Origin: Sulfolobaceae archaeon
Lineage (GTDB): Archaea > Thermoproteota > Thermoprotei_A > Sulfolobales > Sulfolobaceae
NCBI GenBank assembly: GCA_026627305.1
Contig: JAPNVD010000008.1
Coordinates: 1 to 64,000 of the forward strand
Direction: 5' to 3'
Length of the DNA: 64,000 nt
Part shown: piece by piece, positions 1 through 64,000 of the stretch
Layout of the letters: each line of letters opens with the position of its first letter
How positions within the stretch are numbered: the first letter of the stretch is position 1
Translations under genes and position numbers: made by a program
The notes under the pieces: model-generated
What the model was told of the DNA's origin: nothing
What the model saw: the letters and a program-made list of their open reading frames with translations, nothing else
The model's database searches: none

Positions 1-2311
<2,311 letters not shown>

Positions 2312-2503
2312 GTTAAATCTAGTTTCATTCTTTGTATACTTTTAAATAAACATTTCTATCTAGAAGTATATTTATGTTTAAGAGGTAGTGATAATTAGTT
2401 ACTTATTCATATATAATTTCTTATGTTTTAAGAATATCAACATTCTAAACTTATATTAAGCAAAACTTTAATAGATGAACAAAAGAAACTTTACTGATAA
2501 GCT

Positions 2504-2848
2504 ATGGCTAAGTTCCTTCTTGTTGTTAAGTCACAAGATCAATTAAACGTAAATACTGCTGTAAACGTAGCTCTTGGATTAAAAATGATGGGAGCTGAAG
2601 ATGTAAAGATAGTTTTCCTAGGCCCTGGAATCAATGCACTGAATAAAAATAATACTGAGCTCTCGAGCATAGTTCAAAAGAACTCTACATCGTTAAAACA
2701 ATCTAATATTAAAGTCTATGCTTGCCAAATGGCTATGACTAACTATAACGTGAAGCAACAAGACTTAATATATTATGATGAGATATCTAAAGGAGCTGAC
2801 GTAATAGTTAAATTCGCTAATGAAGGTTACACCATATTAACCTTTTAA
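2504..2848 (+). CDS. DsrE/DsrF-like small protein
   Basis: A 114-residue protein with the beta-alpha pattern of the DsrE-like fold: an N-terminal strand FLLVVKS, an early helix, then VKIVFLGPG, and a single Cys at residue 74 (VYACQM), where DsrE-family sulfur carriers often keep their functional Cys. Members of the family pass persulfide sulfur between proteins, but many archaeal ones are uncharacterised. A CTTTAATAG box at about 2466-2474 gives a start some 8 bases before the ATG. It lies between the 2-oxoacid oxidoreductase genes and a GltD-like flavoprotein and is convergent with the latter. Sulfur relay is inference. Confidence 0.7.
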   Translation: MAKFLLVVKSQDQLNVNTAVNVALGLKMMGAEDVKIVFLGPGINALNKNNTELSSIVQKNSTSLKQSNIKVYACQMAMTNYNVKQQDLIYYDEISKGADVIVKFANEGYTILTF

Positions 2849-2858
2849 AAAAGAAAAA

Positions 2859-3935
2859 TTAACGCCAGTTTAATTTTCCTTCTAAGTAATCATTTATTAT
2901 TGGAGCTGCTCTAACTCCTGCACCTAATGCTTTACCTATTAATGAGGGGCCATGTGCAACATCTCCAACTGCAAAAACGCCTTTCCTAGTGGTTCTAAAG
3001 TTATTATCAACATCAATTGTACCCCATCTGGTCAGTTGTATTCCAGCACATCCACTAGCGAATGGAGGAGTTGGAATTTCACCAATAGCTAATAGAACCG
3101 TATCATACTCTTCCTCAAACTCGCTTCCAGGTACAGGCTCAGGATGAGGTCTCCCAGACTTATCCGGTGCACCTAATCTCATCTTTATAAATACTACTTT
3201 TTCCAGTCTATCCTTTCCCTCAAACCTAATAGGATCAATTAACTCTCTAAATTCTATCCCCCTAGCTAATAGGTTTCTTTCTATCTCTGTCTTACCTGCA
3301 GGAGCCTCATTTAAAGTCCTCCTATATGCAACTACAACCTTTTTAGCTCCATAAATCTGAGATTCAACAGCAGCATCGATAGCAGTTAGCCCTCCACCCA
3401 CTACTAAAACTTTGGATCCTACGGGAAACATCTGCTCTTTGGGCGCATAACCTAATTCGTAGAGATATATCCTAAATAGGAATTCTAGAGCACCATAAAC
3501 TCCTGGAAGTTTTTCTCCTGGAACTCCCTTTTCCCTCTCCTTCCAAGTTCCTGTAGCTATAACTGTAGCATCGTATTGTGATATTATCTCGTTTAAGTCC
3601 ACAAATTCCTTAGCCAAGGCTATAGCTAGATCTTCCTCTTTAGAAGGCCTCTTATCACCACAGTATACGAAGGTTGAAGTATGGAACTTTACGCCTATAT
3701 CTACCAATTCTTTTACTCCTAACCTTATATCTTGCTTATTTACCCTCCATGCTGGAATTCCGAATAGTAATAGACCTGATGGTTCTGGCAAAGCATCATA
3801 AACGTGAACTTCGTGACCAAAGCACCTGAGCTGTGCTGCTACACCTAGGCCTGCAGGTCCAGCACCTATTACTGCAACTTTTTTGCCAGTAGGGGGTTTG
3901 ATTGTCTGAGGTTTACAACGGAGTAAGAATCTCAT
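2859..3935 (-). CDS. GltD-like FAD/NAD(P)-dependent oxidoreductase
   Basis: A 358-residue flavoprotein with two Rossmann folds: VAVIGAGPAGLG near residues 20-31 for FAD and VLVVGGGLTAIDAA near 175 for NAD(P)H, with the FAD closing motif FAVGDVAHGPSL near the C-terminus. It matches the small subunit of glutamate synthase and the related NfnB and sulfide dehydrogenase subunits, but is about 100 residues shorter because the N-terminal iron-sulfur domain is absent. There is no glutamate synthase large subunit nearby. Given its place beside the ferredoxin-reducing 2-oxoacid oxidoreductase, a ferredoxin/NADP-linked role is possible, but this is inference. Confidence 0.85.
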   Translation of the reverse strand: MRFLLRCKPQTIKPPTGKKVAVIGAGPAGLGVAAQLRCFGHEVHVYDALPEPSGLLLFGIPAWRVNKQDIRLGVKELVDIGVKFHTSTFVYCGDKRPSKEEDLAIALAKEFVDLNEIISQYDATVIATGTWKEREKGVPGEKLPGVYGALEFLFRIYLYELGYAPKEQMFPVGSKVLVVGGGLTAIDAAVESQIYGAKKVVVAYRRTLNEAPAGKTEIERNLLARGIEFRELIDPIRFEGKDRLEKVVFIKMRLGAPDKSGRPHPEPVPGSEFEEEYDTVLLAIGEIPTPPFASGCAGIQLTRWGTIDVDNNFRTTRKGVFAVGDVAHGPSLIGKALGAGVRAAPIINDYLEGKLNWR

Positions 3936-4108
3936 ATATTTAAAGATTTAACATTGACTTTTATATTTATGCATACAATAAAGGGCAAATTATATTTTTA
4001 TTGTTAATATCTATTAAAATATTTGAAGTAACTCTACTTAACAGTTATTTTATCATATGCTACGGCAAAGAATATATATTGCATCATCTCTATAAACACT
4101 GAAATAAC

Positions 4109-4699
4109 TTGAGCATATTGACTGCTATCTTAAGTCTAATTACTAACCCACTCGTTCTTTTTTCAGCTATGGTATTAGAAGCTTTAGGATTACCAATACC
4201 AAGTGAGGTTGTGATGCCTTTGGTAGGTTATTATGCAGCAAGAGGCCAGATAAACCCCTTCTTCGGATTACTAATAGGTACAATGGGAAGTCTAGTAGGC
4301 TCGTTAATATCATACGAGTTAGCGCTCTACTTAGGAAGGTTTCTTCTAATAAAATATGGAAGATATATCGGGTTAACTAGTAGAAGGCTGAACTCCTTAG
4401 AGTTATGGTTTTCTAAACATGGCTCATTAGCTGTTCTGCTCTTTAGATACGTACCAGGTTTAAGGGCGTTAATATCTTACCCAGCGGGTTTGGCTAGGAT
4501 GAGAATAATGGCGTTTATTGCACTAACCTTTATAGGACACATAACTTGGGATAGCATATTCTTGGCTATAGGAATAGTATTCAGTAATCAGATAAACTCA
4601 ATAATAGTAGAGGCTGAGAAATTTGGAAACATTTTTGCAATAATAGCAATTATACTCATAGTAGTATATTTAATTTACAAAATTTTTATCGAACGCTAA
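4109..4699 (+). CDS. DedA family membrane protein
   Basis: A 196-residue integral membrane protein of the DedA/SNARE-associated family. Seen: the re-entrant motif with E-A-L-G-L-P-I-P-S-E near residues 24-33, the conserved FRYVPGLRALISYPAGLA segment near 112-129, and several hydrophobic helices including a C-terminal one. DedA proteins are linked to lipid (undecaprenyl or phospholipid) scrambling and membrane homeostasis; the archaeal role is not established. The TTG start at 4109 is taken because the next in-frame start would cut into the first helix. It is followed after 51 bases by a separately promoted SDR gene. Confidence 0.85.
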   Translation: MSILTAILSLITNPLVLFSAMVLEALGLPIPSEVVMPLVGYYAARGQINPFFGLLIGTMGSLVGSLISYELALYLGRFLLIKYGRYIGLTSRRLNSLELWFSKHGSLAVLLFRYVPGLRALISYPAGLARMRIMAFIALTFIGHITWDSIFLAIGIVFSNQINSIIVEAEKFGNIFAIIAIILIVVYLIYKIFIER

Positions 4700-4750
4700 T
4701 GGGAATCCTTTAGTATAACCTTATTTTATAGCTAATACGTATCTTAAACT

Positions 4751-5704
4751 ATGAAAGAGAAAGTTTTAGTGTTCGGCTTAGGCTTTATAGGATCCAATGT
4801 AGCTAAAGAGCTAGTAAAGGATTACGAGACTTATATAACTTACAGAAAACTAGAGGGAAGCAAAAAGCTCATTTATGCTGAACTCGTTAACTCCGATGTA
4901 CATACAATAGAAAGCGGTGAGTTGACAAGCGAAAATATAAGGTCTATCCTTGAAAAGGTAAAGCCTGACTTTGTGGTGAACACAATAGGTATCATAAAGG
5001 GCTCTACTGAGGACTTCATGGAAGCCCACGCTAACATTCCAAAGAGGATTGGAGAAGAGATGTTAAAGGTAGTGCCTTCAGCGAAGTTAATACATATAAG
5101 TGCCATGTCCGCAGTTGGACCTATAGGGAACCCAATAAAAGAAGAGGAAAGACATTGTGATCCATCAATTGTAAAGCCGTTAACAGACTATGACAAATCT
5201 AAATGTGAGGGGGAGAGATATATTGCAGCGTTAGGTAATAGCGGATTGAATTACGTAATAGTAAGACCAACTATGGTTTATGGATATTATAATGATCATG
5301 TAGAGTTTTCATATTTATATAAACTAATAAAGTGGGGGCTAATACCAAAAATTGACATAAACATTGCCGCCATTTATGTGAAGTACCTTACACAAATCAT
5401 TGCTAAATTAATTAAAACTAACGAGTTCGATAAAAAGTTCCTCATTGCAACTGAATGTGAGCTATATAACCTTGGGGATATAGCCGTTAAAATGGCACAC
5501 TATATGAAGATTACTGGAATTGAGTTTAACGTTCCTAAGTTGCTAATTGATACATTCACTCCTCCTAGTCTAAAATCATTTTTAGCGTATGCAGGAATAA
5601 AATATGATTGTGCTACAACAAGAAAAATTTTAGGTGATATAAAGCCAGGACTAGATGACGGTATAAAGGAGATGATAGAATGGCTATCAAAAGTATATGG
5701 TTAA
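4751..5704 (+). CDS. NAD(P)-dependent epimerase/dehydratase-type SDR protein
   Basis: Extended short-chain dehydrogenase of 317 residues. The dinucleotide motif G-x-G-x-x-G is at residues 9-14 (GLGFIG), and the catalytic Tyr-x3-Lys is Tyr147-Lys151 (YDKSK). The set-up resembles the NDUFA9-like/complex-I-associated atypical SDR group and nucleotide-sugar epimerases; the substrate cannot be deduced. A TTATTTTATAG box at about 4721-4731 lies about 26 bases above the ATG, consistent with a leaderless mRNA. Its stop overlaps the stop of the convergent acetyl-CoA synthetase gene by 4 bases. Confidence 0.82.
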   Translation: MKEKVLVFGLGFIGSNVAKELVKDYETYITYRKLEGSKKLIYAELVNSDVHTIESGELTSENIRSILEKVKPDFVVNTIGIIKGSTEDFMEAHANIPKRIGEEMLKVVPSAKLIHISAMSAVGPIGNPIKEEERHCDPSIVKPLTDYDKSKCEGERYIAALGNSGLNYVIVRPTMVYGYYNDHVEFSYLYKLIKWGLIPKIDINIAAIYVKYLTQIIAKLIKTNEFDKKFLIATECELYNLGDIAVKMAHYMKITGIEFNVPKLLIDTFTPPSLKSFLAYAGIKYDCATTRKILGDIKPGLDDGIKEMIEWLSKVYG

Positions 5705-7698
5705 CCAGTTTTTTCTAACTCTGCCCTAAACTCCTCCAGAGCTTTCTTAATCTCCTCTACAGATGCCTCATCTTCGAGAGTCGTTATATCCCCTACTTCA
5801 CTCTTGGTAACGACAGCCCTTATTACCCTTCTCATTATCTTTCCGCTCCTAGTTTTAGGCAATTTTGAGACGAAGTATATACCATTCAGCGAAGCTATTG
5901 GTCCAACTTTTTGTCTAACTGTTTCCTGCAACTCCTTCTCTAATTCCTTGCTTGGAGTGTATCCTGCCTTTAATATAACAAATCCTACGGGTACCTCGCC
6001 CTTTACAGGATCAGGAATTCCAATAACTGCAGCCTCCGCCACTGCAGGGTTCTCTATTAACGCTGATTCTAATTCATAAGTTCCTAGTCTATGACCAGCG
6101 ACCTTTATGACCTCATCAGCCCTACCTAAGATCCAGAAGTAGCCATCCCTATCCTTTACAGCATAATCTCCAGCATAGAAGAATCCAGGGAATTTGCTCC
6201 AATAGACCTTAACATACCTTTCCGGATCTTTATATATTGTAAGCGGCATCCCTGGCCAAGGATTCTTGATAACTAAATATCCTCTTTCCTCCACCTTAGC
6301 CGGATTACCGTTTTCATCTAAAACATCAGCGTTAACTCCTAATATCGGCATACCGTTAGTCCCAGGCTTTAATGGAATTAGGTAAAGCCCGGGGAGATGC
6401 GAAATCATTATTCCACCGGTCTCAGTCATCCACCAGGTACTGCCAAATGGAACTTCACTTCTGCCTACCAACTTCCATAACCACTCGAAAGCCTCAGGAT
6501 TTATCGGCTCACCAACAGTATGGATTAGCCTTACAGTAGAAGTGTTGTGTCTCTTAACCCACTCATCTCCATATTTCATGAACTGCCTAACTGCAGTTGG
6601 TGAAGTATAGAATATGGTAACTCCATAACGTTCAATAATGGAAACCCATCTATCGGGTTGTGGATAATCTAAAGCCCCCTCATACATTATTTCAGTAGCA
6701 CCCTCTAGAAGAGGTCCAAATACTATGTATGAGTGACCTGTAACCCAACCAATATCGGCTGTACACCAATATATATCATCGTCTCTTATATCAAATACCC
6801 ACCTCATTGTAGCATGAAGTAATGTCAAATAACCTCCAGTATCGTGAACTATACCCTTAGGTTTGCCAGTAGTACCTGAAGTGTAAAGTATGTAAAGAGG
6901 ATCCTCAGACTTCACCCTTTCAGGCTCAACATATGCATCTAAAGGTACCTGCTTCATGAGCTCATCATAGTATGCATCTCTTCCAGGTTTCATGTTTACA
7001 TTAATTCCAACCCTCCTCACAACTATAACATCTTTAACTGTTGGTGCTTTTTCCAGAGCCTTATCAGCTATTTCCTTGAGATTTATTATTTTTCCTCTCC
7101 TCCAAGCACCATCAGCAGTAACTAGTAGTTTAGCCTCCGAATCGTTTATCCTTGAAGCTAACGCATCAGCACTAAAGCCTGAAAATACAACAGTGAACAC
7201 AACACCTAATCTTGCAGCAGCTAACATGAATATTGGTAATTCAGGTATCATTGGCAAATAAATAGCGATAGTATCGCCCTTCTTAAGTCCATATTTAGTC
7301 TTAAGTAGGTAAGCTACTCTGTTCACTTCTCTGTAAAGGTCATAATATGTTAACACACGCTTTTCTTTAGGATTTCCATTTTCATCAACAGGCTCTCCCT
7401 CCCATATTATAGCAACTTTATTTTTCCTCCAAGTTCTAACATGCCTATCTAGGGTTAAATAAGATGCGTTAAGCTCACCACCTACAAACCACTTATAGAA
7501 CGGAGGATTGCTGTCGTCAAGCACTTTATCCCAAGCTTTAAACCACTCAAGCTCAGACGCTACTGAAGCCCAGAAACCCCTGAAATCTTCAATGCTCTTT
7601 TGGTGAATCTCCTTATATGTCTCTATGGTAACTTGCTTGTTACCATTCAGTTTAGGCTGAATCTTTGTCTCGAAGGGTAAAGCCCATGTTACAGACAT
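5701..7698 (-). CDS. acs: Acetyl-CoA synthetase (AMP-forming)
   Basis: Activates acetate to acetyl-CoA through acetyl-AMP. The 665-residue length is normal for the family. Seen: the P-loop motif YTSGTTGKPKG at residues 272-282, the acetyl-pocket region with WWMTETGG, GRADEVIKVAGHRLG in the hinge/C-terminal domain, and the terminal RSGKIMRR at 617-624, whose Lys620 is the catalytic residue controlled by reversible acetylation in other species. A Sir2 deacetylase gene lies in the same window at 24.2 kb and could act on it (inference). CTTAAATT at about 7722-7730 lies 26 bases above the ATG, pointing to a leaderless transcript. Confidence 0.95.
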   Translation of the reverse strand: MSVTWALPFETKIQPKLNGNKQVTIETYKEIHQKSIEDFRGFWASVASELEWFKAWDKVLDDSNPPFYKWFVGGELNASYLTLDRHVRTWRKNKVAIIWEGEPVDENGNPKEKRVLTYYDLYREVNRVAYLLKTKYGLKKGDTIAIYLPMIPELPIFMLAAARLGVVFTVVFSGFSADALASRINDSEAKLLVTADGAWRRGKIINLKEIADKALEKAPTVKDVIVVRRVGINVNMKPGRDAYYDELMKQVPLDAYVEPERVKSEDPLYILYTSGTTGKPKGIVHDTGGYLTLLHATMRWVFDIRDDDIYWCTADIGWVTGHSYIVFGPLLEGATEIMYEGALDYPQPDRWVSIIERYGVTIFYTSPTAVRQFMKYGDEWVKRHNTSTVRLIHTVGEPINPEAFEWLWKLVGRSEVPFGSTWWMTETGGIMISHLPGLYLIPLKPGTNGMPILGVNADVLDENGNPAKVEERGYLVIKNPWPGMPLTIYKDPERYVKVYWSKFPGFFYAGDYAVKDRDGYFWILGRADEVIKVAGHRLGTYELESALIENPAVAEAAVIGIPDPVKGEVPVGFVILKAGYTPSKELEKELQETVRQKVGPIASLNGIYFVSKLPKTRSGKIMRRVIRAVVTKSEVGDITTLEDEASVEEIKKALEEFRAELEKTG

Positions 7699-7798
7699 AC
7701 AGATCTATAGATAATATGAGTCTTACTAATTTAAGTCTTTTATTAAAATATAAATTTGTAGAATTAGAACATTATAGTATACGTCAAATTACAAACAG

Positions 7799-9043
7799 CT
7801 AATAGTTTATAAAATATCCTCTTGGATCAGCTATAGGATAGGGATAATCCTTCCCTATTATTACCCCCACCTCTCTTTGTAGCCAATAACTCATCTTCCA
7901 TGGCTCATGAATGTACTCTTGGGGAACATTGCTGAGTTCCGTTACCCACCTCTTTATATATTCTCCCTTACTATCGTACATTTTACCCTGAGATATTATA
8001 TTAAACCTCCTATGAATTCTAGTATCAGCCCCAACTCCTGCTACCCATTGCCAATTTGCCGTATTTAGGATGTAATCTCCGTCCAATAGTTGCTGCATGA
8101 AGTACTTAGCCCCCTTCCTCCAGTCTATTCCTAACACCTTTGTAAGGAAATACGAGACGAGGAGCCTTATCCTGTTATGTATATAGCCCGTGGAGTTCAA
8201 CTCCCTCATACCAGCATCTATTATTGGTATACCTGTCATACCATTAGTCCACGCATTAAACTCCTCTTCATTATCTTTCCATTTAATATTTGAATTGAAC
8301 CTCCTTATAATCCCAGTTTCTAGGTAGTCTCTCCTCAAAGTGTAAAGCTGATAGTAAAAATCACGCCAGGCTAACTGTCTTCTAAACTCCTCACTTTTAA
8401 CTCCCCAGTAAACAACCCTAATAGATATTAGACCAGTATTTATGTAGGGAGAGAGCCTAGAGGTATATGTCATAGAGTAAAGGGACTCGTTGAAAGACCT
8501 CAATGTCTCCAAGGCAGAATCTTCGTCAGCTTTAGGAATTTCAAAGGCTTTAACCAGTTCTGGAACTTCAGACCTATCACCTAGGAATTTGCCACTGGGA
8601 TATCCCCTCGGTTTCTCCTTTTGAACATCCCTCCACCTCTTGTAATATGGCGTAAATATCTTATAAAGAGGAAGCTCTCCTGGCTCTACGATAAGGAAAT
8701 CTTTATAACTCTTACACTTCACTTGTTTACATAGTTCGTCATAGTTAATGAAAGGGTCAAAATCCTTATTATAGAAAAGGTATTCTGCACCCACATTTCT
8801 CATGAACTTCTTTATTTCTATGACTGTATCCCCATTCAATATAGTAATTGGAATTCTTCTTGATAAAGATTTAAGCGCTTGAAGATAGAAATACAATCTC
8901 CTATTTGACGTATAATCGTTAAACGTCAGTCTGCTATCAAAAACTACGATTGGATAAACTTGGTCACACTCTTCAGAAGCCTTAATAAGTGCAGTGTTAT
9001 CGTAAAGTCTTAAATCCTTTTTAAACCAAAAAACGCACTTCAT
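7799..9043 (-). CDS. phr: DNA photolyase (cryptochrome/photolyase class I)
   Basis: Light-driven repair of UV-induced cyclobutane pyrimidine dimers. The 414-residue protein has an N-terminal alpha/beta antenna domain starting VFWFKKDLRLYDN and a helical FAD domain with WRDFYYQLY, TGIPIIDAGMREL, the NRIRLLVSYFLTK helix, and DGDYILNTANWQWVAG. These are the hallmarks of the CPD photolyase family found in Sulfolobales. It is monocistronic, with a GTTTAAATAAA box around 9067-9077 about 28 bases above the ATG. CPD rather than 6-4 specificity is inferred from the archaeal family. Confidence 0.94.
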   Translation of the reverse strand: MKCVFWFKKDLRLYDNTALIKASEECDQVYPIVVFDSRLTFNDYTSNRRLYFYLQALKSLSRRIPITILNGDTVIEIKKFMRNVGAEYLFYNKDFDPFINYDELCKQVKCKSYKDFLIVEPGELPLYKIFTPYYKRWRDVQKEKPRGYPSGKFLGDRSEVPELVKAFEIPKADEDSALETLRSFNESLYSMTYTSRLSPYINTGLISIRVVYWGVKSEEFRRQLAWRDFYYQLYTLRRDYLETGIIRRFNSNIKWKDNEEEFNAWTNGMTGIPIIDAGMRELNSTGYIHNRIRLLVSYFLTKVLGIDWRKGAKYFMQQLLDGDYILNTANWQWVAGVGADTRIHRRFNIISQGKMYDSKGEYIKRWVTELSNVPQEYIHEPWKMSYWLQREVGVIIGKDYPYPIADPRGYFINY

Positions 9044-9082
9044 TTAATGAGTTATATTAATTCCTATAGTTTAAATAAATTT

Positions 9083-11224
9083 TCACTTAACTATCAGTTC
9101 CGGTGACATGGGCATCTCTTTAATCCTAACTTTTAGACAGTTCTCAACTGCATTAACTATTACTGGAGAGGATATAACAGCACCAGCTTCCCCTATTCCC
9201 TTACTTCCGGTTGGATGCGTAGAGAATCCCATCTCGATGTAGTGCCATTCAATCTTAGGTGCTTCAACTGCTGTTGGAAATCCATAATCCGCTAATGTAG
9301 CGTTAACTAATTGGCCGCTTTCATTTAATACGGCCTTCTCGTATAGGGCTTGTGCAATACCTTGCATAACTCCACCATCTATTTGACCTTCAGCTAGCAA
9401 TGGATTAATGACCCTGCCAACATCATCTAACGCTATATATTTTACTACACTGATCTTTCCAGTCTCTTTATCAACTTTAACTAGAGCCATATGTACTCCA
9501 TAAGGTGTAGTTGGTGAAGATACGGGATATACGTAAGTTACATCTAGTGATACACCCATATTGTAAGCATTAGATATTATCTCGTTTAAACTCACAGACT
9601 TGCCAGTAGTCTTATGCACAACCTTTCCTTCCTTATATTCAACCTCCTCAACGTCAGCGTTTAACATTTTTGCGCCTACTTCTATTAATCTTCTCCTCAG
9701 TTCTTCAGAAGCCTTCATCATTGCTGAGCCTGCTACCGTTACTGTTCTACTTCCCCAAGTTCCAATTCCGTCTTCAATTATGTCAGTATCTCCCCATTCC
9801 ACATCTATTCTCTCTATTGGAATCTCTAAAATATCAGCCACTATTTGTGCGAAAGCTGTTGGATCTCCTTGTCCATGGGGTCCACTACCAGTTATCGCAA
9901 TAATTTTCCCATCACTTTTGGCTAAAACTCTAGCCGTCTCCCAAGGACCAAAGGCAGTAATCTCAACGTACATCCCTAAGCCAACACATCCACCTATCTT
10001 TTGGGCTTCGTTCTGGAGAGTACTATAGTATTCCCTAGCAATCTCCAGCATCTTTACGTAATTTCCAGAATCGTAAGTGACACCAAAAGCGTTTGTATAA
10101 GGCATCTCTTCAGGTCTTACAACATTTCTTAACCTCAACTCTATAGGATCGATATTTAACTCGTTCGCTATAATGTTCATTATCCTCTCAATAAAGTATG
10201 TAGCCTCTGGTCTACCTGCACCCCTATATGATTGAGTAGGTGGTTTATTGGTGTTAACAGCATATGAAATTAGCTTAGCATTTGTTATCTTATAAGGTCC
10301 TAAAAGCATCCTTGAAGTAGAATCTACATTTCCGCTTTCGTCATCGTTAGCATCTGGATATGGTGCACCTAAGTCTGCTATTAAGGTTCCCTCTAATGCT
10401 ACGATCCTTCCATCCCTCTTTACACCAACCTTAAACTTTAACCTCTTGTCTCTACCATGACCAGCACTCATCATCTCTTCGCTCCTAGTTGGGATCCACT
10501 TCACCGGTCTCCTCAGGATCATCGCAATTTTAGCTAGTGCATACTCTTCAGGGTGTGCTATTATTTTACTGCCGAAAGCCCCACCAACATCTGGTTGTAT
10601 TACCCTTATATTATCGAATCCCAGAAAGCTAACTAAGTTCCTTCTTAAATAGTGTGCAGATTGAGTAGAAGACCAAAAGGTTAGTCTTTGACCATCAAAA
10701 TAGGCTAACGCTCCCCTGGTCTCCAATGGGTTTGCGATAACCCTTTGATTTATTAGCTCATCCTCTATCACCATGTCAGCTTCTTTAAATGCCTTATCCA
10801 CATCTCCTCCTTGCCATAGCTTCTCTAGATAAATATTACTATCCTTCTTCGTATAAACCTTAACCTTATTGTTTAGCGCTTCTTGAGGATCTAGCACATA
10901 AGGTAAGTTTTCGTACTCTACCTCAATACTCTCTAAAAGATCATAAACTTCATATCTATCCTTAGCAACTATTGCTGCTATGGGCTGACCTACATATGTT
11001 ACTTCTCTTTCAGGAATCGGAAAATCTTTACCTGGATTTATATCAGCACCTGTAAATATCCCTTCTTGTTTCTTCACTTTTATATATGCATGAGGTACTT
11101 GTGACCTCAAGAAAGCTACGAACAGTGTTCCAGGTATTTCTATATCATCAACATAAGTAGCCTTCCCTGTTATGAATTTAGGGTCTTCTATTCTCTTGAC
11201 CGGTTTACCTATGTAGTTCATCAA
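9083..11224 (-). CDS. Molybdenum hydroxylase large subunit (aldehyde oxidase / xanthine dehydrogenase family)
   Basis: The 713-residue molybdopterin-binding subunit of an aldehyde dehydrogenase-type enzyme. Seen: VGKPVKRIED-like N-terminus, QPDVGGAFGSK (Moco contact), SYRGAGRPEATYF, GSGPHGQGDPTAFAQ, GTWGSRTVTVAGSA and the catalytic glutamate region GSKGIGEAGAV near the C-terminus. The active-site loop reads YRGAGRPE, not the Cys-containing loop of CO dehydrogenase, so aldehyde oxidation is likelier than CO oxidation. Sulfolobales use such enzymes as glyceraldehyde dehydrogenase with separate FAD and 2Fe-2S subunits, but neither partner gene lies beside this one; it may borrow them from another locus. 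Confidence 0.9.
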   Translation of the reverse strand: MMNYIGKPVKRIEDPKFITGKATYVDDIEIPGTLFVAFLRSQVPHAYIKVKKQEGIFTGADINPGKDFPIPEREVTYVGQPIAAIVAKDRYEVYDLLESIEVEYENLPYVLDPQEALNNKVKVYTKKDSNIYLEKLWQGGDVDKAFKEADMVIEDELINQRVIANPLETRGALAYFDGQRLTFWSSTQSAHYLRRNLVSFLGFDNIRVIQPDVGGAFGSKIIAHPEEYALAKIAMILRRPVKWIPTRSEEMMSAGHGRDKRLKFKVGVKRDGRIVALEGTLIADLGAPYPDANDDESGNVDSTSRMLLGPYKITNAKLISYAVNTNKPPTQSYRGAGRPEATYFIERIMNIIANELNIDPIELRLRNVVRPEEMPYTNAFGVTYDSGNYVKMLEIAREYYSTLQNEAQKIGGCVGLGMYVEITAFGPWETARVLAKSDGKIIAITGSGPHGQGDPTAFAQIVADILEIPIERIDVEWGDTDIIEDGIGTWGSRTVTVAGSAMMKASEELRRRLIEVGAKMLNADVEEVEYKEGKVVHKTTGKSVSLNEIISNAYNMGVSLDVTYVYPVSSPTTPYGVHMALVKVDKETGKISVVKYIALDDVGRVINPLLAEGQIDGGVMQGIAQALYEKAVLNESGQLVNATLADYGFPTAVEAPKIEWHYIEMGFSTHPTGSKGIGEAGAVISSPVIVNAVENCLKVRIKEMPMSPELIVK

Positions 11225-11311
11225 ACATTATTCTCTTGAGTAAAAACTCTTAAAGCTTACCATAAATTATGCTTATTTTATTCACTTTTTATATTAATTA
11301 CTTGCTTATGC

Positions 11312-11444
11312 TTAACTTTTCCAGAGAAATACTTTACTAATAACTTTCCTAGCCAGCTCATCAATTTCAGCCTACATTAAAAGGAAGTATATCAAGAGGC
11401 AACCAGCCTCCCTCTAGTATTTTAGTACATATAACTATTTGAGA
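11312..11444 (-). pseudogene. Possible frameshifted gene remnant
   Basis: On the minus strand this gap reads a protein-like stretch in two frames: SQIVICTKILEGGWLPLD then ILPFNVG in one, ending in TGA, and immediately after a one-base shift EIDELARKVISKVFLWKS ending in TAA. Together they look like the C-terminus of a lost gene with a single frameshift. There is no start codon or promoter for it, and I do not recognise the family. It sits just upstream of, and in the same direction as, the molybdenum hydroxylase gene. Low confidence; short protein-like frames can occur by chance. Confidence 0.22.
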
Positions 11445-11490
11445 TTAAGAATAGCGTCTCTCTCCTCTTTTCTAACAAAAACCATAGAAA

Positions 11491-12219
11491 TTAATACTGT
11501 TGAACTAGAGATACTTGTTTACTAAGATCTAGTTTAAGGAACTCTAACCCTAGCTTCTTTAATAAATCCAAAGCATGAGAAGTTATATCAGGGGCAACCA
11601 ATATTCCTCTAACTTTACTTCCATAGATTTCAACAAAATACATATAGTACCTATAAAGCTGTGAAACTGCCTGAAGTCCAGCCTTTGCCCTTTTAAATTC
11701 TATTACTACATAATTTCCTCTACTATCAACTCCTAGTAGATCTATTTTACCATATGGTGTAGCATACTCTCTACCAATCACTTTAAAACCGTCTTCAATA
11801 ATCCAAGGATTCTTAATGACTTTATCAACAATATCGAGTTCCCTACCTACTATTTGGAACTCACCATCATTTATGTATGAAGATGTGATGTAATAGATTT
11901 TCTTTAGAAATATTTCCAAAACCTCTTTCGGTCTTCTCCTCGTAGCCCTTATTATTAAGTTGCCGTCTATTAGAAAAACTGAGACTTCTGTACCAGGAGG
12001 TTGCCAATTCAATGGCTCCCTCTTAGTGCTCTCATGTACTATTACAGTACCATCCGATTTCAAAATTATTAATCTAGAGGCGTTATCTGCCTTTGATGTT
12101 GCCCTTCCAACATAGTTTATACTACAGTCCGCAAATATAACTATCAGTTCTTTTCTCAGCTTACTTTCCAGAAAATTCTTAGCCTGCTCGTTTGTAGGCT
12201 CTAGTAATACCGAATACAC
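11491..12219 (-). CDS. nucS: Mismatch-specific endonuclease NucS (EndoMS)
   Basis: Archaeal nuclease that cuts mismatched or branched DNA and binds PCNA. The 242-residue protein has an N-terminal beta-rich DNA-binding domain (GRATSKADNASRLIILKSDG) and a C-terminal RecB-like nuclease domain with G-x-I-D-L-L and V-I-E-F-K-R-A-K-A, giving the D...E-x-K metal site; QAVSQLYRYYMYF follows. The C-terminal Q-x-x-L-type end may be the PCNA contact. The start is GTG at 12217-12219, lying in the middle of a 10-bp inverted repeat. A TTATATA box near 12240-12250 is about 26 bases upstream, so the mRNA is probably leaderless. Confidence 0.92.
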   Translation of the reverse strand: MYSVLLEPTNEQAKNFLESKLRKELIVIFADCSINYVGRATSKADNASRLIILKSDGTVIVHESTKREPLNWQPPGTEVSVFLIDGNLIIRATRRRPKEVLEIFLKKIYYITSSYINDGEFQIVGRELDIVDKVIKNPWIIEDGFKVIGREYATPYGKIDLLGVDSRGNYVVIEFKRAKAGLQAVSQLYRYYMYFVEIYGSKVRGILVAPDITSHALDLLKKLGLEFLKLDLSKQVSLVQQY

Positions 12220-12228
12220 GGTATTACT
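12203..12228. promoter_or_regulatory. 10-bp inverted repeat over the nucS start codon
   Basis: AGTAATACCG at 12203-12212 and its exact complement CGGTATTACT at 12219-12228 are separated by six bases. The repeat spans the nucS GTG (12217-12219) and the predicted transcription start. Because the message is probably leaderless, only half the repeat would be in the RNA, so a dimeric protein binding the DNA is a better guess than an RNA hairpin. No regulator is identified. Confidence 0.5.
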
Positions 12229-12281
12229 TATTACTTGCTGATATATAAGTTGATGAAACTAGAAATGGAGAGCGGCAAGGC

Positions 12282-12300
12282 ATGGGGGTTAAACCCCCAT
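12282..12300. other. GC-rich hairpin in the 3' trailer of tRNA-Lys
   Basis: ATGGGGGT (12282-12289) and ACCCCCAT (12293-12300) form an 8-bp perfect stem with a three-base loop, 4 bases beyond the mature 3' end of the tRNA and in its direction of transcription. Archaeal termination relies on T-runs, not hairpins, so its purpose is unclear; it may mark the tRNA trailer, or fold as an arm resembling an anticodon stem. Confidence 0.55.
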
Positions 12301-12303
12301 TAC

Positions 12304-12378
<75 letters not shown>

Positions 12379-12457
12379 AACTAGTAAGATTCTAAAAAGG
12401 TTTACATAATAAAACTTTCTATAAGCCTTCCATTTTTAATCTTATATTTCTCAATAT

Positions 12458-12471
12458 GATTTTATAAAATC
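12458..12471. repeat. Perfect 14-bp AT-rich palindrome
   Basis: GATTTTATAAAATC reads the same on both strands. It lies between the 3' end of the CBS-protein gene and the tRNA-Lys promoter, some 80 bases above the tRNA. It is too far away to be the tRNA TATA box. It may be a protein site or a chance AT-rich palindrome. Confidence 0.3.
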
Positions 12472-12515
12472 GAGAAAATCATAAGGGAAGTGACTCAGCA
12501 CTGCTGCTAAATCGT

Positions 12516-12908
12516 TTACCACACGGTTAAATCTAACACTAGCTTACCCAACGCTTTCAGGACATCCCTAATTGAAACAACCCCCAAAAGTGAACCATTA
12601 GAATCCACAACAATTAAATGTCTTATTCCCTTTTGCATCATAAGTGCTGCAGCTTCAGAAACATCTTGATCTCCATTTATAGTAACAAGATTCTTAGACA
12701 TTATTACCGATACAGGCATGTTAAGGTCAGTCTCATCAGCAATAGCTCTTATGATGTCCCTTTCAGTGACTATTCCAGCTATTTTTCCTTCATCAGTAAC
12801 TACTACTGACCCCACATTTTCTTTTGACATTATTTTTGAGGCTTCTTTTATACTGTCATCTATCTCAACAGATATGGGTGGCCTTGAGATCAATTCTGAG
12901 ACTTTCAT
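12516..12908 (-). CDS. Two-CBS-domain protein
   Basis: A 130-residue protein consisting of a tandem CBS (Bateman) module: first repeat about residues 5-60 (SVVVTDEGKIAGIVTERDIIRAI), second about 68-125 (HLIVVDSNGSLLGVVSIRDVLKAL). CBS pairs bind adenine nucleotides and usually regulate a partner enzyme or channel, but this one stands alone, and the adjoining genes do not identify a partner. The ATG at 12906-12908 opens the first beta strand. It reads away from the divergent MFS transporter gene. Confidence 0.88.
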   Translation of the reverse strand: MKVSELISRPPISVEIDDSIKEASKIMSKENVGSVVVTDEGKIAGIVTERDIIRAIADETDLNMPVSVIMSKNLVTINGDQDVSEAAALMMQKGIRHLIVVDSNGSLLGVVSIRDVLKALGKLVLDLTVW

Positions 12909-13028
12909 CCAAATATAAGATTGTCTGACCAGTTTATAAAGTATTTATGCACTGTATAAGTCTTATCCAAGATTAACAATAGAATATTATAGTAAGGTTT
13001 ATAAGTATGTTTTTTCAATTTTTATCAC

Positions 13029-14339
13029 ATGGAAAGAATTATTGAGAGAATAGATAAGGCTAAATGGTCTGGAACTCATTGGCTTTTATTTGGATCTACA
13101 TCAGTAGGGTTCTTCCTATGGGGATTGATAACCTCAATAGCACCCTTAGCTTATGAGAACATACAAAACATATTCTTCCTCGTAGCACCCATAGTCGCGA
13201 CCCTTGTAGGAGATCTCTTACTTTCTTACATTTCCGATAGGATAGCCGGTAGGAAAAAGATGTTTATAATAACCATGAGTTTGTACGGTATTGGCTCCTT
13301 CCTTGTAGCTCTCTCAGCACTTCTCTCAGGGGGACATTTCACTTTACCCTTCCTTATTTTGCTTTCTGCAGGAATTGTATTAGGAATATTTGGAGTTGAG
13401 GGAGAAGTTCCAGTAATGCTATCATATTTAGCTGAAAATTCCCCTGCGAAGCATAGGGATAAGATCTTGATATTATCACCAAACTTCGATAACATAGGAG
13501 CTTTAGCTGCCGCGATAATATTCTTTTCAGTTTACTACTTAACCAACTCACTAGAGATTGAATTAATCTCAGTCGCTATAACATCTCTTATAAGTCTAGG
13601 TGTAGCTATAGCACTAAGGATAAAACTTCCTGAGAGCATAAGGTGGCTAGTTACTAAAGGAAAAATAAATGAAGCAGAGAAAGAATCTAAGAATCTACAG
13701 GAGGATAACAATGCTACAATAAACTACAACGTTAGCAGTGTAAGTTTTTGGAAAAGATATCTCTTCTTGGTAATTATCGGAGTTTCACAATATTTAACTT
13801 ATGGATTGATGGCATTTTACGTGGCTGATTTCTTCTTCAAGGGGGTTGCATATTATTTAATAATGATAATGGCAAACCTAGGAGCTTCAGCTGGAGGGTT
13901 TATAGCTGCTTATATAGTTGATAAAATGCTATCCAAAGGTTTCAGTTTACTATCTTACGTTGGAGGTTTCATAACCATGCTAATAATCTACTTGCTAGCA
14001 CCATATTTAGGAACCTACTTAATGATCTTTTATACATTATTGTTCCTTAATATGATATTCAGCGAGTTTGGCTGGGCTGTAAGGACAATATATGAACCAA
14101 CCCTAATGCCAAACTCGTTAAGAGCCTTCCTGATAGGCTCGATAAGGGCGTTTCCAATAACTCTAAACGCTATCTCGGTCTACATAACGTCTACTTGGAG
14201 CTTTAACGCGTTCCTAGCTTACAATTTGGCATTATGGGGGATTGGTGCTGCTGCAGCCATCTGGTGGTACATAGAAGGAATCAATATTAATAGGGCGCCG
14301 CTAGAGATTACTGGAGGAGTAAAAGTTAGAAGTGGTTAG
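13029..14339 (+). CDS. MFS transporter (sugar porter-like)
   Basis: A 436-residue, 12-helix major facilitator. Motif A is seen as SDRIAGRKKMF after helix 2, and a PESIRWLV segment ends the first half, as in sugar/organic solute porters. A GTTTATAAG box at about 12995-13003 lies 26-30 bases above the ATG. The gene overlaps the start of a TenA-like gene by 8 bases, so the two are co-translated. That coupling suggests that the carrier brings in a thiamine-related compound or pyrimidine precursor, but this is inference from context only. Confidence 0.85.
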   Translation: MERIIERIDKAKWSGTHWLLFGSTSVGFFLWGLITSIAPLAYENIQNIFFLVAPIVATLVGDLLLSYISDRIAGRKKMFIITMSLYGIGSFLVALSALLSGGHFTLPFLILLSAGIVLGIFGVEGEVPVMLSYLAENSPAKHRDKILILSPNFDNIGALAAAIIFFSVYYLTNSLEIELISVAITSLISLGVAIALRIKLPESIRWLVTKGKINEAEKESKNLQEDNNATINYNVSSVSFWKRYLFLVIIGVSQYLTYGLMAFYVADFFFKGVAYYLIMIMANLGASAGGFIAAYIVDKMLSKGFSLLSYVGGFITMLIIYLLAPYLGTYLMIFYTLLFLNMIFSEFGWAVRTIYEPTLMPNSLRAFLIGSIRAFPITLNAISVYITSTWSFNAFLAYNLALWGIGAAAAIWWYIEGININRAPLEITGGVKVRSG

Positions 14340-14928
14340 AATGTTAAATGAAATCAGAAATCAGTTAAGACAGCTTAACGAAAAGATATTATCACACCCG
14401 TTTATTAAACAATTAGAGGAAAAGAGAATTAGCCTAGAAAAGGCTTTAGAGTTGTTTAGACAGGAATGGTATATAGTAAACCATGATGTAAGGTCTATAG
14501 CAATTATGTTTTCTAGAGCACAATATGAAGAAGAGTTGGAGTTCTTTTACAAAGCTCTCCAAGGGGATTACAACGCTTTGTGGTTACTAAAGCCAATAAT
14601 AAAAGATCAAGAGATAAAGCCTAACCCAGTATCTACAGCATACACCCATTATCTAGCATGGCTGGCACTTTATGCAAACTCTGGGGAGCAGGCAATAGCA
14701 TTAACCGTTAATCTACCAGTATGGGCTGAGAATACAAGGAGAGTAGCAGATGCATTGGAGAAGAATTACAATTTTACACAAACCCAGTTCCTAAGAGCCT
14801 TTAGCATAGATCCTAAATTTGAGGAGTTAGCTGAGAGAATAGCCTCAAGATATCGAGGTCGCTACTACGAGATAGCTTATACAATTCAGAGCTATGAGCT
14901 AATGTTTTGGGATTCCCTTATAAGTTAG
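14332..14928 (+). CDS. TenA/PqqC-like protein lacking the catalytic cysteine
   Basis: A 198-residue helical protein of the TenA/heme-oxygenase-like fold: LSHPFIKQLEEKRISLEKALELFRQEW at the N-terminus and YELMFWDSLIS at the C-terminus, matching the MFWDSAY ending of the second TenA at 27.8 kb. Unlike that protein it contains no Cys at all: the C-Y-W-I-Y segment is replaced by N-L-P-V-W. It may be a TenA_E-type or non-thiaminase member. GTG 14332 is used; the ATG at 14341 is the alternative, and GGAGG at 14313-14317 fits the GTG better. It is translationally coupled to the MFS gene and overlaps the convergent next gene by 11 bases. Confidence 0.78.
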   Translation: MVRMLNEIRNQLRQLNEKILSHPFIKQLEEKRISLEKALELFRQEWYIVNHDVRSIAIMFSRAQYEEELEFFYKALQGDYNALWLLKPIIKDQEIKPNPVSTAYTHYLAWLALYANSGEQAIALTVNLPVWAENTRRVADALEKNYNFTQTQFLRAFSIDPKFEELAERIASRYRGRYYEIAYTIQSYELMFWDSLIS

Positions 14929-15388
14929 GCAATATTTTTCCTCCCTGATATTTTCCAGAATATGGCTTATCTGTTTTTTCAGTCAGCTTGAAAAATATTA
15001 AGTGAATAAATCTCTCGCCCCTCTTTAACATGTAATTATATGGAGGCGAATGAAGTGCGATTGTAATCTTCCCTCTATAACCTGCGTCTATAACAGTATT
15101 TGAGATGAGAAATCCAAGTCTCGCAAAAGTGCTTCTCAAAGTCATAAGTGCAGCTACATCATCAGGCATATTGAGTTCTTCAACACTTAAAGCTAAATAG
15201 AAACTGTTAGGGTTTAGACTGTAATACTCGTCATGTGACGTTTCTAATTCCTTTACATTTCCATTCTGTAAAACCATTAACTTATCTATCCTCAAATCGT
15301 AACCGTTTTCCCTAATACTTTCTTCAGCACAATTAATAATGATGCCACTTTCACAGAATTCTTTAATCTTTTGATGTGGTAAAATCAT
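14918..15388 (-). CDS. dUTPase / dCTP deaminase family protein
   Basis: A 156-residue nucleotide-pool enzyme of the trimeric dUTPase fold. Seen: NGYDLRID (motif 1 region), LRSTFARLGF (motif 2), NTVIDAGYRGKITIAL (motif 3) and a C-terminal SGKYQGGK segment. The family either hydrolyses dUTP to dUMP or deaminates dCTP; the overall layout with an N-terminal helix and KYQG tail is nearer dCTP deaminase/bifunctional proteins, but I cannot decide between them. CTTAAATAAAA at about 15408-15418 lies 26 bases above the ATG, giving a leaderless mRNA. Confidence 0.85.
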   Translation of the reverse strand: MILPHQKIKEFCESGIIINCAEESIRENGYDLRIDKLMVLQNGNVKELETSHDEYYSLNPNSFYLALSVEELNMPDDVAALMTLRSTFARLGFLISNTVIDAGYRGKITIALHSPPYNYMLKRGERFIHLIFFKLTEKTDKPYSGKYQGGKILPNL

Positions 15389-15431
15389 AAATTTAGAATT
15401 AAAAAAGGGATTTTATTTAAGGGTTAACCCT

Positions 15432-17141
15432 TTATCTTCTATAAATCATAATAGCTACTACTGCGATTATAACTATTATTACAATAGCGATAACTGCAAT
15501 AATGGTGTAATTTGTGGATGGCTTTATCGAAGTAGATGACACTTGAGTAGGTGTTATTGTTGATACTGAAGAAGTAACAGTAGTTGATATAGCCGTTGAT
15601 ATAGTAGTGGTATAAGATACTGAAGAGGTAACGCTAGTTGATGTGGTCGTAGTCGATACTGGAGTGGCAGTAGAAGGATAAATAACATAATATATAGTGG
15701 ATGGATCGTCAACAACTGCAACCTTACCATTAGTTACAAATACGTTTGTGGAGTTCACTTGAACTAACCCACTTGAAGTCTCCTTATAAACTATTGGTTG
15801 CTCGGTTGTATTAGTTAACAATGAGACGTTAAATAATATATATTCACCTGAAGGCGTTACCACAACCCTTTGAGCTGAATACGCTGTACCGTTTATAGCT
15901 ATCCTTGTTATTGTGACGTTCACTGGTTTAACGGTTGTCACGTTTACAGTCTGATTGTTAACGAAGACTATTACGAATTTAGTTGTGCCGTTGAGGCTAA
16001 GTTCTGCCAAGGCTCCTGCTTGTCTTATGTACACTGGATGAGATAGATTTACATAAGCAGTGGATTCAACTTCTCCCCTATTGTTTAGTATAACCACTAC
16101 AGGAACTCTGTTCATCTCAACAACACCTAATGCCTTTGCTGGTTTAACTACTACACCTTTACCTATGACTATTTTAAGTTCTCCAGATACTGAGTTAGAA
16201 TAGAAAGATACTGCTCTGGCACTAAATGAAGAGACTGAACTTCCGTAAACGTCATGTAAGTAGCCTATCAGAGTACCGTTCTCGCCGTAAAATCCTATAG
16301 TCTCGAAACTGAAAGTGGTGTTCCTGGTGAACCTCTCATGTCCGAACATTGATGCTATACTTCCTATTCCTTCGCCTTTCCACACAATTGCAGGTACATA
16401 TGTGCCATTAAAGTAAGCTATTGTCACATTATAGCCCTCTTTTGCACTAGCGTTAGCAAAATAATCATTAAATTGGGATTGAAATGGTTGATATCTTCTG
16501 GGGAAGTTGTTCTGGATAACAAAAGTGAAACTAGTTTGTATAATCCCTGTAACGTTTACTTTAACTAACGAAAGTGTTTCATTTAATGAATATACCTTTC
16601 CAACCTCTATTGGTAAACTAATGTTTACGAAATCAGTTCCATTAAGGAACTCCAACACGATATCTCCAGTCTTGTTAAGATATGAGTATGTAGTAATAGA
16701 TGCTGAAGAGTTGGTCAATCCTGCCCATATTAACTCTTTGAGTCCATAAGATTCTATTATTATCCTAGCTAGTTGTGGTATACTAGTATTTACTGTAATA
16801 TTAAAGTCATTAACGCTTATGTCTATATAACCCTTGTATTGGGTTAACGAACCTAAAGACAATGTCATAGATTCGATAGTTCCCGTGACCACATGTGAAC
16901 CTCCACCACTAACTTCCTCGCTTTCTTTAAAGCTACTTACACTGTAATGAATTCCGCTTGCTGGGATAATTGGTTGCATCCCCATTATAGTAGAATTAGC
17001 TACAACTAACTGGCTGGTTTCCCTTTCATACATTATTTCGTATGAAGTAGCTGGAGGCGCTTGAATAGCGACTAAACCAACTAATGATATTAGGAACACA
17101 CTTAACAGTATAGAACTTTTCAATATTTTACTTAGAGTCAT
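15432..17141 (-). CDS. Secreted, membrane-anchored surface protein with Ser/Thr stalk
   Basis: A 569-residue protein with an N-terminal signal peptide (ILKSSILLSVFLISLVGLVA), a beta-rich ectodomain carrying numerous N-x-S/T sequons, a Ser/Thr-rich stretch near residues 495-540, then a C-terminal hydrophobic helix (IIAVIAIVIIVIIAVVAIMI) and YRR. This topology is common for Sulfolobales cell-surface proteins embedded in or below the S-layer. I do not recognise the ectodomain; it is not an obvious solute-binding protein or protease. The TATA-like TATTTAAG at about 17175-17182 leaves a short leader. Possible roles include adhesion, S-layer support or glycan binding. Confidence 0.75.
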   Translation of the reverse strand: MTLSKILKSSILLSVFLISLVGLVAIQAPPATSYEIMYERETSQLVVANSTIMGMQPIIPASGIHYSVSSFKESEEVSGGGSHVVTGTIESMTLSLGSLTQYKGYIDISVNDFNITVNTSIPQLARIIIESYGLKELIWAGLTNSSASITTYSYLNKTGDIVLEFLNGTDFVNISLPIEVGKVYSLNETLSLVKVNVTGIIQTSFTFVIQNNFPRRYQPFQSQFNDYFANASAKEGYNVTIAYFNGTYVPAIVWKGEGIGSIASMFGHERFTRNTTFSFETIGFYGENGTLIGYLHDVYGSSVSSFSARAVSFYSNSVSGELKIVIGKGVVVKPAKALGVVEMNRVPVVVILNNRGEVESTAYVNLSHPVYIRQAGALAELSLNGTTKFVIVFVNNQTVNVTTVKPVNVTITRIAINGTAYSAQRVVVTPSGEYILFNVSLLTNTTEQPIVYKETSSGLVQVNSTNVFVTNGKVAVVDDPSTIYYVIYPSTATPVSTTTTSTSVTSSVSYTTTISTAISTTVTSSVSTITPTQVSSTSIKPSTNYTIIAVIAIVIIVIIAVVAIMIYRR

Positions 17142-17221
17142 CTTTTCATCCTAACTGTAAAATCCTGTTTCATCTATTTAAGTTTTAGAACGAAAGGAAC
17201 GATGATTTTTGCGAAATACAG

Positions 17222-18904
17222 TTAAATATATAAATAAAGTAGAGTTATTGTTACAATTATTAATATTAATACTAATCCTGACATCAAATAATCCCTTGTA
17301 GTGTAATTGCCTGAGTTAAACACTAGTAAGTTGGCTTGATGACTATACGGGGTTAATACTGTAGTAGAAGAGGCCATAGCTATTACAGTGATAGCTTTTA
17401 ACGGATCCGGGAATACAAATGCAAGGGGTCCCATTATTGTCGCAGCAGCTACATTATTTATGAAATTGGCTATAAGCAACGTAAACAAGAACAGATATAC
17501 GTATGAGCTACCTATATACAAATGCAAGAATTGGGTTAAGTGGAGATTTGTAAATGCTCCTCCTATGGATAAGAAGGCACCAACAAAGACCACTATACGC
17601 CATTCTACATATCTATACACTTCATCGATATTTACACCGCCTGCTACTGTAGATACAAGAGCACCCAATAGGAAGCTTAACGCTATATTAATACCAATTA
17701 AGGAAAGTAGCGTCCCCAAAACGATTCCTGCTATCGCCGATATTCCTTTCCTTAAATTGTAGATTTTCACTGTTCTCTTATAAAGGGGAACTAATAGGAG
17801 GTCTGACATCATTGAGCTGATATCATCATCTTTACCAGCAACTAACAACACCATCCCAGGTTCAAGAGGCACTTTTGAAACCCTCGTCGCAATCCATCCC
17901 CTTTTTATACCTGCTAATCCTATCACTGCAACGTTATATCTTTCGTTTAATCTTAGATCCGATATTGATTTGCCGATGACCCTAGAATCTGCTGGGACTA
18001 GGATCTCAAATATTTGAGAGTTTTGAGGAACATCAACTGAGGGTGCTAGTTTTAGACCCTTTATTGACGTTAATAATGGTAAAGTCTTTACGTTTGTCCT
18101 TATCAATAATACATCTCCCTTATTTATGTACCTCCTAAAAATCCTAGGTCTTTCACTTATTATATCAATAACCTTTACTTGGTTATCCTTTTCGAATTTA
18201 TCCACAGATTTCCCTATGAGCTCACAGCCCTCTTCCACTTCAGCTTCAATAATGTAGTCCGAAACCTTGAAATCCTCAACCGAAGCAATCTTTTTAACTC
18301 TATTAGGAAGTATCTTGGTTATCAGAAGTGAAATTGCAATAACACTAACTATTACCTCTATAATTCCTAAATTAAAGAATTGAAACAGACCCAACTGTTT
18401 ACCATATCTACTTAACCACAGCTGGGATAGTATTACGTTAGGCGTGGTCCCAATGAGGGTGTATCTACCTCCAACTATCGCGGAGTAAGCTAAAGGTATC
18501 AAGAATTTTGAAGAGCTCTTGTTCAACTTCTCGCTGATATAAGAAATTAGGGGAATAAACATCGCTGTAATAGCTACATCGCTAACGAAACCTGATAATA
18601 TTGCTATTGAAAGGAAAAGGATTAGTAATAGCACATTACCACTGAGCCTATTGACCAATAATTCTCCAAATTTTTCTAGTAAACCGCTCTCTCCCAGCTC
18701 CTTACTCAGTACCATTACAGAGATGAGGAGTATTACGGCTACAGAGGCGAAGTTTTCAAGAAAGGAAACAGGAGTTATAAAACCTAGAGCTAGAAGTACT
18801 AGAGCAGAGGCGATAGCCAACAAATCGTATCTTACTACTCTTAGTCCCAGAAGTATGAGTGTTACAAGTATATCTATGACTCCAATTATGAAGTAAATGT
18901 TCAC
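17222..18904 (-). CDS. SLC13/DASS-type anion transporter with two TrkA-C (RCK_C) domains
   Basis: A 560-residue membrane transporter of the ArsB/CitM/DASS superfamily. Two groups of hydrophobic helices flank a central soluble segment (about residues 205-375) holding two TrkA-C-like domains, seen in GCELIGKSVDKFEKDNQVKV and SRVIGKSISDLRLNERYNV. The half-site IGTTPNVILSQLW and the C-terminal NNVAAATIMGPLAF resemble the sodium/anion-binding hairpins of the family. The substrate is probably sulfate, dicarboxylate or another anion. It overlaps the preceding PP1 phosphatase gene by 4 bases, so phosphatase and transporter form one operon. Confidence 0.85.
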   Translation of the reverse strand: MNIYFIIGVIDILVTLILLGLRVVRYDLLAIASALVLLALGFITPVSFLENFASVAVILLISVMVLSKELGESGLLEKFGELLVNRLSGNVLLLILFLSIAILSGFVSDVAITAMFIPLISYISEKLNKSSSKFLIPLAYSAIVGGRYTLIGTTPNVILSQLWLSRYGKQLGLFQFFNLGIIEVIVSVIAISLLITKILPNRVKKIASVEDFKVSDYIIEAEVEEGCELIGKSVDKFEKDNQVKVIDIISERPRIFRRYINKGDVLLIRTNVKTLPLLTSIKGLKLAPSVDVPQNSQIFEILVPADSRVIGKSISDLRLNERYNVAVIGLAGIKRGWIATRVSKVPLEPGMVLLVAGKDDDISSMMSDLLLVPLYKRTVKIYNLRKGISAIAGIVLGTLLSLIGINIALSFLLGALVSTVAGGVNIDEVYRYVEWRIVVFVGAFLSIGGAFTNLHLTQFLHLYIGSSYVYLFLFTLLIANFINNVAAATIMGPLAFVFPDPLKAITVIAMASSTTVLTPYSHQANLLVFNSGNYTTRDYLMSGLVLILIIVTITLLYLYI

Positions 18905-19773
18905 AAACTAATTGACTTATAAGCCTCTAGTAAATTTTTTGTCTCTATCTCTCCCCTTTTCTGAAGAGTGGTTGGGTCTAAATATAACATCTTAATACCT
19001 TCTTTAAACATCTCTAGGATACCAGCACTTTGACCATGATATGCACTAGAGAAGACTGTAACCACTTTGCCGTTAAGGAATAACTTGAAACCATCGACAG
19101 CCTCGTGACCCCTTATTATTCCTTTCAGCTTATTGCCTTCAATGAACTTCTCTAGGATATCTCGCCCAACATAGTATATCCCATCACCCCTAACACTAGG
19201 GATATAGCCATCGATCATATCCCTAGGATCATTCCACAACACCTGAAATGCTTCGGGATCATTAGGTCCTTCATCAGGTCTTATCAGATTTTTTATTTCA
19301 TCTAAACTCGTCATGTTTATTGATATTGCACCATGAACGCATAAATAGTTGTTAACTACCGCACCGTAAGGCATCACTGAGAACATGTTTTTTATATCCT
19401 CATACACGGTTTCGTTGAATTTCTTCAATACCTCCTTATAAAACCCGTAGTAGAGATTAGTTAGTGGGCTTTCATGATTACCTCTTATAACTATTACCTT
19501 ATCCTTCGCGCTCAGAAGGGCATTAAGGATTGCCTCTAAATTCTCTACTCCATTTGGCCCTCTATCTACGTAATCTCCCAAAAATACTATACCTTCAACT
19601 TCACCGCTTTCAAACAACTTAAGAGCGTATTTAGTTATATGATCAGCCCCATGCGTATCTCCTACAAACGCAACACTGTCGAAGTCATAGGGGCCTAATA
19701 GGGAGCTCTGATTTGAGAATACATCGGTAGCTATATTTATTAATTTAGAGAACTCGTTTAGACTCACTGTCAT
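18901..19773 (-). CDS. Archaeal PP1-type serine/threonine protein phosphatase
   Basis: Dinuclear-metal phosphoprotein phosphatase of 290 residues. The three PPP signatures are present: GDTHG at 38-42, GDYVDRG near 66-72 and RGNHES near 98-103, followed by the metal-binding His of HGAIS and RGHEAVDG. It matches the PP1-arch enzymes purified from Sulfolobus. It overlaps the SLC13-type transporter gene by 4 bases, which suggests joint expression. The ATTTAATA element at about 19803-19811 lies roughly 34 bases above its ATG and doubles as the likely TATA box of a divergent C/D box RNA. Confidence 0.94.
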   Translation of the reverse strand: MTVSLNEFSKLINIATDVFSNQSSLLGPYDFDSVAFVGDTHGADHITKYALKLFESGEVEGIVFLGDYVDRGPNGVENLEAILNALLSAKDKVIVIRGNHESPLTNLYYGFYKEVLKKFNETVYEDIKNMFSVMPYGAVVNNYLCVHGAISINMTSLDEIKNLIRPDEGPNDPEAFQVLWNDPRDMIDGYIPSVRGDGIYYVGRDILEKFIEGNKLKGIIRGHEAVDGFKLFLNGKVVTVFSSAYHGQSAGILEMFKEGIKMLYLDPTTLQKRGEIETKNLLEAYKSISL

Positions 19774-19802
19774 TTCCTAATCAAACCTATATAGTAGGTA
19801 AT

Positions 19803-19811
19803 TATTAAATC
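19803..19811. promoter_or_regulatory. TATA element shared by a guide RNA and the PP1 gene
   Basis: TATTAAAT on the plus strand is centred about 26 bases before the predicted 5' end of the C/D RNA at 19833; read on the minus strand as ATTTAATA it is about 34 bases above the PP1 ATG. A near-symmetric TATA box could drive both directions. Confidence 0.4.
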
Positions 19812-19832
19812 CTTTTTAAGTAGTAGTATAAA

Positions 19833-19890
19833 TTAGTGATGAAAAAGGTCCTCCTTGCTGAGGAGTGAAGACCCATTCATGCTCTGACCC
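19833..19890 (+). ncRNA. C/D box guide RNA
   Basis: All four boxes are present in order: C GTGATGA 19836-19842, D' CTGA 19858-19861, C' GTGAAGA 19865-19871 and D CTGA 19884-19887. The D guide CCCATTCATGCT (19872-19883) is complementary to AGCATGAATGGG; its core GCATGAATGG is, from memory, a conserved 23S rRNA segment near E. coli position 1960, so 2'-O-methylation there is predicted. The D' guide ends GGTCCTCCTTG; I do not recognise its target. A T-rich run follows box D. Spacing and box quality are typical of archaeal sRNAs. Confidence 0.88.
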
Positions 19891-19891
19891 T

Positions 19892-20383
19892 TTATTTCTT
19901 CTCTAAGACCTTCATTATATTATTATAAAGATCCTTATCTTTCTCCTCAATTCTCTTTAAACTCCACGGTAGAAGTTTCTTACTTTTTACACCCCTAACA
20001 ACTGATCTTAGCCACGATTCATAGACTTTGCCTCCTCCCTTCCTACTATAAAATTCCTTTAGCTCTTTTACAGCATCTTCATCTGATAATCCTTTAATAT
20101 TAACTAAATACCTACTGGCTACATATAGTATAAACCTCTTTCTAGCATCTTCCATACCTTCTTCAATTACCTTCTCTATCCAACTATAATCTGGACCACT
20201 CATGGGCTTAGGAGGGAACACCCCTTTAACTTCAAATAATAGTTCTCCTTCATTATCATAAATCCTCGAAACTACACCATCAAATTCTATATAACCAGCA
20301 ATAGAATTATCAGGATAATATAGCTTAAACTTCTTAACGCTGGGAATTTCTTCTTCTTTTTTGTCTTTCTCCTCTTTTTTCAT
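19892..20383 (-). CDS. Conserved hypothetical protein, possibly primase-associated helical domain
   Basis: A 163-residue protein: a charged Lys/Glu-rich N-terminus, a short beta segment (KLYYPDNSIAGYIEFDG), then a helical C-terminal half with RFILYVASRYLVNIKGLSDE and LRSVVRG...LPWSL. That helical pattern recalls the PriCT/PriX-type domain of archaeal primase-associated proteins, but I cannot confirm the relation. Its ATG directly follows the TGA of the NcsA-type gene, so the two are cotranscribed. Function unknown. Confidence 0.7.
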   Translation of the reverse strand: MKKEEKDKKEEEIPSVKKFKLYYPDNSIAGYIEFDGVVSRIYDNEGELLFEVKGVFPPKPMSGPDYSWIEKVIEEGMEDARKRFILYVASRYLVNIKGLSDEDAVKELKEFYSRKGGGKVYESWLRSVVRGVKSKKLLPWSLKRIEEKDKDLYNNIMKVLEKK

Positions 20384-21355
20384 TCAAATGGTATTTATAG
20401 CAGAAGTCAACTTAAGCCTTATTGCACAAAAAGAGCATATATCTCTACCAGGAGGAGTAGGCATACCACATATCTTGCACCTATGACCCTCTTTTTCTTC
20501 CTCCTTTATGCCATATTCTTTCTCTAAAGCAGGCCTTATCTTATTCTCAAAGTTCTCCACAAGGTATGCCATAAATCCGGGGAGTTCATCTTCTATCTCC
20601 TCAATTTTCCTCCTCAGTATTGTCTGAGATCTACTACCTAACCTAAGAGCAACATAGGGGCAGGAATCAGTAATAAATGGTATATTTTTCACTATCGCAT
20701 ATGTTGCTATCTCCTTTTCTGGAACTAAGAATAGGGGCTTGATCTTTTTTATAAATCCCTTTTCTGCAGGTGCTATAGCTCTTAACCTAGCAAGATTCTC
20801 TACATCACCACTGAAGTATCCATGAAATACAAATTGTGCTGTATCGTTTAAGTTATGGGCTGTAGCTAGCGTATCAGCACCTAACTCTGCCGCAACCTTA
20901 TTTAAAATATACCTCTTTGTAAGTCCACATGTGCTACAAACTGGTCTTCTTAACTTCTTAGCAGCATCGTCTATAGTAAATCCATAATCCTCGCTAACCT
21001 TCACTATTTTGTACTTAACACCTAAAAGTTCATAATTTTTGATGGCGTATTCCACACTTTTAGCTGAGTACTTCGATTCGTGCTTATTTATACCTAAATC
21101 TATCGTTATTCCAATTAGTTCTATGCCGTACTTATCTTTTATCTTGTTCATCAAATGGAGAAGCGTTGTACTATCCTTTCCACCACTTACAGCCACTGCT
21201 ACTTTTTTGCTCCCTTCCAACATCTTATATTTCTCTATAATTCTCTCAAACCTGGATTCGAAATACTCTATGAAGTGTTCTTTACACAAGTTAAGATTAG
21301 CATAACCGATCCTGATGATCGCTGGATTATTGCATTTACTGCATTTTACTGTCAT
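20384..21355 (-). CDS. tRNA 2-thiolation protein, NcsA/TtuA/TtcA family
   Basis: PP-loop ATPase that adenylates a tRNA base before thiolation. The 323-residue protein has an N-terminal zinc finger (CSKC at 5-8 with a later Cys near 24), the PP-loop SGGKDS at 57-62, a central CSTCG and KRYILN segment, [11 protein letters not shown], and a C-terminal zinc ribbon (CKICG...CSFC). The paired central Cys residues may hold the iron-sulfur cluster seen in TtuA. Likely role: s2U at tRNA position 34 (NcsA) or s2T at 54 (TtuA); the sequence alone does not decide. It lies at the head of a two-gene operon. Confidence 0.9.
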
Positions 21356-21417
21356 ACTACCATATTTTCACAAGAAGGATAAAATAATTAATTTGCTTAA
21401 TGTTTATAGTAAGTAAT

Positions 21418-22101
21418 ATGGAAGTATTACTCGAAATAGTCCCCAAGCTGAAAATGGAAAAGTTCGAAAAGGAACTTAAAGAGACTGAGCCATTTGATGG
21501 CTATAACATACCTGATTCCCCAACGGGTATACCATCACCATTGCCAATAGTAGCAGCAACTATCATCAGAGAGAGATATGGAAAAGATAGGAGAATAATA
21601 ATAAATCAAAGACTCATAGATGTAAACGAGCTATATGTCAGGTCATTAAGTATGACGGCAAAAATGATAGATGTAGAGATAGCCTTCACTAGGGGAGACA
21701 TGCCAAAGTATGGTCAAGCTTTAGGTGAGTTAACGTCTGAGAAAGCAGTTATGATAGCTAAATCTTATGGTATAAAGGCAGGAATGGTACTGAGTTTAAG
21801 AAAACCAAGGAACCAAATAATTAATAGGCTAAACTTTGATGCGGACTTCTTCTTAACGCTTAGGTTTAGAGACGTAAATGATATAAACTGGATAGAAAGG
21901 GGAATTGATAGACTTATACCTTACGTAATAGTTGTAAACGAAAAGACTAAAGAGTTAGCAGAAAAATTAGGACAGCCTTATATCAATGTTAACGAAATAA
22001 GCGATTATATTACAAAGATTGAGAGTTCAGGTATAAAATCGGTGATAATATCAACACTGGGAAATGTGGATCTAATAAATGAGATAATAAGAAGATTTTA
22101 A
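21418..22101 (+). CDS. Methylenetetrahydrofolate reductase-like TIM-barrel protein
   Basis: A 227-residue protein beginning MEVLLEIVPKL. The N-terminal PFDGYNIPDSPTGIPSPLPI, the central VRSLSMTAKMIDVEIAFTRGD and the strand-helix alternation to the C-terminal IKSVIISTL resemble the MetF/MTHFR FAD-binding barrel, though it is shorter than MetF (about 290 residues). Sulfolobales have modified pterins in place of folate, so the substrate is uncertain. The ATG at 21418 is preferred over the upstream in-frame ATG at 21400, as the shorter form starts at the first conserved strand. It diverges from the NcsA-type gene. Confidence 0.65.
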   Translation: MEVLLEIVPKLKMEKFEKELKETEPFDGYNIPDSPTGIPSPLPIVAATIIRERYGKDRRIIINQRLIDVNELYVRSLSMTAKMIDVEIAFTRGDMPKYGQALGELTSEKAVMIAKSYGIKAGMVLSLRKPRNQIINRLNFDADFFLTLRFRDVNDINWIERGIDRLIPYVIVVNEKTKELAEKLGQPYINVNEISDYITKIESSGIKSVIISTLGNVDLINEIIRRF

Positions 22102-22161
22102 GAAAAGCAAAACAAAAGAGGAGTAGAATAAAAAAGAAGGAAGAAAAACTTATTATATGGT

Positions 22162-23763
22162 TTACTTTAGCATCGTTATCTCTTCTGCCTTAATCTTCCC
22201 TGCAGGTCTCCATCCTAATGCATAAGCTATACCCGTGCCCACTAAACTTATTACTAAGTTTATTGATAATGCGATAACTGCTATATAAAGCGGTCCTATA
22301 GGCGTTAAGTAAGCTGATGTCTTTAGTGGACCGAAATGGTTTGCCAATAACGTTAAATATACTCCTGAACCTATTCCCGCTAACCAGCCGACAAACAAAG
22401 ATCTAGGCTCTAGCTTATCAGTATATAACCCTAAGAACACTGGTGGTAGAGTTTGAGCTATAAGTATTCCGCCTAAGAGCTGGAGCTGTATAGCATAAGT
22501 TGCTGGAACTATAAATACGAAAGCTAGGGCTACAAATTTGAAAGCTGTAGAAATCCATTTAGCTAACGTGGCCTCAGTATGCTCAGGCATATCTTTCCAG
22601 AACTCCTTTATTACATTTCTAGTTAACAGATTTGCAACACCAATAGCCATTATCGCGGCTGGAACTAACCCCCCTATAAAGATGCCTACATAAGCTAGGC
22701 CAACAAACCACGAAGGTAATGTGTAACCAATTAGCGAAGGAACCGTTAAGGCACCGTTTTTAGTAGCAACCACTAGATTAACTGCGTTTGGAACTGAATA
22801 TATCAATATCGCGAATAAAGCTATGAGCGCTAGACCTATTCCATATATAGGTAATAATGCCGCTGAGAGCTTAACAGCCCTCTTGGACTCGGGGCTTAGA
22901 TATCCATTAACAGCATGTGGATAAAGGAATAGCGCTAGAGCACTTCCTAATGCTAATGAAAGGTAAGCAGAGGCGAAAGCTTCTACCGTAGGTGCATGAG
23001 CATAAAGTATAGGTTTACTTACATGGTTTATTGCACTATCAACTGCTGTGCTTAACGTTTGTGCATTATGAAGTGCAACGCCGAATCCTCCTACAGCTAA
23101 AGGCACATAAATTATTACTACTAATACAGTAATCCATATTAATAGATCTTTAAAGACCCCTGTTAATGTAGCACCTCTTAAACCGCTAGTAAACACAAAT
23201 GCTGCTAGAATTATAAATGAGACTAATAATGCTAAATCCGTAGCGGTCTTAATAGCGCTTACACCCAATGCTAAGAATATAGGAATTAGCACAGCCTCCA
23301 TTCCTATTATTTGCAGTGCTATATATGGTAATTCCGCTACAGTCCCTGTTAGAGCTATTGCTATAGGCAAAAGCCTAGAATTGAACCTATCTTTCACGAA
23401 ATCTGCAGCTGTGACGTATCCTCTATTTCTAGCTACTGTCCATAACCTAGGAGCAATTAATAACTCCACAGCAAAGCCCCACGCAACATAAGGTACAGCG
23501 AAGAAGCCTACAGGTCCGCTAGCTAACAAAAGAGATGGAACCGCTATGAACGTATATGCAGTAAATAAATCTGCGCCCATCAAGAACCAATTCAAAAACC
23601 ATCCGAGTTTACGTCCTGCTAAAGCCCACTCTGAAAGTTTTGACAAGTCTCCCCTTCTCCATCTCGAACCATAAAATCCTAGGAACGCAAAAACAATAAA
23701 CACGACAATAAAAACTATTACAGTTGTAATATCGATATGGATTCCCTGAGCTATGGAGCTCAC
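22162..23763 (-). CDS. Sodium:solute symporter (SSS family)
   Basis: A 533-residue, roughly 13-helix symporter of the SSS family (PutP/PanF/monocarboxylate carriers). Seen: the N-terminal [49 protein letters not shown] region that carries the family signature, and [17 protein letters not shown] in the middle. It follows the small DUF3311 membrane gene by 6 bases, a pairing frequently seen in the family. The substrate is likely a carboxylate, not proven. A purine-rich, gene-free stretch of 60 bases lies beyond its stop. Confidence 0.9.
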
Positions 23764-23769
23764 GTTTCT

Positions 23770-23973
23770 TCACCTCTTATTCTCATCTGGTTCTTTAACA
23801 AGAAGCACTGGTATTAACAGAAGTATTGATGTTACAACTAGCATTATCGTTTGATACCAGTAGAACATTGGCAGACCACCTATAGTTGGAGAAACTTTAT
23901 TATATAATGGTAGCAGTGCATATAGTATTATTAATATTAAAAATACAACAGCCGTTACTATATAGAAATTCAT
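23770..23973 (-). CDS. DUF3311 small membrane protein (SSS symporter partner)
   Basis: A 67-residue protein with two hydrophobic helices separated by the characteristic PLYNKVSPTIGGLPMFYWYQ segment of DUF3311. Such proteins are almost always encoded immediately before an SSS-family symporter and are thought to be its small subunit. Here the stop lies 6 bases before the symporter ATG, so the two form an operon. The role as an accessory subunit is inferred from conserved linkage. Confidence 0.85.
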   Translation of the reverse strand: MNFYIVTAVVFLILIILYALLPLYNKVSPTIGGLPMFYWYQTIMLVVTSILLLIPVLLVKEPDENKR

Positions 23974-24084
23974 TTTTGCTCTTAAAATTTACCCTGTTTT
24001 AAACCTTTAAATTTTACTTATATATCCCTATAGGAACCAATTTAAATATTTAAGCTCTTTAATTTACAATAAAAGTTAATATTT

Positions 24085-24138
24085 CTATCAGACCTTTCTT
24101 TTTCTTCACAAATCCGAACTCGGCAAATTCATCATTTG
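24085..24138 (-). ncRNA. C/D box guide RNA
   Basis: Minus-strand boxes: C ATGATGA 24129-24135, degenerate D' CGGA 24113-24116, C' GTGAAGA 24103-24109, D CTGA 24088-24091. The 12-base D' guide ATTTGCCGAGTT is complementary to AACTCGGCAAAT, which from memory matches the archaeal form of the 23S rRNA segment around E. coli position 1670 (GAACUAGGCAAAAUGG). The D guide is AAAAGAAAGGT; its target is not recognised. It sits in the gap between the DUF3311 and Sir2 genes, antisense to the latter's upstream region. Confidence 0.85.
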
Positions 24139-24173
24139 ATATCACTTTAATAACTGTAAGGTAAAATATTTTT

Positions 24174-24935
24174 ATGATGGATTTAGTTAAGGAAGTAGCC
24201 TCAGCTCTAATGGAGTCAATACATGCGATAGCCTTTACAGGTGCAGGGATTAGTACAGCCTCAGGAATTCCCGATTTTAGGGGACCAAATGGACTATGGA
24301 AGAAATACTCACCAGAACTGGCGTCAATAACTTATTTAATGTCAAATCCTAAAGGATTCTGGGAGTTTTACGCATTTAGAATGAAGGGGTTATTCGAAGC
24401 TTTACCTAATCCAGCCCATTATGCGCTTGCAGAGCTAGAAAAAATGGGTATAATAAAATACGTAATAACACAGAACATTGATGGATTACACCAAATGGCT
24501 GGTTCTAAAAACGTTATAGAAATACATGGAAGCATGAGAAGGTTCTATTGCATGGGCTGTAACACAAGGTACACTTTAGAAGAGGTCATGAAAAAGATAA
24601 ACTCAGGACAAATACCACCTTTGTGTGATAGATGTTCAGGCACGATAAGACCAGATGTGGTGCTATTCGGCGAGCCCGTGTATCAAATACAGGAAGCCCT
24701 AGATATCGCTTCATCATCAGACTTAGTTTTATCTATAGGATCCTCACTCTCAGTATATCCAGCCAATTTAGTACCTAGGACTGTAAAAGATTATGGAGGA
24801 AAACTAATAATCATAAATGGAGAACCCACAGAACTCGATGATCTAGCTGATATAATAGTAAGGGATAGAGTAGAGGTATTTTTACCAAAAGTAGTCGAGG
24901 AAGTAAAAAGGATGAAAAGTAATGAGAGCAGGTGA
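24174..24935 (+). CDS. Sir2-family NAD-dependent protein deacylase
   Basis: Removes acyl groups from lysine using NAD. The 253-residue length is normal. Seen: [17 protein letters not shown] near residues 20-36 (NAD pocket), TQNIDGLHQ near 99-107, the catalytic His in IHGS, a four-Cys zinc site (CMGC...CDRC) near 122-147, and GSSLSVYPA. In Sulfolobus, Sir2 acts on the chromatin protein Alba, and acetyl-CoA synthetase (present at 5.7 kb) is a classic bacterial target. CTTTAATA at about 24145-24152 lies 26 bases above the ATG. Its 3' end overlaps sfsA by 14 bases. Confidence 0.94.
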
Positions 24936-25608
24936 AGTAGTTTACACTTTTATAGAAAAGCTAGAGGAAGCAATCATTTTAGAAAGGATTAACAGGTTTA
25001 CAGTTAGAGTAAAGAAAGGTGAAAGTGAACTTCTCTGTCACCTTCATGATCCAGGAAGATTAAAAGAGCTAGTTTATCCTGGTAATAAGGGTTTAATAAG
25101 AGAGAAAAAGAATGGGAAGTTTCCATGCGTTCTCACGGCTTCTCTTGGAAATAACAGATGGGTTATAACTGATAGTAGTATTCATAACCAAATAGCCTCA
25201 AAGTTTTTGCCAGAAAACGCGAAAAGGGAAGTTAAGGTTGGTAATAGTAGGATAGACTTCTCCTATGACAATACTTACGTGGAAGTGAAAGGATGTACTT
25301 TAGTAGAAAATGGAATCGCTAAGTTTCCTGACGCCCCTACTAAGAGGGGAAAGAGACATCTGGAAGAATTGATTAAGTTAATGGATGAAGGCAAAAGGGC
25401 TAAGTTATTGATCCTCGTTATGAGGGACGATGCTTACTGTTTCACACCAAACTGGTCTACCGATCCGGAGTTTTCAGAGACTTTTGTAAAGGCTGTTGAT
25501 GAAGGTATTGACGTTGAGGTGCATGCTTTTAGACTGGAACAAAACAATATAATATATGTGAAGGATCTGCCTCTTTGTGAAAAGTATTATATTAGAGGTC
25601 AATATTAA
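24922..25608 (+). CDS. sfsA: SfsA family DNA-binding/nuclease-like protein
   Basis: A 228-residue SfsA homologue. Seen: an N-terminal OB-like region (RINRFTVRV...[16 protein letters not shown]), then the restriction-endonuclease-like core with [17 protein letters not shown] and [16 protein letters not shown], giving a D...E-x-K site. SfsA was named for sugar fermentation stimulation in E. coli; the biochemical activity remains unsettled. It is co-translated with the preceding Sir2 gene and followed after 9 bases by a DUF929 gene, so the three form an operon. Confidence 0.92.
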
Positions 25609-25617
25609 TGTTCTTTG

Positions 25618-26430
25618 ATGGCAAACAAAAGAGGAAAAAGAACAGGCGAGAAAAAGGAGAGTACAAGCTTCCTGGCATATATTCCATTTATAGTTTTAGT
25701 TGCAGTGATAATTGCATTTGTCACCCTACCCTATATTTCCTCAAAACCCTCTTTACCTGTAGTAGAAATGAATCAGTTTGAAAAGATTTCAAATCACGGT
25801 TTCACGAACAACGTTCAGATATACTTTATTACTTGGTATAAGTCCCCTGATGGGGCTACCGACTCTTGGGTCATATATACTGCATTACACCATTATGGTG
25901 TCTTTAACGTTACTCCTACTTACTCAATTTATGACCAATTTGTAGGCAACGCAACACCAGGCTTAATATTAAATTCTTTTACGCCTAATACAAGCAGTAT
26001 ATACTTTAAGGCAATCTATGTTTATGGTGATAACTATAATGAAACGATCAATGGCACAGTGATACCACAAGGAGAATATTTGAACTACGCTCTAGCAGTT
26101 ATAAAGGCACAAGCACCTAGTTGGGTTTACAACATGATATTAAAGTACATCGTTAATGGAGTAGTAGCCTATGGTAAAGAAGCAGTTGAAGGAATAAGCC
26201 CAGCAAACTATACTGGTGTGACGAGAATGCCGACAGTTTTGATCATTTCAGGTCCTAAGGGGGTATGGTTACTCCTAGGCTATCCTGAACAGTTCACTCC
26301 CACATATTTAACCCTAGCGGTAAAAGAAACACCCACTCAGTTGTTGGAAAATATAGATGAAGGTAAGATACCAGAACCCCTTAATGCCACAGCTTCAACA
26401 CTGTTGCAGATAATAAATATGGTTAGCTAG
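25618..26430 (+). CDS. DUF929 membrane-anchored thioredoxin-like protein without the CxxC motif
   Basis: A 270-residue Sulfolobales family protein: basic N-terminus (KRGKRTGEKKE), one hydrophobic anchor (IPFIVLVAVIIAFVTLPYI) and an extracytoplasmic domain with several N-x-S/T sequons. DUF929 members usually carry a thioredoxin-type C-P-x-C after the first strand; here the matching stretch is WYKSPDGATDSW and the protein contains no Cys. A disulfide activity is therefore unlikely for this member. ATG 25618 is preferred over TTG 25615. Its end overlaps the convergent next gene by 8 bases. Confidence 0.75.
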   Translation: MANKRGKRTGEKKESTSFLAYIPFIVLVAVIIAFVTLPYISSKPSLPVVEMNQFEKISNHGFTNNVQIYFITWYKSPDGATDSWVIYTALHHYGVFNVTPTYSIYDQFVGNATPGLILNSFTPNTSSIYFKAIYVYGDNYNETINGTVIPQGEYLNYALAVIKAQAPSWVYNMILKYIVNGVVAYGKEAVEGISPANYTGVTRMPTVLIISGPKGVWLLLGYPEQFTPTYLTLAVKETPTQLLENIDEGKIPEPLNATASTLLQIINMVS

Positions 26431-27418
26431 AGAGTATTTTGACCTTATCGGTTTCAGCTCTAACCTTGAAAGACTTCAATAACTCAGGACATTCATCACA
26501 TTTATCTAATCTTTTGACATTACTGTCAAATAGTACAATTATGGTATCAAATCCCTTTAATTTCTCTAGCTCCTGGTTTATAACAGAATAGCTCATGACT
26601 ACTGGAGTTGGTTCTATTTCATGAAACATCGCAGCATCTAAGAACTCCTTTAGATCGGTAGTCCAAGCCTCTTTTATTCCCTTAGCGTTTGTTCTCTTCC
26701 TCTTAGGTATAACAAATATTGGCACTATAGCTATCTCGCCTTCTGGTTCATCTGTTATATAGGATCTCCTTAGCGTGTCTAGAAGTTCAAAGCCTTTGGT
26801 CATATAATCTAGAGCTATCTCCTTATCATAAACGTTCTCTTTATCATATCTAGTATGCCTATAATCGTTTATCCAGTTGTAGAACTCGATGATCTCATCC
26901 CTCCTTTTCATTACCTCATCTCCCATCTTTACCTCCTTAGCGCTCATTATAGGACCTTTTGCTATTATATTGCCCAATAGAGCCTGGTTTGATATGTAAA
27001 CCCTCTTTCCTTTAATCTGTTCAACGATAGCCTCTAATTCAAATGGAGCTTTATCAGTAGCTACCATAGGTTCGGCTGCAAAGCCCACCGTAATTCCACT
27101 TTTTATATCTGTAAATGAATACTCAACAAATCTATAGTAATCGTAGTAAACATAGTTGGGAAACCAGTTTTTATAAATCGAAAGACCTATATCCTTATTT
27201 TCCTTTACCTTTTGCATGATCTTCTCATAAGCGCTCTTAGTATTCCTAAACCTACCTGATAGTTCATCAAAAGGTATAAATATGGGCTCTCCCCACCTCG
27301 GTGTTACATAATCAAAGCCATACATCCTAATAACGTGAGCTATATTTGCATCAAAAAGCGTCTTCAAAACGCTCTTTATGTTCTTATCTAGCCAATCTAT
27401 ATGTAATATTTTACCCAT
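26423..27418 (-). CDS. Conserved hypothetical protein (331 aa)
   Basis: I do not recognise this family. The soluble 331-residue protein starts GKILHIDWLDKN, has an internal charged helical stretch (residues about 165-225), strands IAIVPIFVIPKRKR and FDTIIVLFDSN, and a single C-D-E-C pair near residue 310. No signal peptide or membrane helix is visible. It is monocistronic and ends within the 3' end of the DUF929 gene. The alternation of strands and acidic residues (D-W-L-D early, D-S-N late) could suit a nuclease, but I see no complete catalytic motif, so no function is assigned. Confidence 0.7.
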   Translation of the reverse strand: MGKILHIDWLDKNIKSVLKTLFDANIAHVIRMYGFDYVTPRWGEPIFIPFDELSGRFRNTKSAYEKIMQKVKENKDIGLSIYKNWFPNYVYYDYYRFVEYSFTDIKSGITVGFAAEPMVATDKAPFELEAIVEQIKGKRVYISNQALLGNIIAKGPIMSAKEVKMGDEVMKRRDEIIEFYNWINDYRHTRYDKENVYDKEIALDYMTKGFELLDTLRRSYITDEPEGEIAIVPIFVIPKRKRTNAKGIKEAWTTDLKEFLDAAMFHEIEPTPVVMSYSVINQELEKLKGFDTIIVLFDSNVKRLDKCDECPELLKSFKVRAETDKVKILSS

Positions 27419-27573
27419 GTCTTTTACTACATCGCTTTGGTATTAAATATTAACTTACCAAGGAGTACAAAAGTTTTAGAAAAAGACATAACATAGCGCT
27501 AAAATTTTTGCAAATATTACATAATATGAGCGAAAAAATTATGTTTTTATACATGAAAGCAAAAAGATAATTG

Positions 27574-27813
27574 ATGAAGTGGATTATTATCGGTCTACTC
27601 TCCCTATTATTTACGTTCTTCGATTATTCAATAGGCATAGTAGAGGTTAGAGTAGTATATGGAGTTGAAACGTTAAAGATCTTAAGCTCTTTTCCCATAA
27701 ACGTTATTTATCTCGCTGTTATATTTGTTACAGAGTTCTTGGTACTCTATTTCTTACAGAAAAAGGTTTTAGATATTTATAGAAAATGGAAATCTTTCCA
27801 TTCTGTACGCTGA
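27574..27813 (+). CDS. Small two-helix membrane protein
   Basis: A 79-residue protein with two hydrophobic helices (IIIGLLSLLFTFFDYSIGIV and VIYLAVIFVTEFLVLYFL) and a basic C-terminal tail. TTTTTATACA at about 27543-27552 lies 26 bases above the ATG at 27574, which makes a leaderless start there better than the TTG at 27571. Its last 45 bases overlap the 3' end of the convergent TenA gene, an unusually long overlap for this window. Function unknown. Confidence 0.65.
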   Translation: MKWIIIGLLSLLFTFFDYSIGIVEVRVVYGVETLKILSSFPINVIYLAVIFVTEFLVLYFLQKKVLDIYRKWKSFHSVR

Positions 27814-28434
27814 ATCCCAGAACATGTATTCATAAATAGATGCTTGCCTAAACATCCTCTTCATCTCATCGAGTTCTTCTTTGGTCAATTTTAAGGAGTC
27901 AACGATTCGAAGTACCTCATTTACGCTCTTCTCATACTCTTCTCCACCATAAGTGTTTATCCACTTTTGATAAACCTCGCTCCTAGAACCTCTTTTCTGG
28001 AGCTCCTTTCCCACTTCTAGATATATCCAATAACATGGCAATATTGCCCCTAAAGCCTCATGATAGGGTCTGGAGTAAACAGTAGAGAGCAGGAAGTTAA
28101 CATAGGCTAAGTTAGTTGGAGAGGGCTCTATCTTCTCTACATCAATATTCAACTCCTTAATATAATATCTGTGCAGTTCAGCCTCCACATTCATTGCAGT
28201 TTGTACTTGACCAGCAAAAAAGTTCATTACATTATCGTCGTCAGACTTAGCTGAAAGTACTGCTAAAGCTCTAGCAAACCCTTTCAAGTAGTGGAAATCT
28301 TGGGCTATATAATACTTGAATTTCTCCAACTCAAGAGTTCCATCAACCAATCCTGTAATAAAGGGATGTGATAATATCGCCGAATATATATCTTTTATTG
28401 AAGACCATAAGATGGATGTAATTCTCTCTTGCAT
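27769..28434 (-). CDS. tenA: TenA-type thiaminase II / aminopyrimidine aminohydrolase
   Basis: A 221-residue TenA protein that hydrolyses thiamine breakdown products (aminopyrimidine) for salvage of the pyrimidine half of thiamine. Seen: SHPFITGLVDGTLELEKFKY, YYIAQDFHYLKGFARAL, the catalytic Cys in ILPCYWIYLEVGK near residue 133, and YEYMFWDSAYRME at the end. These are the residues of the TenA_C class. It contrasts with the Cys-less paralogue at 14.3 kb. It is monocistronic and overlaps the small membrane protein gene tail to tail by 45 bases. Confidence 0.9.
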   Translation of the reverse strand: MQERITSILWSSIKDIYSAILSHPFITGLVDGTLELEKFKYYIAQDFHYLKGFARALAVLSAKSDDDNVMNFFAGQVQTAMNVEAELHRYYIKELNIDVEKIEPSPTNLAYVNFLLSTVYSRPYHEALGAILPCYWIYLEVGKELQKRGSRSEVYQKWINTYGGEEYEKSVNEVLRIVDSLKLTKEELDEMKRMFRQASIYEYMFWDSAYRMERFPFSINI

Positions 28435-28533
28435 TAAATTGTATTAAGCGACTTTATAATTTATTTTTATCTTACCTAAAGAGTGTATTATTTGCTGAAA
28501 AGTATTAAAGAGTAATTAATATAAAATAAAAAC

Positions 28534-28989
28534 ATGGCACTAGAGGTTGGAACTCAAGCACCTGACTTTCAAGCGGAATCCACTCAAGGCACTATAGTTC
28601 TCTCAGAGATACTAAAGAAGTATAAGGCTGTAGTACTGTATTTTTACCCTAAAGCGTTTACATCAGGCTGTACTAGAGAGCTCAACAGATTTGTGGAACT
28701 CTATGACGAGTTTAAGAACAGAAACGTTGAGATAATAGGCGTTAGTGCAGACTCCGTATCAACCCAAAAGAAGTTCGCTGAAAAATATGGCGCAAAGTTT
28801 CCATTAATTGGAGATAAGGAGAAAAAGGTCATAAACCTTTATGGAGTCCTGAACGAAAGGGGAACAAGTGCTGAAAGGGTTACCTTCATAATTTCAAACG
28901 ATATGAAAATTGTTAACGTATTCAGCAAGTTGAAGAAGGCAGAGGAGCACGCAGACAAGGCATTAGAGGCTATAAAACAATTATCGTAA
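28534..28989 (+). CDS. Peroxiredoxin, Bcp/PrxQ type with a single cysteine
   Basis: Thiol peroxidase of 151 residues that reduces hydroperoxides. The peroxidatic Cys is in FTSGCTRELNRF; the resolving Cys found five residues later in typical PrxQ proteins is replaced by Asn, and there is no other Cys. It thus fits the 1-Cys Bcp3-like member of the four Sulfolobus Bcp enzymes. ATTAAAG at about 28504-28510 lies 26 bases above the ATG. It overlaps the convergent 73-residue gene by 9 bases. Confidence 0.92.
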   Translation: MALEVGTQAPDFQAESTQGTIVLSEILKKYKAVVLYFYPKAFTSGCTRELNRFVELYDEFKNRNVEIIGVSADSVSTQKKFAEKYGAKFPLIGDKEKKVINLYGVLNERGTSAERVTFIISNDMKIVNVFSKLKKAEEHADKALEAIKQLS

Positions 28990-29202
28990 GTGCCTGTACT
29001 CTAACAGGAGCTTTATCATACCGTCCTCAGTATCTTCTCCATCTATGATAGCAAAACCATACTTCATGGCTATAGAAGGTACTTGTTCTACTATATTTTC
29101 ACTGACTATTATCCCTATCGTATCTCCTATTCTCAGAGCCTTCTTACTATCAGCTAAAAACTCATCTACTTCACTTGTACTGTTAAGTAACGTATATTCC
29201 AT
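28981..29202 (-). CDS. Small conserved protein, unknown function
   Basis: A 73-residue acidic alpha/beta protein: IGDTIGIIVSENIVEQVPSI then AMKYGFAIIDGED and MIKLLLEYRHLR, a strand-helix-strand-helix layout reminiscent of TusA/SirA-sized proteins but without their Cys-Pro motif. CTTTAATATC at about 29225-29234 on the minus strand lies 26 bases above the ATG, supporting a real leaderless gene. The C/D box RNA at 29239-29294 ends just above that promoter. Confidence 0.62.
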   Translation of the reverse strand: MEYTLLNSTSEVDEFLADSKKALRIGDTIGIIVSENIVEQVPSIAMKYGFAIIDGEDTEDGMIKLLLEYRHLR

Positions 29203-29238
29203 AAATTGGAAGGCGAAATAGCTGATATTAAAGTTTTT

Positions 29239-29294
29239 GATCAGCCCGCTGAAAGTTCTTCACAGTTCATTCTCCCCGAAAAACTCATCATCCT
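29239..29294 (-). ncRNA. C/D box guide RNA
   Basis: Minus-strand boxes: C ATGATGA 29285-29291, degenerate D' ATGA 29267-29270, C' GTGAAGA 29257-29263, D CTGA 29241-29244. The D guide ACTTTCAGCGGG is complementary to CCCGCTGAAAGT, whose core matches, from memory, 23S rRNA CCGCUGAAAG near E. coli position 2740. The D' guide GTTTTTCGGGGAGA is complementary to TCTCCCCGAAAAAC, resembling the 23S segment UUCUCCCCGAAA near position 805. GTTTAAGT at about 29316-29323 lies 26 bases above the 5' end and is the likely promoter. Confidence 0.83.
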
Positions 29295-29323
29295 TATATA
29301 ATAATACCAATAAATCTACTTAA
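29293..29323. promoter_or_regulatory. Overlapping divergent TATA boxes of a guide RNA and a small gene
   Basis: CTTATATAATA at 29293-29303 is 26 bases before the ATG at 29326 on the plus strand, and ACTTAAAC at 29316-29323 is the TATA box of the minus-strand guide RNA beginning near 29294. Each promoter's TATA box lies at the other's transcription start, so the two transcripts should interfere. Confidence 0.5.
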
Positions 29324-29325
29324 AC

Positions 29326-29628
29326 ATGACTATTATCAGTGAAATAACTGCTTATAGAATACTCAAGTACGAGTACGACAACGCAATAAAGAATATAAAT
29401 AGTACGGGTAGATTGATATCCGTCCTTAGACATATTAAGAGTATCGTACAAGGACTACTTATTAGAATTAAAGACGTTTCTATTAGAGAAGTACTGATAA
29501 AACAATTAAACCTAATAAATAAAGCGCTATTCGTGCTTAAAGTCAGGTATCTTATCTACGCATTTTACAAGAGGATAATAAAGATGTTGCTCAACAGGTT
29601 AAAATCACTAATTTACGCAATTATGTGA
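29326..29628 (+). CDS. Small basic helical protein between two antisense guide RNAs
   Basis: A 100-residue, strongly basic, all-helical protein rich in Ile, Leu, Lys and Arg (LISVLRHIKSIVQGLLIRIK, VLKVRYLIYAFYKRIIKMLL). It might bind nucleic acid or lie on the membrane. I do not recognise it. The TATA box CTTATATAATA exactly 26 bases above the ATG supports expression as a leaderless mRNA. It is bracketed by two minus-strand C/D box RNAs, one ending directly at its stop codon. Function unknown. Confidence 0.55.
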   Translation: MTIISEITAYRILKYEYDNAIKNINSTGRLISVLRHIKSIVQGLLIRIKDVSIREVLIKQLNLINKALFVLKVRYLIYAFYKRIIKMLLNRLKSLIYAIM

Positions 29629-29680
29629 TCAGACCTTGTAAGCTATGTCATCAATCCAGGGCGGCTCCATCATCATCTAA
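29626..29680 (-). ncRNA. C/D box guide RNA
   Basis: Minus-strand boxes: C ATGATGA 29670-29676, degenerate D' CTGG 29656-29659, C' TTGATGA 29648-29654, D CTGA 29629-29632. The guides are TGGAGCCGCC before D' and CATAGCTTACAAGGT before D, complementary to GGCGGCTCCA and ACCTTGTAAGCTATG; I cannot place these targets. TCTTTAAGTA at 29701-29710 lies 26 bases above the predicted 5' end near 29679, good support for an independent promoter. Its 3' end meets the stop codon of the convergent 100-residue gene. Confidence 0.8.
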
Positions 29681-29724
29681 TGTTTTTCTTCCTCATCTTC
29701 TACTTAAAGATTTTCTTTTTATTA

Positions 29725-30195
29725 TTAAATATTGAGAGCTAAAAATAGAAGCAACGCACCTGCTAAAATAGCTAAACCATTGACTGCCGGATTGTCATAC
29801 CTGAAATGAGCTAGAGAAAACCTATGCCATCTACCGTTTTTCTTCACATAAATTCCGTGCTCTGTAAACACGTCAAGGAGCATATGTGAGGGACCTACAA
29901 TTATACCTGCAAGAACTGTAGGCAAGATTAGCCTCACACTCATAATATAAATAAGGAAAATAAGTACAAGTATTGCAGGTATGAAACCCCAGGCAATAGA
30001 TCTTGGAAAAGTGTGAGTCCTAGGAGTTCTTCTAACATATCCGAACCTCTCTTCGTGACCTAGCCGATCAATTATCAGATTAGCAGGAATCGATATAAGT
30101 GCTGAGAGGACAAATGAAGTATAGAAACTAGTAAATAAGGAGAATATAAATGTGAGAAGGCCTATTGAAAAGATGTAATGTGTTGATAACCTCAT
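29725..30195 (-). CDS. DUF1286 membrane protein
   Basis: A 156-residue archaeal membrane protein with about four helices. The first cytoplasmic loop has DRLGHEERFGYVRRTPRTHTFPRS and the later one GPSHMLLDVFTEHGIYVKKNGRWHRFSLAHFRYD; the conserved His/Asp residues (H-E, T-H-T, S-H-x3-D, E-H-G) resemble the YdjM/DUF457 predicted membrane metal-dependent hydrolases. This matches DUF1286. The biochemical role is unknown. It diverges from the EVE-domain gene, and the symmetric ATTTAAAT at 30223-30230 may serve both. Confidence 0.8.
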   Translation of the reverse strand: MRLSTHYIFSIGLLTFIFSLFTSFYTSFVLSALISIPANLIIDRLGHEERFGYVRRTPRTHTFPRSIAWGFIPAILVLIFLIYIMSVRLILPTVLAGIIVGPSHMLLDVFTEHGIYVKKNGRWHRFSLAHFRYDNPAVNGLAILAGALLLFLALNI

Positions 30196-30223
30196 GCGTT
30201 ATTAGTGATTATGCATGGATACA

Positions 30224-30231
30224 TTTAAATA
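30224..30231. promoter_or_regulatory. Bidirectional TATA box (DUF1286 / EVE genes)
   Basis: TTTAAATA is centred 27 bases above the GTG at 30255 and, being nearly symmetric, about 32 bases above the DUF1286 ATG on the other strand. It supports the GTG as a leaderless start. Confidence 0.45.
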
Positions 30232-30254
30232 TATTTCTTTACAATTAACATCTT

Positions 30255-30722
30255 GTGGTTTACTGGCTAATACCTGTTCAGGAGGATATGTGGTATACGA
30301 TACAGCAGGTAAAAATTTACGGCTATAATAGGGAGGAAATAACAAGGTTAGTAAAGCCTGGAGACTACTTCATATTTTATGTTAGCAAATACTATGCAAA
30401 AAGGTATGGTGGAAAGATAGTAGGTATAATGAAAGTTGTCAGCGATTGGTATGAAGATGATAAGCCGATATTCCCAGAAGAGATAGTTAGGAATAAGGGG
30501 ATATACAATTATAGAGTAAAACTAGAGCCCGTAAAAGAGGGGGTCTGTGACTTAAAGAATATACTCTACAAAGTATCCTTTATAGAAGATAAATACCAGT
30601 TTGCTAAATACCTTAGGAATGCCCCTGCCAACTTGAGGAGACCAATACCTGAATCTGACGTAAAATTAATAGAGGAATGCATAGAGGCTTCAGCTAAGAA
30701 AGAAGAGGAAGAAGTAGTCTAA
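30255..30722 (+). CDS. EVE domain protein
   Basis: A 155-residue protein of the PUA-related EVE fold: VYWLIPVQEDMWYTIQQVKIYG at the N-terminus, LVKPGDYFIFYVSKYYAKRYGGKIVGIMKVVSDWYEDD in the core, and the acidic C-terminal tail. EVE/YTH-like pockets recognise modified bases in DNA or RNA (e.g. methylated or thiolated bases), so a modified nucleic acid reader role is plausible. The start is GTG, 27 bases below a TATA box. It stands alone, without a nuclease or methylase beside it. Confidence 0.85.
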   Translation: MVYWLIPVQEDMWYTIQQVKIYGYNREEITRLVKPGDYFIFYVSKYYAKRYGGKIVGIMKVVSDWYEDDKPIFPEEIVRNKGIYNYRVKLEPVKEGVCDLKNILYKVSFIEDKYQFAKYLRNAPANLRRPIPESDVKLIEECIEASAKKEEEEVV

Positions 30723-30831
30723 AGTTCAGCTTAGCTTTACTAGTAGAGTTTACGTTATAACATTGGCTATTTACATAGGTAAGTAAATGTATAAAAAGAT
30801 TTGCATTGAAGGCTTTAACTAAATAAGTTAA

Positions 30832-30840
30832 TCTTATAAA
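30832..30840 (+). promoter_or_regulatory. TATA box fixing the APC permease start
   Basis: TCTTATAAA is centred about 25 bases above the ATG at 30862, so transcription should begin at that ATG; the in-frame GTG at 30847 would then not be in the message. Confidence 0.5.
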
Positions 30841-30861
30841 CGTGAAGTGTATAATAGCGAT

Positions 30862-32400
30862 ATGGCAGGAAAAGCTCTTTTTGTAAGAGAGTCCTCAGGC
30901 CTCATAAAGCAAGTAGATCTCACTAGTGCGATAATGTTAAATTTAGGGAATTTATCAGCAGGACTAGCCCTTTACGAATCCATATCTCCATATATATCTA
31001 AAGGAGGAGTACTCTGGCTAGCGTCAATTATTGCATTCCTATTTGCTATTCCTCAAGGCATTATATACACTATTATGACACAAAAAATCGGCAGGACAGG
31101 AGGAGATTATGTATGGATATCTAGATACCTAAATGGAGGCTTAGGCTCGATATTAGCGTTATCCTTGCTCTTGCAGTCCACAGCGTTCTATGCCCTAGTT
31201 ACATTCTTTTCTGTAGCGTCAATAAACACTGTATTGTACACAATAGGCACAGTAAGTCATTCAAGCTTATTGATCTCACTAGCAAACAACGTGTTTGTGA
31301 ATCCCTATTCAAGCTCTTTAACAATTCTACAACGTGCACTGTTCTATGGAATATCAGCACTTGTTTTTTCAGCAATGGTTATAATAAACATCGTTAGGGC
31401 TAAGTGGGGCTATAGGTTAGTTACAGTTTTGGGAACCTTTTCACTGTTAACCTTAATAATTGCAATGGCTGTTATAGCTCTGAATTCAGGAGATTTCTTC
31501 ATAAGGCTACATCCGTTTTTGCAGGCGATAAATCTAACAGCAACAACAAACAGGGCTTTCATGCCCAATAACATATCCTTGATAGCTACACTATCCTTAT
31601 TGCCCCTCTTTGCATTATACACATACCCTTGGATAAACGCAGGGGCAGCAGTCTCAGCGGAGTTCAAGGATGGAAAAGTGGCTAAATACAATGTATTCTT
31701 AGCCTTAGCTATAACTGGCCTTCTCGTAACTGGAGGCTTCGCACTAATGGACTTCGTTGCTGGATACAACTTTAATTTGCAGGCATATCCTTCTGGAATA
31801 TACAACTTCTGGAGTGTTGCAATAGCTTTGGCAGGAAACCCAGTATTACAGTGGTTAATAGGTTTAGGGCTAATAGTCTGGAACTACTTCACCTTAGCAT
31901 ATGGAGTGATAGTCTTCTCTAGATATGTCTTTGCATTATCCTTTGATAGGGTTCTACCAGAGAAGTTCACGCAATTGAATAGGAATGGCTCACCAGTATA
32001 TGCTCATAGTTTAGATCTAGCATTAACATTGATTTTACTTCTGATACCAGCTTTTTCCATCTCAGCAGCCTTAGCACTTTATGGTGCAACAATTGTAGGT
32101 GCTGTGTACTTCTTTTTCAGCAGTTTAACTGGATTAGCATTTGGTTTAAAGAACTCTAACAAGCTGATGATAGCTTCTGGAGCTATCTCTTCAGCTTACT
32201 TCGCATACCTAACATATGTGGCTGGGACTAACCCACTATTTGGATTTACGGACGGGACAGGCGTGAATCCAATAACGCTAGGTTTCGTAGTTTCGGCTTA
32301 CTTAATAGGTGTAGTGGTCTATTTTGCATCTAAGTACATTCATCTAAGAAGAGATGGCATTGATATAAGTATAAACTTTAAGGAGATTCCTCCTGAATAA
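30862..32400 (+). CDS. APC family amino acid permease
   Basis: A 512-residue transporter with about 12 helices. After a short cytoplasmic lead ([20 protein letters not shown]) comes helix 1 with [10 protein letters not shown], the unwound helix-1 region of APC carriers, and [20 protein letters not shown], the conserved segment between helices 2 and 3. Substrates are probably amino acids or amines. The ATG at 30862 is chosen because a TATA box lies 25 bases above it. The 3' end overlaps that of the molybdopterin oxidoreductase gene by 23 bases, tail to tail. Confidence 0.88.
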
Positions 32401-34162
32401 GGGAAACCTTTTTTACACCAGCGTTAAGTAAAGGTGTTCCGCCATATTTTCCTTTCTCCTTACCTATTATTGCATTTACCAACGTCTTGCCTGATTCTCC
32501 AATCAGAAAGTTCTTATACATAAATATTACACCCTTAGGGACATCCTTAGACCTAACAAACTTGACCTTGATCTCCCCACTATCTGTTATTATTTTCCCA
32601 TATCCCTCTAACTCGCTATTATAAGCTATTGGTTCTCTATATCCATAAACCTCCTTGAATTGACTGTTGGTATAATTAGGGTGTGAAGCAAACGCTATGG
32701 TCATTTCATTTAATTTTTCATTTAACCCTGAAGGTAGTGGGTTTACCTTCACCTTTTGAGGAGGTGGTACTAAGTTTACTTTAACTACCTTCTCCTTCTT
32801 TAATTTATCAACAGTAATCCCTGTATTCCTTAAGGCATAGTTAAGGGCATCCCAAGGATCTTCAGCTATTAATGGATGACCACTTAACCCCAACTCTTTC
32901 GCTAACAACTGCATCAGCTTTATCTCAGTAATGCCGTATCTTGGAGAAATTATAGGCTCATTATATATTAAGTACTGGTGCCAGTAACTATAGACTACAT
33001 CCTCTTTCTCTAAGAAAGTATTCGCGGGTATAACTACGTTAGCAACTTTGGCAGTCTCAGAAAAGAAAGGATCGTGAACTACAACAAATAGCCTGCCGTC
33101 ATTTATAGCCTCTAGAATCCTATTAGCGCCTGGTAACGAGTGTAAGGGATTTGAATTCCAGACAAACATAAATTCGTAATCGTCAATCTCATAACCCAAT
33201 TCAGCCATACCTACAACTTTCCTAGGTTTAGAAGCATGAAGTCCTCTTAAATAGCTGAAATCGATCCCTAAACCCATACTGTTGGAATAAAAGAACCCCC
33301 TGTTCACCCCTAATAATGCAGGAATCAGGGAAATGAGAGATATAGCCTCTCCACCGTTAACAGTCCTGCCTAAAGCGAAACCTATAACCGTTAATGGTTT
33401 AACCTTAGCATAAAAATCCGTTAGGAAATCTAAATCACTCCTACTTACCCCTGTAAGAGACAAGATCTTCTGATAATCGTATTTATCTACAAAAGCCTTT
33501 AGACTCTCGAAATCATCAAGAAGTGAAGTAGTATAGTTACCAGAATCTATCAGCCCCTTAATGATACCAATGGCTAAAAATACATCACTACCTGACCTTA
33601 CAATGATGTATTTTTCACTCCTCTTTGCTGTCTCACTCACCCTAACGTCTATTACCACTTTAGGCTTATCCTTCATCAACCTCCAACCATGTATGAAAGA
33701 TATTGAGGCTTCAGATCCCCATATCACGTACCCCTTAAACTTCACCATTTCTTCTGGAGTTGCACCAGCACTGTTACCATAGTGCACCGCTATTGCTGCA
33801 TGACCCTCAGCGCTACAAATGGAGTAATCAGTAGTTGTTGCACCGATTAAATTCCACAATCTTGCGGGATAATACCAGGTAAGTAAGCCCTGATTACCAT
33901 CATAATCTACATGAACGATTCTCTCTACTTGATCCCTCTTTAGTATCTCACTAACCTTTTTAGCTACATATTTTACAGCCTCCTCTAAACTTACTTCTTT
34001 ACCATCGATCATAGGTGAAGTAATCCTGTTCTTATCGTTTCGTCTTATATCAGCCATACCTCTAGAACACGTAAAACCGTTTATTGGAAATATGTTAAGG
34101 GGCTTATAACTTTCACTAAATATGCAAGTATCGTAGCAATCCCTAGTACAAGCTATTACCAT
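32378..34162 (-). CDS. Molybdopterin (Mo/W bis-MGD) oxidoreductase, DMSO reductase family
   Basis: A soluble, 594-residue catalytic subunit. The N-terminal 4Fe-4S motif C-x3-C-x3-C...C is visible (CTRDCYDTC and FTCSRG), followed by the Moco domains with [12 protein letters not shown] (candidate Mo-ligand Cys), VIWGSEAS, and the C-terminal MGD-binding barrel. There is no twin-arginine signal, so it acts in the cytoplasm. Relatives include formate dehydrogenase, nitrate and polysulfide reductases; the substrate cannot be assigned, and no small Fe-S or membrane subunit adjoins it. ATG 34162 is preferred: AATAATTTAT at about 34191-34200 would start the RNA near 34168, below the upstream ATG at 34189. 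Confidence 0.85.
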
Positions 34163-34255
34163 GCTTGAGTGCAACTTAGATGATCGCACTATAAATTATT
34201 TTTTATGATATGCCTGAATAAGACTTAGAAAATATTATAATATTAATGGGATAAA

Positions 34256-34302
34256 CTTTTAAGAAATGCGAATAAGCTTTAACGCAGGAGGCTGGTAAGT
34301 TG
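34256..34302 (+). promoter_or_regulatory. Promoter, Shine-Dalgarno and original TTG start of the ABC ATPase gene
   Basis: CTTTTAAG at 34256-34263 is the likely TATA box. GGAGG at 34287-34291 stands 8 bases before TTG at 34300-34302, a textbook spacing, yet that TTG frame stops four codons later (TAG at 34312-34314), while the conserved ABC reading frame is one base away. The signals therefore mark a start that no longer joins the gene body. Confidence 0.6.
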
Positions 34303-34379
34303 GAAGAATCTTAGAAGGTATAAATTTAGCATATAGCTATGATGGTAGGTCCCTCATATTTGAGGATGTTAACATATAT

Positions 34380-35081
34380 GTGGGAGATTACGAATTAATA
34401 GCTATCGTGGGACCTAGCGGTATAGGAAAATCAACCCTCCTACGTATTCTCGGTGGATTCATAAAACCGATAAGGGGAGAAGTAAGATTATTGGGCAAGA
34501 AAATAATTAAGCCCACACCTAAAATAGCCCTAATTCATCAAGCTATCGTCACCTTTCCCTGGATGTCTGCATTAGAGAATGTCAAATTAGGTTTAAAATA
34601 TAGGAATTTGCCGAAGGAAGAAGAGGATAAGATTGCCAGAAAGATGTTAGAAATCGTAGGTTTAGGAGGTTTTGAGGATCTATCTCCTAAGCAGATGAGT
34701 GGAGGCATGAGACAAAGGGTAGCAATAGCTAGAGCATTAGCAGCAGATCCTCTAGTACTCCTAATGGATGAGCCATTTTCACACTTAGACGAGTTAACAG
34801 CTGAAGGTATAAGGCAGGAAGTCTATTCCATGATTTTCAATAAAGATACGACATTGAGAGGAGCAGTATTAGTATCACATAACCTAGATGAAGTAGTAGA
34901 ATTGGCTGATAGGATCTATGTCATAAACGGTTCTCCTGCCACAGTTGTCGGTGAAATAAAGGTTGAACTGGAGAGACCTAGAAGATCTAAGGATCCTAGA
35001 TTCCAGGAATACCTTGACCAGTTATATAAACTCTTGACTCCAGTTAAAAAGCCAGTAGTCAGCGGTGATAAGAATGAATAA
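34380..35081 (+). CDS. ABC transporter ATP-binding protein (NitT/TauT type), start region disrupted
   Basis: ATPase of a nitrate/sulfonate/bicarbonate-type importer. Seen: Walker A GPSGIGKST, Q-loop LIHQAIVTFPW, signature MSGGMRQR, Walker B VLLMDEPFSHLDE and the switch His in VLVSHNLDE. Conserved coding continues upstream of GTG 34380: codons 34299-34379 read VGRILEGINLAYSYDGRSLI and then FEDVNIY, the usual first strands and A-loop Tyr, but contain no start codon. The Shine-Dalgarno-led TTG at 34300 is one base out of frame. Either one base was lost, a -1 frameshift is used, or a shortened protein is made from 34380. It overlaps the permease gene. Confidence 0.85.
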   Translation: MGDYELIAIVGPSGIGKSTLLRILGGFIKPIRGEVRLLGKKIIKPTPKIALIHQAIVTFPWMSALENVKLGLKYRNLPKEEEDKIARKMLEIVGLGGFEDLSPKQMSGGMRQRVAIARALAADPLVLLMDEPFSHLDELTAEGIRQEVYSMIFNKDTTLRGAVLVSHNLDEVVELADRIYVINGSPATVVGEIKVELERPRRSKDPRFQEYLDQLYKLLTPVKKPVVSGDKNE

Positions 35082-36687
35082 CATATATTTAACGCTTGTA
35101 CTAGCAACACTTGCTACAACAGGGAGAGTATGGCTAACAATAGGTCTCTCCATAGTAACTGGGTGGTTTTTAGGCTATATCGCTGTAAAGAATAGAGGTT
35201 TCGAGAACGTATATATATCATTTATAGAGGTTTTTGAGTCAGTTCCAGTTATAAGCTTCTTCCCCGTGGTTTTAATCTTCTTCATTTATAGAATTGGAGG
35301 TTATTTGGGCATAGAAATGGCTGTAGATTTTTTAGTTTTTACAGCAGTAGTCTGGAATATTTGGGTTGGGATATATCAGGCTTATAAAACCATTCCTGAA
35401 AATTTTTTAGAAGTAGTGGAAAATTATAGGTTAGGATTTCTTAGGAAATTTACAACGCTATATATACCATACTCCATGCCTAGGATTGCCGCAAACTTAA
35501 TCCCAAGCTTCGCTGATGCGTTCTTCTATATAACCGTAAGTGAGGTATTTTCTATAGGTACATCAGCATATCATGTTTTCGGCATTGGAGCAATTCTAGC
35601 TGAGCTAGTGAGTGAGGGAAGATATAATTTAGTACTAATAGGTTTAGGAATTCTTGCATTTGATACTACGTTAACTACATTCTTCCTTAGAAGATTTGCA
35701 ACGTATACCGTAGAACGTTATGGTATAGACACTGAAATAAAGACATATAAAAGAGGAAAGCCAAGAACCAGATATAATTTAAGGCTTACTAACACTTTAA
35801 CTACAGTAAAGAAGATTGCAAGCGCATTCTTGCCACCTAAAAAATATTATGATATATTAGCTGAGGAAAAGGAGAGAAATTATCACTTAAGGGAGATCGG
35901 TTATGCTTTGGCTTTCTTAGTTGTGGGTATAGTCTCTTATGGTGTTTTTACTACTGTCAAAAGTATAAGCGCTCATGAATGGTTTTCACTATTAGCTAAT
36001 ACACCATCGATGCTTTTAGGTTTAGCTGTAGATTATGCAAGGGTCGCTATTATAGCAATAATTTCATTCGTTATAGCAATATTCGTAGGATATTTACTTG
36101 CAGCGCATAGTCTAGCGGAAAAAATTGTAATACCTATAATTCAAGCAATAGCAGCATTTCCTGCTCCTGCTTATTTTCCACTACTTTTTGCCTCCACTTA
36201 TGTAATAGTTAGGGGAATCTTTGATCCATTAACAAATGAATTTTATGTATTATTATTAGGATTTATATCAACATTCTACTATGTATTTTACAGCTTCTGG
36301 TTAGGGGTGAAAAATTTACCATCAGAGTACTGGGAACTAATGGAGAACTTAAACTTAACCTTTTGGCAAAAACTTAGGAAAATAATATTGCCTGCAACGT
36401 TTCCATACATTGTAGCTGGTATTTCAAGTACTATTAATAGCGCGTGGGGAGGTCTAGCTATAGGAGAATATTGGCCAGATATCTATAACGGTTATACACT
36501 TCAAGTAAGGACAGGTTACATGAAAGATATAGCAGTTTACACGGATAGTGGTAACATAGCGTTTGCCGCTTGGTCTTCATTCCTGTTCGGGATAATAGTA
36601 GTTATATATTCAATACTCTTTACGAGGAAGCTCATGGACTTAGCGAGGAAAAGATATATAGCTGAGGAAGGAATATATGCGGCTTAG
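35074..36687 (+). CDS. ABC transporter permease, two fused membrane domains (NitT/TauT type)
   Basis: A 537-residue permease made of two BPD_transp_1 modules in tandem, each about 250 residues with its own EAA-like loop: YKTIPENFLEVVENYRLGFLRKFTTLYIPYSMP in the first, NLPSEYWELMENLNLTFWQKLRKIILPATFP in the second. One chain thus supplies both halves of the channel. ATG 35074 is used because GGTGA lies 5 bases before it; it overlaps the ATPase gene by 8 bases. No solute-binding protein gene adjoins. Substrate unknown; anions such as nitrate or sulfonates are the family norm. Confidence 0.88.
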   Translation: MNNIYLTLVLATLATTGRVWLTIGLSIVTGWFLGYIAVKNRGFENVYISFIEVFESVPVISFFPVVLIFFIYRIGGYLGIEMAVDFLVFTAVVWNIWVGIYQAYKTIPENFLEVVENYRLGFLRKFTTLYIPYSMPRIAANLIPSFADAFFYITVSEVFSIGTSAYHVFGIGAILAELVSEGRYNLVLIGLGILAFDTTLTTFFLRRFATYTVERYGIDTEIKTYKRGKPRTRYNLRLTNTLTTVKKIASAFLPPKKYYDILAEEKERNYHLREIGYALAFLVVGIVSYGVFTTVKSISAHEWFSLLANTPSMLLGLAVDYARVAIIAIISFVIAIFVGYLLAAHSLAEKIVIPIIQAIAAFPAPAYFPLLFASTYVIVRGIFDPLTNEFYVLLLGFISTFYYVFYSFWLGVKNLPSEYWELMENLNLTFWQKLRKIILPATFPYIVAGISSTINSAWGGLAIGEYWPDIYNGYTLQVRTGYMKDIAVYTDSGNIAFAAWSSFLFGIIVVIYSILFTRKLMDLARKRYIAEEGIYAA

Positions 36688-36741
36688 AGTGCTGAGGAAT
36701 CCGGGACCTGATTAATGAAGAAATGCGCGAGCACTGAGCCT
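36688..36741 (+). ncRNA. C/D box guide RNA (candidate)
   Basis: In the 61-base gap after the permease stop: weak C box CTGAGGA 36692-36698, D' CTGA 36708-36711, C' ATGAAGA 36715-36721, D CTGA 36734-36737. Guides: ATCCGGGAC (9 bases) and AATGCGCGAGCA (12 bases), complementary to GTCCCGGAT and TGCTCGCGCATT; targets not recognised. A T-rich run, CCTTTTTCTTTC, follows and may end the transcript. The C box deviates from RTGATGA at two positions, so confidence is lower than for the other guide RNAs. Confidence 0.6.
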
Positions 36742-36750
36742 TTTTCTTTC
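36738..36750 (+). terminator. T-rich terminator after the ABC operon/guide RNA
   Basis: GCCTTTTTCTTTC follows directly on box D of the candidate guide RNA. T-runs of this kind are the archaeal termination signal. It would serve the guide RNA and the upstream ABC operon. Confidence 0.4.
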
Positions 36751-38887
36751 ATTGATGTGAAAGGATCTTAGCAGCTTCTTGAACAACCTTTTCTCCTAAT
36801 TTTGGTCCTAAAATTATCTTCACCTTATCAGCCTTAGTTATAACATCCTCTAGATGTCTTATATTAGCCTTAGCTAACATCCTAGCCCTTTTCCTCCCTA
36901 TTCCAGGTATTTGAACTAGCTCGAGTAGATCTTCCTTCACTCCATCCTTAACCCTTAAGTTAAGGATCTTTAGCCTTTGCTCATGCTTTGCCATATTTAA
37001 CACCTTAGCTATCTGATAACCGCTATAAGTTAGCCAATCCATAGTTTCAACAATGCTCCTGAGATCACCAGATCCTATACCATAACGTTGAAGTATGATA
37101 TCCTCGTCAACTTCTTCAATCCAATCCTTTATGATTAAAGCTATCTTCAGTGCTGAGAGATATAACGCTAGTTCGTCTTCGTCATAAGGCTCTTCAATTA
37201 ATAGTTCACAGTTAGCCATTGTAGGTAATTCCTCTTCATCCTTTTTACTTACACCAATAGTTGGAGCATCAGGAGTATAAGCTAACATGTGGAGATAAGC
37301 TAGATCGCAAACCTCTTCATCCTTTACGCTGCTTAATGCATCTTTCACTTGCCTAGCAGTAAAGGGATTTATGTAAAGATCAGATACTCTCTTTCCAAAA
37401 TCCGTTAAATGATATTTACCATCAATATCATCTATAAAGCCGTTATCCTTCAACCAGACAATAGCCCTGTCAAAATAACTGTCTAACAAGTTCCGAGGTA
37501 ATAGGCTCTCACTTACATAATTATACAGCTCTTTCTCATTCATATCCCCTTCTGAGGATAAAATGCCTAACAAAAAAGTATAAAACGCCCTTTCTGAGCC
37601 TAACCTGGACTCTAATGGTTCAGGCGGGGATTGTATATACTTCTTAAAAACTTCCTCAACTTGATATCTATCCCTTACCACTATTACCGCTTCCCCTTTC
37701 TCGTCAAATCCTGGTCTTCCTGCCCTGCCGCTCATCTGTTTGTACTCCATTACAGATATTCCCTCCCAGTAGCCTATGATATGCCTATTAAACCTATTAA
37801 TATCTCCAATTATTACTGTCCTAGCGGGTAAATTGACGCCTGCAGCGAGTGTAGGTGTAGCGACTATGACTTTGATCTTCCTATTCAAGAATTCCCTCTC
37901 TATTATATCCCTCATGCTTCTAGATAGCCCTGCATGATGATAGGCAACTCCCCTAATCACTAAATTGGCTAAATCTTCCTTCTCTTCACTACCAGCGTCT
38001 TCTAAATTTCTTATCTCCTCTGAGACCTTGAGTAAATATTTATCATCTAGATCCACAAGACCCATACTTTGAGCTAACTTTTTCGCAGTGGATTCAGCCA
38101 ACCTTCTCGAGTTCCTGAACACTAGGACTTGACCACCGTTAAGTAAACTTTCTATAGTATAAGCTAGTATTGGATCCTCTCCCTTAACCTTTTTAGTTGT
38201 GCCATCATTGAAGATGACGGTATAAGTATTCTTCCTCCCCTCTTGGAACATAACACCCTCTACTAATGGAACAGGTCTCCAAGGAATGTATACATATTCC
38301 GCGTTAAGCCACTTGCTTATTTGTTCATAATTACTTATGGTTGCACTTAACGCTATTAAGTTCCTCCTTTTAGCCCTAATTGCTACTGACTCTACAACAG
38401 GACCCCTATCGCCATCATTTATATAATGAAACTCGTCTAACGCAAAGTATTCTACTTCTTTTAACCATTCTGGTCTATGTCTCCATAGAGAATCTAATTT
38501 CTCATATGTCGTGATTATGATATCATAATTTTCTAACCAGCTATCATCACTATCATAATCTCCAGACGACATAGCCACTTTAAACCCTAGCTCTTGCCAA
38601 TCTAGAAATGTACGATACTTCTCACTCGTCAAAGCTCTCAGTGGAGTTACGTACACGGCTTTACCACCATGATTTAAAAGGTGTGAAATTATACCAAGCT
38701 CAGCTATCAACGTTTTCCCTGAACCAGTTGGTGAGGCTAGAAGGAGTCTTTTACCCTCCAACAGTCCCTTCTCTACAGCTTCAACTTGAACTGGGTTCAG
38801 TTTAGTCATTCCTCTCTTCTCTAAAACTCTCCTGATCCTATTATCAATATTAAATGCTGAGATATCACGCCATTCCAGTTTTGACAT
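36749..38887 (-). CDS. hel308: Hel308/Hjm DNA helicase
   Basis: Superfamily 2 helicase that acts at stalled forks, unwinding lagging-strand and flap structures. The 712-residue protein carries the Q-motif region, Walker A ASPTGSGKTLIAE near residue 50, ALTSEKY (Ia), DEFHYI (II, the D-E-x-H box), LSATISN (III), TPTLAAGVNLPAR (V) and QMSGRAGRPG (VI), then the winged helix, ratchet domain and a C-terminal helix-hairpin-helix (VQIPGIGRKRARMLAKA). It is monocistronic, divergent from the RHH gene, and convergent with the ABC operon. Confidence 0.95.
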   Translation of the reverse strand: MSKLEWRDISAFNIDNRIRRVLEKRGMTKLNPVQVEAVEKGLLEGKRLLLASPTGSGKTLIAELGIISHLLNHGGKAVYVTPLRALTSEKYRTFLDWQELGFKVAMSSGDYDSDDSWLENYDIIITTYEKLDSLWRHRPEWLKEVEYFALDEFHYINDGDRGPVVESVAIRAKRRNLIALSATISNYEQISKWLNAEYVYIPWRPVPLVEGVMFQEGRKNTYTVIFNDGTTKKVKGEDPILAYTIESLLNGGQVLVFRNSRRLAESTAKKLAQSMGLVDLDDKYLLKVSEEIRNLEDAGSEEKEDLANLVIRGVAYHHAGLSRSMRDIIEREFLNRKIKVIVATPTLAAGVNLPARTVIIGDINRFNRHIIGYWEGISVMEYKQMSGRAGRPGFDEKGEAVIVVRDRYQVEEVFKKYIQSPPEPLESRLGSERAFYTFLLGILSSEGDMNEKELYNYVSESLLPRNLLDSYFDRAIVWLKDNGFIDDIDGKYHLTDFGKRVSDLYINPFTARQVKDALSSVKDEEVCDLAYLHMLAYTPDAPTIGVSKKDEEELPTMANCELLIEEPYDEDELALYLSALKIALIIKDWIEEVDEDIILQRYGIGSGDLRSIVETMDWLTYSGYQIAKVLNMAKHEQRLKILNLRVKDGVKEDLLELVQIPGIGRKRARMLAKANIRHLEDVITKADKVKIILGPKLGEKVVQEAAKILSHQ

Positions 38888-38973
38888 GTCTTAGAAACTT
38901 AATATTTATTATCTTTAGAGTTAAAAGGATTATGCTAAAAATAACTTCTAGGTTTATTAGGTGGGTATTACTT

Positions 38974-38988
38974 CCGACGAGTAGTCGG
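38974..38988. promoter_or_regulatory. Inverted repeat upstream of the RHH regulator gene
   Basis: CCGAC and GTCGG are separated by GAGTA in the gap between hel308 and the RHH gene. A direct repeat GGTATTACT occurs at 38964-38972, next to it, and again at 39042-39050 around the start. These could be operator elements for the encoded ribbon-helix-helix protein; short repeats also occur by chance. Confidence 0.35.
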
Positions 38989-39055
38989 ATGTTATTTTTA
39001 TGCCACGAAAAACATCCACTAAAGGTTTTTATTAATGCGATGGTATTACTCCTTT

Positions 39056-39265
39056 ATGGAAGTCCGTAAAGTCTCCGACATCCTTTTCGAGCTAGATGTA
39101 AACCAAAGTATTACTATATCGTTTAAACTCGAAAGTGACCTTTTAAAGGAAATAGACGAAGCTGTGAAAATTTTAGGTTATACTAATAGGAGCGATCTCA
39201 TAAGAGATGCAATAATTGAATATATTAAGGAGGTAAAAGAATCATATAAGGATGCAATTAGTTGA
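39056..39265 (+). CDS. Ribbon-helix-helix transcription regulator
   Basis: A 69-residue NikR/CopG-type repressor: a short N-terminal segment, then the DNA-binding strand TISFKLESDLLKEIDEAVKI and helix B with YTNRSDLIRDAIIEYIKE. No metal or ligand domain follows, so it is the minimal dimeric form. TTTTTATTAA at about 39025-39034 lies 26 bases above ATG 39056, making this leaderless start better than ATG 39035. It overlaps the phosphate permease gene by 14 bases and probably regulates it. Confidence 0.85.
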   Translation: MEVRKVSDILFELDVNQSITISFKLESDLLKEIDEAVKILGYTNRSDLIRDAIIEYIKEVKESYKDAIS

Positions 39266-40208
39266 TGTGCTGATCTTTGCGAGCGGTCTTGTTTCATCTT
39301 TCATTGTAGGAGGAAATAACAACGCTACCGCTTTAGGAATACTTATATCAACAAGGGCTATAAAAAGACGGCTAGCTTACCTCTTAAACGCTATAGCTTC
39401 TTCCCTTGGAGTTTTTACAGGATATTTTACGATGTCCTCTAGCGTATATGGACTTTTCCCTGACGATAATAGCTTTTTAGTTAAATTGCTCATATTATCG
39501 ATGCTTTTATCGACTGTTATTTCCTTTTACTATTTAAATAGATCAGGAATTCCATCATCGTTAAGCCAAATGCTTTATCCATCTGCTGTGGTCTTAGCTA
39601 TTATATCCCATAGTAGATTCAACTGGAGTAAGTTTATCATTACAGCAATCTCTTGGGCTATATCGCCTACATTAGCAATAGTTGCTTCTTTAGGGCTATA
39701 TTATCTTTTGGTTCATTCAATCATTAGCGAAAGAAAGGTAATTAGACAGATGAAAGTGTATAAAAGTTTAATAACTTTTTCAGCCCTTTTCACTTCCTTT
39801 GTAACGGGAGCCAATGCAATAGGTTTAATCGTTTCAGCCGGTCTAATCTCGTTTCCTTCAATAGTTGTAATACCAAGTTATGCCCTTGCTACAGCGCTAG
39901 GAATTTACTTAACATCAACTAGGGTAAGCATAACTGTTGGTTTTAGGATAACGAGATTGGGGTATATAGCATCGATTTCTGCCCTAACTGGTGGAAATAT
40001 AATATCTGAAATATTTACCATTTTAGGAATTCCAATATCCATAACTCAGACAATAACTGGAGGGATAATAGGGTTGAGCTTTAGAAGTATGGGAACTGAC
40101 GTAAAGGAACAGTTAAGTAAAATAGGTAAGGGATGGGTGACGTCCCCAACTTTATCAATCCTAGTCTCATTAGCAATATTTGGGATACTTAGGAGTATAA
40201 TCTCTTAG
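39252..40208 (+). CDS. PiT family inorganic phosphate transporter
   Basis: A 318-residue membrane protein with the two inverted PiT signatures: GGNNNATALG near residue 22 and TGANAIGLIVSAG near 180, each in one half of about five helices. PiT carriers take up phosphate with H+ or Na+. The gene overlaps the preceding RHH regulator by 14 bases and its stop overlaps that of the convergent PhoU-like gene by 4 bases. The three-gene layout indicates a phosphate uptake locus. Confidence 0.9.
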   Translation: MQLVDVLIFASGLVSSFIVGGNNNATALGILISTRAIKRRLAYLLNAIASSLGVFTGYFTMSSSVYGLFPDDNSFLVKLLILSMLLSTVISFYYLNRSGIPSSLSQMLYPSAVVLAIISHSRFNWSKFIITAISWAISPTLAIVASLGLYYLLVHSIISERKVIRQMKVYKSLITFSALFTSFVTGANAIGLIVSAGLISFPSIVVIPSYALATALGIYLTSTRVSITVGFRITRLGYIASISALTGGNIISEIFTILGIPISITQTITGGIIGLSFRSMGTDVKEQLSKIGKGWVTSPTLSILVSLAIFGILRSIIS

Positions 40209-40864
40209 GCTTTTAACGTTGCTAAGAAGATCTCAACACTTATGGTAGCTTCCTCCATTTCATCTAATATATCATCCATAAACAATACAATATCTTTCAT
40301 CTGAAGCAAGCTTAACAAATCTACATATTGCTCCATATCGTAGAGTTTTCTCAATATTGAGTCTTTTATTTCGTCGCCAGCCCTTTCTAGCATCTGTATC
40401 TCTTTACCGACTTTTACAGCCTCTTGAAGATCTTTCGGAATAAGAGAAATCATCAGTTTCATCTTCTGTGTAGCTTCTTTTATTAATGACAGGTATTCTA
40501 GAATATCGTTAGAGAGATTATCAATACAATGCCTAGCGGGTGTTCTTGAATTAATTGCAGTAGCTGAATCCTTAGCAGCCTTTATCGCATTATAAATATT
40601 ATAGGTCAAATTAACCATGGATTCTTTGAAATCAGGTAAAAAGGCCTCGCTGTACAATATTGACATTATCTCTTCTCTTATCATTGCAGTCCTTTCGTAT
40701 ATGGTTTTTATCTTGACTAAACCGAATTTCTTTACGTCCTCGTTATTATCCTTTAGACCTTTAAACACTCCGTCTAACTGGTTAACCGTCTCTTCTAGAG
40801 AACTGGCTAGTTTCTCTAACCTTACAAAGATATCGTTCTCTTTGTTTATCTTTATCTTTAACAA
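40205..40864 (-). CDS. PhoU-like / DUF47 family protein
   Basis: A 219-residue all-helical protein of the PhoU-related DUF47 family, the usual partner of PiT transporters. Acidic helix motifs typical for the metal-binding bundle are seen, e.g. EIQMLERAGDEIKDSILRKLYDME and LFMDDILDEMEEATISVEIF. It probably gates or senses phosphate flux through the adjoining PiT carrier. It is convergent with that gene (4-base overlap), so the pair is not in one operon. The partner role follows from the family's conserved linkage. Confidence 0.88.
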   Translation of the reverse strand: MLKIKINKENDIFVRLEKLASSLEETVNQLDGVFKGLKDNNEDVKKFGLVKIKTIYERTAMIREEIMSILYSEAFLPDFKESMVNLTYNIYNAIKAAKDSATAINSRTPARHCIDNLSNDILEYLSLIKEATQKMKLMISLIPKDLQEAVKVGKEIQMLERAGDEIKDSILRKLYDMEQYVDLLSLLQMKDIVLFMDDILDEMEEATISVEIFLATLKA

Positions 40865-40917
40865 TGGTATTCACTATAATAAGTTATCTTCTTTAGGATC
40901 TATTTTAAATTTTTAGC

Positions 40918-42057
40918 CTAAGGATTTTTAATTAACTTCTCAAGTTTTCTTAGGGAGAACTCCTTATCTTTAGAATCTAACTTAGCCCTTGTAACATAAT
41001 CCTCTAACGTAGTAATTACCTCTTCAGCTACTTTAAAGTTTACAGGAAAAGGTATGCCATCTTTGCCGCCAACTGCAAAAGCGTATTTGAAGGGATCATA
41101 AGGATGAGTAACTGGGTCTTCATAGGATGGGGGTTCATTGTATATTAGGTCAGAAATCAATAGTAAAGCTCTAGTTGTAGAAGGTCCAAGACCATAATAT
41201 AACGCTTCTTCAAGGTTCTGCGGATCTTTCTCTCTCAATTCTCTTAAGACATTCATCACCCTTCTTACATCTACTGGTTTATAATATATGACCTTCGCTT
41301 CTTTAGAAAGAGCTATAGTAAACGTTTTACCAAAGAACATATCGAGGGTCAGTTGATTGTTTAACAGCGCAGTAGCTTGCTGATATTGACCAATTATCTT
41401 TTTAGGCTCTTCTTTCAATAAATCTAAAAGTAGCCTCCTAACTTCTTCCTTATCCCTTTTAATCACATTTAAGGCAACCCTTTGCTTAGTACCAGCAATG
41501 GCTGAATGTGGTTCAACTGTTAGATTATTAGTTTCCTTCCAATGATACCTTCTAGCGAACTTGGTTTCCAGATTCATGCCCTGCTGAACTACAACCCATT
41601 TACCGTTAGATGTGACAAACATGGCATGGTGATAAAGTTGATGTCCGTCTTGGACTAATGTAGTGTCGACCTTTGCTATTACCTTGCTAATTCTAGCCAA
41701 TTTTTCAGGATCAATATCATAAATTCTGCTCAGCTCCATAAGCTCCTGGGGAACTTTTAAGGCATTTTCGCCTTTTCCACCTAAAACTGCAAAACCATGC
41801 TCCTCGGGGTTTACCACTTCCTTCAATATACCTGTGACTACTGTAGTTGAACCTGAGGAATCCCAATCCATACCTATCGAATTGTTAAAAGCCTGAAACC
41901 AGAGAGGGTTTGAAAACCTTTCAATTACCTTTTCAGGTCCAAGCTCTACAACCATAACATCAATTATGGCCTTAGTTAATCTCTTCATCAACGGTGCCAA
42001 CCAAGGCGGGACATGTCCAGTATGTAGAGGTAAATCTGCAATACCTTCTATTTCCAT
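40918..42057 (-). CDS. DUF763 protein
   Basis: A 379-residue protein of the DUF763 family, conserved in thermophilic archaea and some bacteria. It opens GIADLPLHTGHVPPWLAPLM, the family hallmark, contains VQDGHQLYHHAMFVTSNGKWVVVQQGMN and RYHWKET in the central domain, and a helical C-terminal part with YGLGPSTTRALLLISDLIY, an HhH-like element. Helix-hairpin-helix and nuclease-like features have been suggested, but the function is unknown. It is divergent from the metallophosphoesterase gene. Confidence 0.85.
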   Translation of the reverse strand: MEIEGIADLPLHTGHVPPWLAPLMKRLTKAIIDVMVVELGPEKVIERFSNPLWFQAFNNSIGMDWDSSGSTTVVTGILKEVVNPEEHGFAVLGGKGENALKVPQELMELSRIYDIDPEKLARISKVIAKVDTTLVQDGHQLYHHAMFVTSNGKWVVVQQGMNLETKFARRYHWKETNNLTVEPHSAIAGTKQRVALNVIKRDKEEVRRLLLDLLKEEPKKIIGQYQQATALLNNQLTLDMFFGKTFTIALSKEAKVIYYKPVDVRRVMNVLRELREKDPQNLEEALYYGLGPSTTRALLLISDLIYNEPPSYEDPVTHPYDPFKYAFAVGGKDGIPFPVNFKVAEEVITTLEDYVTRAKLDSKDKEFSLRKLEKLIKNP

Positions 42058-42099
42058 TTATAACAAGAAATTTCTATACCCTATTAATTAAAAATATTT

Positions 42100-42759
42100 G
42101 TGTTAATAGCCGCAATCTCTGACATACACTCTCCCAGATATCTCAACGAGTTTTTCATCGCTTTGAAGAGCCTACCACAGACCATAAGCTTGGTATTACT
42201 AGCAGGCGATCTCACAGATGAGGGAAAAGTTCTACATTTCGATCCAATTTATAATGCCTTAAAGAACTTTAAGGTCATTGCGACTTTCGGCAACGAGGAT
42301 TATTACGAAATTAGAGAGCAATATAAGAAGAAATATCCTGATATTATATGGCTGGATGATAGCAAAGTAACAATAGATGTTGATAATAAGAAACTAATGA
42401 TAGTAGGTAGCGATGGAGTTCTTGAAATGCCAACTAAATGGCAGGCACTACACGGCTATGATAAGACATTCTATGAGAACAAAAAGAAGAAAATTGAGGA
42501 GATGTTATGTAGTGAGAATGGTGTAATAAAGATCCTTTTGACCCACTACGCACCAACATATGATACCTTGTATGGTGAAAGAGAAAGGGCATATCCACAA
42601 TTAGGTTATAGGTTACTTAATGAGCTAAAATGCTTACCAAATATAGCAATTCATGGACATGCCCATTATTCCAAGAAGACATATAGTGTTGTAAAAGGTG
42701 TAAGAGTATATAATGTAGCATTGCCTGCAAATAAAAAATTCACCATAATTGAATTGTAG
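42100..42759 (+). CDS. Calcineurin-like metallophosphoesterase
   Basis: A 219-residue dinuclear-metal phosphoesterase. Seen: SDIH (motif 1) near residue 7, LAGDLTDEG (motif 2) near 35, TFGNED (motif 3, N-E replacing N-H-D) near 62, LTHYAPT near 147 and IHGHAHYS near 186. It belongs to the small phosphodiesterase/YfcE-like group; substrate unknown. The start is GTG, in a 42-base gap from the divergent DUF763 gene. It abuts the convergent peroxiredoxin gene with no spacer. Confidence 0.85.
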   Translation: MLIAAISDIHSPRYLNEFFIALKSLPQTISLVLLAGDLTDEGKVLHFDPIYNALKNFKVIATFGNEDYYEIREQYKKKYPDIIWLDDSKVTIDVDNKKLMIVGSDGVLEMPTKWQALHGYDKTFYENKKKKIEEMLCSENGVIKILLTHYAPTYDTLYGERERAYPQLGYRLLNELKCLPNIAIHGHAHYSKKTYSVVKGVRVYNVALPANKKFTIIEL

Positions 42760-43407
42760 TTATACTCTTTGATTTGGAGGTAACTCCTCATACTTCTTAA
42801 ATACGATATACCAAGATTTTGCAGTAGGTAACTTCATCCTTAATTCTGCTTCATCTACAGTCATAGCTGTTGGTACAATTACATCTTGACCTGGCTGCCA
42901 GTTAGCTGGTAAAGCTACCTTTGCCTTATAGTTGACTATCGCAGCTTTTACAACTCTAACAATTTCATCAATATTTCTTCCGAACTCTGTTGGATATAAT
43001 GCAATGAACCTTATTATTCCATCCGGTGACGCTAATATTACAGCCCTAATAGTAACCCCTTGATTCTCATCATAGATATCTAATAATCTAGCTACCTTTT
43101 TATCAGGATCAGCTATCACAGGGAAGGGAACTTTTATACCATATCTATTCTCGATATCTAGTACCCACTGAATATGGGAATAGACACTATCTACGCTTAA
43201 CCCTACAAGTTCTACTCCTAGTTTCTGAAACTCTTCGTACTTCTGTGAAAAAGCAACGAACTCCGTTGTACAGACGGGTGTGAAGTCCGCAGGATGACTA
43301 AAGAGTAATAACCACTTCCCCTTTCCAAAAATATCCTTGTAGAAATCTATTGGACCTTTAGTAGTTAGCACTTGTATATCAGGAAACTTCTGGTAAAGTT
43401 TGACCAA
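42760..43407 (-). CDS. 1-Cys peroxiredoxin (Prx6 type, Bcp2-like)
   Basis: Thiol peroxidase of 215 residues; the length and C-terminal extension place it in the Prx6/thermophile AhpC2-like group. The peroxidatic Cys is in PADFTPVCTTEF near residue 45, and it is the only Cys, as in the Sulfolobus Bcp2 enzyme. It starts with TTG, supported by GGTGA seven bases earlier. It is one of three peroxiredoxins in the window, each of a different subtype. Confidence 0.93.
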   Translation of the reverse strand: MVKLYQKFPDIQVLTTKGPIDFYKDIFGKGKWLLLFSHPADFTPVCTTEFVAFSQKYEEFQKLGVELVGLSVDSVYSHIQWVLDIENRYGIKVPFPVIADPDKKVARLLDIYDENQGVTIRAVILASPDGIIRFIALYPTEFGRNIDEIVRVVKAAIVNYKAKVALPANWQPGQDVIVPTAMTVDEAELRMKLPTAKSWYIVFKKYEELPPNQRV

Positions 43408-43444
43408 AATTAAATCACCTATGAGATAATAATATTTTCACTTT

Positions 43445-44419
43445 TTAAGTTTTTCCAACTTCTACCTGTTTAAACTTAACTTCTTGAATTATAGGAATAA
43501 CTTTGTTAGAAACCCAATTTAAAGAGGGTCCTATAATTCCAATCTTCCTAAAAATTCTGTAAATTAAGGGTATCCTTAACGATGCACCTGCAGCTAACGG
43601 ATGACCTCCGCCACCTAATTTCAATGCAAACTGCCTAACGTCGTATCTATCACTTCTAAATGATATAGATTTGCCGTTAGCGGATACAAAGACATTAGCC
43701 CCTGTCCTTGCCATTATATATTGAGCTGCATAACTTATATCAGGAGGTCCCTTCCACCTTATCGCTACTGCAACTTTAATCCCATCGACCTCATAGACTT
43801 TAACATATTTCATAAGCTTAGAATAACCTTTTAGCTCCTTATCTATCACATCTTCCAAAATGTTTTCAAATTCCTCATCCCAAATCACACCATTAAAGAA
43901 CTTCTTGATTAGATATTCCTTCCAAGAGTAGTCTCTATTATTTTCAACGATTCTCCTCAGTTTCTCTCCCATTGGGTCGTTATGTAACCAGATATCAACA
44001 GAGCAGTCTGCAGAGACTAGCTTTTTTGATACTTCATCATCGCTTTTGCCAACATTCTTAAAGACCACACCAGCAGCACACGTCGAAGTGTCAACTACTA
44101 GCTTAACTCCTGCATTACTTATGGCAGTTTTCCATTCATCTTTCCAGACATGATGATCGTACCACTCGATTTCTACATTAAACCTCTTTATTTTCTTTAG
44201 ACCACTAATAGCCTCTTGCAATCCATTTTGATTCATTCCTAGATCAGCTATTACTACCTTCTTTATTCCATCTTCTATTATTAGAGTGTTTAATAGCTGA
44301 GGTAACTGTGTTGGTTCAGTAAAGAAGACCTTTCTAGGCAGATAACCTATAGATCTCGCGTAAACGCTTGCAGATGCAGTACCATCAAAATCGTTATGAA
44401 CAATTGCGTAATAATCCAT
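43445..44419 (-). CDS. DHH superfamily phosphoesterase
   Basis: A 324-residue phosphodiesterase of the DHH/DHHA1 superfamily. Motif I is VHNDFDGTAS, motif II VIADLGMN, motif III YDHHVW, followed by a DHHA1 domain with the glycine loop GGGGHPLAAGAS near residue 285. Relatives degrade short oligonucleotides (nanoRNase), cyclic dinucleotides or act as RecJ-like proteins; the size suits an oligonucleotide phosphodiesterase. It is followed by the nicotinamidase gene upstream by 25 bases, both on the minus strand. Confidence 0.87.
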   Translation of the reverse strand: MDYYAIVHNDFDGTASASVYARSIGYLPRKVFFTEPTQLPQLLNTLIIEDGIKKVVIADLGMNQNGLQEAISGLKKIKRFNVEIEWYDHHVWKDEWKTAISNAGVKLVVDTSTCAAGVVFKNVGKSDDEVSKKLVSADCSVDIWLHNDPMGEKLRRIVENNRDYSWKEYLIKKFFNGVIWDEEFENILEDVIDKELKGYSKLMKYVKVYEVDGIKVAVAIRWKGPPDISYAAQYIMARTGANVFVSANGKSISFRSDRYDVRQFALKLGGGGHPLAAGASLRIPLIYRIFRKIGIIGPSLNWVSNKVIPIIQEVKFKQVEVGKT

Positions 44420-44444
44420 CCTAACTTTTAAACAATTGTTTTTA

Positions 44445-45050
44445 TTACTTAATAAGTTTTACGCCTTCACTACTAACGTTCTTTCCTGCATACAAGAACT
44501 GGTTCTGCCTTAGAGCTAAGTAGTAATCGAATTCCGTTAATGCTGAAATGCCGTCTGTAACTAGGTAAGTGTTATACCATCTTAAGGCTGCACTTCCTGC
44601 TGTGTGCAAAACACATATATTAGCCACTGTACCGGTGATGACCAGATTCTTAACCCCTTTAACTCTTAGCAAGTAATCTAAAGGTGTCTCAAAGAAAGCA
44701 TCATACCTGTTTTTCTTTATTACGAAATAATAGTCTTTTTCGGGCTTTAGTTCGTCGATTATCTCAGCTCCCCAGGTATAGGCTAAAGCGTGCTCTCCCC
44801 ATATCTTGAACTCAGGATCGTCTTTCATATGCCAGTCCTGAGTATAAACAATTAATGCACCTGCATCTTTGAACTTCTCTATTAAGCTCTTTATAGCTGG
44901 GATAGTCTTCTCTGCAGTAGGTACATATAACTTGCCTTCTTTTCTCACGAAATCGTTTTGCATATCAACTATCAATAGAGCAGTATCCTTAGGATTTAAC
45001 AAGACCTCCTTTTCTATCTTTATTTCAGGAACTTCCACAATTTTTTGCAT
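44445..45050 (-). CDS. pncA: Nicotinamidase (isochorismatase family)
   Basis: Converts nicotinamide to nicotinate in NAD salvage. The 201-residue protein shows the Asp-Lys-Cys triad: LIVDMQNDF, VIKKNRYDAFFETPL and VANICVLHTA. The metal site D-W-H is in TQDWHMKDDPEF. Sir2 in this window releases nicotinamide, so salvage by this enzyme is a plausible metabolic link (inference). It lies 25 bases before endonuclease V on the same strand; both may be read from the PTP promoter. Confidence 0.92.
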   Translation of the reverse strand: MQKIVEVPEIKIEKEVLLNPKDTALLIVDMQNDFVRKEGKLYVPTAEKTIPAIKSLIEKFKDAGALIVYTQDWHMKDDPEFKIWGEHALAYTWGAEIIDELKPEKDYYFVIKKNRYDAFFETPLDYLLRVKGVKNLVITGTVANICVLHTAGSAALRWYNTYLVTDGISALTEFDYYLALRQNQFLYAGKNVSSEGVKLIK

Positions 45051-45075
45051 AATTATACATATAATTAGCGAACTT

Positions 45076-45681
45076 TTATTCGTTTCTCTTTGATTCCTTA
45101 GAAATTTTATCAGCTTTCTTTAACTCTATAGGATATCCCTTCGAAGCTAAATAAATAACATCTTGTAAGTCAACTAAGTTACCTATACTATAATAATACT
45201 TTCCAGACTTTACCCCTACCTTCTCCCCATTTACAATGATGTATGAAACGCCGTTCTCGTTAACTATATCTCCTGTTAGCCTCGACTTAGCAACACCAAT
45301 ACTCGGTTTCTCCAACAGAACACCTATTACCGTTGCAATACCACTTTTTCTGGGATGTGCGAGTCCTTGACCATCAACTAGGATTAGTTCGCACTCGTCT
45401 AAATAAGGCTTTAACGCCTCTATCATCAGAGGGGCTTCCCTCATAAATAAATATCCTGGAATATAGGGAAAGAAGACCTTACCCTTTGCGACGTTATACT
45501 TAAAAGTGTTCGTGGACAAATCGTGAAATAGCGCCACTGCATACCCAATATCTTTATTATAAGCTACATCCAGTGCACATATTTTGCCCACCTTTTCTAG
45601 ACCTAAATGGCTTATCTTAACGTTCTTTGCTATAATCTTTTGAAAGAGGTTGAGAAAGCCTAGAATGTGAGATTCTGCCAT
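45076..45681 (-). CDS. nfi: Endonuclease V
   Basis: Cuts DNA one phosphodiester 3' of deoxyinosine. The 201-residue protein has the RNase H-like core with CALDVAYNKD (first Asp), LILVDGQGLAHPRKSGIA (second Asp and the His/Pro wedge) and GVAKSRLTGD. The first 22 bases overlap the end of the PTP phosphatase gene, so the two are read as an operon from the promoter at 46173. Confidence 0.94.
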   Translation of the reverse strand: MAESHILGFLNLFQKIIAKNVKISHLGLEKVGKICALDVAYNKDIGYAVALFHDLSTNTFKYNVAKGKVFFPYIPGYLFMREAPLMIEALKPYLDECELILVDGQGLAHPRKSGIATVIGVLLEKPSIGVAKSRLTGDIVNENGVSYIIVNGEKVGVKSGKYYYSIGNLVDLQDVIYLASKGYPIELKKADKISKESKRNE

Positions 45682-46136
45682 TTTTCCTTTACCTTCTCTA
45701 AATTAAGTAAAAAGGTGTACTGCTCTAAGGTCTGTACAGCATCTGGTTGATATCTTCTTACCTCATATATCGCTTCATCTGCATCATAACCTTCTGTTAT
45801 CATTAGATATCCAGCAATTACTGTACCCGTACGTCCTATGCCAGCAACACAATGCACCAGATTTCCCTTTCCCCTCTCAAGCCAATCCATAATTTCCTTA
45901 AATTGTAAAAGGTTAGGTGCTTCACCGTCAGGTATTGGTTCATGTAAGTACTCAAAACCCATATCTTTTAAGATCGAGAAGTAGTACTCAGAATCTCCCC
46001 AGTCCTCAGCTATTTCCCAATCCTCGGCTAAAACTAAAACCCTCTTAACCCCTTCCTTTTTCCACATTTCAAGCTCATATTCTGTGGAAGGTAAATGAGA
46101 TCCGCCAATTATACCTCTTCTAACCCAATACATCAT
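45660..46136 (-). CDS. Small protein tyrosine / dual-specificity phosphatase
   Basis: A 158-residue phosphatase with the P-loop HCVAGIGRTG near residues 92-101, and the general acid Asp in PIPDGEAP. It corresponds to the single PTP of Sulfolobus that dephosphorylates Tyr (and Ser/Thr) residues. A leader with GAGGTG precedes the ATG by a few bases. It shares a symmetric promoter with the divergent RadA paralogue and overlaps nfi by 22 bases. Confidence 0.94.
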   Translation of the reverse strand: MMYWVRRGIIGGSHLPSTEYELEMWKKEGVKRVLVLAEDWEIAEDWGDSEYYFSILKDMGFEYLHEPIPDGEAPNLLQFKEIMDWLERGKGNLVHCVAGIGRTGTVIAGYLMITEGYDADEAIYEVRRYQPDAVQTLEQYTFLLNLEKVKEKWQNLTF

Positions 46137-46172
46137 TACACCTCAGGAGATCCGCTGTTCTTCATCTCTGAG

Positions 46173-46181
46173 TTTATAAAC
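46173..46181. promoter_or_regulatory. Symmetric TATA box between PTP and RadA-paralogue genes
   Basis: TTTATAAA, within the palindrome GTTTATAAAC, is centred 27 bases above the plus-strand ATG at 46204 (leaderless) and 40 bases above the minus-strand ATG at 46136 (leader of about 14 bases carrying a Shine-Dalgarno). One TATA box could serve both divergent genes. Confidence 0.5.
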
Positions 46182-46203
46182 TACGATTCAGAAATTTAAA
46201 ATT

Positions 46204-46986
46204 ATGATAAGGCTTTCAACAGGTATACCAGAGTTTGATAAGCTGATCGAGGGTGGAATACCTCAGGGATTCTTTGTAGCCATAACAGGAGAGCCAGGAA
46301 CAGGAAAAACTATATTCTCTTTACACTTCATAGCTGAGGGATTAAAAGAAGGAGACCTTTGCATTTACGTAACTACAGAGGAGAGCAGGGATTCAATAAT
46401 AAGGCAAGCTAAACAGTTCGGTTGGGACTTTGAAGAATACATAGAGAAGAAACTAATAATAATAGATGCTCTTATGAAGGAGAAGAACGATGAATGGTCT
46501 TTGACCGAGTTAACGCCTGAAGAGCTAATCAATAAAATAGTTGAGGCAAAACAGAAGTTAGGTTATGGAAGAGCTAGATTGGTTATAGATTCAGTAAGTG
46601 CACTGTTCTTGGATAAACCAGCTATGGCTAGAAAGATAAGTTACCAACTAAAAAGGGTACTTAATAAATGGAACTTCACCATTTATGCTACTTCACAATA
46701 CGCCATAACTACCTCTCAAGCCTTCGGGTTTGGTGTTGAACATGTGGCTGATGGTATAATAAGGTTCATGAGGAGGATTAGGGATGGGGAACTAAAGAGG
46801 TATATCATAATAGAGAAGATGAGACAAACAGACCACGATAAGCATGTATGGGAAATAGATATACAAAAAGGTAAAGGACTCGTATTGAAAGGCAAATTAG
46901 AGAAGAGGAAAGAAGATTATGCCCTACCTGAAAAAGTTATTAAAATGATACTTGAGGCTGAAAAGAAAAAGAACGAAGAGATCTAG
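46204..46986 (+). CDS. RadA paralogue / KaiC-like ATPase (aRadC type)
   Basis: A 260-residue RecA-fold ATPase: Walker A GEPGTGKT near residues 29-36, YVTTEES, Walker B ARLVIDSVSAL near 128-138, and SQYAITTSQAFGFGVEHVADGI near the loop region. It has no N-terminal helix-hairpin-helix domain, so it is not RadA itself. It corresponds in size and in position next to the PTP gene to Sso2452 of S. solfataricus, a RadA paralogue that binds ssDNA and modulates RadA. Its TATA box lies 27 bases above the ATG. Confidence 0.9.
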   Translation: MIRLSTGIPEFDKLIEGGIPQGFFVAITGEPGTGKTIFSLHFIAEGLKEGDLCIYVTTEESRDSIIRQAKQFGWDFEEYIEKKLIIIDALMKEKNDEWSLTELTPEELINKIVEAKQKLGYGRARLVIDSVSALFLDKPAMARKISYQLKRVLNKWNFTIYATSQYAITTSQAFGFGVEHVADGIIRFMRRIRDGELKRYIIIEKMRQTDHDKHVWEIDIQKGKGLVLKGKLEKRKEDYALPEKVIKMILEAEKKKNEEI

Positions 46987-47022
46987 GCAGGCTTGAAATG
47001 AAGAGCGAGAGCAATAACTGAT
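46973..47022 (+). ncRNA. Weak C/D box RNA candidate
   Basis: Running over the end of the RadA-paralogue gene: C-like ACGAAGA 46973-46979, D'-like TTGA 46993-46996, C' ATGAAGA 46998-47004, D CTGA 47018-47021, with 13-base guides between. The second half resembles the candidate at 36715-36737. Two of four boxes are degenerate, and box D is part of the palindrome at 47017-47030, so this may be coincidence. Confidence 0.25.
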
Positions 47023-47030
47023 ATATCAGT
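47017..47030. promoter_or_regulatory. Palindromic operator candidate of the PadR regulator
   Basis: ACTGATATATCAGT is a perfect 14-bp palindrome; a second imperfect dyad (TTGATATATGAGTAGATATC) follows at 47033-47052, before the TATA box CTATATAAG at about 47058-47066. PadR-type repressors bind such dyads next to their own genes, so autoregulation of the PadR-ABC operon is likely. Confidence 0.5.
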
Positions 47031-47104
47031 ATTGATATATGAGTAGATATCGAAAACTATATAAGCATAGATACTAATATAGATCTAGACTGGGGGTGTA
47101 CGAA

Positions 47105-47629
47105 TTGACAGCTAAAACAAGGAAAATGGAAGAGATCGAAAGCGCGCCCAGGGGATTGCTGTTCCATTATGTACTTTATAGGCTTAGCAAAGGACCAGTA
47201 TATGGCTATCAATTATTGAAGGAAATAAGGGATAAGACTGAAGGTGCATGGAATCCAGGACCTGGAGCAATATATCCCCTACTTGAAAAAATGGAAAAGA
47301 CTGGTTATATTGTTAAGAATCAAGATGGGCTATACGAGATCACAGAAGAAGGTAAAGAAAAACTAGAGGAAATAAAGACGGAATGGAAAAACCATTGGGA
47401 AAAGGCTCAAAGTATTAGAAACTTGCTCATAGAAATGCTGAGCATCACAGATATTGAAGGTTTTGTTAAAGCTATAAAGAACGACGCTGAAATCATTAGG
47501 GCACTACTAAGCAAATCTGAGAAAATAGACGAGGATACTGTTTTCACGCTAAAGGAGTATAAGTTGATCTTAGAGAGAGAATTAAAATGGGTAGAGAGCA
47601 AGCTAAAGGAGGTGGGAAGTAATGAGTGA
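47105..47629 (+). CDS. PadR family transcriptional regulator
   Basis: A 174-residue regulator with an N-terminal winged helix (RGLLFHYVLYRLSKGPVYGYQLLKEI...GPGAIYPLLEKMEKTGYI) and a C-terminal helical dimerisation domain, the PadR-s1/Vinf layout. TTG 47105 is preferred because GGGGGTG at 47092-47098 stands 6 bases before it; GTG 47096 lies inside that signal. It overlaps the ABC ATPase gene by 8 bases and most likely represses this drug-export-type operon. Confidence 0.9.
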   Translation: MTAKTRKMEEIESAPRGLLFHYVLYRLSKGPVYGYQLLKEIRDKTEGAWNPGPGAIYPLLEKMEKTGYIVKNQDGLYEITEEGKEKLEEIKTEWKNHWEKAQSIRNLLIEMLSITDIEGFVKAIKNDAEIIRALLSKSEKIDEDTVFTLKEYKLILERELKWVESKLKEVGSNE

Positions 47630-48629
47630 ACGTGAGGTTATAATCAAGGTTAGAAATCTTGAAAAGATATACAATGGAGTTGTCCACGCAGTGAAGGGCA
47701 TCTCATTTGATGTATATAGGGGAGAGATATTTGGACTTTTAGGACCTAATGGGGCTGGTAAATCCACAACCATTAAGATGTTAACTACAGTGCTTAAACC
47801 AACATCGGGTATAGCAGAGGTATGCGGTTATGATGTGGCTAAACATCCTGTTGAAGTGAGAAGATGCATAAGTGTAGTGCCACAGGAATATACATCTGAC
47901 GAAGATCTAACTGGATTCGAAAATATGATGTTAATGGCTTCTCTATATGGAATTCCTAAGGCTGAGGCTGAAAAAAGGGCATGGGAATTACTGGAGATGG
48001 TAAATCTAAAAGATGCTGCAAATAGAAAAGTTGAGACTTATTCGGGCGGAATGAGAAGAAGATTAGAAATAGCTATGAGCTTAATAAACAGACCTAAAGT
48101 CCTATTCCTTGACGAACCAACATTAGGACTTGATGTCCAGACTAGGGCAGCTATATGGGAATATATCAGAAAGTTAAAGGAGGAGTATGATATAACGATA
48201 CTCCTTACAACCCATTATATGGAAGAGGCTGATTCATTATGTAATAGAATAGCTATAATTGACCATGGCAAGATCGTTAAAATTGGTTCTCCTGACGAAT
48301 TAAAGGCTTTACTAGGAGGAGATATAATTGAAATCAGTATAGCTGAAAAAGAAGACATTTCAGAGATCCTGAGCAAAATACCGGCTGTGAGAGAAGTTAA
48401 GAAGTTAGATACTTCAACTTATAGAATGAAGGTCGAATCAGGAGAAAAGGTTGCTCCTCAAATAATTGAAACTATCCTACAGAGGGGTTTCCACGTTATT
48501 AAACTCTCAATGGCTAAACCTACTCTCGATGAGGTCTACTTGGAGCTCACTGGAAGAAGCTTAAGAGACGAAGAGGGTGGAGAAGATATGTGGAGGTTAA
48601 GAATGACGTTAAGGAGGGCTAGGAGGTGA
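47622..48629 (+). CDS. ABC exporter ATP-binding protein (DrrA-like)
   Basis: A 335-residue ATPase of the DrrA/CcmA group: Walker A GPNGAGKST, signature TYSGGMRRRLE, Walker B VLFLDEPTLGLD, switch His in LTTHYMEEAD, and a C-terminal DUF4162-like domain (ALLGGDIIEISIAEKEDISEILSK), typical of drug or lipid exporters. It lies between the PadR regulator and the permease, with an 8-base overlap to the former and a 5-base gap to the latter. The exported compound is unknown. Confidence 0.92.
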   Translation: MSEREVIIKVRNLEKIYNGVVHAVKGISFDVYRGEIFGLLGPNGAGKSTTIKMLTTVLKPTSGIAEVCGYDVAKHPVEVRRCISVVPQEYTSDEDLTGFENMMLMASLYGIPKAEAEKRAWELLEMVNLKDAANRKVETYSGGMRRRLEIAMSLINRPKVLFLDEPTLGLDVQTRAAIWEYIRKLKEEYDITILLTTHYMEEADSLCNRIAIIDHGKIVKIGSPDELKALLGGDIIEISIAEKEDISEILSKIPAVREVKKLDTSTYRMKVESGEKVAPQIIETILQRGFHVIKLSMAKPTLDEVYLELTGRSLRDEEGGEDMWRLRMTLRRARR

Positions 48630-48634
48630 TATAA

Positions 48635-49489
48635 ATGAGTAGAACAGCAGGATATAATAATCCTTTACACGGTTTAGGAGCCCTACTCCATAGAGAGCTA
48701 GCACAATGGTATAGAGATTTCGTAGTGTTATTTATCTCACTAATACAGCCCGTCATCTGGTTAGGTTTATTCGGAAAAGCCTTTGATTTATCTAAGCTAT
48801 TCACCACTAACGCTAATTTACCTCCAGCATATCAACAGTTAGCACAACAAACGATGCTAAATATATTCGGCACAACAAGCTATTATGCATTCTTCGCAGC
48901 AGGGATGTTATCGTTTATAGCTATAACAACTGCTGTGTTCGGCTCTATGTCAATTGTATGGGATAGAAGATTAGGATTTCTCGAGAGGATACTGAGTACT
49001 CCAGTATCTAGAGGAGTAATAATAATGACAAAGGTGTTCTCTGCTACAATTAGGACTCTGATACAAGTGGCTGTAATTCTTATATTTGCAGTAGCCTTAG
49101 GATTTCCAACAACTTATCTAACACCGTTAAGGATATTAGGAACGTTCGCAGCAGTAGCCTTATTATCAATGAGTTTGGCCTCCTTACTTATATTATTAGG
49201 AATAAGAACAACAAACTACCAGAGACCTATGGTAGTAGCTAACCTGATAACTTTACCGTTGATGTTCACCAGTAATGCAATGTATCCTATCAAGTTAATG
49301 CCTGGCTGGTTACAAATAGTCGCAAAGGTCAACCCAGTAACTTACACTACAGACATAGTGAGGATCTTGTTGCTGAACGTAAATAATGGTACTGGAAACC
49401 TATTTATAGATTTCACGATATTGTTAGGTTTTGCAATAGTGGCATCTGCTATAGGAATAGTGACATCCTGGAGATATCTTACAATGTAA
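48635..49489 (+). CDS. ABC-2 type permease (DrrB-like)
   Basis: Membrane partner of the preceding ATPase. The 284-residue protein has six hydrophobic segments and the ABC-2 signature: an N-terminal HRELAQWYRDFVVLFISLIQPVIWLGLFG, the SMSIVWDRRLGFLERILSTPVSRGVIIMTKV cytoplasmic coupling region, and LPLMFTSNAMYPIKLMPGWLQIVAKVNPVTY near the end. GGAGGTGAT before the ATG is a strong ribosome-binding site, extending into the upstream stop. The exporter is probably controlled by PadR. Confidence 0.92.
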   Translation: MSRTAGYNNPLHGLGALLHRELAQWYRDFVVLFISLIQPVIWLGLFGKAFDLSKLFTTNANLPPAYQQLAQQTMLNIFGTTSYYAFFAAGMLSFIAITTAVFGSMSIVWDRRLGFLERILSTPVSRGVIIMTKVFSATIRTLIQVAVILIFAVALGFPTTYLTPLRILGTFAAVALLSMSLASLLILLGIRTTNYQRPMVVANLITLPLMFTSNAMYPIKLMPGWLQIVAKVNPVTYTTDIVRILLLNVNNGTGNLFIDFTILLGFAIVASAIGIVTSWRYLTM

Positions 49490-49528
49490 GAGAAAAAATT
49501 TATTTTTGGGTAACCCTAAAATACACAT

Positions 49529-50398
49529 ATGAACAATTTACTAGAATTATTGCTAAATCCCCCGACAAACTTATCCTTAACAACAATCCTTCTTTTCAGT
49601 TATTTATTAGGAATACTTCATGGTATCACGCCTGATGAGCATACGTGGCCCATAACATTTAGCTACGCAATAGGAAAATATTCAACGAAGGGAGGAATGA
49701 AGGCAGGATTTCTATTCTCCCTGGGTTTCACTCTGCAGCGTTCATTTTTAACGACTATTGGATACCTAGGATTGGCGTACTTCTATCAAAAGTATAACCT
49801 AGATGGACCTGTATATATTGTAGTTGGAATAGTTATGGCTATTGCTGGATCATATATACTAAAAGGAAAATATCTTCACATACCTATCGATGAACTGTTG
49901 AGGAGAAGGAAATCAGCTCAGACAGAAAATATAAGAGATATACCCTTAAAAATGACCATTATTCATGGGCTGATAGCAGGATTCGGCTTTGGCGCCTATG
50001 CATCAATAATTACGTTCATATTAGCCCCTCAAGTAGGTTCTCTATACTTTGCACCTTTACCTGGAATGTTCTTCGGGCTAGGAACTATGACTATGCAGAT
50101 AATTTTAGGTGCTTTCTTCGGTAACTTAATGAGGTTTAAAGGCCTTAATGAGGAACAGATGAAAAGCCTAGCCTCTAAGGCTGCTGGAAGAACCTTGTAT
50201 TATGGAGGCATAGCCTTCACTATTGCAGGTCTTCTCATCTTAGGATTCCCGATAATTGACAATCTCTCAATACCTACAGGATTAATAATACCCAACCTTG
50301 ACGCTATTGATATCGGTTTCTTATTAGTCATAAGCGTAGTTGGGATTATTGGAGTCTACAGTATAATTAAGTCTTACCTAGAATTCAAGAGATCATAG
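49529..50398 (+). CDS. NicO/UreH-like membrane protein, probable metal transporter
   Basis: A 289-residue, roughly seven-helix protein. Helix 1 has LGILHGITPDEHTWPITFSY, whose H-x4-D-E-H is close to the H-x4-D-H nickel/cobalt signature of NiCoT and RcnA transporters, and a second half begins IIHGLIAGFGFGAYAS, the internal repeat. Nickel or cobalt transport is likely but not certain. AATTTATTTT at about 49497-49506 lies 26 bases above the ATG, so it is separately transcribed from the ABC operon. It overlaps the convergent gene by 25 bases. Confidence 0.75.
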   Translation: MNNLLELLLNPPTNLSLTTILLFSYLLGILHGITPDEHTWPITFSYAIGKYSTKGGMKAGFLFSLGFTLQRSFLTTIGYLGLAYFYQKYNLDGPVYIVVGIVMAIAGSYILKGKYLHIPIDELLRRRKSAQTENIRDIPLKMTIIHGLIAGFGFGAYASIITFILAPQVGSLYFAPLPGMFFGLGTMTMQIILGAFFGNLMRFKGLNEEQMKSLASKAAGRTLYYGGIAFTIAGLLILGFPIIDNLSIPTGLIIPNLDAIDIGFLLVISVVGIIGVYSIIKSYLEFKRS

Positions 50399-50988
50399 CA
50401 TTCGGTATGTTTTTTACAGATCTCAGATAATCTTTGTTCCACCATGTCCTTAATTTTTTGGTTATTTAAGGCTTTAGATAGGACTATAATATACTGATTA
50501 AAAAGCTGCTCAAATATCCACTTATATTCCTCTTTATCAAGGAACTCTATAGCTCTGCTCATCTCCTCTACTGCACTTCTTATTAAGGTTGTATCTTTCT
50601 GACCGTTAAGTAGATATAAGCAATAATTCCCTAAGGAGCTAAAGTAAAGTGCCAAATAAAAATCTGCACCTTCAAGGTATTTTTTAGATAGTTCAAGAAG
50701 TTCTAAACCAAGCTGAAAGAGCTCTTTATCCCATTTATAGTACTGCAAATCTGATGGAACTGTAAAGGTTTTAATGTTTTCAGTTATACTACATACGATA
50801 GGTCTATAAGCAATTAATAGATTAAGACCTAAAGTTCTCAATAAAAAACCAGCTTCAAATTTCTTCATTAAATCACACTTAGCCTTCAATGTCTTAGCTA
50901 GATCTTTTAGATTAGCCTTATTGCTGTAATCAATAGATAGGAGCTGATAGTAAGTCTCTAAAAAGTGATTCATATTATCTCTATTCAT
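50374..50988 (-). CDS. Hypothetical helical protein (204 aa)
   Basis: A 204-residue protein made of repeated helix pairs (ETYYQLLSIDYSNKANLKDLAK, LFQLGLELLELSKKYLEGAD, FYLALYFSSLGNYCLYLLNG) that recall TPR-like repeats. There is no signal peptide or transmembrane helix. I do not recognise a family. Its 3' end overlaps the NicO-like gene by 25 bases and its 5' end diverges from the GNAT gene by about 50 bases. A protein-interaction role is possible but unsupported. Confidence 0.65.
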   Translation of the reverse strand: MNRDNMNHFLETYYQLLSIDYSNKANLKDLAKTLKAKCDLMKKFEAGFLLRTLGLNLLIAYRPIVCSITENIKTFTVPSDLQYYKWDKELFQLGLELLELSKKYLEGADFYLALYFSSLGNYCLYLLNGQKDTTLIRSAVEEMSRAIEFLDKEEYKWIFEQLFNQYIIVLSKALNNQKIKDMVEQRLSEICKKHTECYDLLNSR

Positions 50989-51041
50989 TACTCTTAATTG
51001 TTAAACTTTACTTTTTAGTCACAACTCTACAATTATTTTTG

Positions 51042-51890
51042 ATGATAGAGGTTAGAGAATTAAAGGATCCACAGGAGTTCTATCAAACAATAAACGTGCA
51101 AAAATCAGCCTGGAGAACAAATGATTGTTGCACAAATGTTACACCACCACCTAATTTAATAGCAGCTGCTAGAAATGGTGGGTTAGTTTTGGGCGCTTTC
51201 GACAATAATAGGCTTATAGGATTCTCTTATGCCTTTATAGGAAGGGATTCGCAGGGTTACTATCTTTACAGTCATCAAACTGGTGTTATCGAAGAGGAGA
51301 AGTATAAGGGAGTTGGTTTCCAATTAAAATTAGCACAAATGAAATGGGCTATAAAGCAAGGTTTTGATAGAATAAAGTGGACTTTTGACCCATTACAGAG
51401 TTTAAACAGCTATTTCAACATATCTAAGTTAGGAGTTATAGTTAGAGAATACCATGAGAACTATTACGGTGAGATGAACGATGGGATAAATAGAAATTTG
51501 CCCACGGATAGAGCCGTAGCAGAATGGTATATAAAGTCTAGAAGAGTTGAAATGAAAATCGAAGGTAAACTGAGAATAAAGAGCCTAAGCGATTTGAAAA
51601 CATATTTCGAAGCTATAAGGATTGATGAAAAGGATAAAGTTCCAATAGATGTAAATCCATCTGGAGGGGATTTTAGGATCATCGCAATAGCAATTCCTAG
51701 GGATATTAATAAAATAAGGGATCAAGACCCCAATTTAGCCCTAAAATGGAGATTGATAACAAGAAAAGCATTTAACCTTTATTTGAAGGGGAGAATAGAT
51801 GTAGAAGTCATAACTGAAGATAAAGACTTTAGTTACCATATTCTGATAAATAAGCCATTAGATAACATATTAAACGGTGAGCTAGTATGA
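51042..51890 (+). CDS. GNAT acyltransferase (COG3375-like) linked to enolase-superfamily enzyme
   Basis: A 282-residue predicted N-acyltransferase. The GNAT acyl-CoA loop is visible around YSHQTGVIEEEKYKGVGFQLKLAQMKWA, preceded by LVLGAFDNNRLIGFSYAFIGRD; the family's DPLQSLNSYFNISKLGV follows. Members of this group pair with N-acyl amino acid racemases and add a succinyl group to amino acids. The start is ATG 51042; the in-frame TTG at 51039 is less likely since ACTTTTTAG at about 51010-51018 gives a start near 51041. It overlaps the next gene by 4 bases. Confidence 0.8.
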   Translation: MIEVRELKDPQEFYQTINVQKSAWRTNDCCTNVTPPPNLIAAARNGGLVLGAFDNNRLIGFSYAFIGRDSQGYYLYSHQTGVIEEEKYKGVGFQLKLAQMKWAIKQGFDRIKWTFDPLQSLNSYFNISKLGVIVREYHENYYGEMNDGINRNLPTDRAVAEWYIKSRRVEMKIEGKLRIKSLSDLKTYFEAIRIDEKDKVPIDVNPSGGDFRIIAIAIPRDINKIRDQDPNLALKWRLITRKAFNLYLKGRIDVEVITEDKDFSYHILINKPLDNILNGELV

Positions 51891-53002
51891 AAATATCTAA
51901 AATAATGTTATATCACGTTGTTATGAAGTTAAAAGCCCCATTCGAAACCAGTTTCGGAAAATCCGTATATAGGCATGGAGTTCTAGTTCAAGTATTTGAT
52001 GATGAGGGAAATACTGGATGGGGTGAAATAGTAGCTGATGAAGGACCCTGGTATAGTTACGAAACCGTAGAAACGGCAATTCATGTTGTGAGGGATTTCT
52101 TTCCCCTATTACTAAAAGATAAGGAAATAAACCATCCTGAAGAATTCTTCGACTTGTTACAGAGGATCAGAGGGCATAACATGGCAAAAGCAGGTGTAGA
52201 AGAGGCTGTATGGGATCTATATTCCAAAAATAATAATGAGCCACTCTATAAGGCTTTAGGAGGGATAAGGGATAAGATAGTCTCAGGAGTTTCAATAGGA
52301 ATTCAACCAACGATAAACGATCTAGTTAAAGTAGTTGGAAGCTATTTAGAGAAAGGATATAAGAGGATAAAAATAAAGATAAAACCAGGCTGGGACGTAA
52401 ACGCGGTAGAAGCTATAAGGAAAGAATATCCTGATATACTGCTTCAGGTCGATGCTAATGCTGCTTACACCCTATCCGATATAGAAGTGTTCAAGAAACT
52501 CGATAATTATAACCTATTAATGATAGAGCAACCACTTGAATGGGATGACTTAGTAGATCATGCAGAACTAGCAAAAATGATAAAGACACCTATATGCTTA
52601 GATGAATCGATAAAGAGCCTTCATGATGCTATAAGTGCGTTTAAACTGAACAGTTGCAAGATTATAAACATTAAACCTGGAAGGGTTGGGGGATTAAAGA
52701 TTACAAAGGAAATCGCTAGACTATGCAATGAAAAGGGGAGGGGTGCTTGGATAGGAGGAATGCTTGAGACTGGAATTGGAAGAGGGATACTAGTAGCTTC
52801 TGCTACATTACCGGGCATTACATATCCTAATGATATAAGCGGAAGCGATAGATATTATGAGGAGGACATAGTGGAACCTCCTTGGATAGTGAACTCTGAC
52901 GGAACTATTAGCGTAAGGAATAAACCAGGGATAGGAGTTGAAGTATTAGAAGAAAAAATAAAAGAAAAATATAGTAAAAAAATAATTGAAATTAATTTTT
53001 AA
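51887..53002 (+). CDS. Enolase-superfamily enzyme (N-acylamino acid racemase / OSBS / muconate cycloisomerase type)
   Basis: A 371-residue MLE-subgroup enzyme. The catalytic K-x-K is in RIKIKIKPG near residue 163, metal ligands in LLQVDANAAY (Asp), LMIEQPLEWDD (Glu) and ICLDES (Asp), and the second catalytic Lys in IINIKPGRVGG near 260. In related organisms such proteins make o-succinylbenzoate for menaquinone or racemise N-succinyl amino acids. The 4-base overlap with a COG3375-like GNAT gene and the lack of menaquinone genes nearby favour N-acyl amino acid racemisation. It is convergent with the CydA' gene, overlapping by 4 bases. Confidence 0.85.
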   Translation: MKISKIMLYHVVMKLKAPFETSFGKSVYRHGVLVQVFDDEGNTGWGEIVADEGPWYSYETVETAIHVVRDFFPLLLKDKEINHPEEFFDLLQRIRGHNMAKAGVEEAVWDLYSKNNNEPLYKALGGIRDKIVSGVSIGIQPTINDLVKVVGSYLEKGYKRIKIKIKPGWDVNAVEAIRKEYPDILLQVDANAAYTLSDIEVFKKLDNYNLLMIEQPLEWDDLVDHAELAKMIKTPICLDESIKSLHDAISAFKLNSCKIINIKPGRVGGLKITKEIARLCNEKGRGAWIGGMLETGIGRGILVASATLPGITYPNDISGSDRYYEEDIVEPPWIVNSDGTISVRNKPGIGVEVLEEKIKEKYSKKIIEINF

Positions 53003-54252
53003 CTACTTTGTTTGCTTCTCCATACAAGTCCAAAGTATATTGTTACTGCTATCATTATGTTAAAGAACACGAAGATCACGTCTGCAAGATATAGTAAAGC
53101 AGGGTACTGGGAGATATACGTACCTAGCACGTCTAATGTCGATATGAACGTTGAAGCCTTAAGAGTATTTGCAACTTGAAGAGCGAAAGTTAAGCCATAG
53201 TTATTAACTAAAGCCTCAGCAGCACTAACAGGTGGAACTATTGCATAAGGTAAATGAGCTACTAAATTCATTACCTCAGCTATATCTACCATTGATAGAG
53301 GAATGATGAAATTAATAGCTGCCAATATCTTGTTTCTTACCCTGAAAGACGCTAGCAAGGTTATTAGAGTTATTACCCCTAGTGCTATCAGAGCGTAGAA
53401 CCACCCTGATAGTATTAGAGTTGGCTGGTATACCGAATAAAACGCTGACGGCAAGTAAGATGGTGGATGACCAAGAATTGACCAAATTACTGTTGGCGAG
53501 TACTGATATACTTCATATAAATACCATACACCTCCAATAACATAGATCGCTCCAAAAGCTAATGCTAATTTTTTCATGAACTTGCTAACCACATCATACA
53601 TCTCATTTTTAGTTGAATCCCATTTCCAGTCATAAACTGAAGAGATTAGGATAGCTGTAAGAGCTAACGCTCCAAATATCGTTGCTAATAGCAGTGGTGG
53701 ATATGTCGGGTTAGCAAATAGTTCAGCGTAATTCTTCACAACTAAATCGAACCCTATAAGTGAATTAGGATCTTTAATTACCTCTACACCTAATGGATAA
53801 TTGACAACAGCAAATACTAGTCTAAACATGGCTGGAATAACAGTGGCAAATATTGCAGCTAAGTATCCTATTATTATATGAGCTCTCATACTTAACCTTC
53901 CCCTAGATCTGTTGTAGAAACCTATTAACGGTAACGCTATAACTACTCCTGAGACTATAGCTATTGCCCATACAGGCCACAATAATAGACCTGCTGCATT
54001 AGTAAATATTGGGTATAGTCCAGCTAAAAAGACTGTTATAATTGTACCGAAAACTCCACCAATAGCATATATCAGTATCAGGTAATTCGACATATTGGCA
54101 GCGGCATTTATGAAGTGCTGATTATTCGTCCTAACACCTATAACTTCTAATGTAGGTAATAGCCACAATAATCCTAGCACCGTGTATACTATAGGAATAT
54201 GTACACCAAATGCCCATGCAAGTAAGTCTACCGCTATTGATATAGCGTTCAT
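52999..54252 (-). CDS. Cytochrome bd-type oxidase, second CydA-like subunit (CydA')
   Basis: A 417-residue integral membrane protein of about nine helices, distantly related to CydA. Its N-terminus HIPIVYTVLGLLWLLPTLEVIG aligns with the helix-1 region of its partner, but the quinol-loop motif E-x-G-R is not seen. Paired CydA/CydA' genes are a form of archaeal bd-like oxidase in which CydA' takes the place of CydB. Its ATG overlaps the end of the CydA gene by 1 base, so both are made together. Haem ligation in this subunit cannot be judged from sequence alone. Confidence 0.72.
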   Translation of the reverse strand: MNAISIAVDLLAWAFGVHIPIVYTVLGLLWLLPTLEVIGVRTNNQHFINAAANMSNYLILIYAIGGVFGTIITVFLAGLYPIFTNAAGLLLWPVWAIAIVSGVVIALPLIGFYNRSRGRLSMRAHIIIGYLAAIFATVIPAMFRLVFAVVNYPLGVEVIKDPNSLIGFDLVVKNYAELFANPTYPPLLLATIFGALALTAILISSVYDWKWDSTKNEMYDVVSKFMKKLALAFGAIYVIGGVWYLYEVYQYSPTVIWSILGHPPSYLPSAFYSVYQPTLILSGWFYALIALGVITLITLLASFRVRNKILAAINFIIPLSMVDIAEVMNLVAHLPYAIVPPVSAAEALVNNYGLTFALQVANTLKASTFISTLDVLGTYISQYPALLYLADVIFVFFNIMIAVTIYFGLVWRSKQSS

Positions 54253-55598
54253 TAGTGTTCACCCCCTCCACTAGTTTTGACTTTTCTAGTTAAATACAGA
54301 TATACCATGTACCATGCGAGAGCTGGCATAGCAAGTTCCACTACTATAATTCCTGCAACTACTGCAGGAGTTGGTGTAAATGTTGGATTGTATATAGCAC
54401 TTACAGGTATACCTGTTATATTAGGTGGACCGTTAGGATTAGGATCTGCTTGCACAAATATGAAAGGATACCTACCACTTTCAGTTGTAAGAGCACCACC
54501 AATAGATGCTAAAGCTGCTAATATACCTATTGCGTACTGCCCACTCTTTAATATGAAATTACCAAACGCTCCTTTAAATAATGGGTAAGTAATAGTTAAT
54601 GTTAACCCTAAAGCCCATGCTCCCAGTAAAACACCACCAATAACCATGAATCCCCAATAAGTAACGAATATAAAGGATGGTGGCCTTATTGCAGCTGGCC
54701 AGCTATAATAACCCCAGAACTTTCCTGTAGTATTTAAGTAAGCTAAAAGACTTAGTAGTGGATCATTTTTGTACCCACTCCAGAATAACCCTTCCATTGC
54801 TGCTAACTTTAACGGGTCGTCCTCTAATACTAACATACCTTGATAATGACCTAATACAAAGCCCTGTATAGCAGTTAAAGCTGTAATTACTGGCGCAGTT
54901 AACTTCAGGATCTTTAGCTGATACTGCTTATGCTCCCTCAAGTATTTATATAAAACTACACTAGTTGCACCAGACCATGATAGGATAATAGCTGCTAATA
55001 TTCCATGGAATATAAAGACCTGAGCACCCCACCAGAACATATTCCAGATCTGCGATGGTGACTGGAATTCGGCTATATAACTTATTACACCGCTTATAGG
55101 TTTCTGTAACTGAATTATCTCCATCCCGGGAGGTCTCATGCTTAAGGATGCCATAACATCTAATATATTGTAAGCGCTCCACACACCACCGAAAGCTGCG
55201 AAGAAGCCAATAATCCAATGTAGCCACTCATTCTTAATTTTTCCCCATGTAAAGATGTATAACGGCAGTATAACAACCTCAAACAGAAATGCAAAGAGTT
55301 CTATAAAGAATGGAAGAGATATAGCAGAGCCCATCTGTGCGACAAAATTACTCCAGATCGTTACTAAACCGAACTCCACTAAAGTTCCGAAAGCTGCACC
55401 AACACCAAATATTATGGTAGATATCACAGCAAATGTATGAGCTAGGTCTCCCCAGTCCTTATCTCTTGTCCTTATGTAGATTGCCTCTGCAGTTATAGCT
55501 AACAATATTGTTCCTATAAAACTAGATGCTAAACTTACATGCATTAAAACTCCAGTTGCAGTTGCAACTCTTGCAAGAGTTGGTGCACCGTAATTCAT
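54252..55598 (-). CDS. Cytochrome bd-type oxidase subunit I (CydA-like)
   Basis: A 448-residue quinol oxidase subunit with about nine helices. Seen: helix 1 with GVLMHVSLASSFIGTILLAI (a haem-ligand His), AIYIRTRDKDWGDLAHTF, VGAAFGTLVEFGLVTIWSNF, and LTTESGRYPF, matching the E-x-G-R-Q-P quinol-loop of CydA. It transfers electrons from quinol to oxygen. ATG 55598 is preferred over 55616 because TTTTTAAAAA at about 55619-55629 lies 26 bases above it. It forms an operon with the CydA' gene; no CydB or CydX is present. Confidence 0.82.
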   Translation of the reverse strand: MNYGAPTLARVATATGVLMHVSLASSFIGTILLAITAEAIYIRTRDKDWGDLAHTFAVISTIIFGVGAAFGTLVEFGLVTIWSNFVAQMGSAISLPFFIELFAFLFEVVILPLYIFTWGKIKNEWLHWIIGFFAAFGGVWSAYNILDVMASLSMRPPGMEIIQLQKPISGVISYIAEFQSPSQIWNMFWWGAQVFIFHGILAAIILSWSGATSVVLYKYLREHKQYQLKILKLTAPVITALTAIQGFVLGHYQGMLVLEDDPLKLAAMEGLFWSGYKNDPLLSLLAYLNTTGKFWGYYSWPAAIRPPSFIFVTYWGFMVIGGVLLGAWALGLTLTITYPLFKGAFGNFILKSGQYAIGILAALASIGGALTTESGRYPFIFVQADPNPNGPPNITGIPVSAIYNPTFTPTPAVVAGIIVVELAMPALAWYMVYLYLTRKVKTSGGGEH

Positions 55599-55759
55599 AT
55601 GATAAATATATATCATTGAGTTTTTAAAAATTGCTATTAATTGCTCAAGTGGAATATTATACTTATCATTAACTCTGTTAAAATAACTAAAAACTAAAAT
55701 ATAAGGGTAAAATTAGAAAAGTTAACCTAATTTCCTAAAAAATAAAATAATTCAATAAG

Positions 55760-55770
55760 CATATATAAGT
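55760..55770 (+). promoter_or_regulatory. TATA box fixing the start of the beta-lactamase-fold gene
   Basis: CATATATAAGT is centred 27 bases above the ATG at 55792, so transcription starts at or near that codon. The in-frame TTG at 55771 would be upstream of the RNA start. Confidence 0.5.
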
Positions 55771-55791
55771 TTGAACGTCTCATTATACACG

Positions 55792-57147
55792 ATGGAAACA
55801 CAACTTGCAAGGCTCGAGTATTTTATCAGAGAATTGATGAGTTCATATAACATTCCAAGTATTACCATAGGAATATATAAAGATGGAAGGACAATATATT
55901 CAAAAGCCTTCGGATTTAAAGATTTGGAGAACCTAATTGAAGCCAACATTGAAACAGTTTATGGTATAGGTTCCGTAACTAAGACATTTACAGCCCTTTC
56001 AATAATGTTATTACAAGAAGAAGGTAAATTAAGCATAGAAGATTACGTAGATAAATATGTCGATTTAAGGATTAAGCCCTATGGCGAGAGGATAAAGATA
56101 TGGCATTTGTTGTCTCATACCAGTGGAATTCCAGCGTTAGGTTACGCTGAGGCTTATATTGACTATCATCTATTGGGTAAGGGGAAATACTTTCCTATTT
56201 CTAAAGATGAAGATGTACTTGATTTCATAAATGAGTCCGAAAATTATGCCTTATATAAACCTGGTGAAAAGTTCCTCTACCTAAATGAAGGGTACGTAGT
56301 CCTCGGTATGATAATTGAGAAGGTTTCAGGCTTGAAGTATGAGGAATTTGTTAGGAAAAGAATATTTGAAAATGTAGGAATGCCAAAAACCTATGTTGAT
56401 AGAGAAGTCTTAAAAGAGAATAATCTTGCAGTTCCATATTATATCGAAGGTAGAAAAATTAAAAGAGGAAAGCTGCCTCTTGGAATTAAAGCTGATGGTG
56501 GAATTTATAGCAATATCCCAGACCTACTCAAGTACGCTAAAAGCTTAATGAACAGGGAAATAGCATCTTCAAGGACTATGGAAGAGATGGAAAGGGTAAG
56601 AGTTGAAAACCCTTTTTCCTATACTGGCTTGCCGGGAGAGGGTTATGGTCTTGGGCTTGAAATAATACCTAACTTCTTCGGTAGAAGGTTAATTCATCAT
56701 GGAGGTAATGTACTAGTTTACACAGCTTTTATGGGCTATATACCAGAGGAAAAAATGGCAATAACTGTACTAAGTAATACAAGCAGTTTCCCATTATCTG
56801 TAATCGCAACTTATGCCCTAGCCTTAATGTTAGGTAAAGATCCTGAAAAGGAATTGCCTTACTTGAGATCCTTAAATTTACTGAGCAAGCTAGAAGGGAG
56901 ATATATTGGGTTAAAAGGTACAATAGAGGTAAAGGTGAAGAGAATTGGCGGAGCGATAATGCTCAAGTCAGTGGAAGAGATTAGTATTGCCACATATGAA
57001 AAGACTGAAGTCTACGAAGATAGGGAAGTTCACATATTTAATATTGAAAGTTTAGGCAAGAAGCTGCCTATTTACTTTATCGAAAGGAAAAAGGATCATG
57101 AATTACTATTACAATATGAAAGATACCTACTAAAGAAGGTAGCTTAA
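55792..57147 (+). CDS. Beta-lactamase-fold serine hydrolase (class C / esterase type)
   Basis: A 451-residue S12-family serine hydrolase. The catalytic S-x-x-K is SVTK in GIGSVTKTFTALS, the Y-x-N is YLN in FLYLNEGY, and the third motif is H-x-G in IHHGGN. After the catalytic domain is a C-terminal beta-rich extension with RYIGLKGTIEVKVKR. There is no signal peptide, so it acts in the cytoplasm; archaeal members are esterases or peptidases, not antibiotic enzymes. It is monocistronic. Confidence 0.9.
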   Translation: METQLARLEYFIRELMSSYNIPSITIGIYKDGRTIYSKAFGFKDLENLIEANIETVYGIGSVTKTFTALSIMLLQEEGKLSIEDYVDKYVDLRIKPYGERIKIWHLLSHTSGIPALGYAEAYIDYHLLGKGKYFPISKDEDVLDFINESENYALYKPGEKFLYLNEGYVVLGMIIEKVSGLKYEEFVRKRIFENVGMPKTYVDREVLKENNLAVPYYIEGRKIKRGKLPLGIKADGGIYSNIPDLLKYAKSLMNREIASSRTMEEMERVRVENPFSYTGLPGEGYGLGLEIIPNFFGRRLIHHGGNVLVYTAFMGYIPEEKMAITVLSNTSSFPLSVIATYALALMLGKDPEKELPYLRSLNLLSKLEGRYIGLKGTIEVKVKRIGGAIMLKSVEEISIATYEKTEVYEDREVHIFNIESLGKKLPIYFIERKKDHELLLQYERYLLKKVA

Positions 57148-57207
57148 TTTAGGAGTAAGGTATTGTACGCTCTTATTCGTTGTTTTTCCTTTCTTTAGAA
57201 CATCCTG

Positions 57208-58179
57208 TCATTTATACCTTTTGGTTTCTTCAATGCTCTCTTCATTAAGATCTTTAAAGTTCTCCTCATAGTATCTGTTTATATAACTTATATCTCCCTC
57301 ACTTAACCTCAGTTTTTCAGATGCCTCAATGTATTCCTTTAATTCCTCAACTGAAATTATATTAGGTAATACGGACGTAACTTTTGGATTTGCCAAGATA
57401 TAGCTTACTGCGAGTTGTGATAACTTAAAGCCTTTTGACTTTGCTAATTCTAATAAACCCTGACTTCTCTCTATTGCCTTCTTTATCCAATCAATATTCT
57501 TGAACTTCCTGTGAAGCTTATTATCTATATATACAGGCCATTTATCCTCATTTAACGCATCAGAAGCATGAGGAACTCTAACGAAATGACCTATGTCATA
57601 TCTTAAGAAGTCCTCTCCAGGATACCTCTCTATAATGTTATAAATATACTCTAAGCTCTCATATCCCATATTGATAGCCTCTATTCCCTCTTCTCCCCAA
57701 CCCAAGGTAGGACCTAAAGCTACTCCTATCATCCTCGCAATACCATCTTTCTTTAGAGAAAGCATGAACTCTAAAATCTTCTTATCCCTAATCACATTCA
57801 TCTTGGGATTATGTAACATTAAGATATCAACGTAATCAGTGTTAAGCCTCTGTAGCGATAACTTAACCGCTTTCTCTAGGTAATCAACTTCAAATCTCTG
57901 CTTTGGAGGTCTATCATTATAGAAATCATAACCCACCTTTGTCAATATAACAATCTTGTCCCTAACGCTAGATAAAGCTTTTCCAATCACCTCTTCACCC
58001 TTTCCGAAACCATAATAGTCTGCAGTATCAAAGAAGTTTATGCCCATTTCGTATGCATTTCTTAAGATATCTTCAGCGAGACTAGGATTTCCACCCCATT
58101 CGTCTGTAATTAAACTCCAAACTCCAATACCTATTTCAGAAATTAGTAGCGTAGTATTTTTAATTCTCCTATAATTCAT
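57208..58179 (-). CDS. Aldo/keto reductase
   Basis: A 323-residue NAD(P)H-linked oxidoreductase with the TIM-barrel AKR layout: [22 protein letters not shown] near residues 49-70 (Asp and Tyr of the tetrad), ILTKVGYD (Lys), [10 protein letters not shown] (His) and the C-terminal [21 protein letters not shown] motif. It fits AKR families that reduce aldehydes or ketones; the substrate is unknown. It precedes an MFS carrier on the same strand with about 40 bases between, and may share an operon with it. Confidence 0.9.
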
Positions 58180-58219
58180 AATAAAAACTACTATATAGGA
58201 ACAATTATAAGTTTTTCAC

Positions 58220-59650
58220 TTATATAGGAGCTTGCTGACCAGCCTTAACTTCAAACTTATAGTTCTGTGTGAATAATGCTACTATGAAGCTCAAGAAGAA
58301 CATCCCAATCGCTAGTATAGCTATATCGTTAAACGCTGTAGACGAAGGTAATTGAGCAACAGGAACTATTAGGTTTCTATAAATCAAAAACGACCAGCTC
58401 TCATAGGAATCCATTATAGAAGTTGCTGCAACAGGCCCTATTGAGCTCCCTATGGTTCTTATTAGAGTATTCATTCCTATCCCTATACCTCTAGCATCTT
58501 CAGGTAGCGCCACAGCGACCATGTTTACTAGTGGAACCACAATCATTACAGTTCCTACAGTTATAACCAATACGTCTTCCAATAGTTCTAAAGGCGTGCT
58601 CCTATTGATTATTGTCAAGAAGAAACCTAGCATCCCTATTAAAGGTCCTATAACTAATATTGGTTTAGGCCCAGACCTTGACATAATCCTACCAACTGTT
58701 GGTCCAACAATAACCATAATTAAGGCCACTGGAGCCATTAATGTGCCTGTTTGTATTATCGATAAACCCAAACCATATGGGGGTGGTAATTCAGCATAAT
58801 AAGTTACGAAGAAGAACATCATAAACATCGCTACTCCTGATATTAAACCCGCTAAGTTTGCTACAAAGAAATTCCTTATCTCAAATAGACTAAGTTTCAT
58901 CAACGGCTCCTTTCTACTACGCTCAAATGGAATAAACGCTCCTAAGAATATTAAGGACAGTATTATTAGGCTTACTTGTCCTGGTGTGAACCACCCTACG
59001 TTTGGACCTTCCGTTAAATAAACTAAAAATGATGAAACTGCAACCATCAGAATTAGCGCTCCGGTATAATCTATACTCTCATAAGTTTTAGAGGGTATGT
59101 CAACAATATACTTAGCAGAAACTAGAAGCATCGCAATTGATAGGATAAATGCTGTATGGAAGGCGTAAGGCCAGCCTAAATCCTCCACGATATAGGAACC
59201 AACTAATAGACCGATAGCTGGTCCTATAGCTAAAGTAGCGCTAAGTATACCTTGAGCCCAAGCTAACCTCTCCTTTGGATATATATCAGTAATTATTGCT
59301 ATAGCTAAAGGAAATACAGCATAGCCAAAACCCTGTATTGCTCTAGCTCCTATCAGGAAGTATATATTAGGGGAGAATCCAGCCAAACCGACAGCTATAG
59401 TATAGAATATTATTGCAATCAAGTATACCCTTTTCTTACCATACCTATCTCCTAGTTTTCCAAATAAGGGTGAGGTAATCGCACCTACAATTAAATAGGC
59501 TGACGTGATCCATGATGTTACTGCTGCTGTTACTCCGAATTGGTCTTGAATCTTGGGGATTGCTGGCACAACCATGGTTTCAACGTAGTTAGTTAATGTC
59601 AACATGAGGGCAAGAACTACCAAAGTCCTCATAGCATTCCTAGAATCCAT
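58220..59650 (-). CDS. MFS efflux transporter (EmrB/QacA, 14-helix type)
   Basis: A 476-residue, 14-helix major facilitator of the DHA2 drug:H+ antiporter type. Motif A is LFGKLGDRYGKKRVYL, motif C is in LAIGPAIGLLVGSYI, and the first helix carries VETMVVPAIPKIQDQFGV as in EmrB relatives. It is likely an exporter of drugs, acids or lipids; substrate unknown. ATG 59650 is preferred over the TTG at 59659 on promoter spacing, though both are possible. Confidence 0.88.
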   Translation of the reverse strand: MDSRNAMRTLVVLALMLTLTNYVETMVVPAIPKIQDQFGVTAAVTSWITSAYLIVGAITSPLFGKLGDRYGKKRVYLIAIIFYTIAVGLAGFSPNIYFLIGARAIQGFGYAVFPLAIAIITDIYPKERLAWAQGILSATLAIGPAIGLLVGSYIVEDLGWPYAFHTAFILSIAMLLVSAKYIVDIPSKTYESIDYTGALILMVAVSSFLVYLTEGPNVGWFTPGQVSLIILSLIFLGAFIPFERSRKEPLMKLSLFEIRNFFVANLAGLISGVAMFMMFFFVTYYAELPPPYGLGLSIIQTGTLMAPVALIMVIVGPTVGRIMSRSGPKPILVIGPLIGMLGFFLTIINRSTPLELLEDVLVITVGTVMIVVPLVNMVAVALPEDARGIGIGMNTLIRTIGSSIGPVAATSIMDSYESWSFLIYRNLIVPVAQLPSSTAFNDIAILAIGMFFLSFIVALFTQNYKFEVKAGQQAPI

Positions 59651-59708
59651 AGTTAACAAAACAAGAGATTAAGAATAAAAAAATTTCGATATATCTTTTT
59701 CTAGGGTT

Positions 59709-60179
59709 TTAAGAAAGCGAACTAACTACTTTTTGAACCTCTGGATAGTTAGGCTCTACTCCAGGATCATCAGAAACCCATTTATATACAACCTTTCCAT
59801 CTTTATCTAATACGAATACTGACCTCTTTGCCAAAGTATAGCCCTTTAGTACAGGCAATTCAAACCCTATATTCAGCTTAGACACCAATATCCTCTGATA
59901 ATCACTTAATAGATCAAAATTCAACTTATAGGTTTCCTTAAATGCTTTAAGCACAAAGGGATTATCAACACTTATCCCGACGACTATTGCGTTTAGTTTG
60001 TTAAAGTTAGCCATAGAATCCCTAAAGGTACACATTTCCTTTGTGCAAACTGAAGTAAACGCTGCAGGGAAAAAGGCTATGACTAATGGTTTACCTGCAT
60101 ACTGCTCGGGTAGTTGAACTTCTTTCAAATCTTGATTTAACAACTTAATTGACGGAAATCTTTCTCCTATTTCTACCAT
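59709..60179 (-). CDS. Peroxiredoxin, Bcp type with C-x4-C
   Basis: Thiol peroxidase of 156 residues. The peroxidatic and second Cys are in AAFTSVCTKEMCTFRD, giving the C-x4-C of atypical 2-Cys Bcp/PrxQ or AhpE-like proteins, as in the Sulfolobus Bcp1/Bcp4 enzymes. It differs from the single-Cys proteins at 28.5 and 42.8 kb. A 190-base AT-rich gap separates it from the divergent M20 peptidase gene; apart from a loose ATGTAG/CTACAT dyad at about 60287-60344 I see nothing there. Confidence 0.93.
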   Translation of the reverse strand: MVEIGERFPSIKLLNQDLKEVQLPEQYAGKPLVIAFFPAAFTSVCTKEMCTFRDSMANFNKLNAIVVGISVDNPFVLKAFKETYKLNFDLLSDYQRILVSKLNIGFELPVLKGYTLAKRSVFVLDKDGKVVYKWVSDDPGVEPNYPEVQKVVSSLS

Positions 60180-60369
60180 ACGAATAGTTTAGAATTTATA
60201 CCAAATAAACATTTCTTTGAAAACTACTTAAGTTTTATTTAACTCTAAACTCTGTTTAAAATAGTTATTAATAGCATAGTATACTAAATGTAGGAAAAAT
60301 TACTTTATCATTAGGGACTACATTCCGCAGTAATAAAAAACTAAAATACCGAGCAGCATATTAAATAGC

Positions 60370-61686
60370 ATGGATAGAGAAAAAGAAGAACTAAAGTACC
60401 TAATAGAGCTAGTTGAACATCCATCAATTTCCGCCACTGGCGAGGGTATTAGAGATACTGCGGAATATCTAAAAGAACTCCTTAACTCCTTAGGGATAAC
60501 CGCCAGGATATTCGAAACAAAAGGGCATCCAATAGTTTATGGTGAAGTGGGTAAAGGTAACAAGACTTTACTTATCTATAATCACTATGATGTACAACCA
60601 CCAGATCCATTATCAGAATGGACTAGTCCTCCGTTCAAGGCTACCATAAGAAATGGAAGGCTTTATGGAAGAGGCGCATCTGACAATAAAGGGACTTTAA
60701 TGGCTAGATTAATGGCTGTTAAAAGACTCTTAGATGAAGGTAAACTTAACATTAAACTAAAGTTCGTTTATGAGGGGGAAGAAGAGATAGGCAGTATACA
60801 TTTAGAAGATTTTGCGAGGGAGAATAAGGAACTGTTAAAGGCAGATAGCGTAATAATGGAGGGGAGTGGACTTGATATCAAGGGAAGACCATTAATAGTT
60901 TTAGGTGTAAAAGGAATCCTTTATGTACAATTAGAAGTTGTAACTGCAGCAAGGGATATCCACTCTTCAAATGCGCCAATTGTCTATAATCCGGTTTGGG
61001 AACTGATAAGGGCTCTAAACAGCATTTATGATGGAGAAAGGGTTCTATTAGAAGGGTTTTATGATGATATAAGACCTCTAACTGATGAAGAGAAAAAGTT
61101 GTTATACTCCATAGATGTAGAATTAGATAAAGTTAAAGAAAGCTTGGGAGTAAAAGAGCTCAAAGTAAAGGATAGAATAGATTATCTAGAGAAACTATAT
61201 ACATCGCCCACTTGCAATATCGATGGGATCTATAGTGGTTATATAGGAGAAGGAAGCAAGACTATAGTCCCTTACAAGGCATTTGTAAAGATAGACTTCA
61301 GGTTAGTTCCAGATCAAGATCCGTATAAAATCTTCGAGTCACTTAAAAAACGTCTAAACGAGATCGGATTTAAGGGAGAGGTAAAGATGTTAGATAGAGG
61401 AGAATACCCTGTAAGAACATCACCTTCTAGCCCTATAGTAAAAGCCGTAACTGAAAGCGCAACAGAGGTATATAATAAAGAACCAGTTATAATAATAAAC
61501 AGCCCGGGTACACAACCTATGGATGTATTCGTTAAAATCGTGGGGATAAAAGATGCCGTTAGTGCTATCGGTCCAGGGGATCCTTATTCAAGGGCTCATG
61601 CACCTGATGAAAGTATAGATATCAATAATTACTACAAGGCAATAGAGCACACTTACAAGTTTATACTAAGATATCAAGAGACCTGA
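60370..61686 (+). CDS. M20-family metallopeptidase / amidohydrolase
   Basis: A 438-residue zinc hydrolase of the ArgE/DapE/carnosinase family. Metal site motifs: YNHYDVQPPDP (His, Asp), GRGASDNKGT (second Asp), EGEEEIGS (Glu-Glu), and the dimerisation (lid) domain from about residue 195. The final metal His is in RAHAPDESID. Substrates may be N-acyl amino acids or peptides; the length and YNHYDVQPPDPL motif are closer to Xaa-His/CNDP-like dipeptidases. It could act on products of the GNAT-racemase pair at 51 kb, but that is speculation. Confidence 0.9.
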   Translation: MDREKEELKYLIELVEHPSISATGEGIRDTAEYLKELLNSLGITARIFETKGHPIVYGEVGKGNKTLLIYNHYDVQPPDPLSEWTSPPFKATIRNGRLYGRGASDNKGTLMARLMAVKRLLDEGKLNIKLKFVYEGEEEIGSIHLEDFARENKELLKADSVIMEGSGLDIKGRPLIVLGVKGILYVQLEVVTAARDIHSSNAPIVYNPVWELIRALNSIYDGERVLLEGFYDDIRPLTDEEKKLLYSIDVELDKVKESLGVKELKVKDRIDYLEKLYTSPTCNIDGIYSGYIGEGSKTIVPYKAFVKIDFRLVPDQDPYKIFESLKKRLNEIGFKGEVKMLDRGEYPVRTSPSSPIVKAVTESATEVYNKEPVIIINSPGTQPMDVFVKIVGIKDAVSAIGPGDPYSRAHAPDESIDINNYYKAIEHTYKFILRYQET

Positions 61687-61781
61687 GTTTTCCCTACCTT
61701 AAATAATGGAGCCTTCCCGATTTATAAAAGAAGACGATGAGAAGAACTGAACAATAAAAACAGCAACATATTGGCTTTTAT

Positions 61782-62960
61782 TTATTGGACATATTCATAT
61801 CCAAATAACCTCTGTAGATATGCTTGAAGCCAATTATCCTTCTGTTTTGTATATTCAGCTTTTGGTTCAGGATCCTTACTAGGTTTAGGCGGGTTTACGG
61901 TATAATCGAAGCCAAACCTAACTGATTGAGTCTCTAATTTCCCTTCAATATTTCCCATGTATGCCCAGCCTACGAAAGCGTATTGAACGCTAGCCCTCTC
62001 TGATGAGCCCAACATTTCCAGGATTTTGTTTGCAGCGAACAAAGCGCTTTCAAAGGCAATCTCTTGGTTCTTAGGATATGGAAGTTTAGCTACATCACCA
62101 GCAGCTAATATATCATCATACTTAGGCGTTCTAAGATCCTGAGGACTTCTTACATCAACCCATTCTTTACCTAAACCTGCATCTTCTATGAACTTCGGTG
62201 CCCTATTTGGCTCTAACATGGCTAATATATCGTACTTGTACCTCTCGCCGCTCTTAGTGATAACCTCATTTTCTGTGATCTCAACAATCTCCTGATTTGT
62301 AACTAATTGAATTCCTGCCTTCTGGTACAGTTGTGATACAACATCAGCTATTACTGGGGGCTGAGTTTTATCATTAGCATCTATGTGAATTATCTCAAAC
62401 TTTTCCCTAACTCCTCTATATTTTAACACAGTATGGATAAGCATTGCCGTCTCTGTTGGAGCTGGAGCACATCTATAAGGCGCTTTGGACGCATAAACTA
62501 TTATTTTTCCGCTACTCATACTCCATATTCTCTTTTTTAAGACATTAACTCTCCCTATATCATAAACTGTAGTGTTCTTATGCCAATATTTATCATAACC
62601 GGTTATTTTAGAACCATCATAGACAACACCAGGAGCTATGACTAAGTAATCATAATCTAGTACACGTTGAGAAGTGTTAGAGGTTGTTGTCTCATCAAAA
62701 TAGACCTTCCTATTGTCAGGATCTACCTTAGTTACGTGGCCATAAAGCACCTTTATCCCTTTTAGGCCAACCTCCTCATATCCCCTTATAATCCTTTTGT
62801 AATCCTCCTCATTAGTCAACAATAGTGGTCTAGAGGGACCTGCAAAATAATATGGAGATTCCGTTATTACTGTAATTTCAGCGTTGGCATTTTTTTCCAC
62901 TAGAGTATTAGCCACGCTCATTCCTGCTATACCGCCACCTATTATAACAACCTTCTTCAT
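61782..62960 (-). CDS. SQR/NDH-2-like FAD oxidoreductase
   Basis: A 392-residue flavoprotein of the sulfide:quinone reductase/flavocytochrome c family. FAD motif [13 protein letters not shown] at residues 3-15, [23 protein letters not shown] near residue 290, and a C-terminal membrane-associating part ([15 protein letters not shown]). The family's P-x-R-C-x-P-A-P is present ([11 protein letters not shown]), but it is the only Cys in the protein, whereas canonical SQR uses at least two. It may be an NADH or other quinone reductase, or an unusual SQR. Confidence 0.82.
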
Positions 62961-63134
62961 TTGGAATAACTATTATTTAATATGAAATAAAACTCTTAAT
63001 ACTAATTGATTTTTAGAGAAAACTTTATAAAAACTTAACTAAAACTTGTTTTTATTCTTATATGTTTCACTATTTTGTATTATTTCAAAAATAAAATATA
63101 CTAGATAGAATTCTTAATTAAATGTAGTCTAAAA

Positions 63135-63144
63135 GTTTATAAAG
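63135..63144 (+). promoter_or_regulatory. TATA box of the 164-residue membrane protein gene
   Basis: GTTTATAAAG is centred about 26 bases above base 63165. Transcription starting there leaves a 9-base leader before ATG 63174. The preceding 200 bases (62961-63160) are AT-rich, with no other feature seen. Confidence 0.5.
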
Positions 63145-63173
63145 AGGGTTTACAATATTAATTATTGATAAAT

Positions 63174-63668
63174 ATGAAAAGATCAACATATGAGATAATT
63201 ATTGCAGTAATCCTAACAGTAGCATATATAGTAACATTTGCCGTAGGGTTTTTAGGAAGCGCATTTGTGGCTGGACCAGTAGCACCTAATATTGTTCACC
63301 AATATTTAGGAGGCTCTTGGAAAATACTAACATCAACCTCAGGAAGATCAATAAGCGTAATAGCTCCTGGACTATTACAAGTAAAGTCTGAAACGTTAGA
63401 AGATAGCTACGGAGATCTCCTAATAGTTAACATTTATACTTTCAACTCCCAGCAAGCAGCTAGTCAGTTCTTTAACAGTTTCTCTCCAATACCAGCAACA
63501 TTACAGGAAGGTAATCTAAGATTAGCAGTAGAAAACGCAGGATTAACCTATACAATTTACGCTATAAACGGAAATACAGTGATTTATTTAAGCTACGTTA
63601 ACGGTGGAGTTACAAGCACGGCCCCAGCTGTTACACAACTTATAGGGCTTATCAGTCAGATAAGTTAA
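63174..63668 (+). CDS. Hypothetical membrane-anchored secreted protein
   Basis: A 164-residue protein with one N-terminal hydrophobic segment (IIIAVILTVAYIVTFAVGFL) that is a signal anchor, and an external domain of beta-strands (GRSISVIAPGLLQVKSETL, GDLLIVNIYTFNSQQAASQF, YTIYAINGNTVIYLSYVNGG). I do not recognise the family. ATG 63174 is chosen over TTG 63165 because the TTG lies at the RNA start. It precedes an MFS gene by 57 bases; no functional link is known. Confidence 0.62.
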   Translation: MKRSTYEIIIAVILTVAYIVTFAVGFLGSAFVAGPVAPNIVHQYLGGSWKILTSTSGRSISVIAPGLLQVKSETLEDSYGDLLIVNIYTFNSQQAASQFFNSFSPIPATLQEGNLRLAVENAGLTYTIYAINGNTVIYLSYVNGGVTSTAPAVTQLIGLISQIS

Positions 63669-63725
63669 TATTAAAGAATAAATAAATAAATAGATATATT
63701 AACTCTCCACCTTTTTCCAATTTTT

Positions 63726-64000
63726 ATGAAGTATTGGTATGTGGTTTTTCTCTCTTCGGCGGCATTTTTTATGAGTTATTTTAGCAGGATTACCTGGAGT
63801 ATTGTATCCTCTTACAGTACGCTAAAGCCCACTATTCAAGAAGATAGCATAATATTTTCACTATTCTTTATAGGTTATATTGTAGTACAAATACCTGCAG
63901 GAGTGCTCTCTGACATGTTCTCACCAGCAAAGATATCGATTATGTCGTTATCCTTCTTATCCCTTTCACTTTTCCTCTCTGGCATAGCAAATAGTATAAA
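63726..64000 (+). CDS. MFS transporter, N-terminal part (cut by window end)
   Basis: From ATG 63726 the frame stays open to the window end. The 91 residues seen begin KYWYVVFLSSAAFFMSYFSR, continue with IFSLFFIGYIVVQIPAGVLSDMF (helix 2 and the start of motif A, G-x-L-S-D) and a third hydrophobic helix. This is the start of a major facilitator family carrier of the anion:cation/sugar-porter or ACS type. The rest is outside the window, so substrate and length are unknown. Confidence 0.8.
   Translation, partial: MKYWYVVFLSSAAFFMSYFSRITWSIVSSYSTLKPTIQEDSIIFSLFFIGYIVVQIPAGVLSDMFSPAKISIMSLSFLSLSLFLSGIANSI

Follow-up and report, generated by a model that had tools for sequence, protein, structure and literature searches.

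A predicted double-guide C/D box sRNA for two linked 23S rRNA sites in Sulfolobaceae

The sRNA locus

The window, i.e. the whole 64,000-nucleotide stretch of DNA analysed here, is part of contig C38 of the draft genome G000 of a Sulfolobaceae archaeon (1.9 Mb, 79.5% complete). The first-pass annotation had placed a C/D box RNA at 29239–29294 and left the strand unstated; these coordinates are right, the boxes lie on the minus strand, and the two complementary cores that it named, CCGCTGAAAG and TCTCCCCGAAA, are both present in the interval when the plus strand is read. The features of the locus are as follows.

29239–29295, minus strand: C/D box sRNA gene, 57 nt; matched by sequence model R1 (29237–29295; see below) and spanned by sub-threshold Rfam C/D families, with ends predicted from relatives and box positions
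29285–29291, minus strand: C box ATGATGA, exact
29271–29284, minus strand: D' guide GTTTTTCGGGGAGA, 14 nt, of which 11 nt (TTTTCGGGGAG) pair with 23S rRNA
29267–29270, minus strand: D' box ATGA, one mismatch to CTGA (sequence, alignment A2)
29257–29263, minus strand: C' box GTGAAGA, one mismatch to RTGATGA (sequence, alignment A1)
29245–29256, minus strand: D guide ACTTTCAGCGGG, 12 nt, of which 10 nt (CTTTCAGCGG) pair with 23S rRNA
29241–29244, minus strand: D box CTGA, exact
29319–29324, minus strand: TATA-like TTTAAG, a candidate sRNA promoter element by position
29294–29301, plus strand: TATA-like TTATATAA, the 100-aa ORF's own element, abutting the sRNA 5' end and 25–32 bases ahead of the ORF's ATG
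29326–29628, plus strand: 100-aa ORF, divergent from the sRNA

Read 5' to 3', the sRNA consists of AAGG, C box, D' guide, D' box, three bases, C' box, D guide, D box and TC. It thus has the RTGATGA C box and CTGA D box near its ends that mark an archaeal C/D box sRNA, as well as internal D' and C' boxes, with one mismatch each, and guides near the expected length of about 12 nt (spacers of 14 and 12 nt). Of the boxes C, C' and D, all previously described as exact, C and D are so and C' carries its one mismatch. The TATA box formerly given at −26 corresponds to TTTAAG, which extends from −31 to −26 relative to G29293. Since TTATATAA abuts the sRNA start and precedes the ATG of the 100-aa ORF, the promoters of the two genes appear to be interleaved. 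Self-folding of the sRNA was unremarkable (z = −1.54).

The 100-aa ORF had no match in Pfam or NCBIfam. A 73-aa ORF downstream of the sRNA (28981–29202, minus strand) had no detectable relatives, no Pfam match and only sub-cut-off NCBIfam matches, and was absent from every printed cross-genus cluster; it was therefore left out as context and may not be a real gene. The window contains a second C/D box sRNA at 36685–36739 (plus strand), which exceeds the gathering score of Rfam family sR33 (RF01120).

Comparison with known sRNA families

At gathering score, none of 4227 Rfam families matched the window sRNA, and 14 relative sRNA loci (G014 counted twice) likewise gave no sRNA match in two scans; the second of these matched only a 23S gene, at an additional locus (L104). 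A permissive Rfam search of the neighbourhood gave 12 sub-threshold matches, 11 of them archaeal C/D box families lying across the sRNA span. The best of these, sR23 (RF01138), covered the whole span with 28.1 bits, but its gathering score of 45 bits was not reached and both of its guide sequences differ. The C, D', C', D order, the length of 57 nt, the two guides on linked rRNA sites and the five-nucleotide rule agree with archaeal double-guide C/D sRNAs as set out in PMC4644070 and PMC7994747, whereas the guide pair of the window corresponds to no Rfam family at gathering score. Text searches of the literature, including the guide strings and with supplementary sRNA lists (e.g. that of 61 S. 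acidocaldarius sRNAs) outside their scope, did not find the guide pair in print. The genes for the core proteins fibrillarin and Nop5 are adjacent on contig C15 of G000.

Target sites in 23S rRNA

Neither the Rfam archaeal LSU model nor the whole 23S sequence of a relative detected a 23S gene in the draft genome G000, and the targets were therefore read in relatives, where an LSU match was obtained in 11 of 12 genomes searched. In the 23S rRNA of relatives the D' guide forms 11 consecutive Watson-Crick pairs with CTCCCCGAAAA and the D guide forms 10 with CCGCTGAAAG, the fifth position being paired in both; each duplex has a mismatch at the base adjoining the D' or D box. The two matches begin 27 nt apart in G010, near the 3' end of the 23S rRNA, in what we take to be domain VI. 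Both guides had been proposed to fit conserved 23S motifs, and these motifs prove to be two adjacent segments close to the 3' end of the 23S rRNA. Alignment to E. coli 23S rRNA, combined with the fifth-nucleotide rule for locating the methylated residue (PMC4644070), places the predicted methyl groups on the residues equivalent to E. coli C2745 for the D guide and to C2772 for the D' guide. The D' box is degenerate among relatives, and the exact D' residue may therefore shift, e.g. by 2 nt in G003 and G013.

Among 200,000 composition-shuffled guide pairs compared with the 23S rRNA of one relative (G010), 298 had at least 11 consecutive pairs for D', 2076 had at least 10 for D, and five had both. 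Only one pair in 200,000 was as good as the real guides with both matches within 100 nt, which bears out the original argument that two targets in one RNA make chance unlikely.

Two forms of the sRNA in the order Sulfolobales

Model R1, built from nine relatives, was searched against 31 genomes of the same family (E ≤ 0.01) and matched 17, of which 12 were strong (E ≤ 2.1e-9; nine of these in the training set) and five were weak. The weak matches consisted of the D' guide beside a different D guide. When the search was widened to the order Sulfolobales with the broader model R2, trained on 16 rows, 60 of 147 genomes had a match (E ≤ 0.01). The best 30 of these loci were examined and, together with six more, yielded 36 sRNAs for comparison. 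Twelve, all from the family of the window, have the D guide CTTTCAGCG (state A); the remaining 24, from this and other families, have the D guide G[CT]GGTTA (state B).

The 31 same-family genomes comprise 12 with state A (genera g1, g4, g5 and g8), nine with state B (g3, g7, g9 and g11) and ten in which no sRNA was found (g2, g6 and g10). Among the genomes of these last three genera in which the targets were read, the targets were altered in two of two (g2), one of one (g6) and one of four (g10); in the other three readable g10 genomes they were intact although the sRNA was undetected. Strong matches to both forms were not seen together in any of the 31 family genomes. Weak second matches (E 0.005–0.008) occurred in some of them, e.g. 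G003 and G007.

State-B relatives such as G012, G015 and G060 resemble the window sRNA in having the same D' guide, with a covarying letter, and in directing the D guide to the same neighbouring 23S segment. They differ in their chromosomal sites and in the D guide itself, GCGGTTACYC, whose 23S partner, GGGUAACCGC, overlaps the state-A target and lies slightly upstream of it. The predicted residue is mostly the equivalent of U2739, 6 nt upstream of C2745; the D box placement in G010 leads to the neighbouring residue.

At all 12 state-A loci, in four genera, the sRNA is divergent from a homologue of the 100-aa ORF (single-linkage BLASTP clusters, E ≤ 1e-4). State-B sRNAs lie elsewhere, and their neighbouring genes in g3, g7 and g9 fall in other clusters. 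Slippage of the guide at one shared locus therefore does not account for the two forms: the original gene either changed both its location and its aim or gave way to another gene that carries the same D' guide. State A is probably the derived form, given that state B is present in other families. A partial-23S tree (27 of 28 rows long enough), which was poorly resolved, with some rows masked and one branch very long, did not settle whether state A has a single origin. A pattern scan of the genome collection gave one exact match, in Candidatus Aramenus sulfurataquae.

Covariation of guides and targets

Both the sRNA and the target sequence were available for 25 of the 36 sRNAs. Targets were shuffled among these genomes, a procedure that ignores shared ancestry. 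Real pairing amounted to 218 Watson-Crick pairs for the D' guide (shuffled-target mean 210.6; reached in 4 of 20,000 shuffles) and 222 for the D guide (mean 215.8; reached in 2 of 20,000). The D' guide has A in place of C in six of the 25 genomes (genera g3, g7 and g9) and T in one, G091. Five of the six with A have U instead of G in the 23S rRNA and all 19 others have G. The guide position (C or A) and the 23S letter (G or U) form a standard pair in 24 of 25. Similar matched letters were found for the D guide: G004 combines a 23S U with a guide A, in contrast to the C and G of the remaining readable g5 genomes. Matched letters in guide and 23S rRNA likewise occur in two state-B genomes, G044 and G042. 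In G003 and G013 the U is paired as a G-U wobble. Some duplexes are imperfect, with one D' mismatch in G138 and a mismatch at the far end of the D' duplex in G007 and G016.

The exception to D' covariation is G012, which has an A-G mismatch and what looks like a mosaic 23S gene. Its 23S sequence matches that of G028 (genus g5) over a stretch that starts about 400 bases ahead of the anchor CTGAAAGCATCTAAG and ends 30 bases past the anchor start, with identities of 198/200, 100/100, 85/86 and 44/44, as compared with 193/200, 92/100, 80/86 and 43/44 to G002 of its own genus, g3. Further downstream it agrees with G002 (60/60 and 80/80) and not with G028 (19/60 and 20/80, ungapped). The switch from g5-like to g3-like sequence (locus L058) lies near the D' target, and the g5-like stretch is some 400 bases long or more. 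G012 thus has a g5-like target and a g3-like guide.

Interpretation

From these comparative analyses we conclude, with a probability of roughly 0.9, that the feature is a conventional archaeal double-guide C/D box sRNA, predicted to guide 2'-O-methylation at two linked 23S sites. The first-pass annotation had read it as a double-guide RNA with both guides on 23S rRNA, and this reading is supported by the targets in relatives, the conserved position and the covariation. The sRNA's own promoter would drive leftward transcription, divergent from the small conserved ORF. L7Ae would bind the C/D and C'/D' k-turns, after which Nop5 and fibrillarin would join. The guides would then pair with the two segments 27 nt apart, and fibrillarin would 2'-O-methylate, for each guide, the residue paired with the fifth nucleotide ahead of the D or D' box, namely the C2745 and C2772 equivalents. 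Judged from the rRNA sequence, each target seems to start within the 5' arm of a local hairpin, and binding of the sRNA may thus also hold two hairpins open during folding.

This last point raises the question of whether the RNA is chiefly a folding chaperone for the two neighbouring hairpins, with methylation secondary. Chaperoning has been proposed for such sRNAs (PMC4644070), and it would suit both the short distance between the two paired segments and the observation that the D guide residue differs between lineages while the same small segment is kept, as if binding of the region outweighed any one residue. We nevertheless consider a chiefly chaperoning role unlikely: the RNA retains its D box and five-nucleotide spacing and the genome encodes fibrillarin, so that methylation is to be expected as well. 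At the other extreme, the imperfect C' and D' boxes might suggest a chance C/D-like intergenic sequence without an RNA product, but this is highly improbable given a locus conserved across four genera, guides that covary with the rRNA and a joint target match as rare as that found in the shuffles.

A separate question concerns the D guide, whose main target could be another 23S site, CCCGCTGAAGG (near E. coli 1892), either in place of the C2745 site or in addition to it. In G013, G001, G003 and G010 this site offers 10 Watson-Crick pairs and one G-U pair, including the base adjoining the D box. However, the two g5 genomes in which this site was read, G004 and G026, carry A at a position that must be G for pairing, the two g8 genomes differ as well, and both genera retain the guide; we therefore ranked this site second to that at C2745. 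The guide change in G004, moreover, suits the C2745 site, and we think it quite unlikely that the site near 1892 is the main target.

The order-wide comparison points tentatively, at a little below even odds, to the following history. The D' guide would be an anchor throughout the order; in one part of the family the D guide would have shifted its aim by about 6 nt within one rRNA segment while the gene took up a new locus, and the two forms would be mutually exclusive. Selection may then have acted on the joint binding of two neighbouring 23S hairpins and not on one fixed methyl group. If this is true, G012 with its recombined 23S segment represents a natural mispairing experiment.

This kind of sRNA is well known, and the interest of the present one is that one guide is re-aimed order-wide while the other stays. 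The analysis provides two testable predictions of 2'-O-methylation close to the 3' terminus of crenarchaeal 23S rRNA, away from the hotspots that PMC4644070 emphasizes. With one guide fixed, the other shifted by about 6 nt and guide letters that track the rRNA, the comparison across the Sulfolobales is well suited to asking whether it is methylation or folding for which such sRNAs are retained.

Follow-up and report, generated by a model that had tools for sequence, protein, structure and literature searches.

An ABC transporter ATPase gene with a conserved out-of-frame start in thermoacidophilic archaea: a candidate for programmed -1 frameshifting at the second codon

Analysis of a 64,000-nucleotide stretch of archaeal DNA (referred to here as the window) revealed an ABC transporter ATPase gene whose Shine-Dalgarno-preceded start codon is one base out of frame with the conserved protein. 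The same arrangement was found in 40 of the 41 genomes of the clade and the synonymous sites of the start motif are frozen, which places it far beyond chance. Judging from the compared sequences, we consider it fairly probable that translation initiates at this codon (DTG, i.e. ATG, TTG or GTG) and that a programmed -1 ribosomal frameshift follows at the very start of ATPase translation. The ribosomal nature of the shift, its location on codon 2, the participation of the Shine-Dalgarno sequence and a purpose in low or regulated transporter output are what we infer from the evidence presented below.

The features of the locus are collected in Table 1. As stated in the initial annotation, GGAGG (34287) and TTG (34300) lie at an ideal distance from each other, and the frame opened by this TTG is closed after four sense codons. 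The observation that the ABC strands run in the neighbouring (-1) frame was also borne out. This frame opens on the G of TTG (GGA AGA ATC TTA GAA GGT ATA AAT; GRILEGIN...), terminates with TAA at 35079-35081 and contains no ATG, GTG or TTG upstream of GTG 34380.

Table 1. Features of the ATPase start region and the adjacent permease gene in the window
Feature	Position	Strand	Remarks
TATA-box-like element CTTTTAAG of the conserved AAAAGCTTTTAAGAA-type promoter	34256..34263	+	same place in most family orthologues
Shine-Dalgarno GGAGG	34287..34291	+	8 nt 5' of TTG
Initiation codon TTG	34300..34302	+	DTG then GAA at the same place in 40/41 clade genomes
0-frame micro-ORF TTG GAA GAA TCT TAG (MEES, stop)	34300..34314	+	four sense codons
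Proposed -1 shift site G-GAA	34302..34305	+	P-site tRNA-Glu would re-pair from GAA to GGA
ABC ATPase (NitT/TauT type), GRILEGINLAYSYDG...	34302..35081	+	-1 frame; PF00005
GTG, first in-frame canonical start (codon 27)	34380..34382	+	position not conserved as a start
Two-domain ABC permease (PF00528)	35074..36687	+	ATG overlaps the ATPase stop (ATGAATAA)

The TATA-like box ends approx. 36 nt 5' of the DTG, and the AAAAGCTTTTAAGAA form is found in most orthologues. Given this distance and the usual spacing of 25–26 nt, the transcript is expected to begin at about position 34286, directly ahead of the Shine-Dalgarno sequence, with a short leader. The box and the Shine-Dalgarno sequence together mark the DTG as the first start codon of this leader. 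In many orthologues the Shine-Dalgarno sequence is GGTG which, where present, is usually located 5–6 nt before the DTG, and in most genomes the initiator Shine-Dalgarno lies 5–9 nt before it. In-frame GGTG-ATG/GTG starts found by the same pattern have a spacing of 5–8 nt, and the spacing of the DTG falls within this range.

Each of the family's 31 species genomes, which represent 11 genera, contains the ATPase gene, and in 30 of them DTG-GAA stands at exactly -1 to the ABC frame. The arrangement is repeated in all nine second-family genomes carrying the ATPase (55–65% identical) and in one genome of a third family (L108). A 0-frame stop follows after 4–6 sense codons in all 40 cases, the orthologue micro-peptides being MEQS, MEEY, MEQY, MEERY, MEQF, MEEC, MEERPP, MEERVP and MEERH. 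The interval from the DTG to the [IV]LE strand varies (5, 8, 11, 29, 53 or 56 nt), and every one of these values is 2 modulo 3. Named members of the family include Metallosphaera and Candidatus Aramenus, and among the genomes compared are those that we take to be S. acidocaldarius, S. tokodaii, M. sedula and M. cuprina. The exception within the family is L026, which has no GAA codon (TTG CAA TCC), keeps the frame relation and carries an in-frame ATT at Shine-Dalgarno distance. In the second family ABC codon 3 is GTT, GTG or ACG, with DTG-GAA unchanged.

A point deletion or a sequencing error was among the options initially listed for the out-of-frame start, and the assembly from which the window derives is 79.5% complete and divided into 41 contigs. 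This option was refuted by the same frame relation in 40 genome records, many of which are finished in a single contig, and its probability is now negligible; the orthologues, in which one extra G after TTG G was to be looked for, all lack it.

In a phylogenetic tree, the 39 sequences of the first and second families form one group, apart from the homologues in the remaining families of the order; most of these homologues start in frame in the ordinary way. In a more widely sampled tree, the lineages f70, f15 and f22 g105, whose starts are arranged differently, were placed among or beside these two families and the base was poorly resolved, so that the age of the arrangement and the number of its origins are not settled.

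The start motif is under strong constraint at the nucleotide level. TGGAA is invariant in the 39 tabulated sequences and also in L108; base +7 is A in all 39 (T in L108), and G occupies position -1 (window 34299) in 36 of them (GDTGGAA). The rows share descent, and the counts are therefore not independent, but when other columns of the same gene, which have equal descent, are used as a control, GGA turns out to be the only codon used for the Gly that overlaps the start (29 of 29 aligned sequences; no codon exceeds 17/30 in 15 other conserved Gly columns), and the Leu codon with its next base forms a 0-frame stop in 28 of 30 (0–25 in other Leu columns). The codons of the Ile column are ATC (23 cases) and ATA (6 cases), never ATT. 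As in programmed -1 frameshifting, two overlapping frames, of which the downstream one is -1, encode one conserved protein, and a conserved frame arrangement is combined with extra nucleotide constraint at the site.

The same alignments bear on the possibility that translation of the functional protein begins internally, for example at GTG 34380, where the window has its first canonical start in this frame, and that the first strands are missing. This position is not conserved as a start among the orthologues. In L026, L030, L051 and L053 the first in-frame ATG, GTG or TTG occurs at codon 50, 65, 75 and 45, respectively, i.e. past the Walker A lysine (codons 42–44). In addition, ABC codons 3–26 are under coding constraint in the ABC frame: the share of synonymous single-base codon differences is 67% in this frame, as against 25% for the DTG frame and 10% for the remaining one. 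These patterns indicate that the ABC frame is translated from near the DTG, upstream of any in-frame canonical start, and a truncated protein, which had been listed among the initial options, is very improbable as a general solution.

In the frameshift model, the Shine-Dalgarno sequence would set the ribosome on the DTG (TTG 34300) and GAA would be decoded. With tRNA-Glu in the P site, the ribosome would then move back by one base and the tRNA would re-pair on GGA via one central G.U pair, after which reading would continue with AGA/ACA-ATC-CTA-GAA... to give Met-Glu-Arg/Thr-Ile-Leu-Glu-... Ribosomes that fail to shift would release a peptide of 4–6 residues at the nearby stop and might rebind at the same site. 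The expected N-terminus in Metallosphaera sedula would be METILEGINLAFQYPNNYR, and the tryptic peptide expected for S. acidocaldarius is ILEGINLGYAYVDANFVFR. We place the shift between the DTG and approximately the seventh base, since everything beyond varies in sequence and length, and the re-pairing of the P-site tRNA-Glu from GAA to GGA would account for the fixed G, G, A and A. The product TTG-GAA-AGA-ATC proposed in the initial annotation is thus the favoured one, whereas its slip site, GGAAGAA, is not: the conserved core is DTG-GAA-SA, with C at the seventh base in 12 of the 39 sequences. An X-XXY-YYZ slippery heptamer, which is usual but not obligatory, is absent, and G-GAA-GAA or G-GAA-CAA permits re-pairing in the P site only. 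Re-pairing in the A site would be poor, and we therefore do not envisage a classical tandem slip.

A downstream stem-loop stimulator is likewise usual but not obligatory for such events, and no consensus pairs indicative of a conserved RNA structure were detected across 18 aligned leaders. The backward pull may come from the pairing of the initiator Shine-Dalgarno, still stretched across the first codons. Such pairing has been reported to be maintained during translocation over several nucleotides, and in one IS element a single Shine-Dalgarno acts as both initiator and frameshift stimulator (PMC5009743), which suggests the same double role in the ATPase leader. Ordinary genes (L085, L088, L089, L090, L092 and L097) also start with a Shine-Dalgarno sequence and DTG GAA GAR, with frame 0 open; the motif alone is therefore not sufficient, or the shift is inefficient. 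It is probably a minority event, which would suit a transporter of low output.

Several observations do not fit this model easily. It does not require the conserved early stop, the preference for ATC or the G at -1, and leaves the G and the choice of this rare Ile codon unexplained; in L026, the motif is replaced by TTG CAA and an in-frame ATT. The G at -1 in 36 of 39 sequences and the retention of the frame relation in L026 without a GAA codon could be accommodated by a shift on the initiation codon itself, in which the initiator tRNA on the DTG is followed by reading of the overlapping G-GA (G-CA in L026), or of GA as a doublet, to yield Met-Gly-Arg/Thr-... or a similar two-residue start (MGTILEG... 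in M. sedula). The initiator tRNA, however, pairs poorly with the NDT triplets at the -1 position, the in-frame ATT can account for L026, and the route gives no reason why both A residues of GAA are invariant; we regard this route as improbable.

Two further candidates were rejected. Initiation at the non-AUG in-frame triplet under the start can be dismissed, as this triplet varies (GAT, GTT, AAT, GGT or ATT) and is mostly not a near-cognate. The motif is also not a scattered DNA or RNA operator, since the frequency of DTGGAASAATHYTRR at other genomic sites is only about that of its reversed control.

The main competitor of a shift on codon 2 is termination–reinitiation, in which the micro-ORF is translated completely and the small subunit restarts a few bases back, at the near-cognate ABC codon 3 (mostly ATC or ATA; ACG, GTG or GTT elsewhere), producing Met-Leu-Glu-... 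The 0-frame stop, located 4–10 nt past the start of codon 3, looks selected for, as this route would predict, and termination–reinitiation is documented in archaea by work cited in PMC7531240. In the f31 relatives an ATT or ATC is retained in frame at Shine-Dalgarno distance, for the most part with no canonical start, and the equivalent Val codon of the sister lineage f22 g105 is GTG; function is thus compatible with a start that omits the Met-Glu-Arg/Thr segment. On the other hand, codon 3 is not kept (GTT in L051–L053, ACG in g2/g33), and it lies approx. 13 nt from the Shine-Dalgarno GGTG, beyond the range of direct initiation. A canonical main-ORF start near the stop of the upstream ORF is absent, codon 3 being ATC, ATA, ACG or GTT in nearly all genomes and GTG only in L054 and L055, and the invariant DTG-GAA is dispensable to reinitiation. 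As a general solution, restarting at AUC/AUA was favoured on the first family and weakened by the GTT, GTG and ACG of the second. Reinitiation, which would predict the N-terminus MLEGINLAFQYPNNYR in M. sedula and the peptide MLEGINLGYAYVDANFVFR in S. acidocaldarius, is on balance rather unlikely. Programmed -1 frameshifting, one of the options of the initial annotation, thus stands as the leading reading beside this reinitiation or near-cognate-start rival.

According to a 2021 review of archaeal recoding, one cellular -1 frameshift has been reported, in the alpha-L-fucosidase gene fucA1 of Saccharolobus solfataricus, where the slip sequence A-AAA-AAT lies far inside the gene and the frames overlap by 40 bases; in other Sulfolobales the gene is intact (PMC8211752). 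Frameshift cases in archaeal viruses and a predicted case in a magnesium chelatase are also mentioned in the archaeal recoding literature. Like fucA1, the ATPase is a cellular gene of a related archaeon in which the frame changes by -1, and its expression is presumably low as well. Its site, however, falls on codon 2, departs from the classical heptamer and has been retained in different families. As in the bacterial Shine-Dalgarno-stimulated -1 shifts (dnaX, IS elements), a Shine-Dalgarno lies upstream of the site and a 0-frame stop is nearby; unlike them, the ATPase leader has neither an A-rich heptamer nor a detected downstream structure, and its only Shine-Dalgarno is that of the initiator.

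A short 0-frame ORF, a conserved stop and conservation across a wide clade are shared with the autoregulatory frameshift of prfB (release factor 2). The prfB shift is +1 and takes place at a stop codon approx. 25 codons into the gene, whereas that proposed for the ATPase is -1, is not at a stop and has no obvious feedback. The micro-ORF and its conserved stop overlapping the main frame are also reminiscent of uORF-coupled termination–reinitiation, from which the ATPase differs in that the junction lacks a canonical start codon in most species.

If the model is correct, it adds a new start-proximal and phylogenetically conserved variant to -1 recoding in archaea. A case involving about 40 species, in organisms for which cultures and genetics are available, would show that recoding is selected for rather than incidental, and would make the mechanism, i.e. 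a Shine-Dalgarno pull at codon 2 on a non-classical slip site, testable. Gene finders must annotate these ATPases with a wrong start, and scans for frameshifts will probably overlook the case, since shifts less than 50 nt from the start escaped the large GeneTack screen (PMC3711429). We found no published description of this ATPase gene in the literature searched, with most subscription journals outside its coverage. In its broadest form, a proposal that we consider evenly balanced, a start-proximal -1 shift driven by the initiator Shine-Dalgarno on the invariant DTG-GAA would be an ancestral and obligatory step in the expression of a transporter operon in thermoacidophilic Thermoproteota, and the group's first known case of cellular -1 recoding with phylogenetic conservation, with relatives reaching a similar "handicapped start" via conserved AUU/AUC start codons.

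The ATPase is that of an ABC importer of the NitT/TauT type; it carries an ABC_tran domain (PF00005) with Walker A and signature motifs, and its best matches are CmpD, NrtD, SaoA and TauB; the nearest solved relatives are CmpD and nitrate transport ATPases. Every NCBIfam equivalog listed scored under its cut-off, so that no single curated equivalog, and with it no substrate, can be assigned. The overlap of the permease ATG with the ATPase stop suggests that the permease is probably translationally coupled to the ATPase. An Rfam sR33 C/D-box RNA (44.9 bits; window 36685-36739) starts on the permease stop codon.

Other start arrangements were noted in relatives. The ATPase homologues of family f31 (L113, L115–L117, L120, L121, L124–L128, L130 and L131) keep an in-frame ATT (GCA/GCC) or ATC (CCA) 5 nt after GGTG, and most have no in-frame ATG, GTG or TTG from this codon to the [IV]LE strand (ATG occurs in L116, L125 and L126); they likely use a conserved AUU/AUC start codon, which is itself unusual. 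In L109–L112 (f22 g105, sister in the tree of f6, the second family) an upstream, apparently leaderless ATG opens a +1 frame, and the TGA that closes this ORF overlaps a GTG that is in frame and encodes the Val of VLEG; the lineage seems to have taken another route, with a canonical start at that Val codon. In L031 (G007) the ABC frame is additionally broken approx. 150 nt from its beginning, close to a run of G (GGGGGCTTCC), which is attributable to sequencing error or decay. Finally, a distant homologue, L047 (G054), reads GTG CGT GGA TAT TAG with the ABC frame at -1 (ATA TTA GTA GAG), which suggests that a further family either has this architecture or uses an AUA start.
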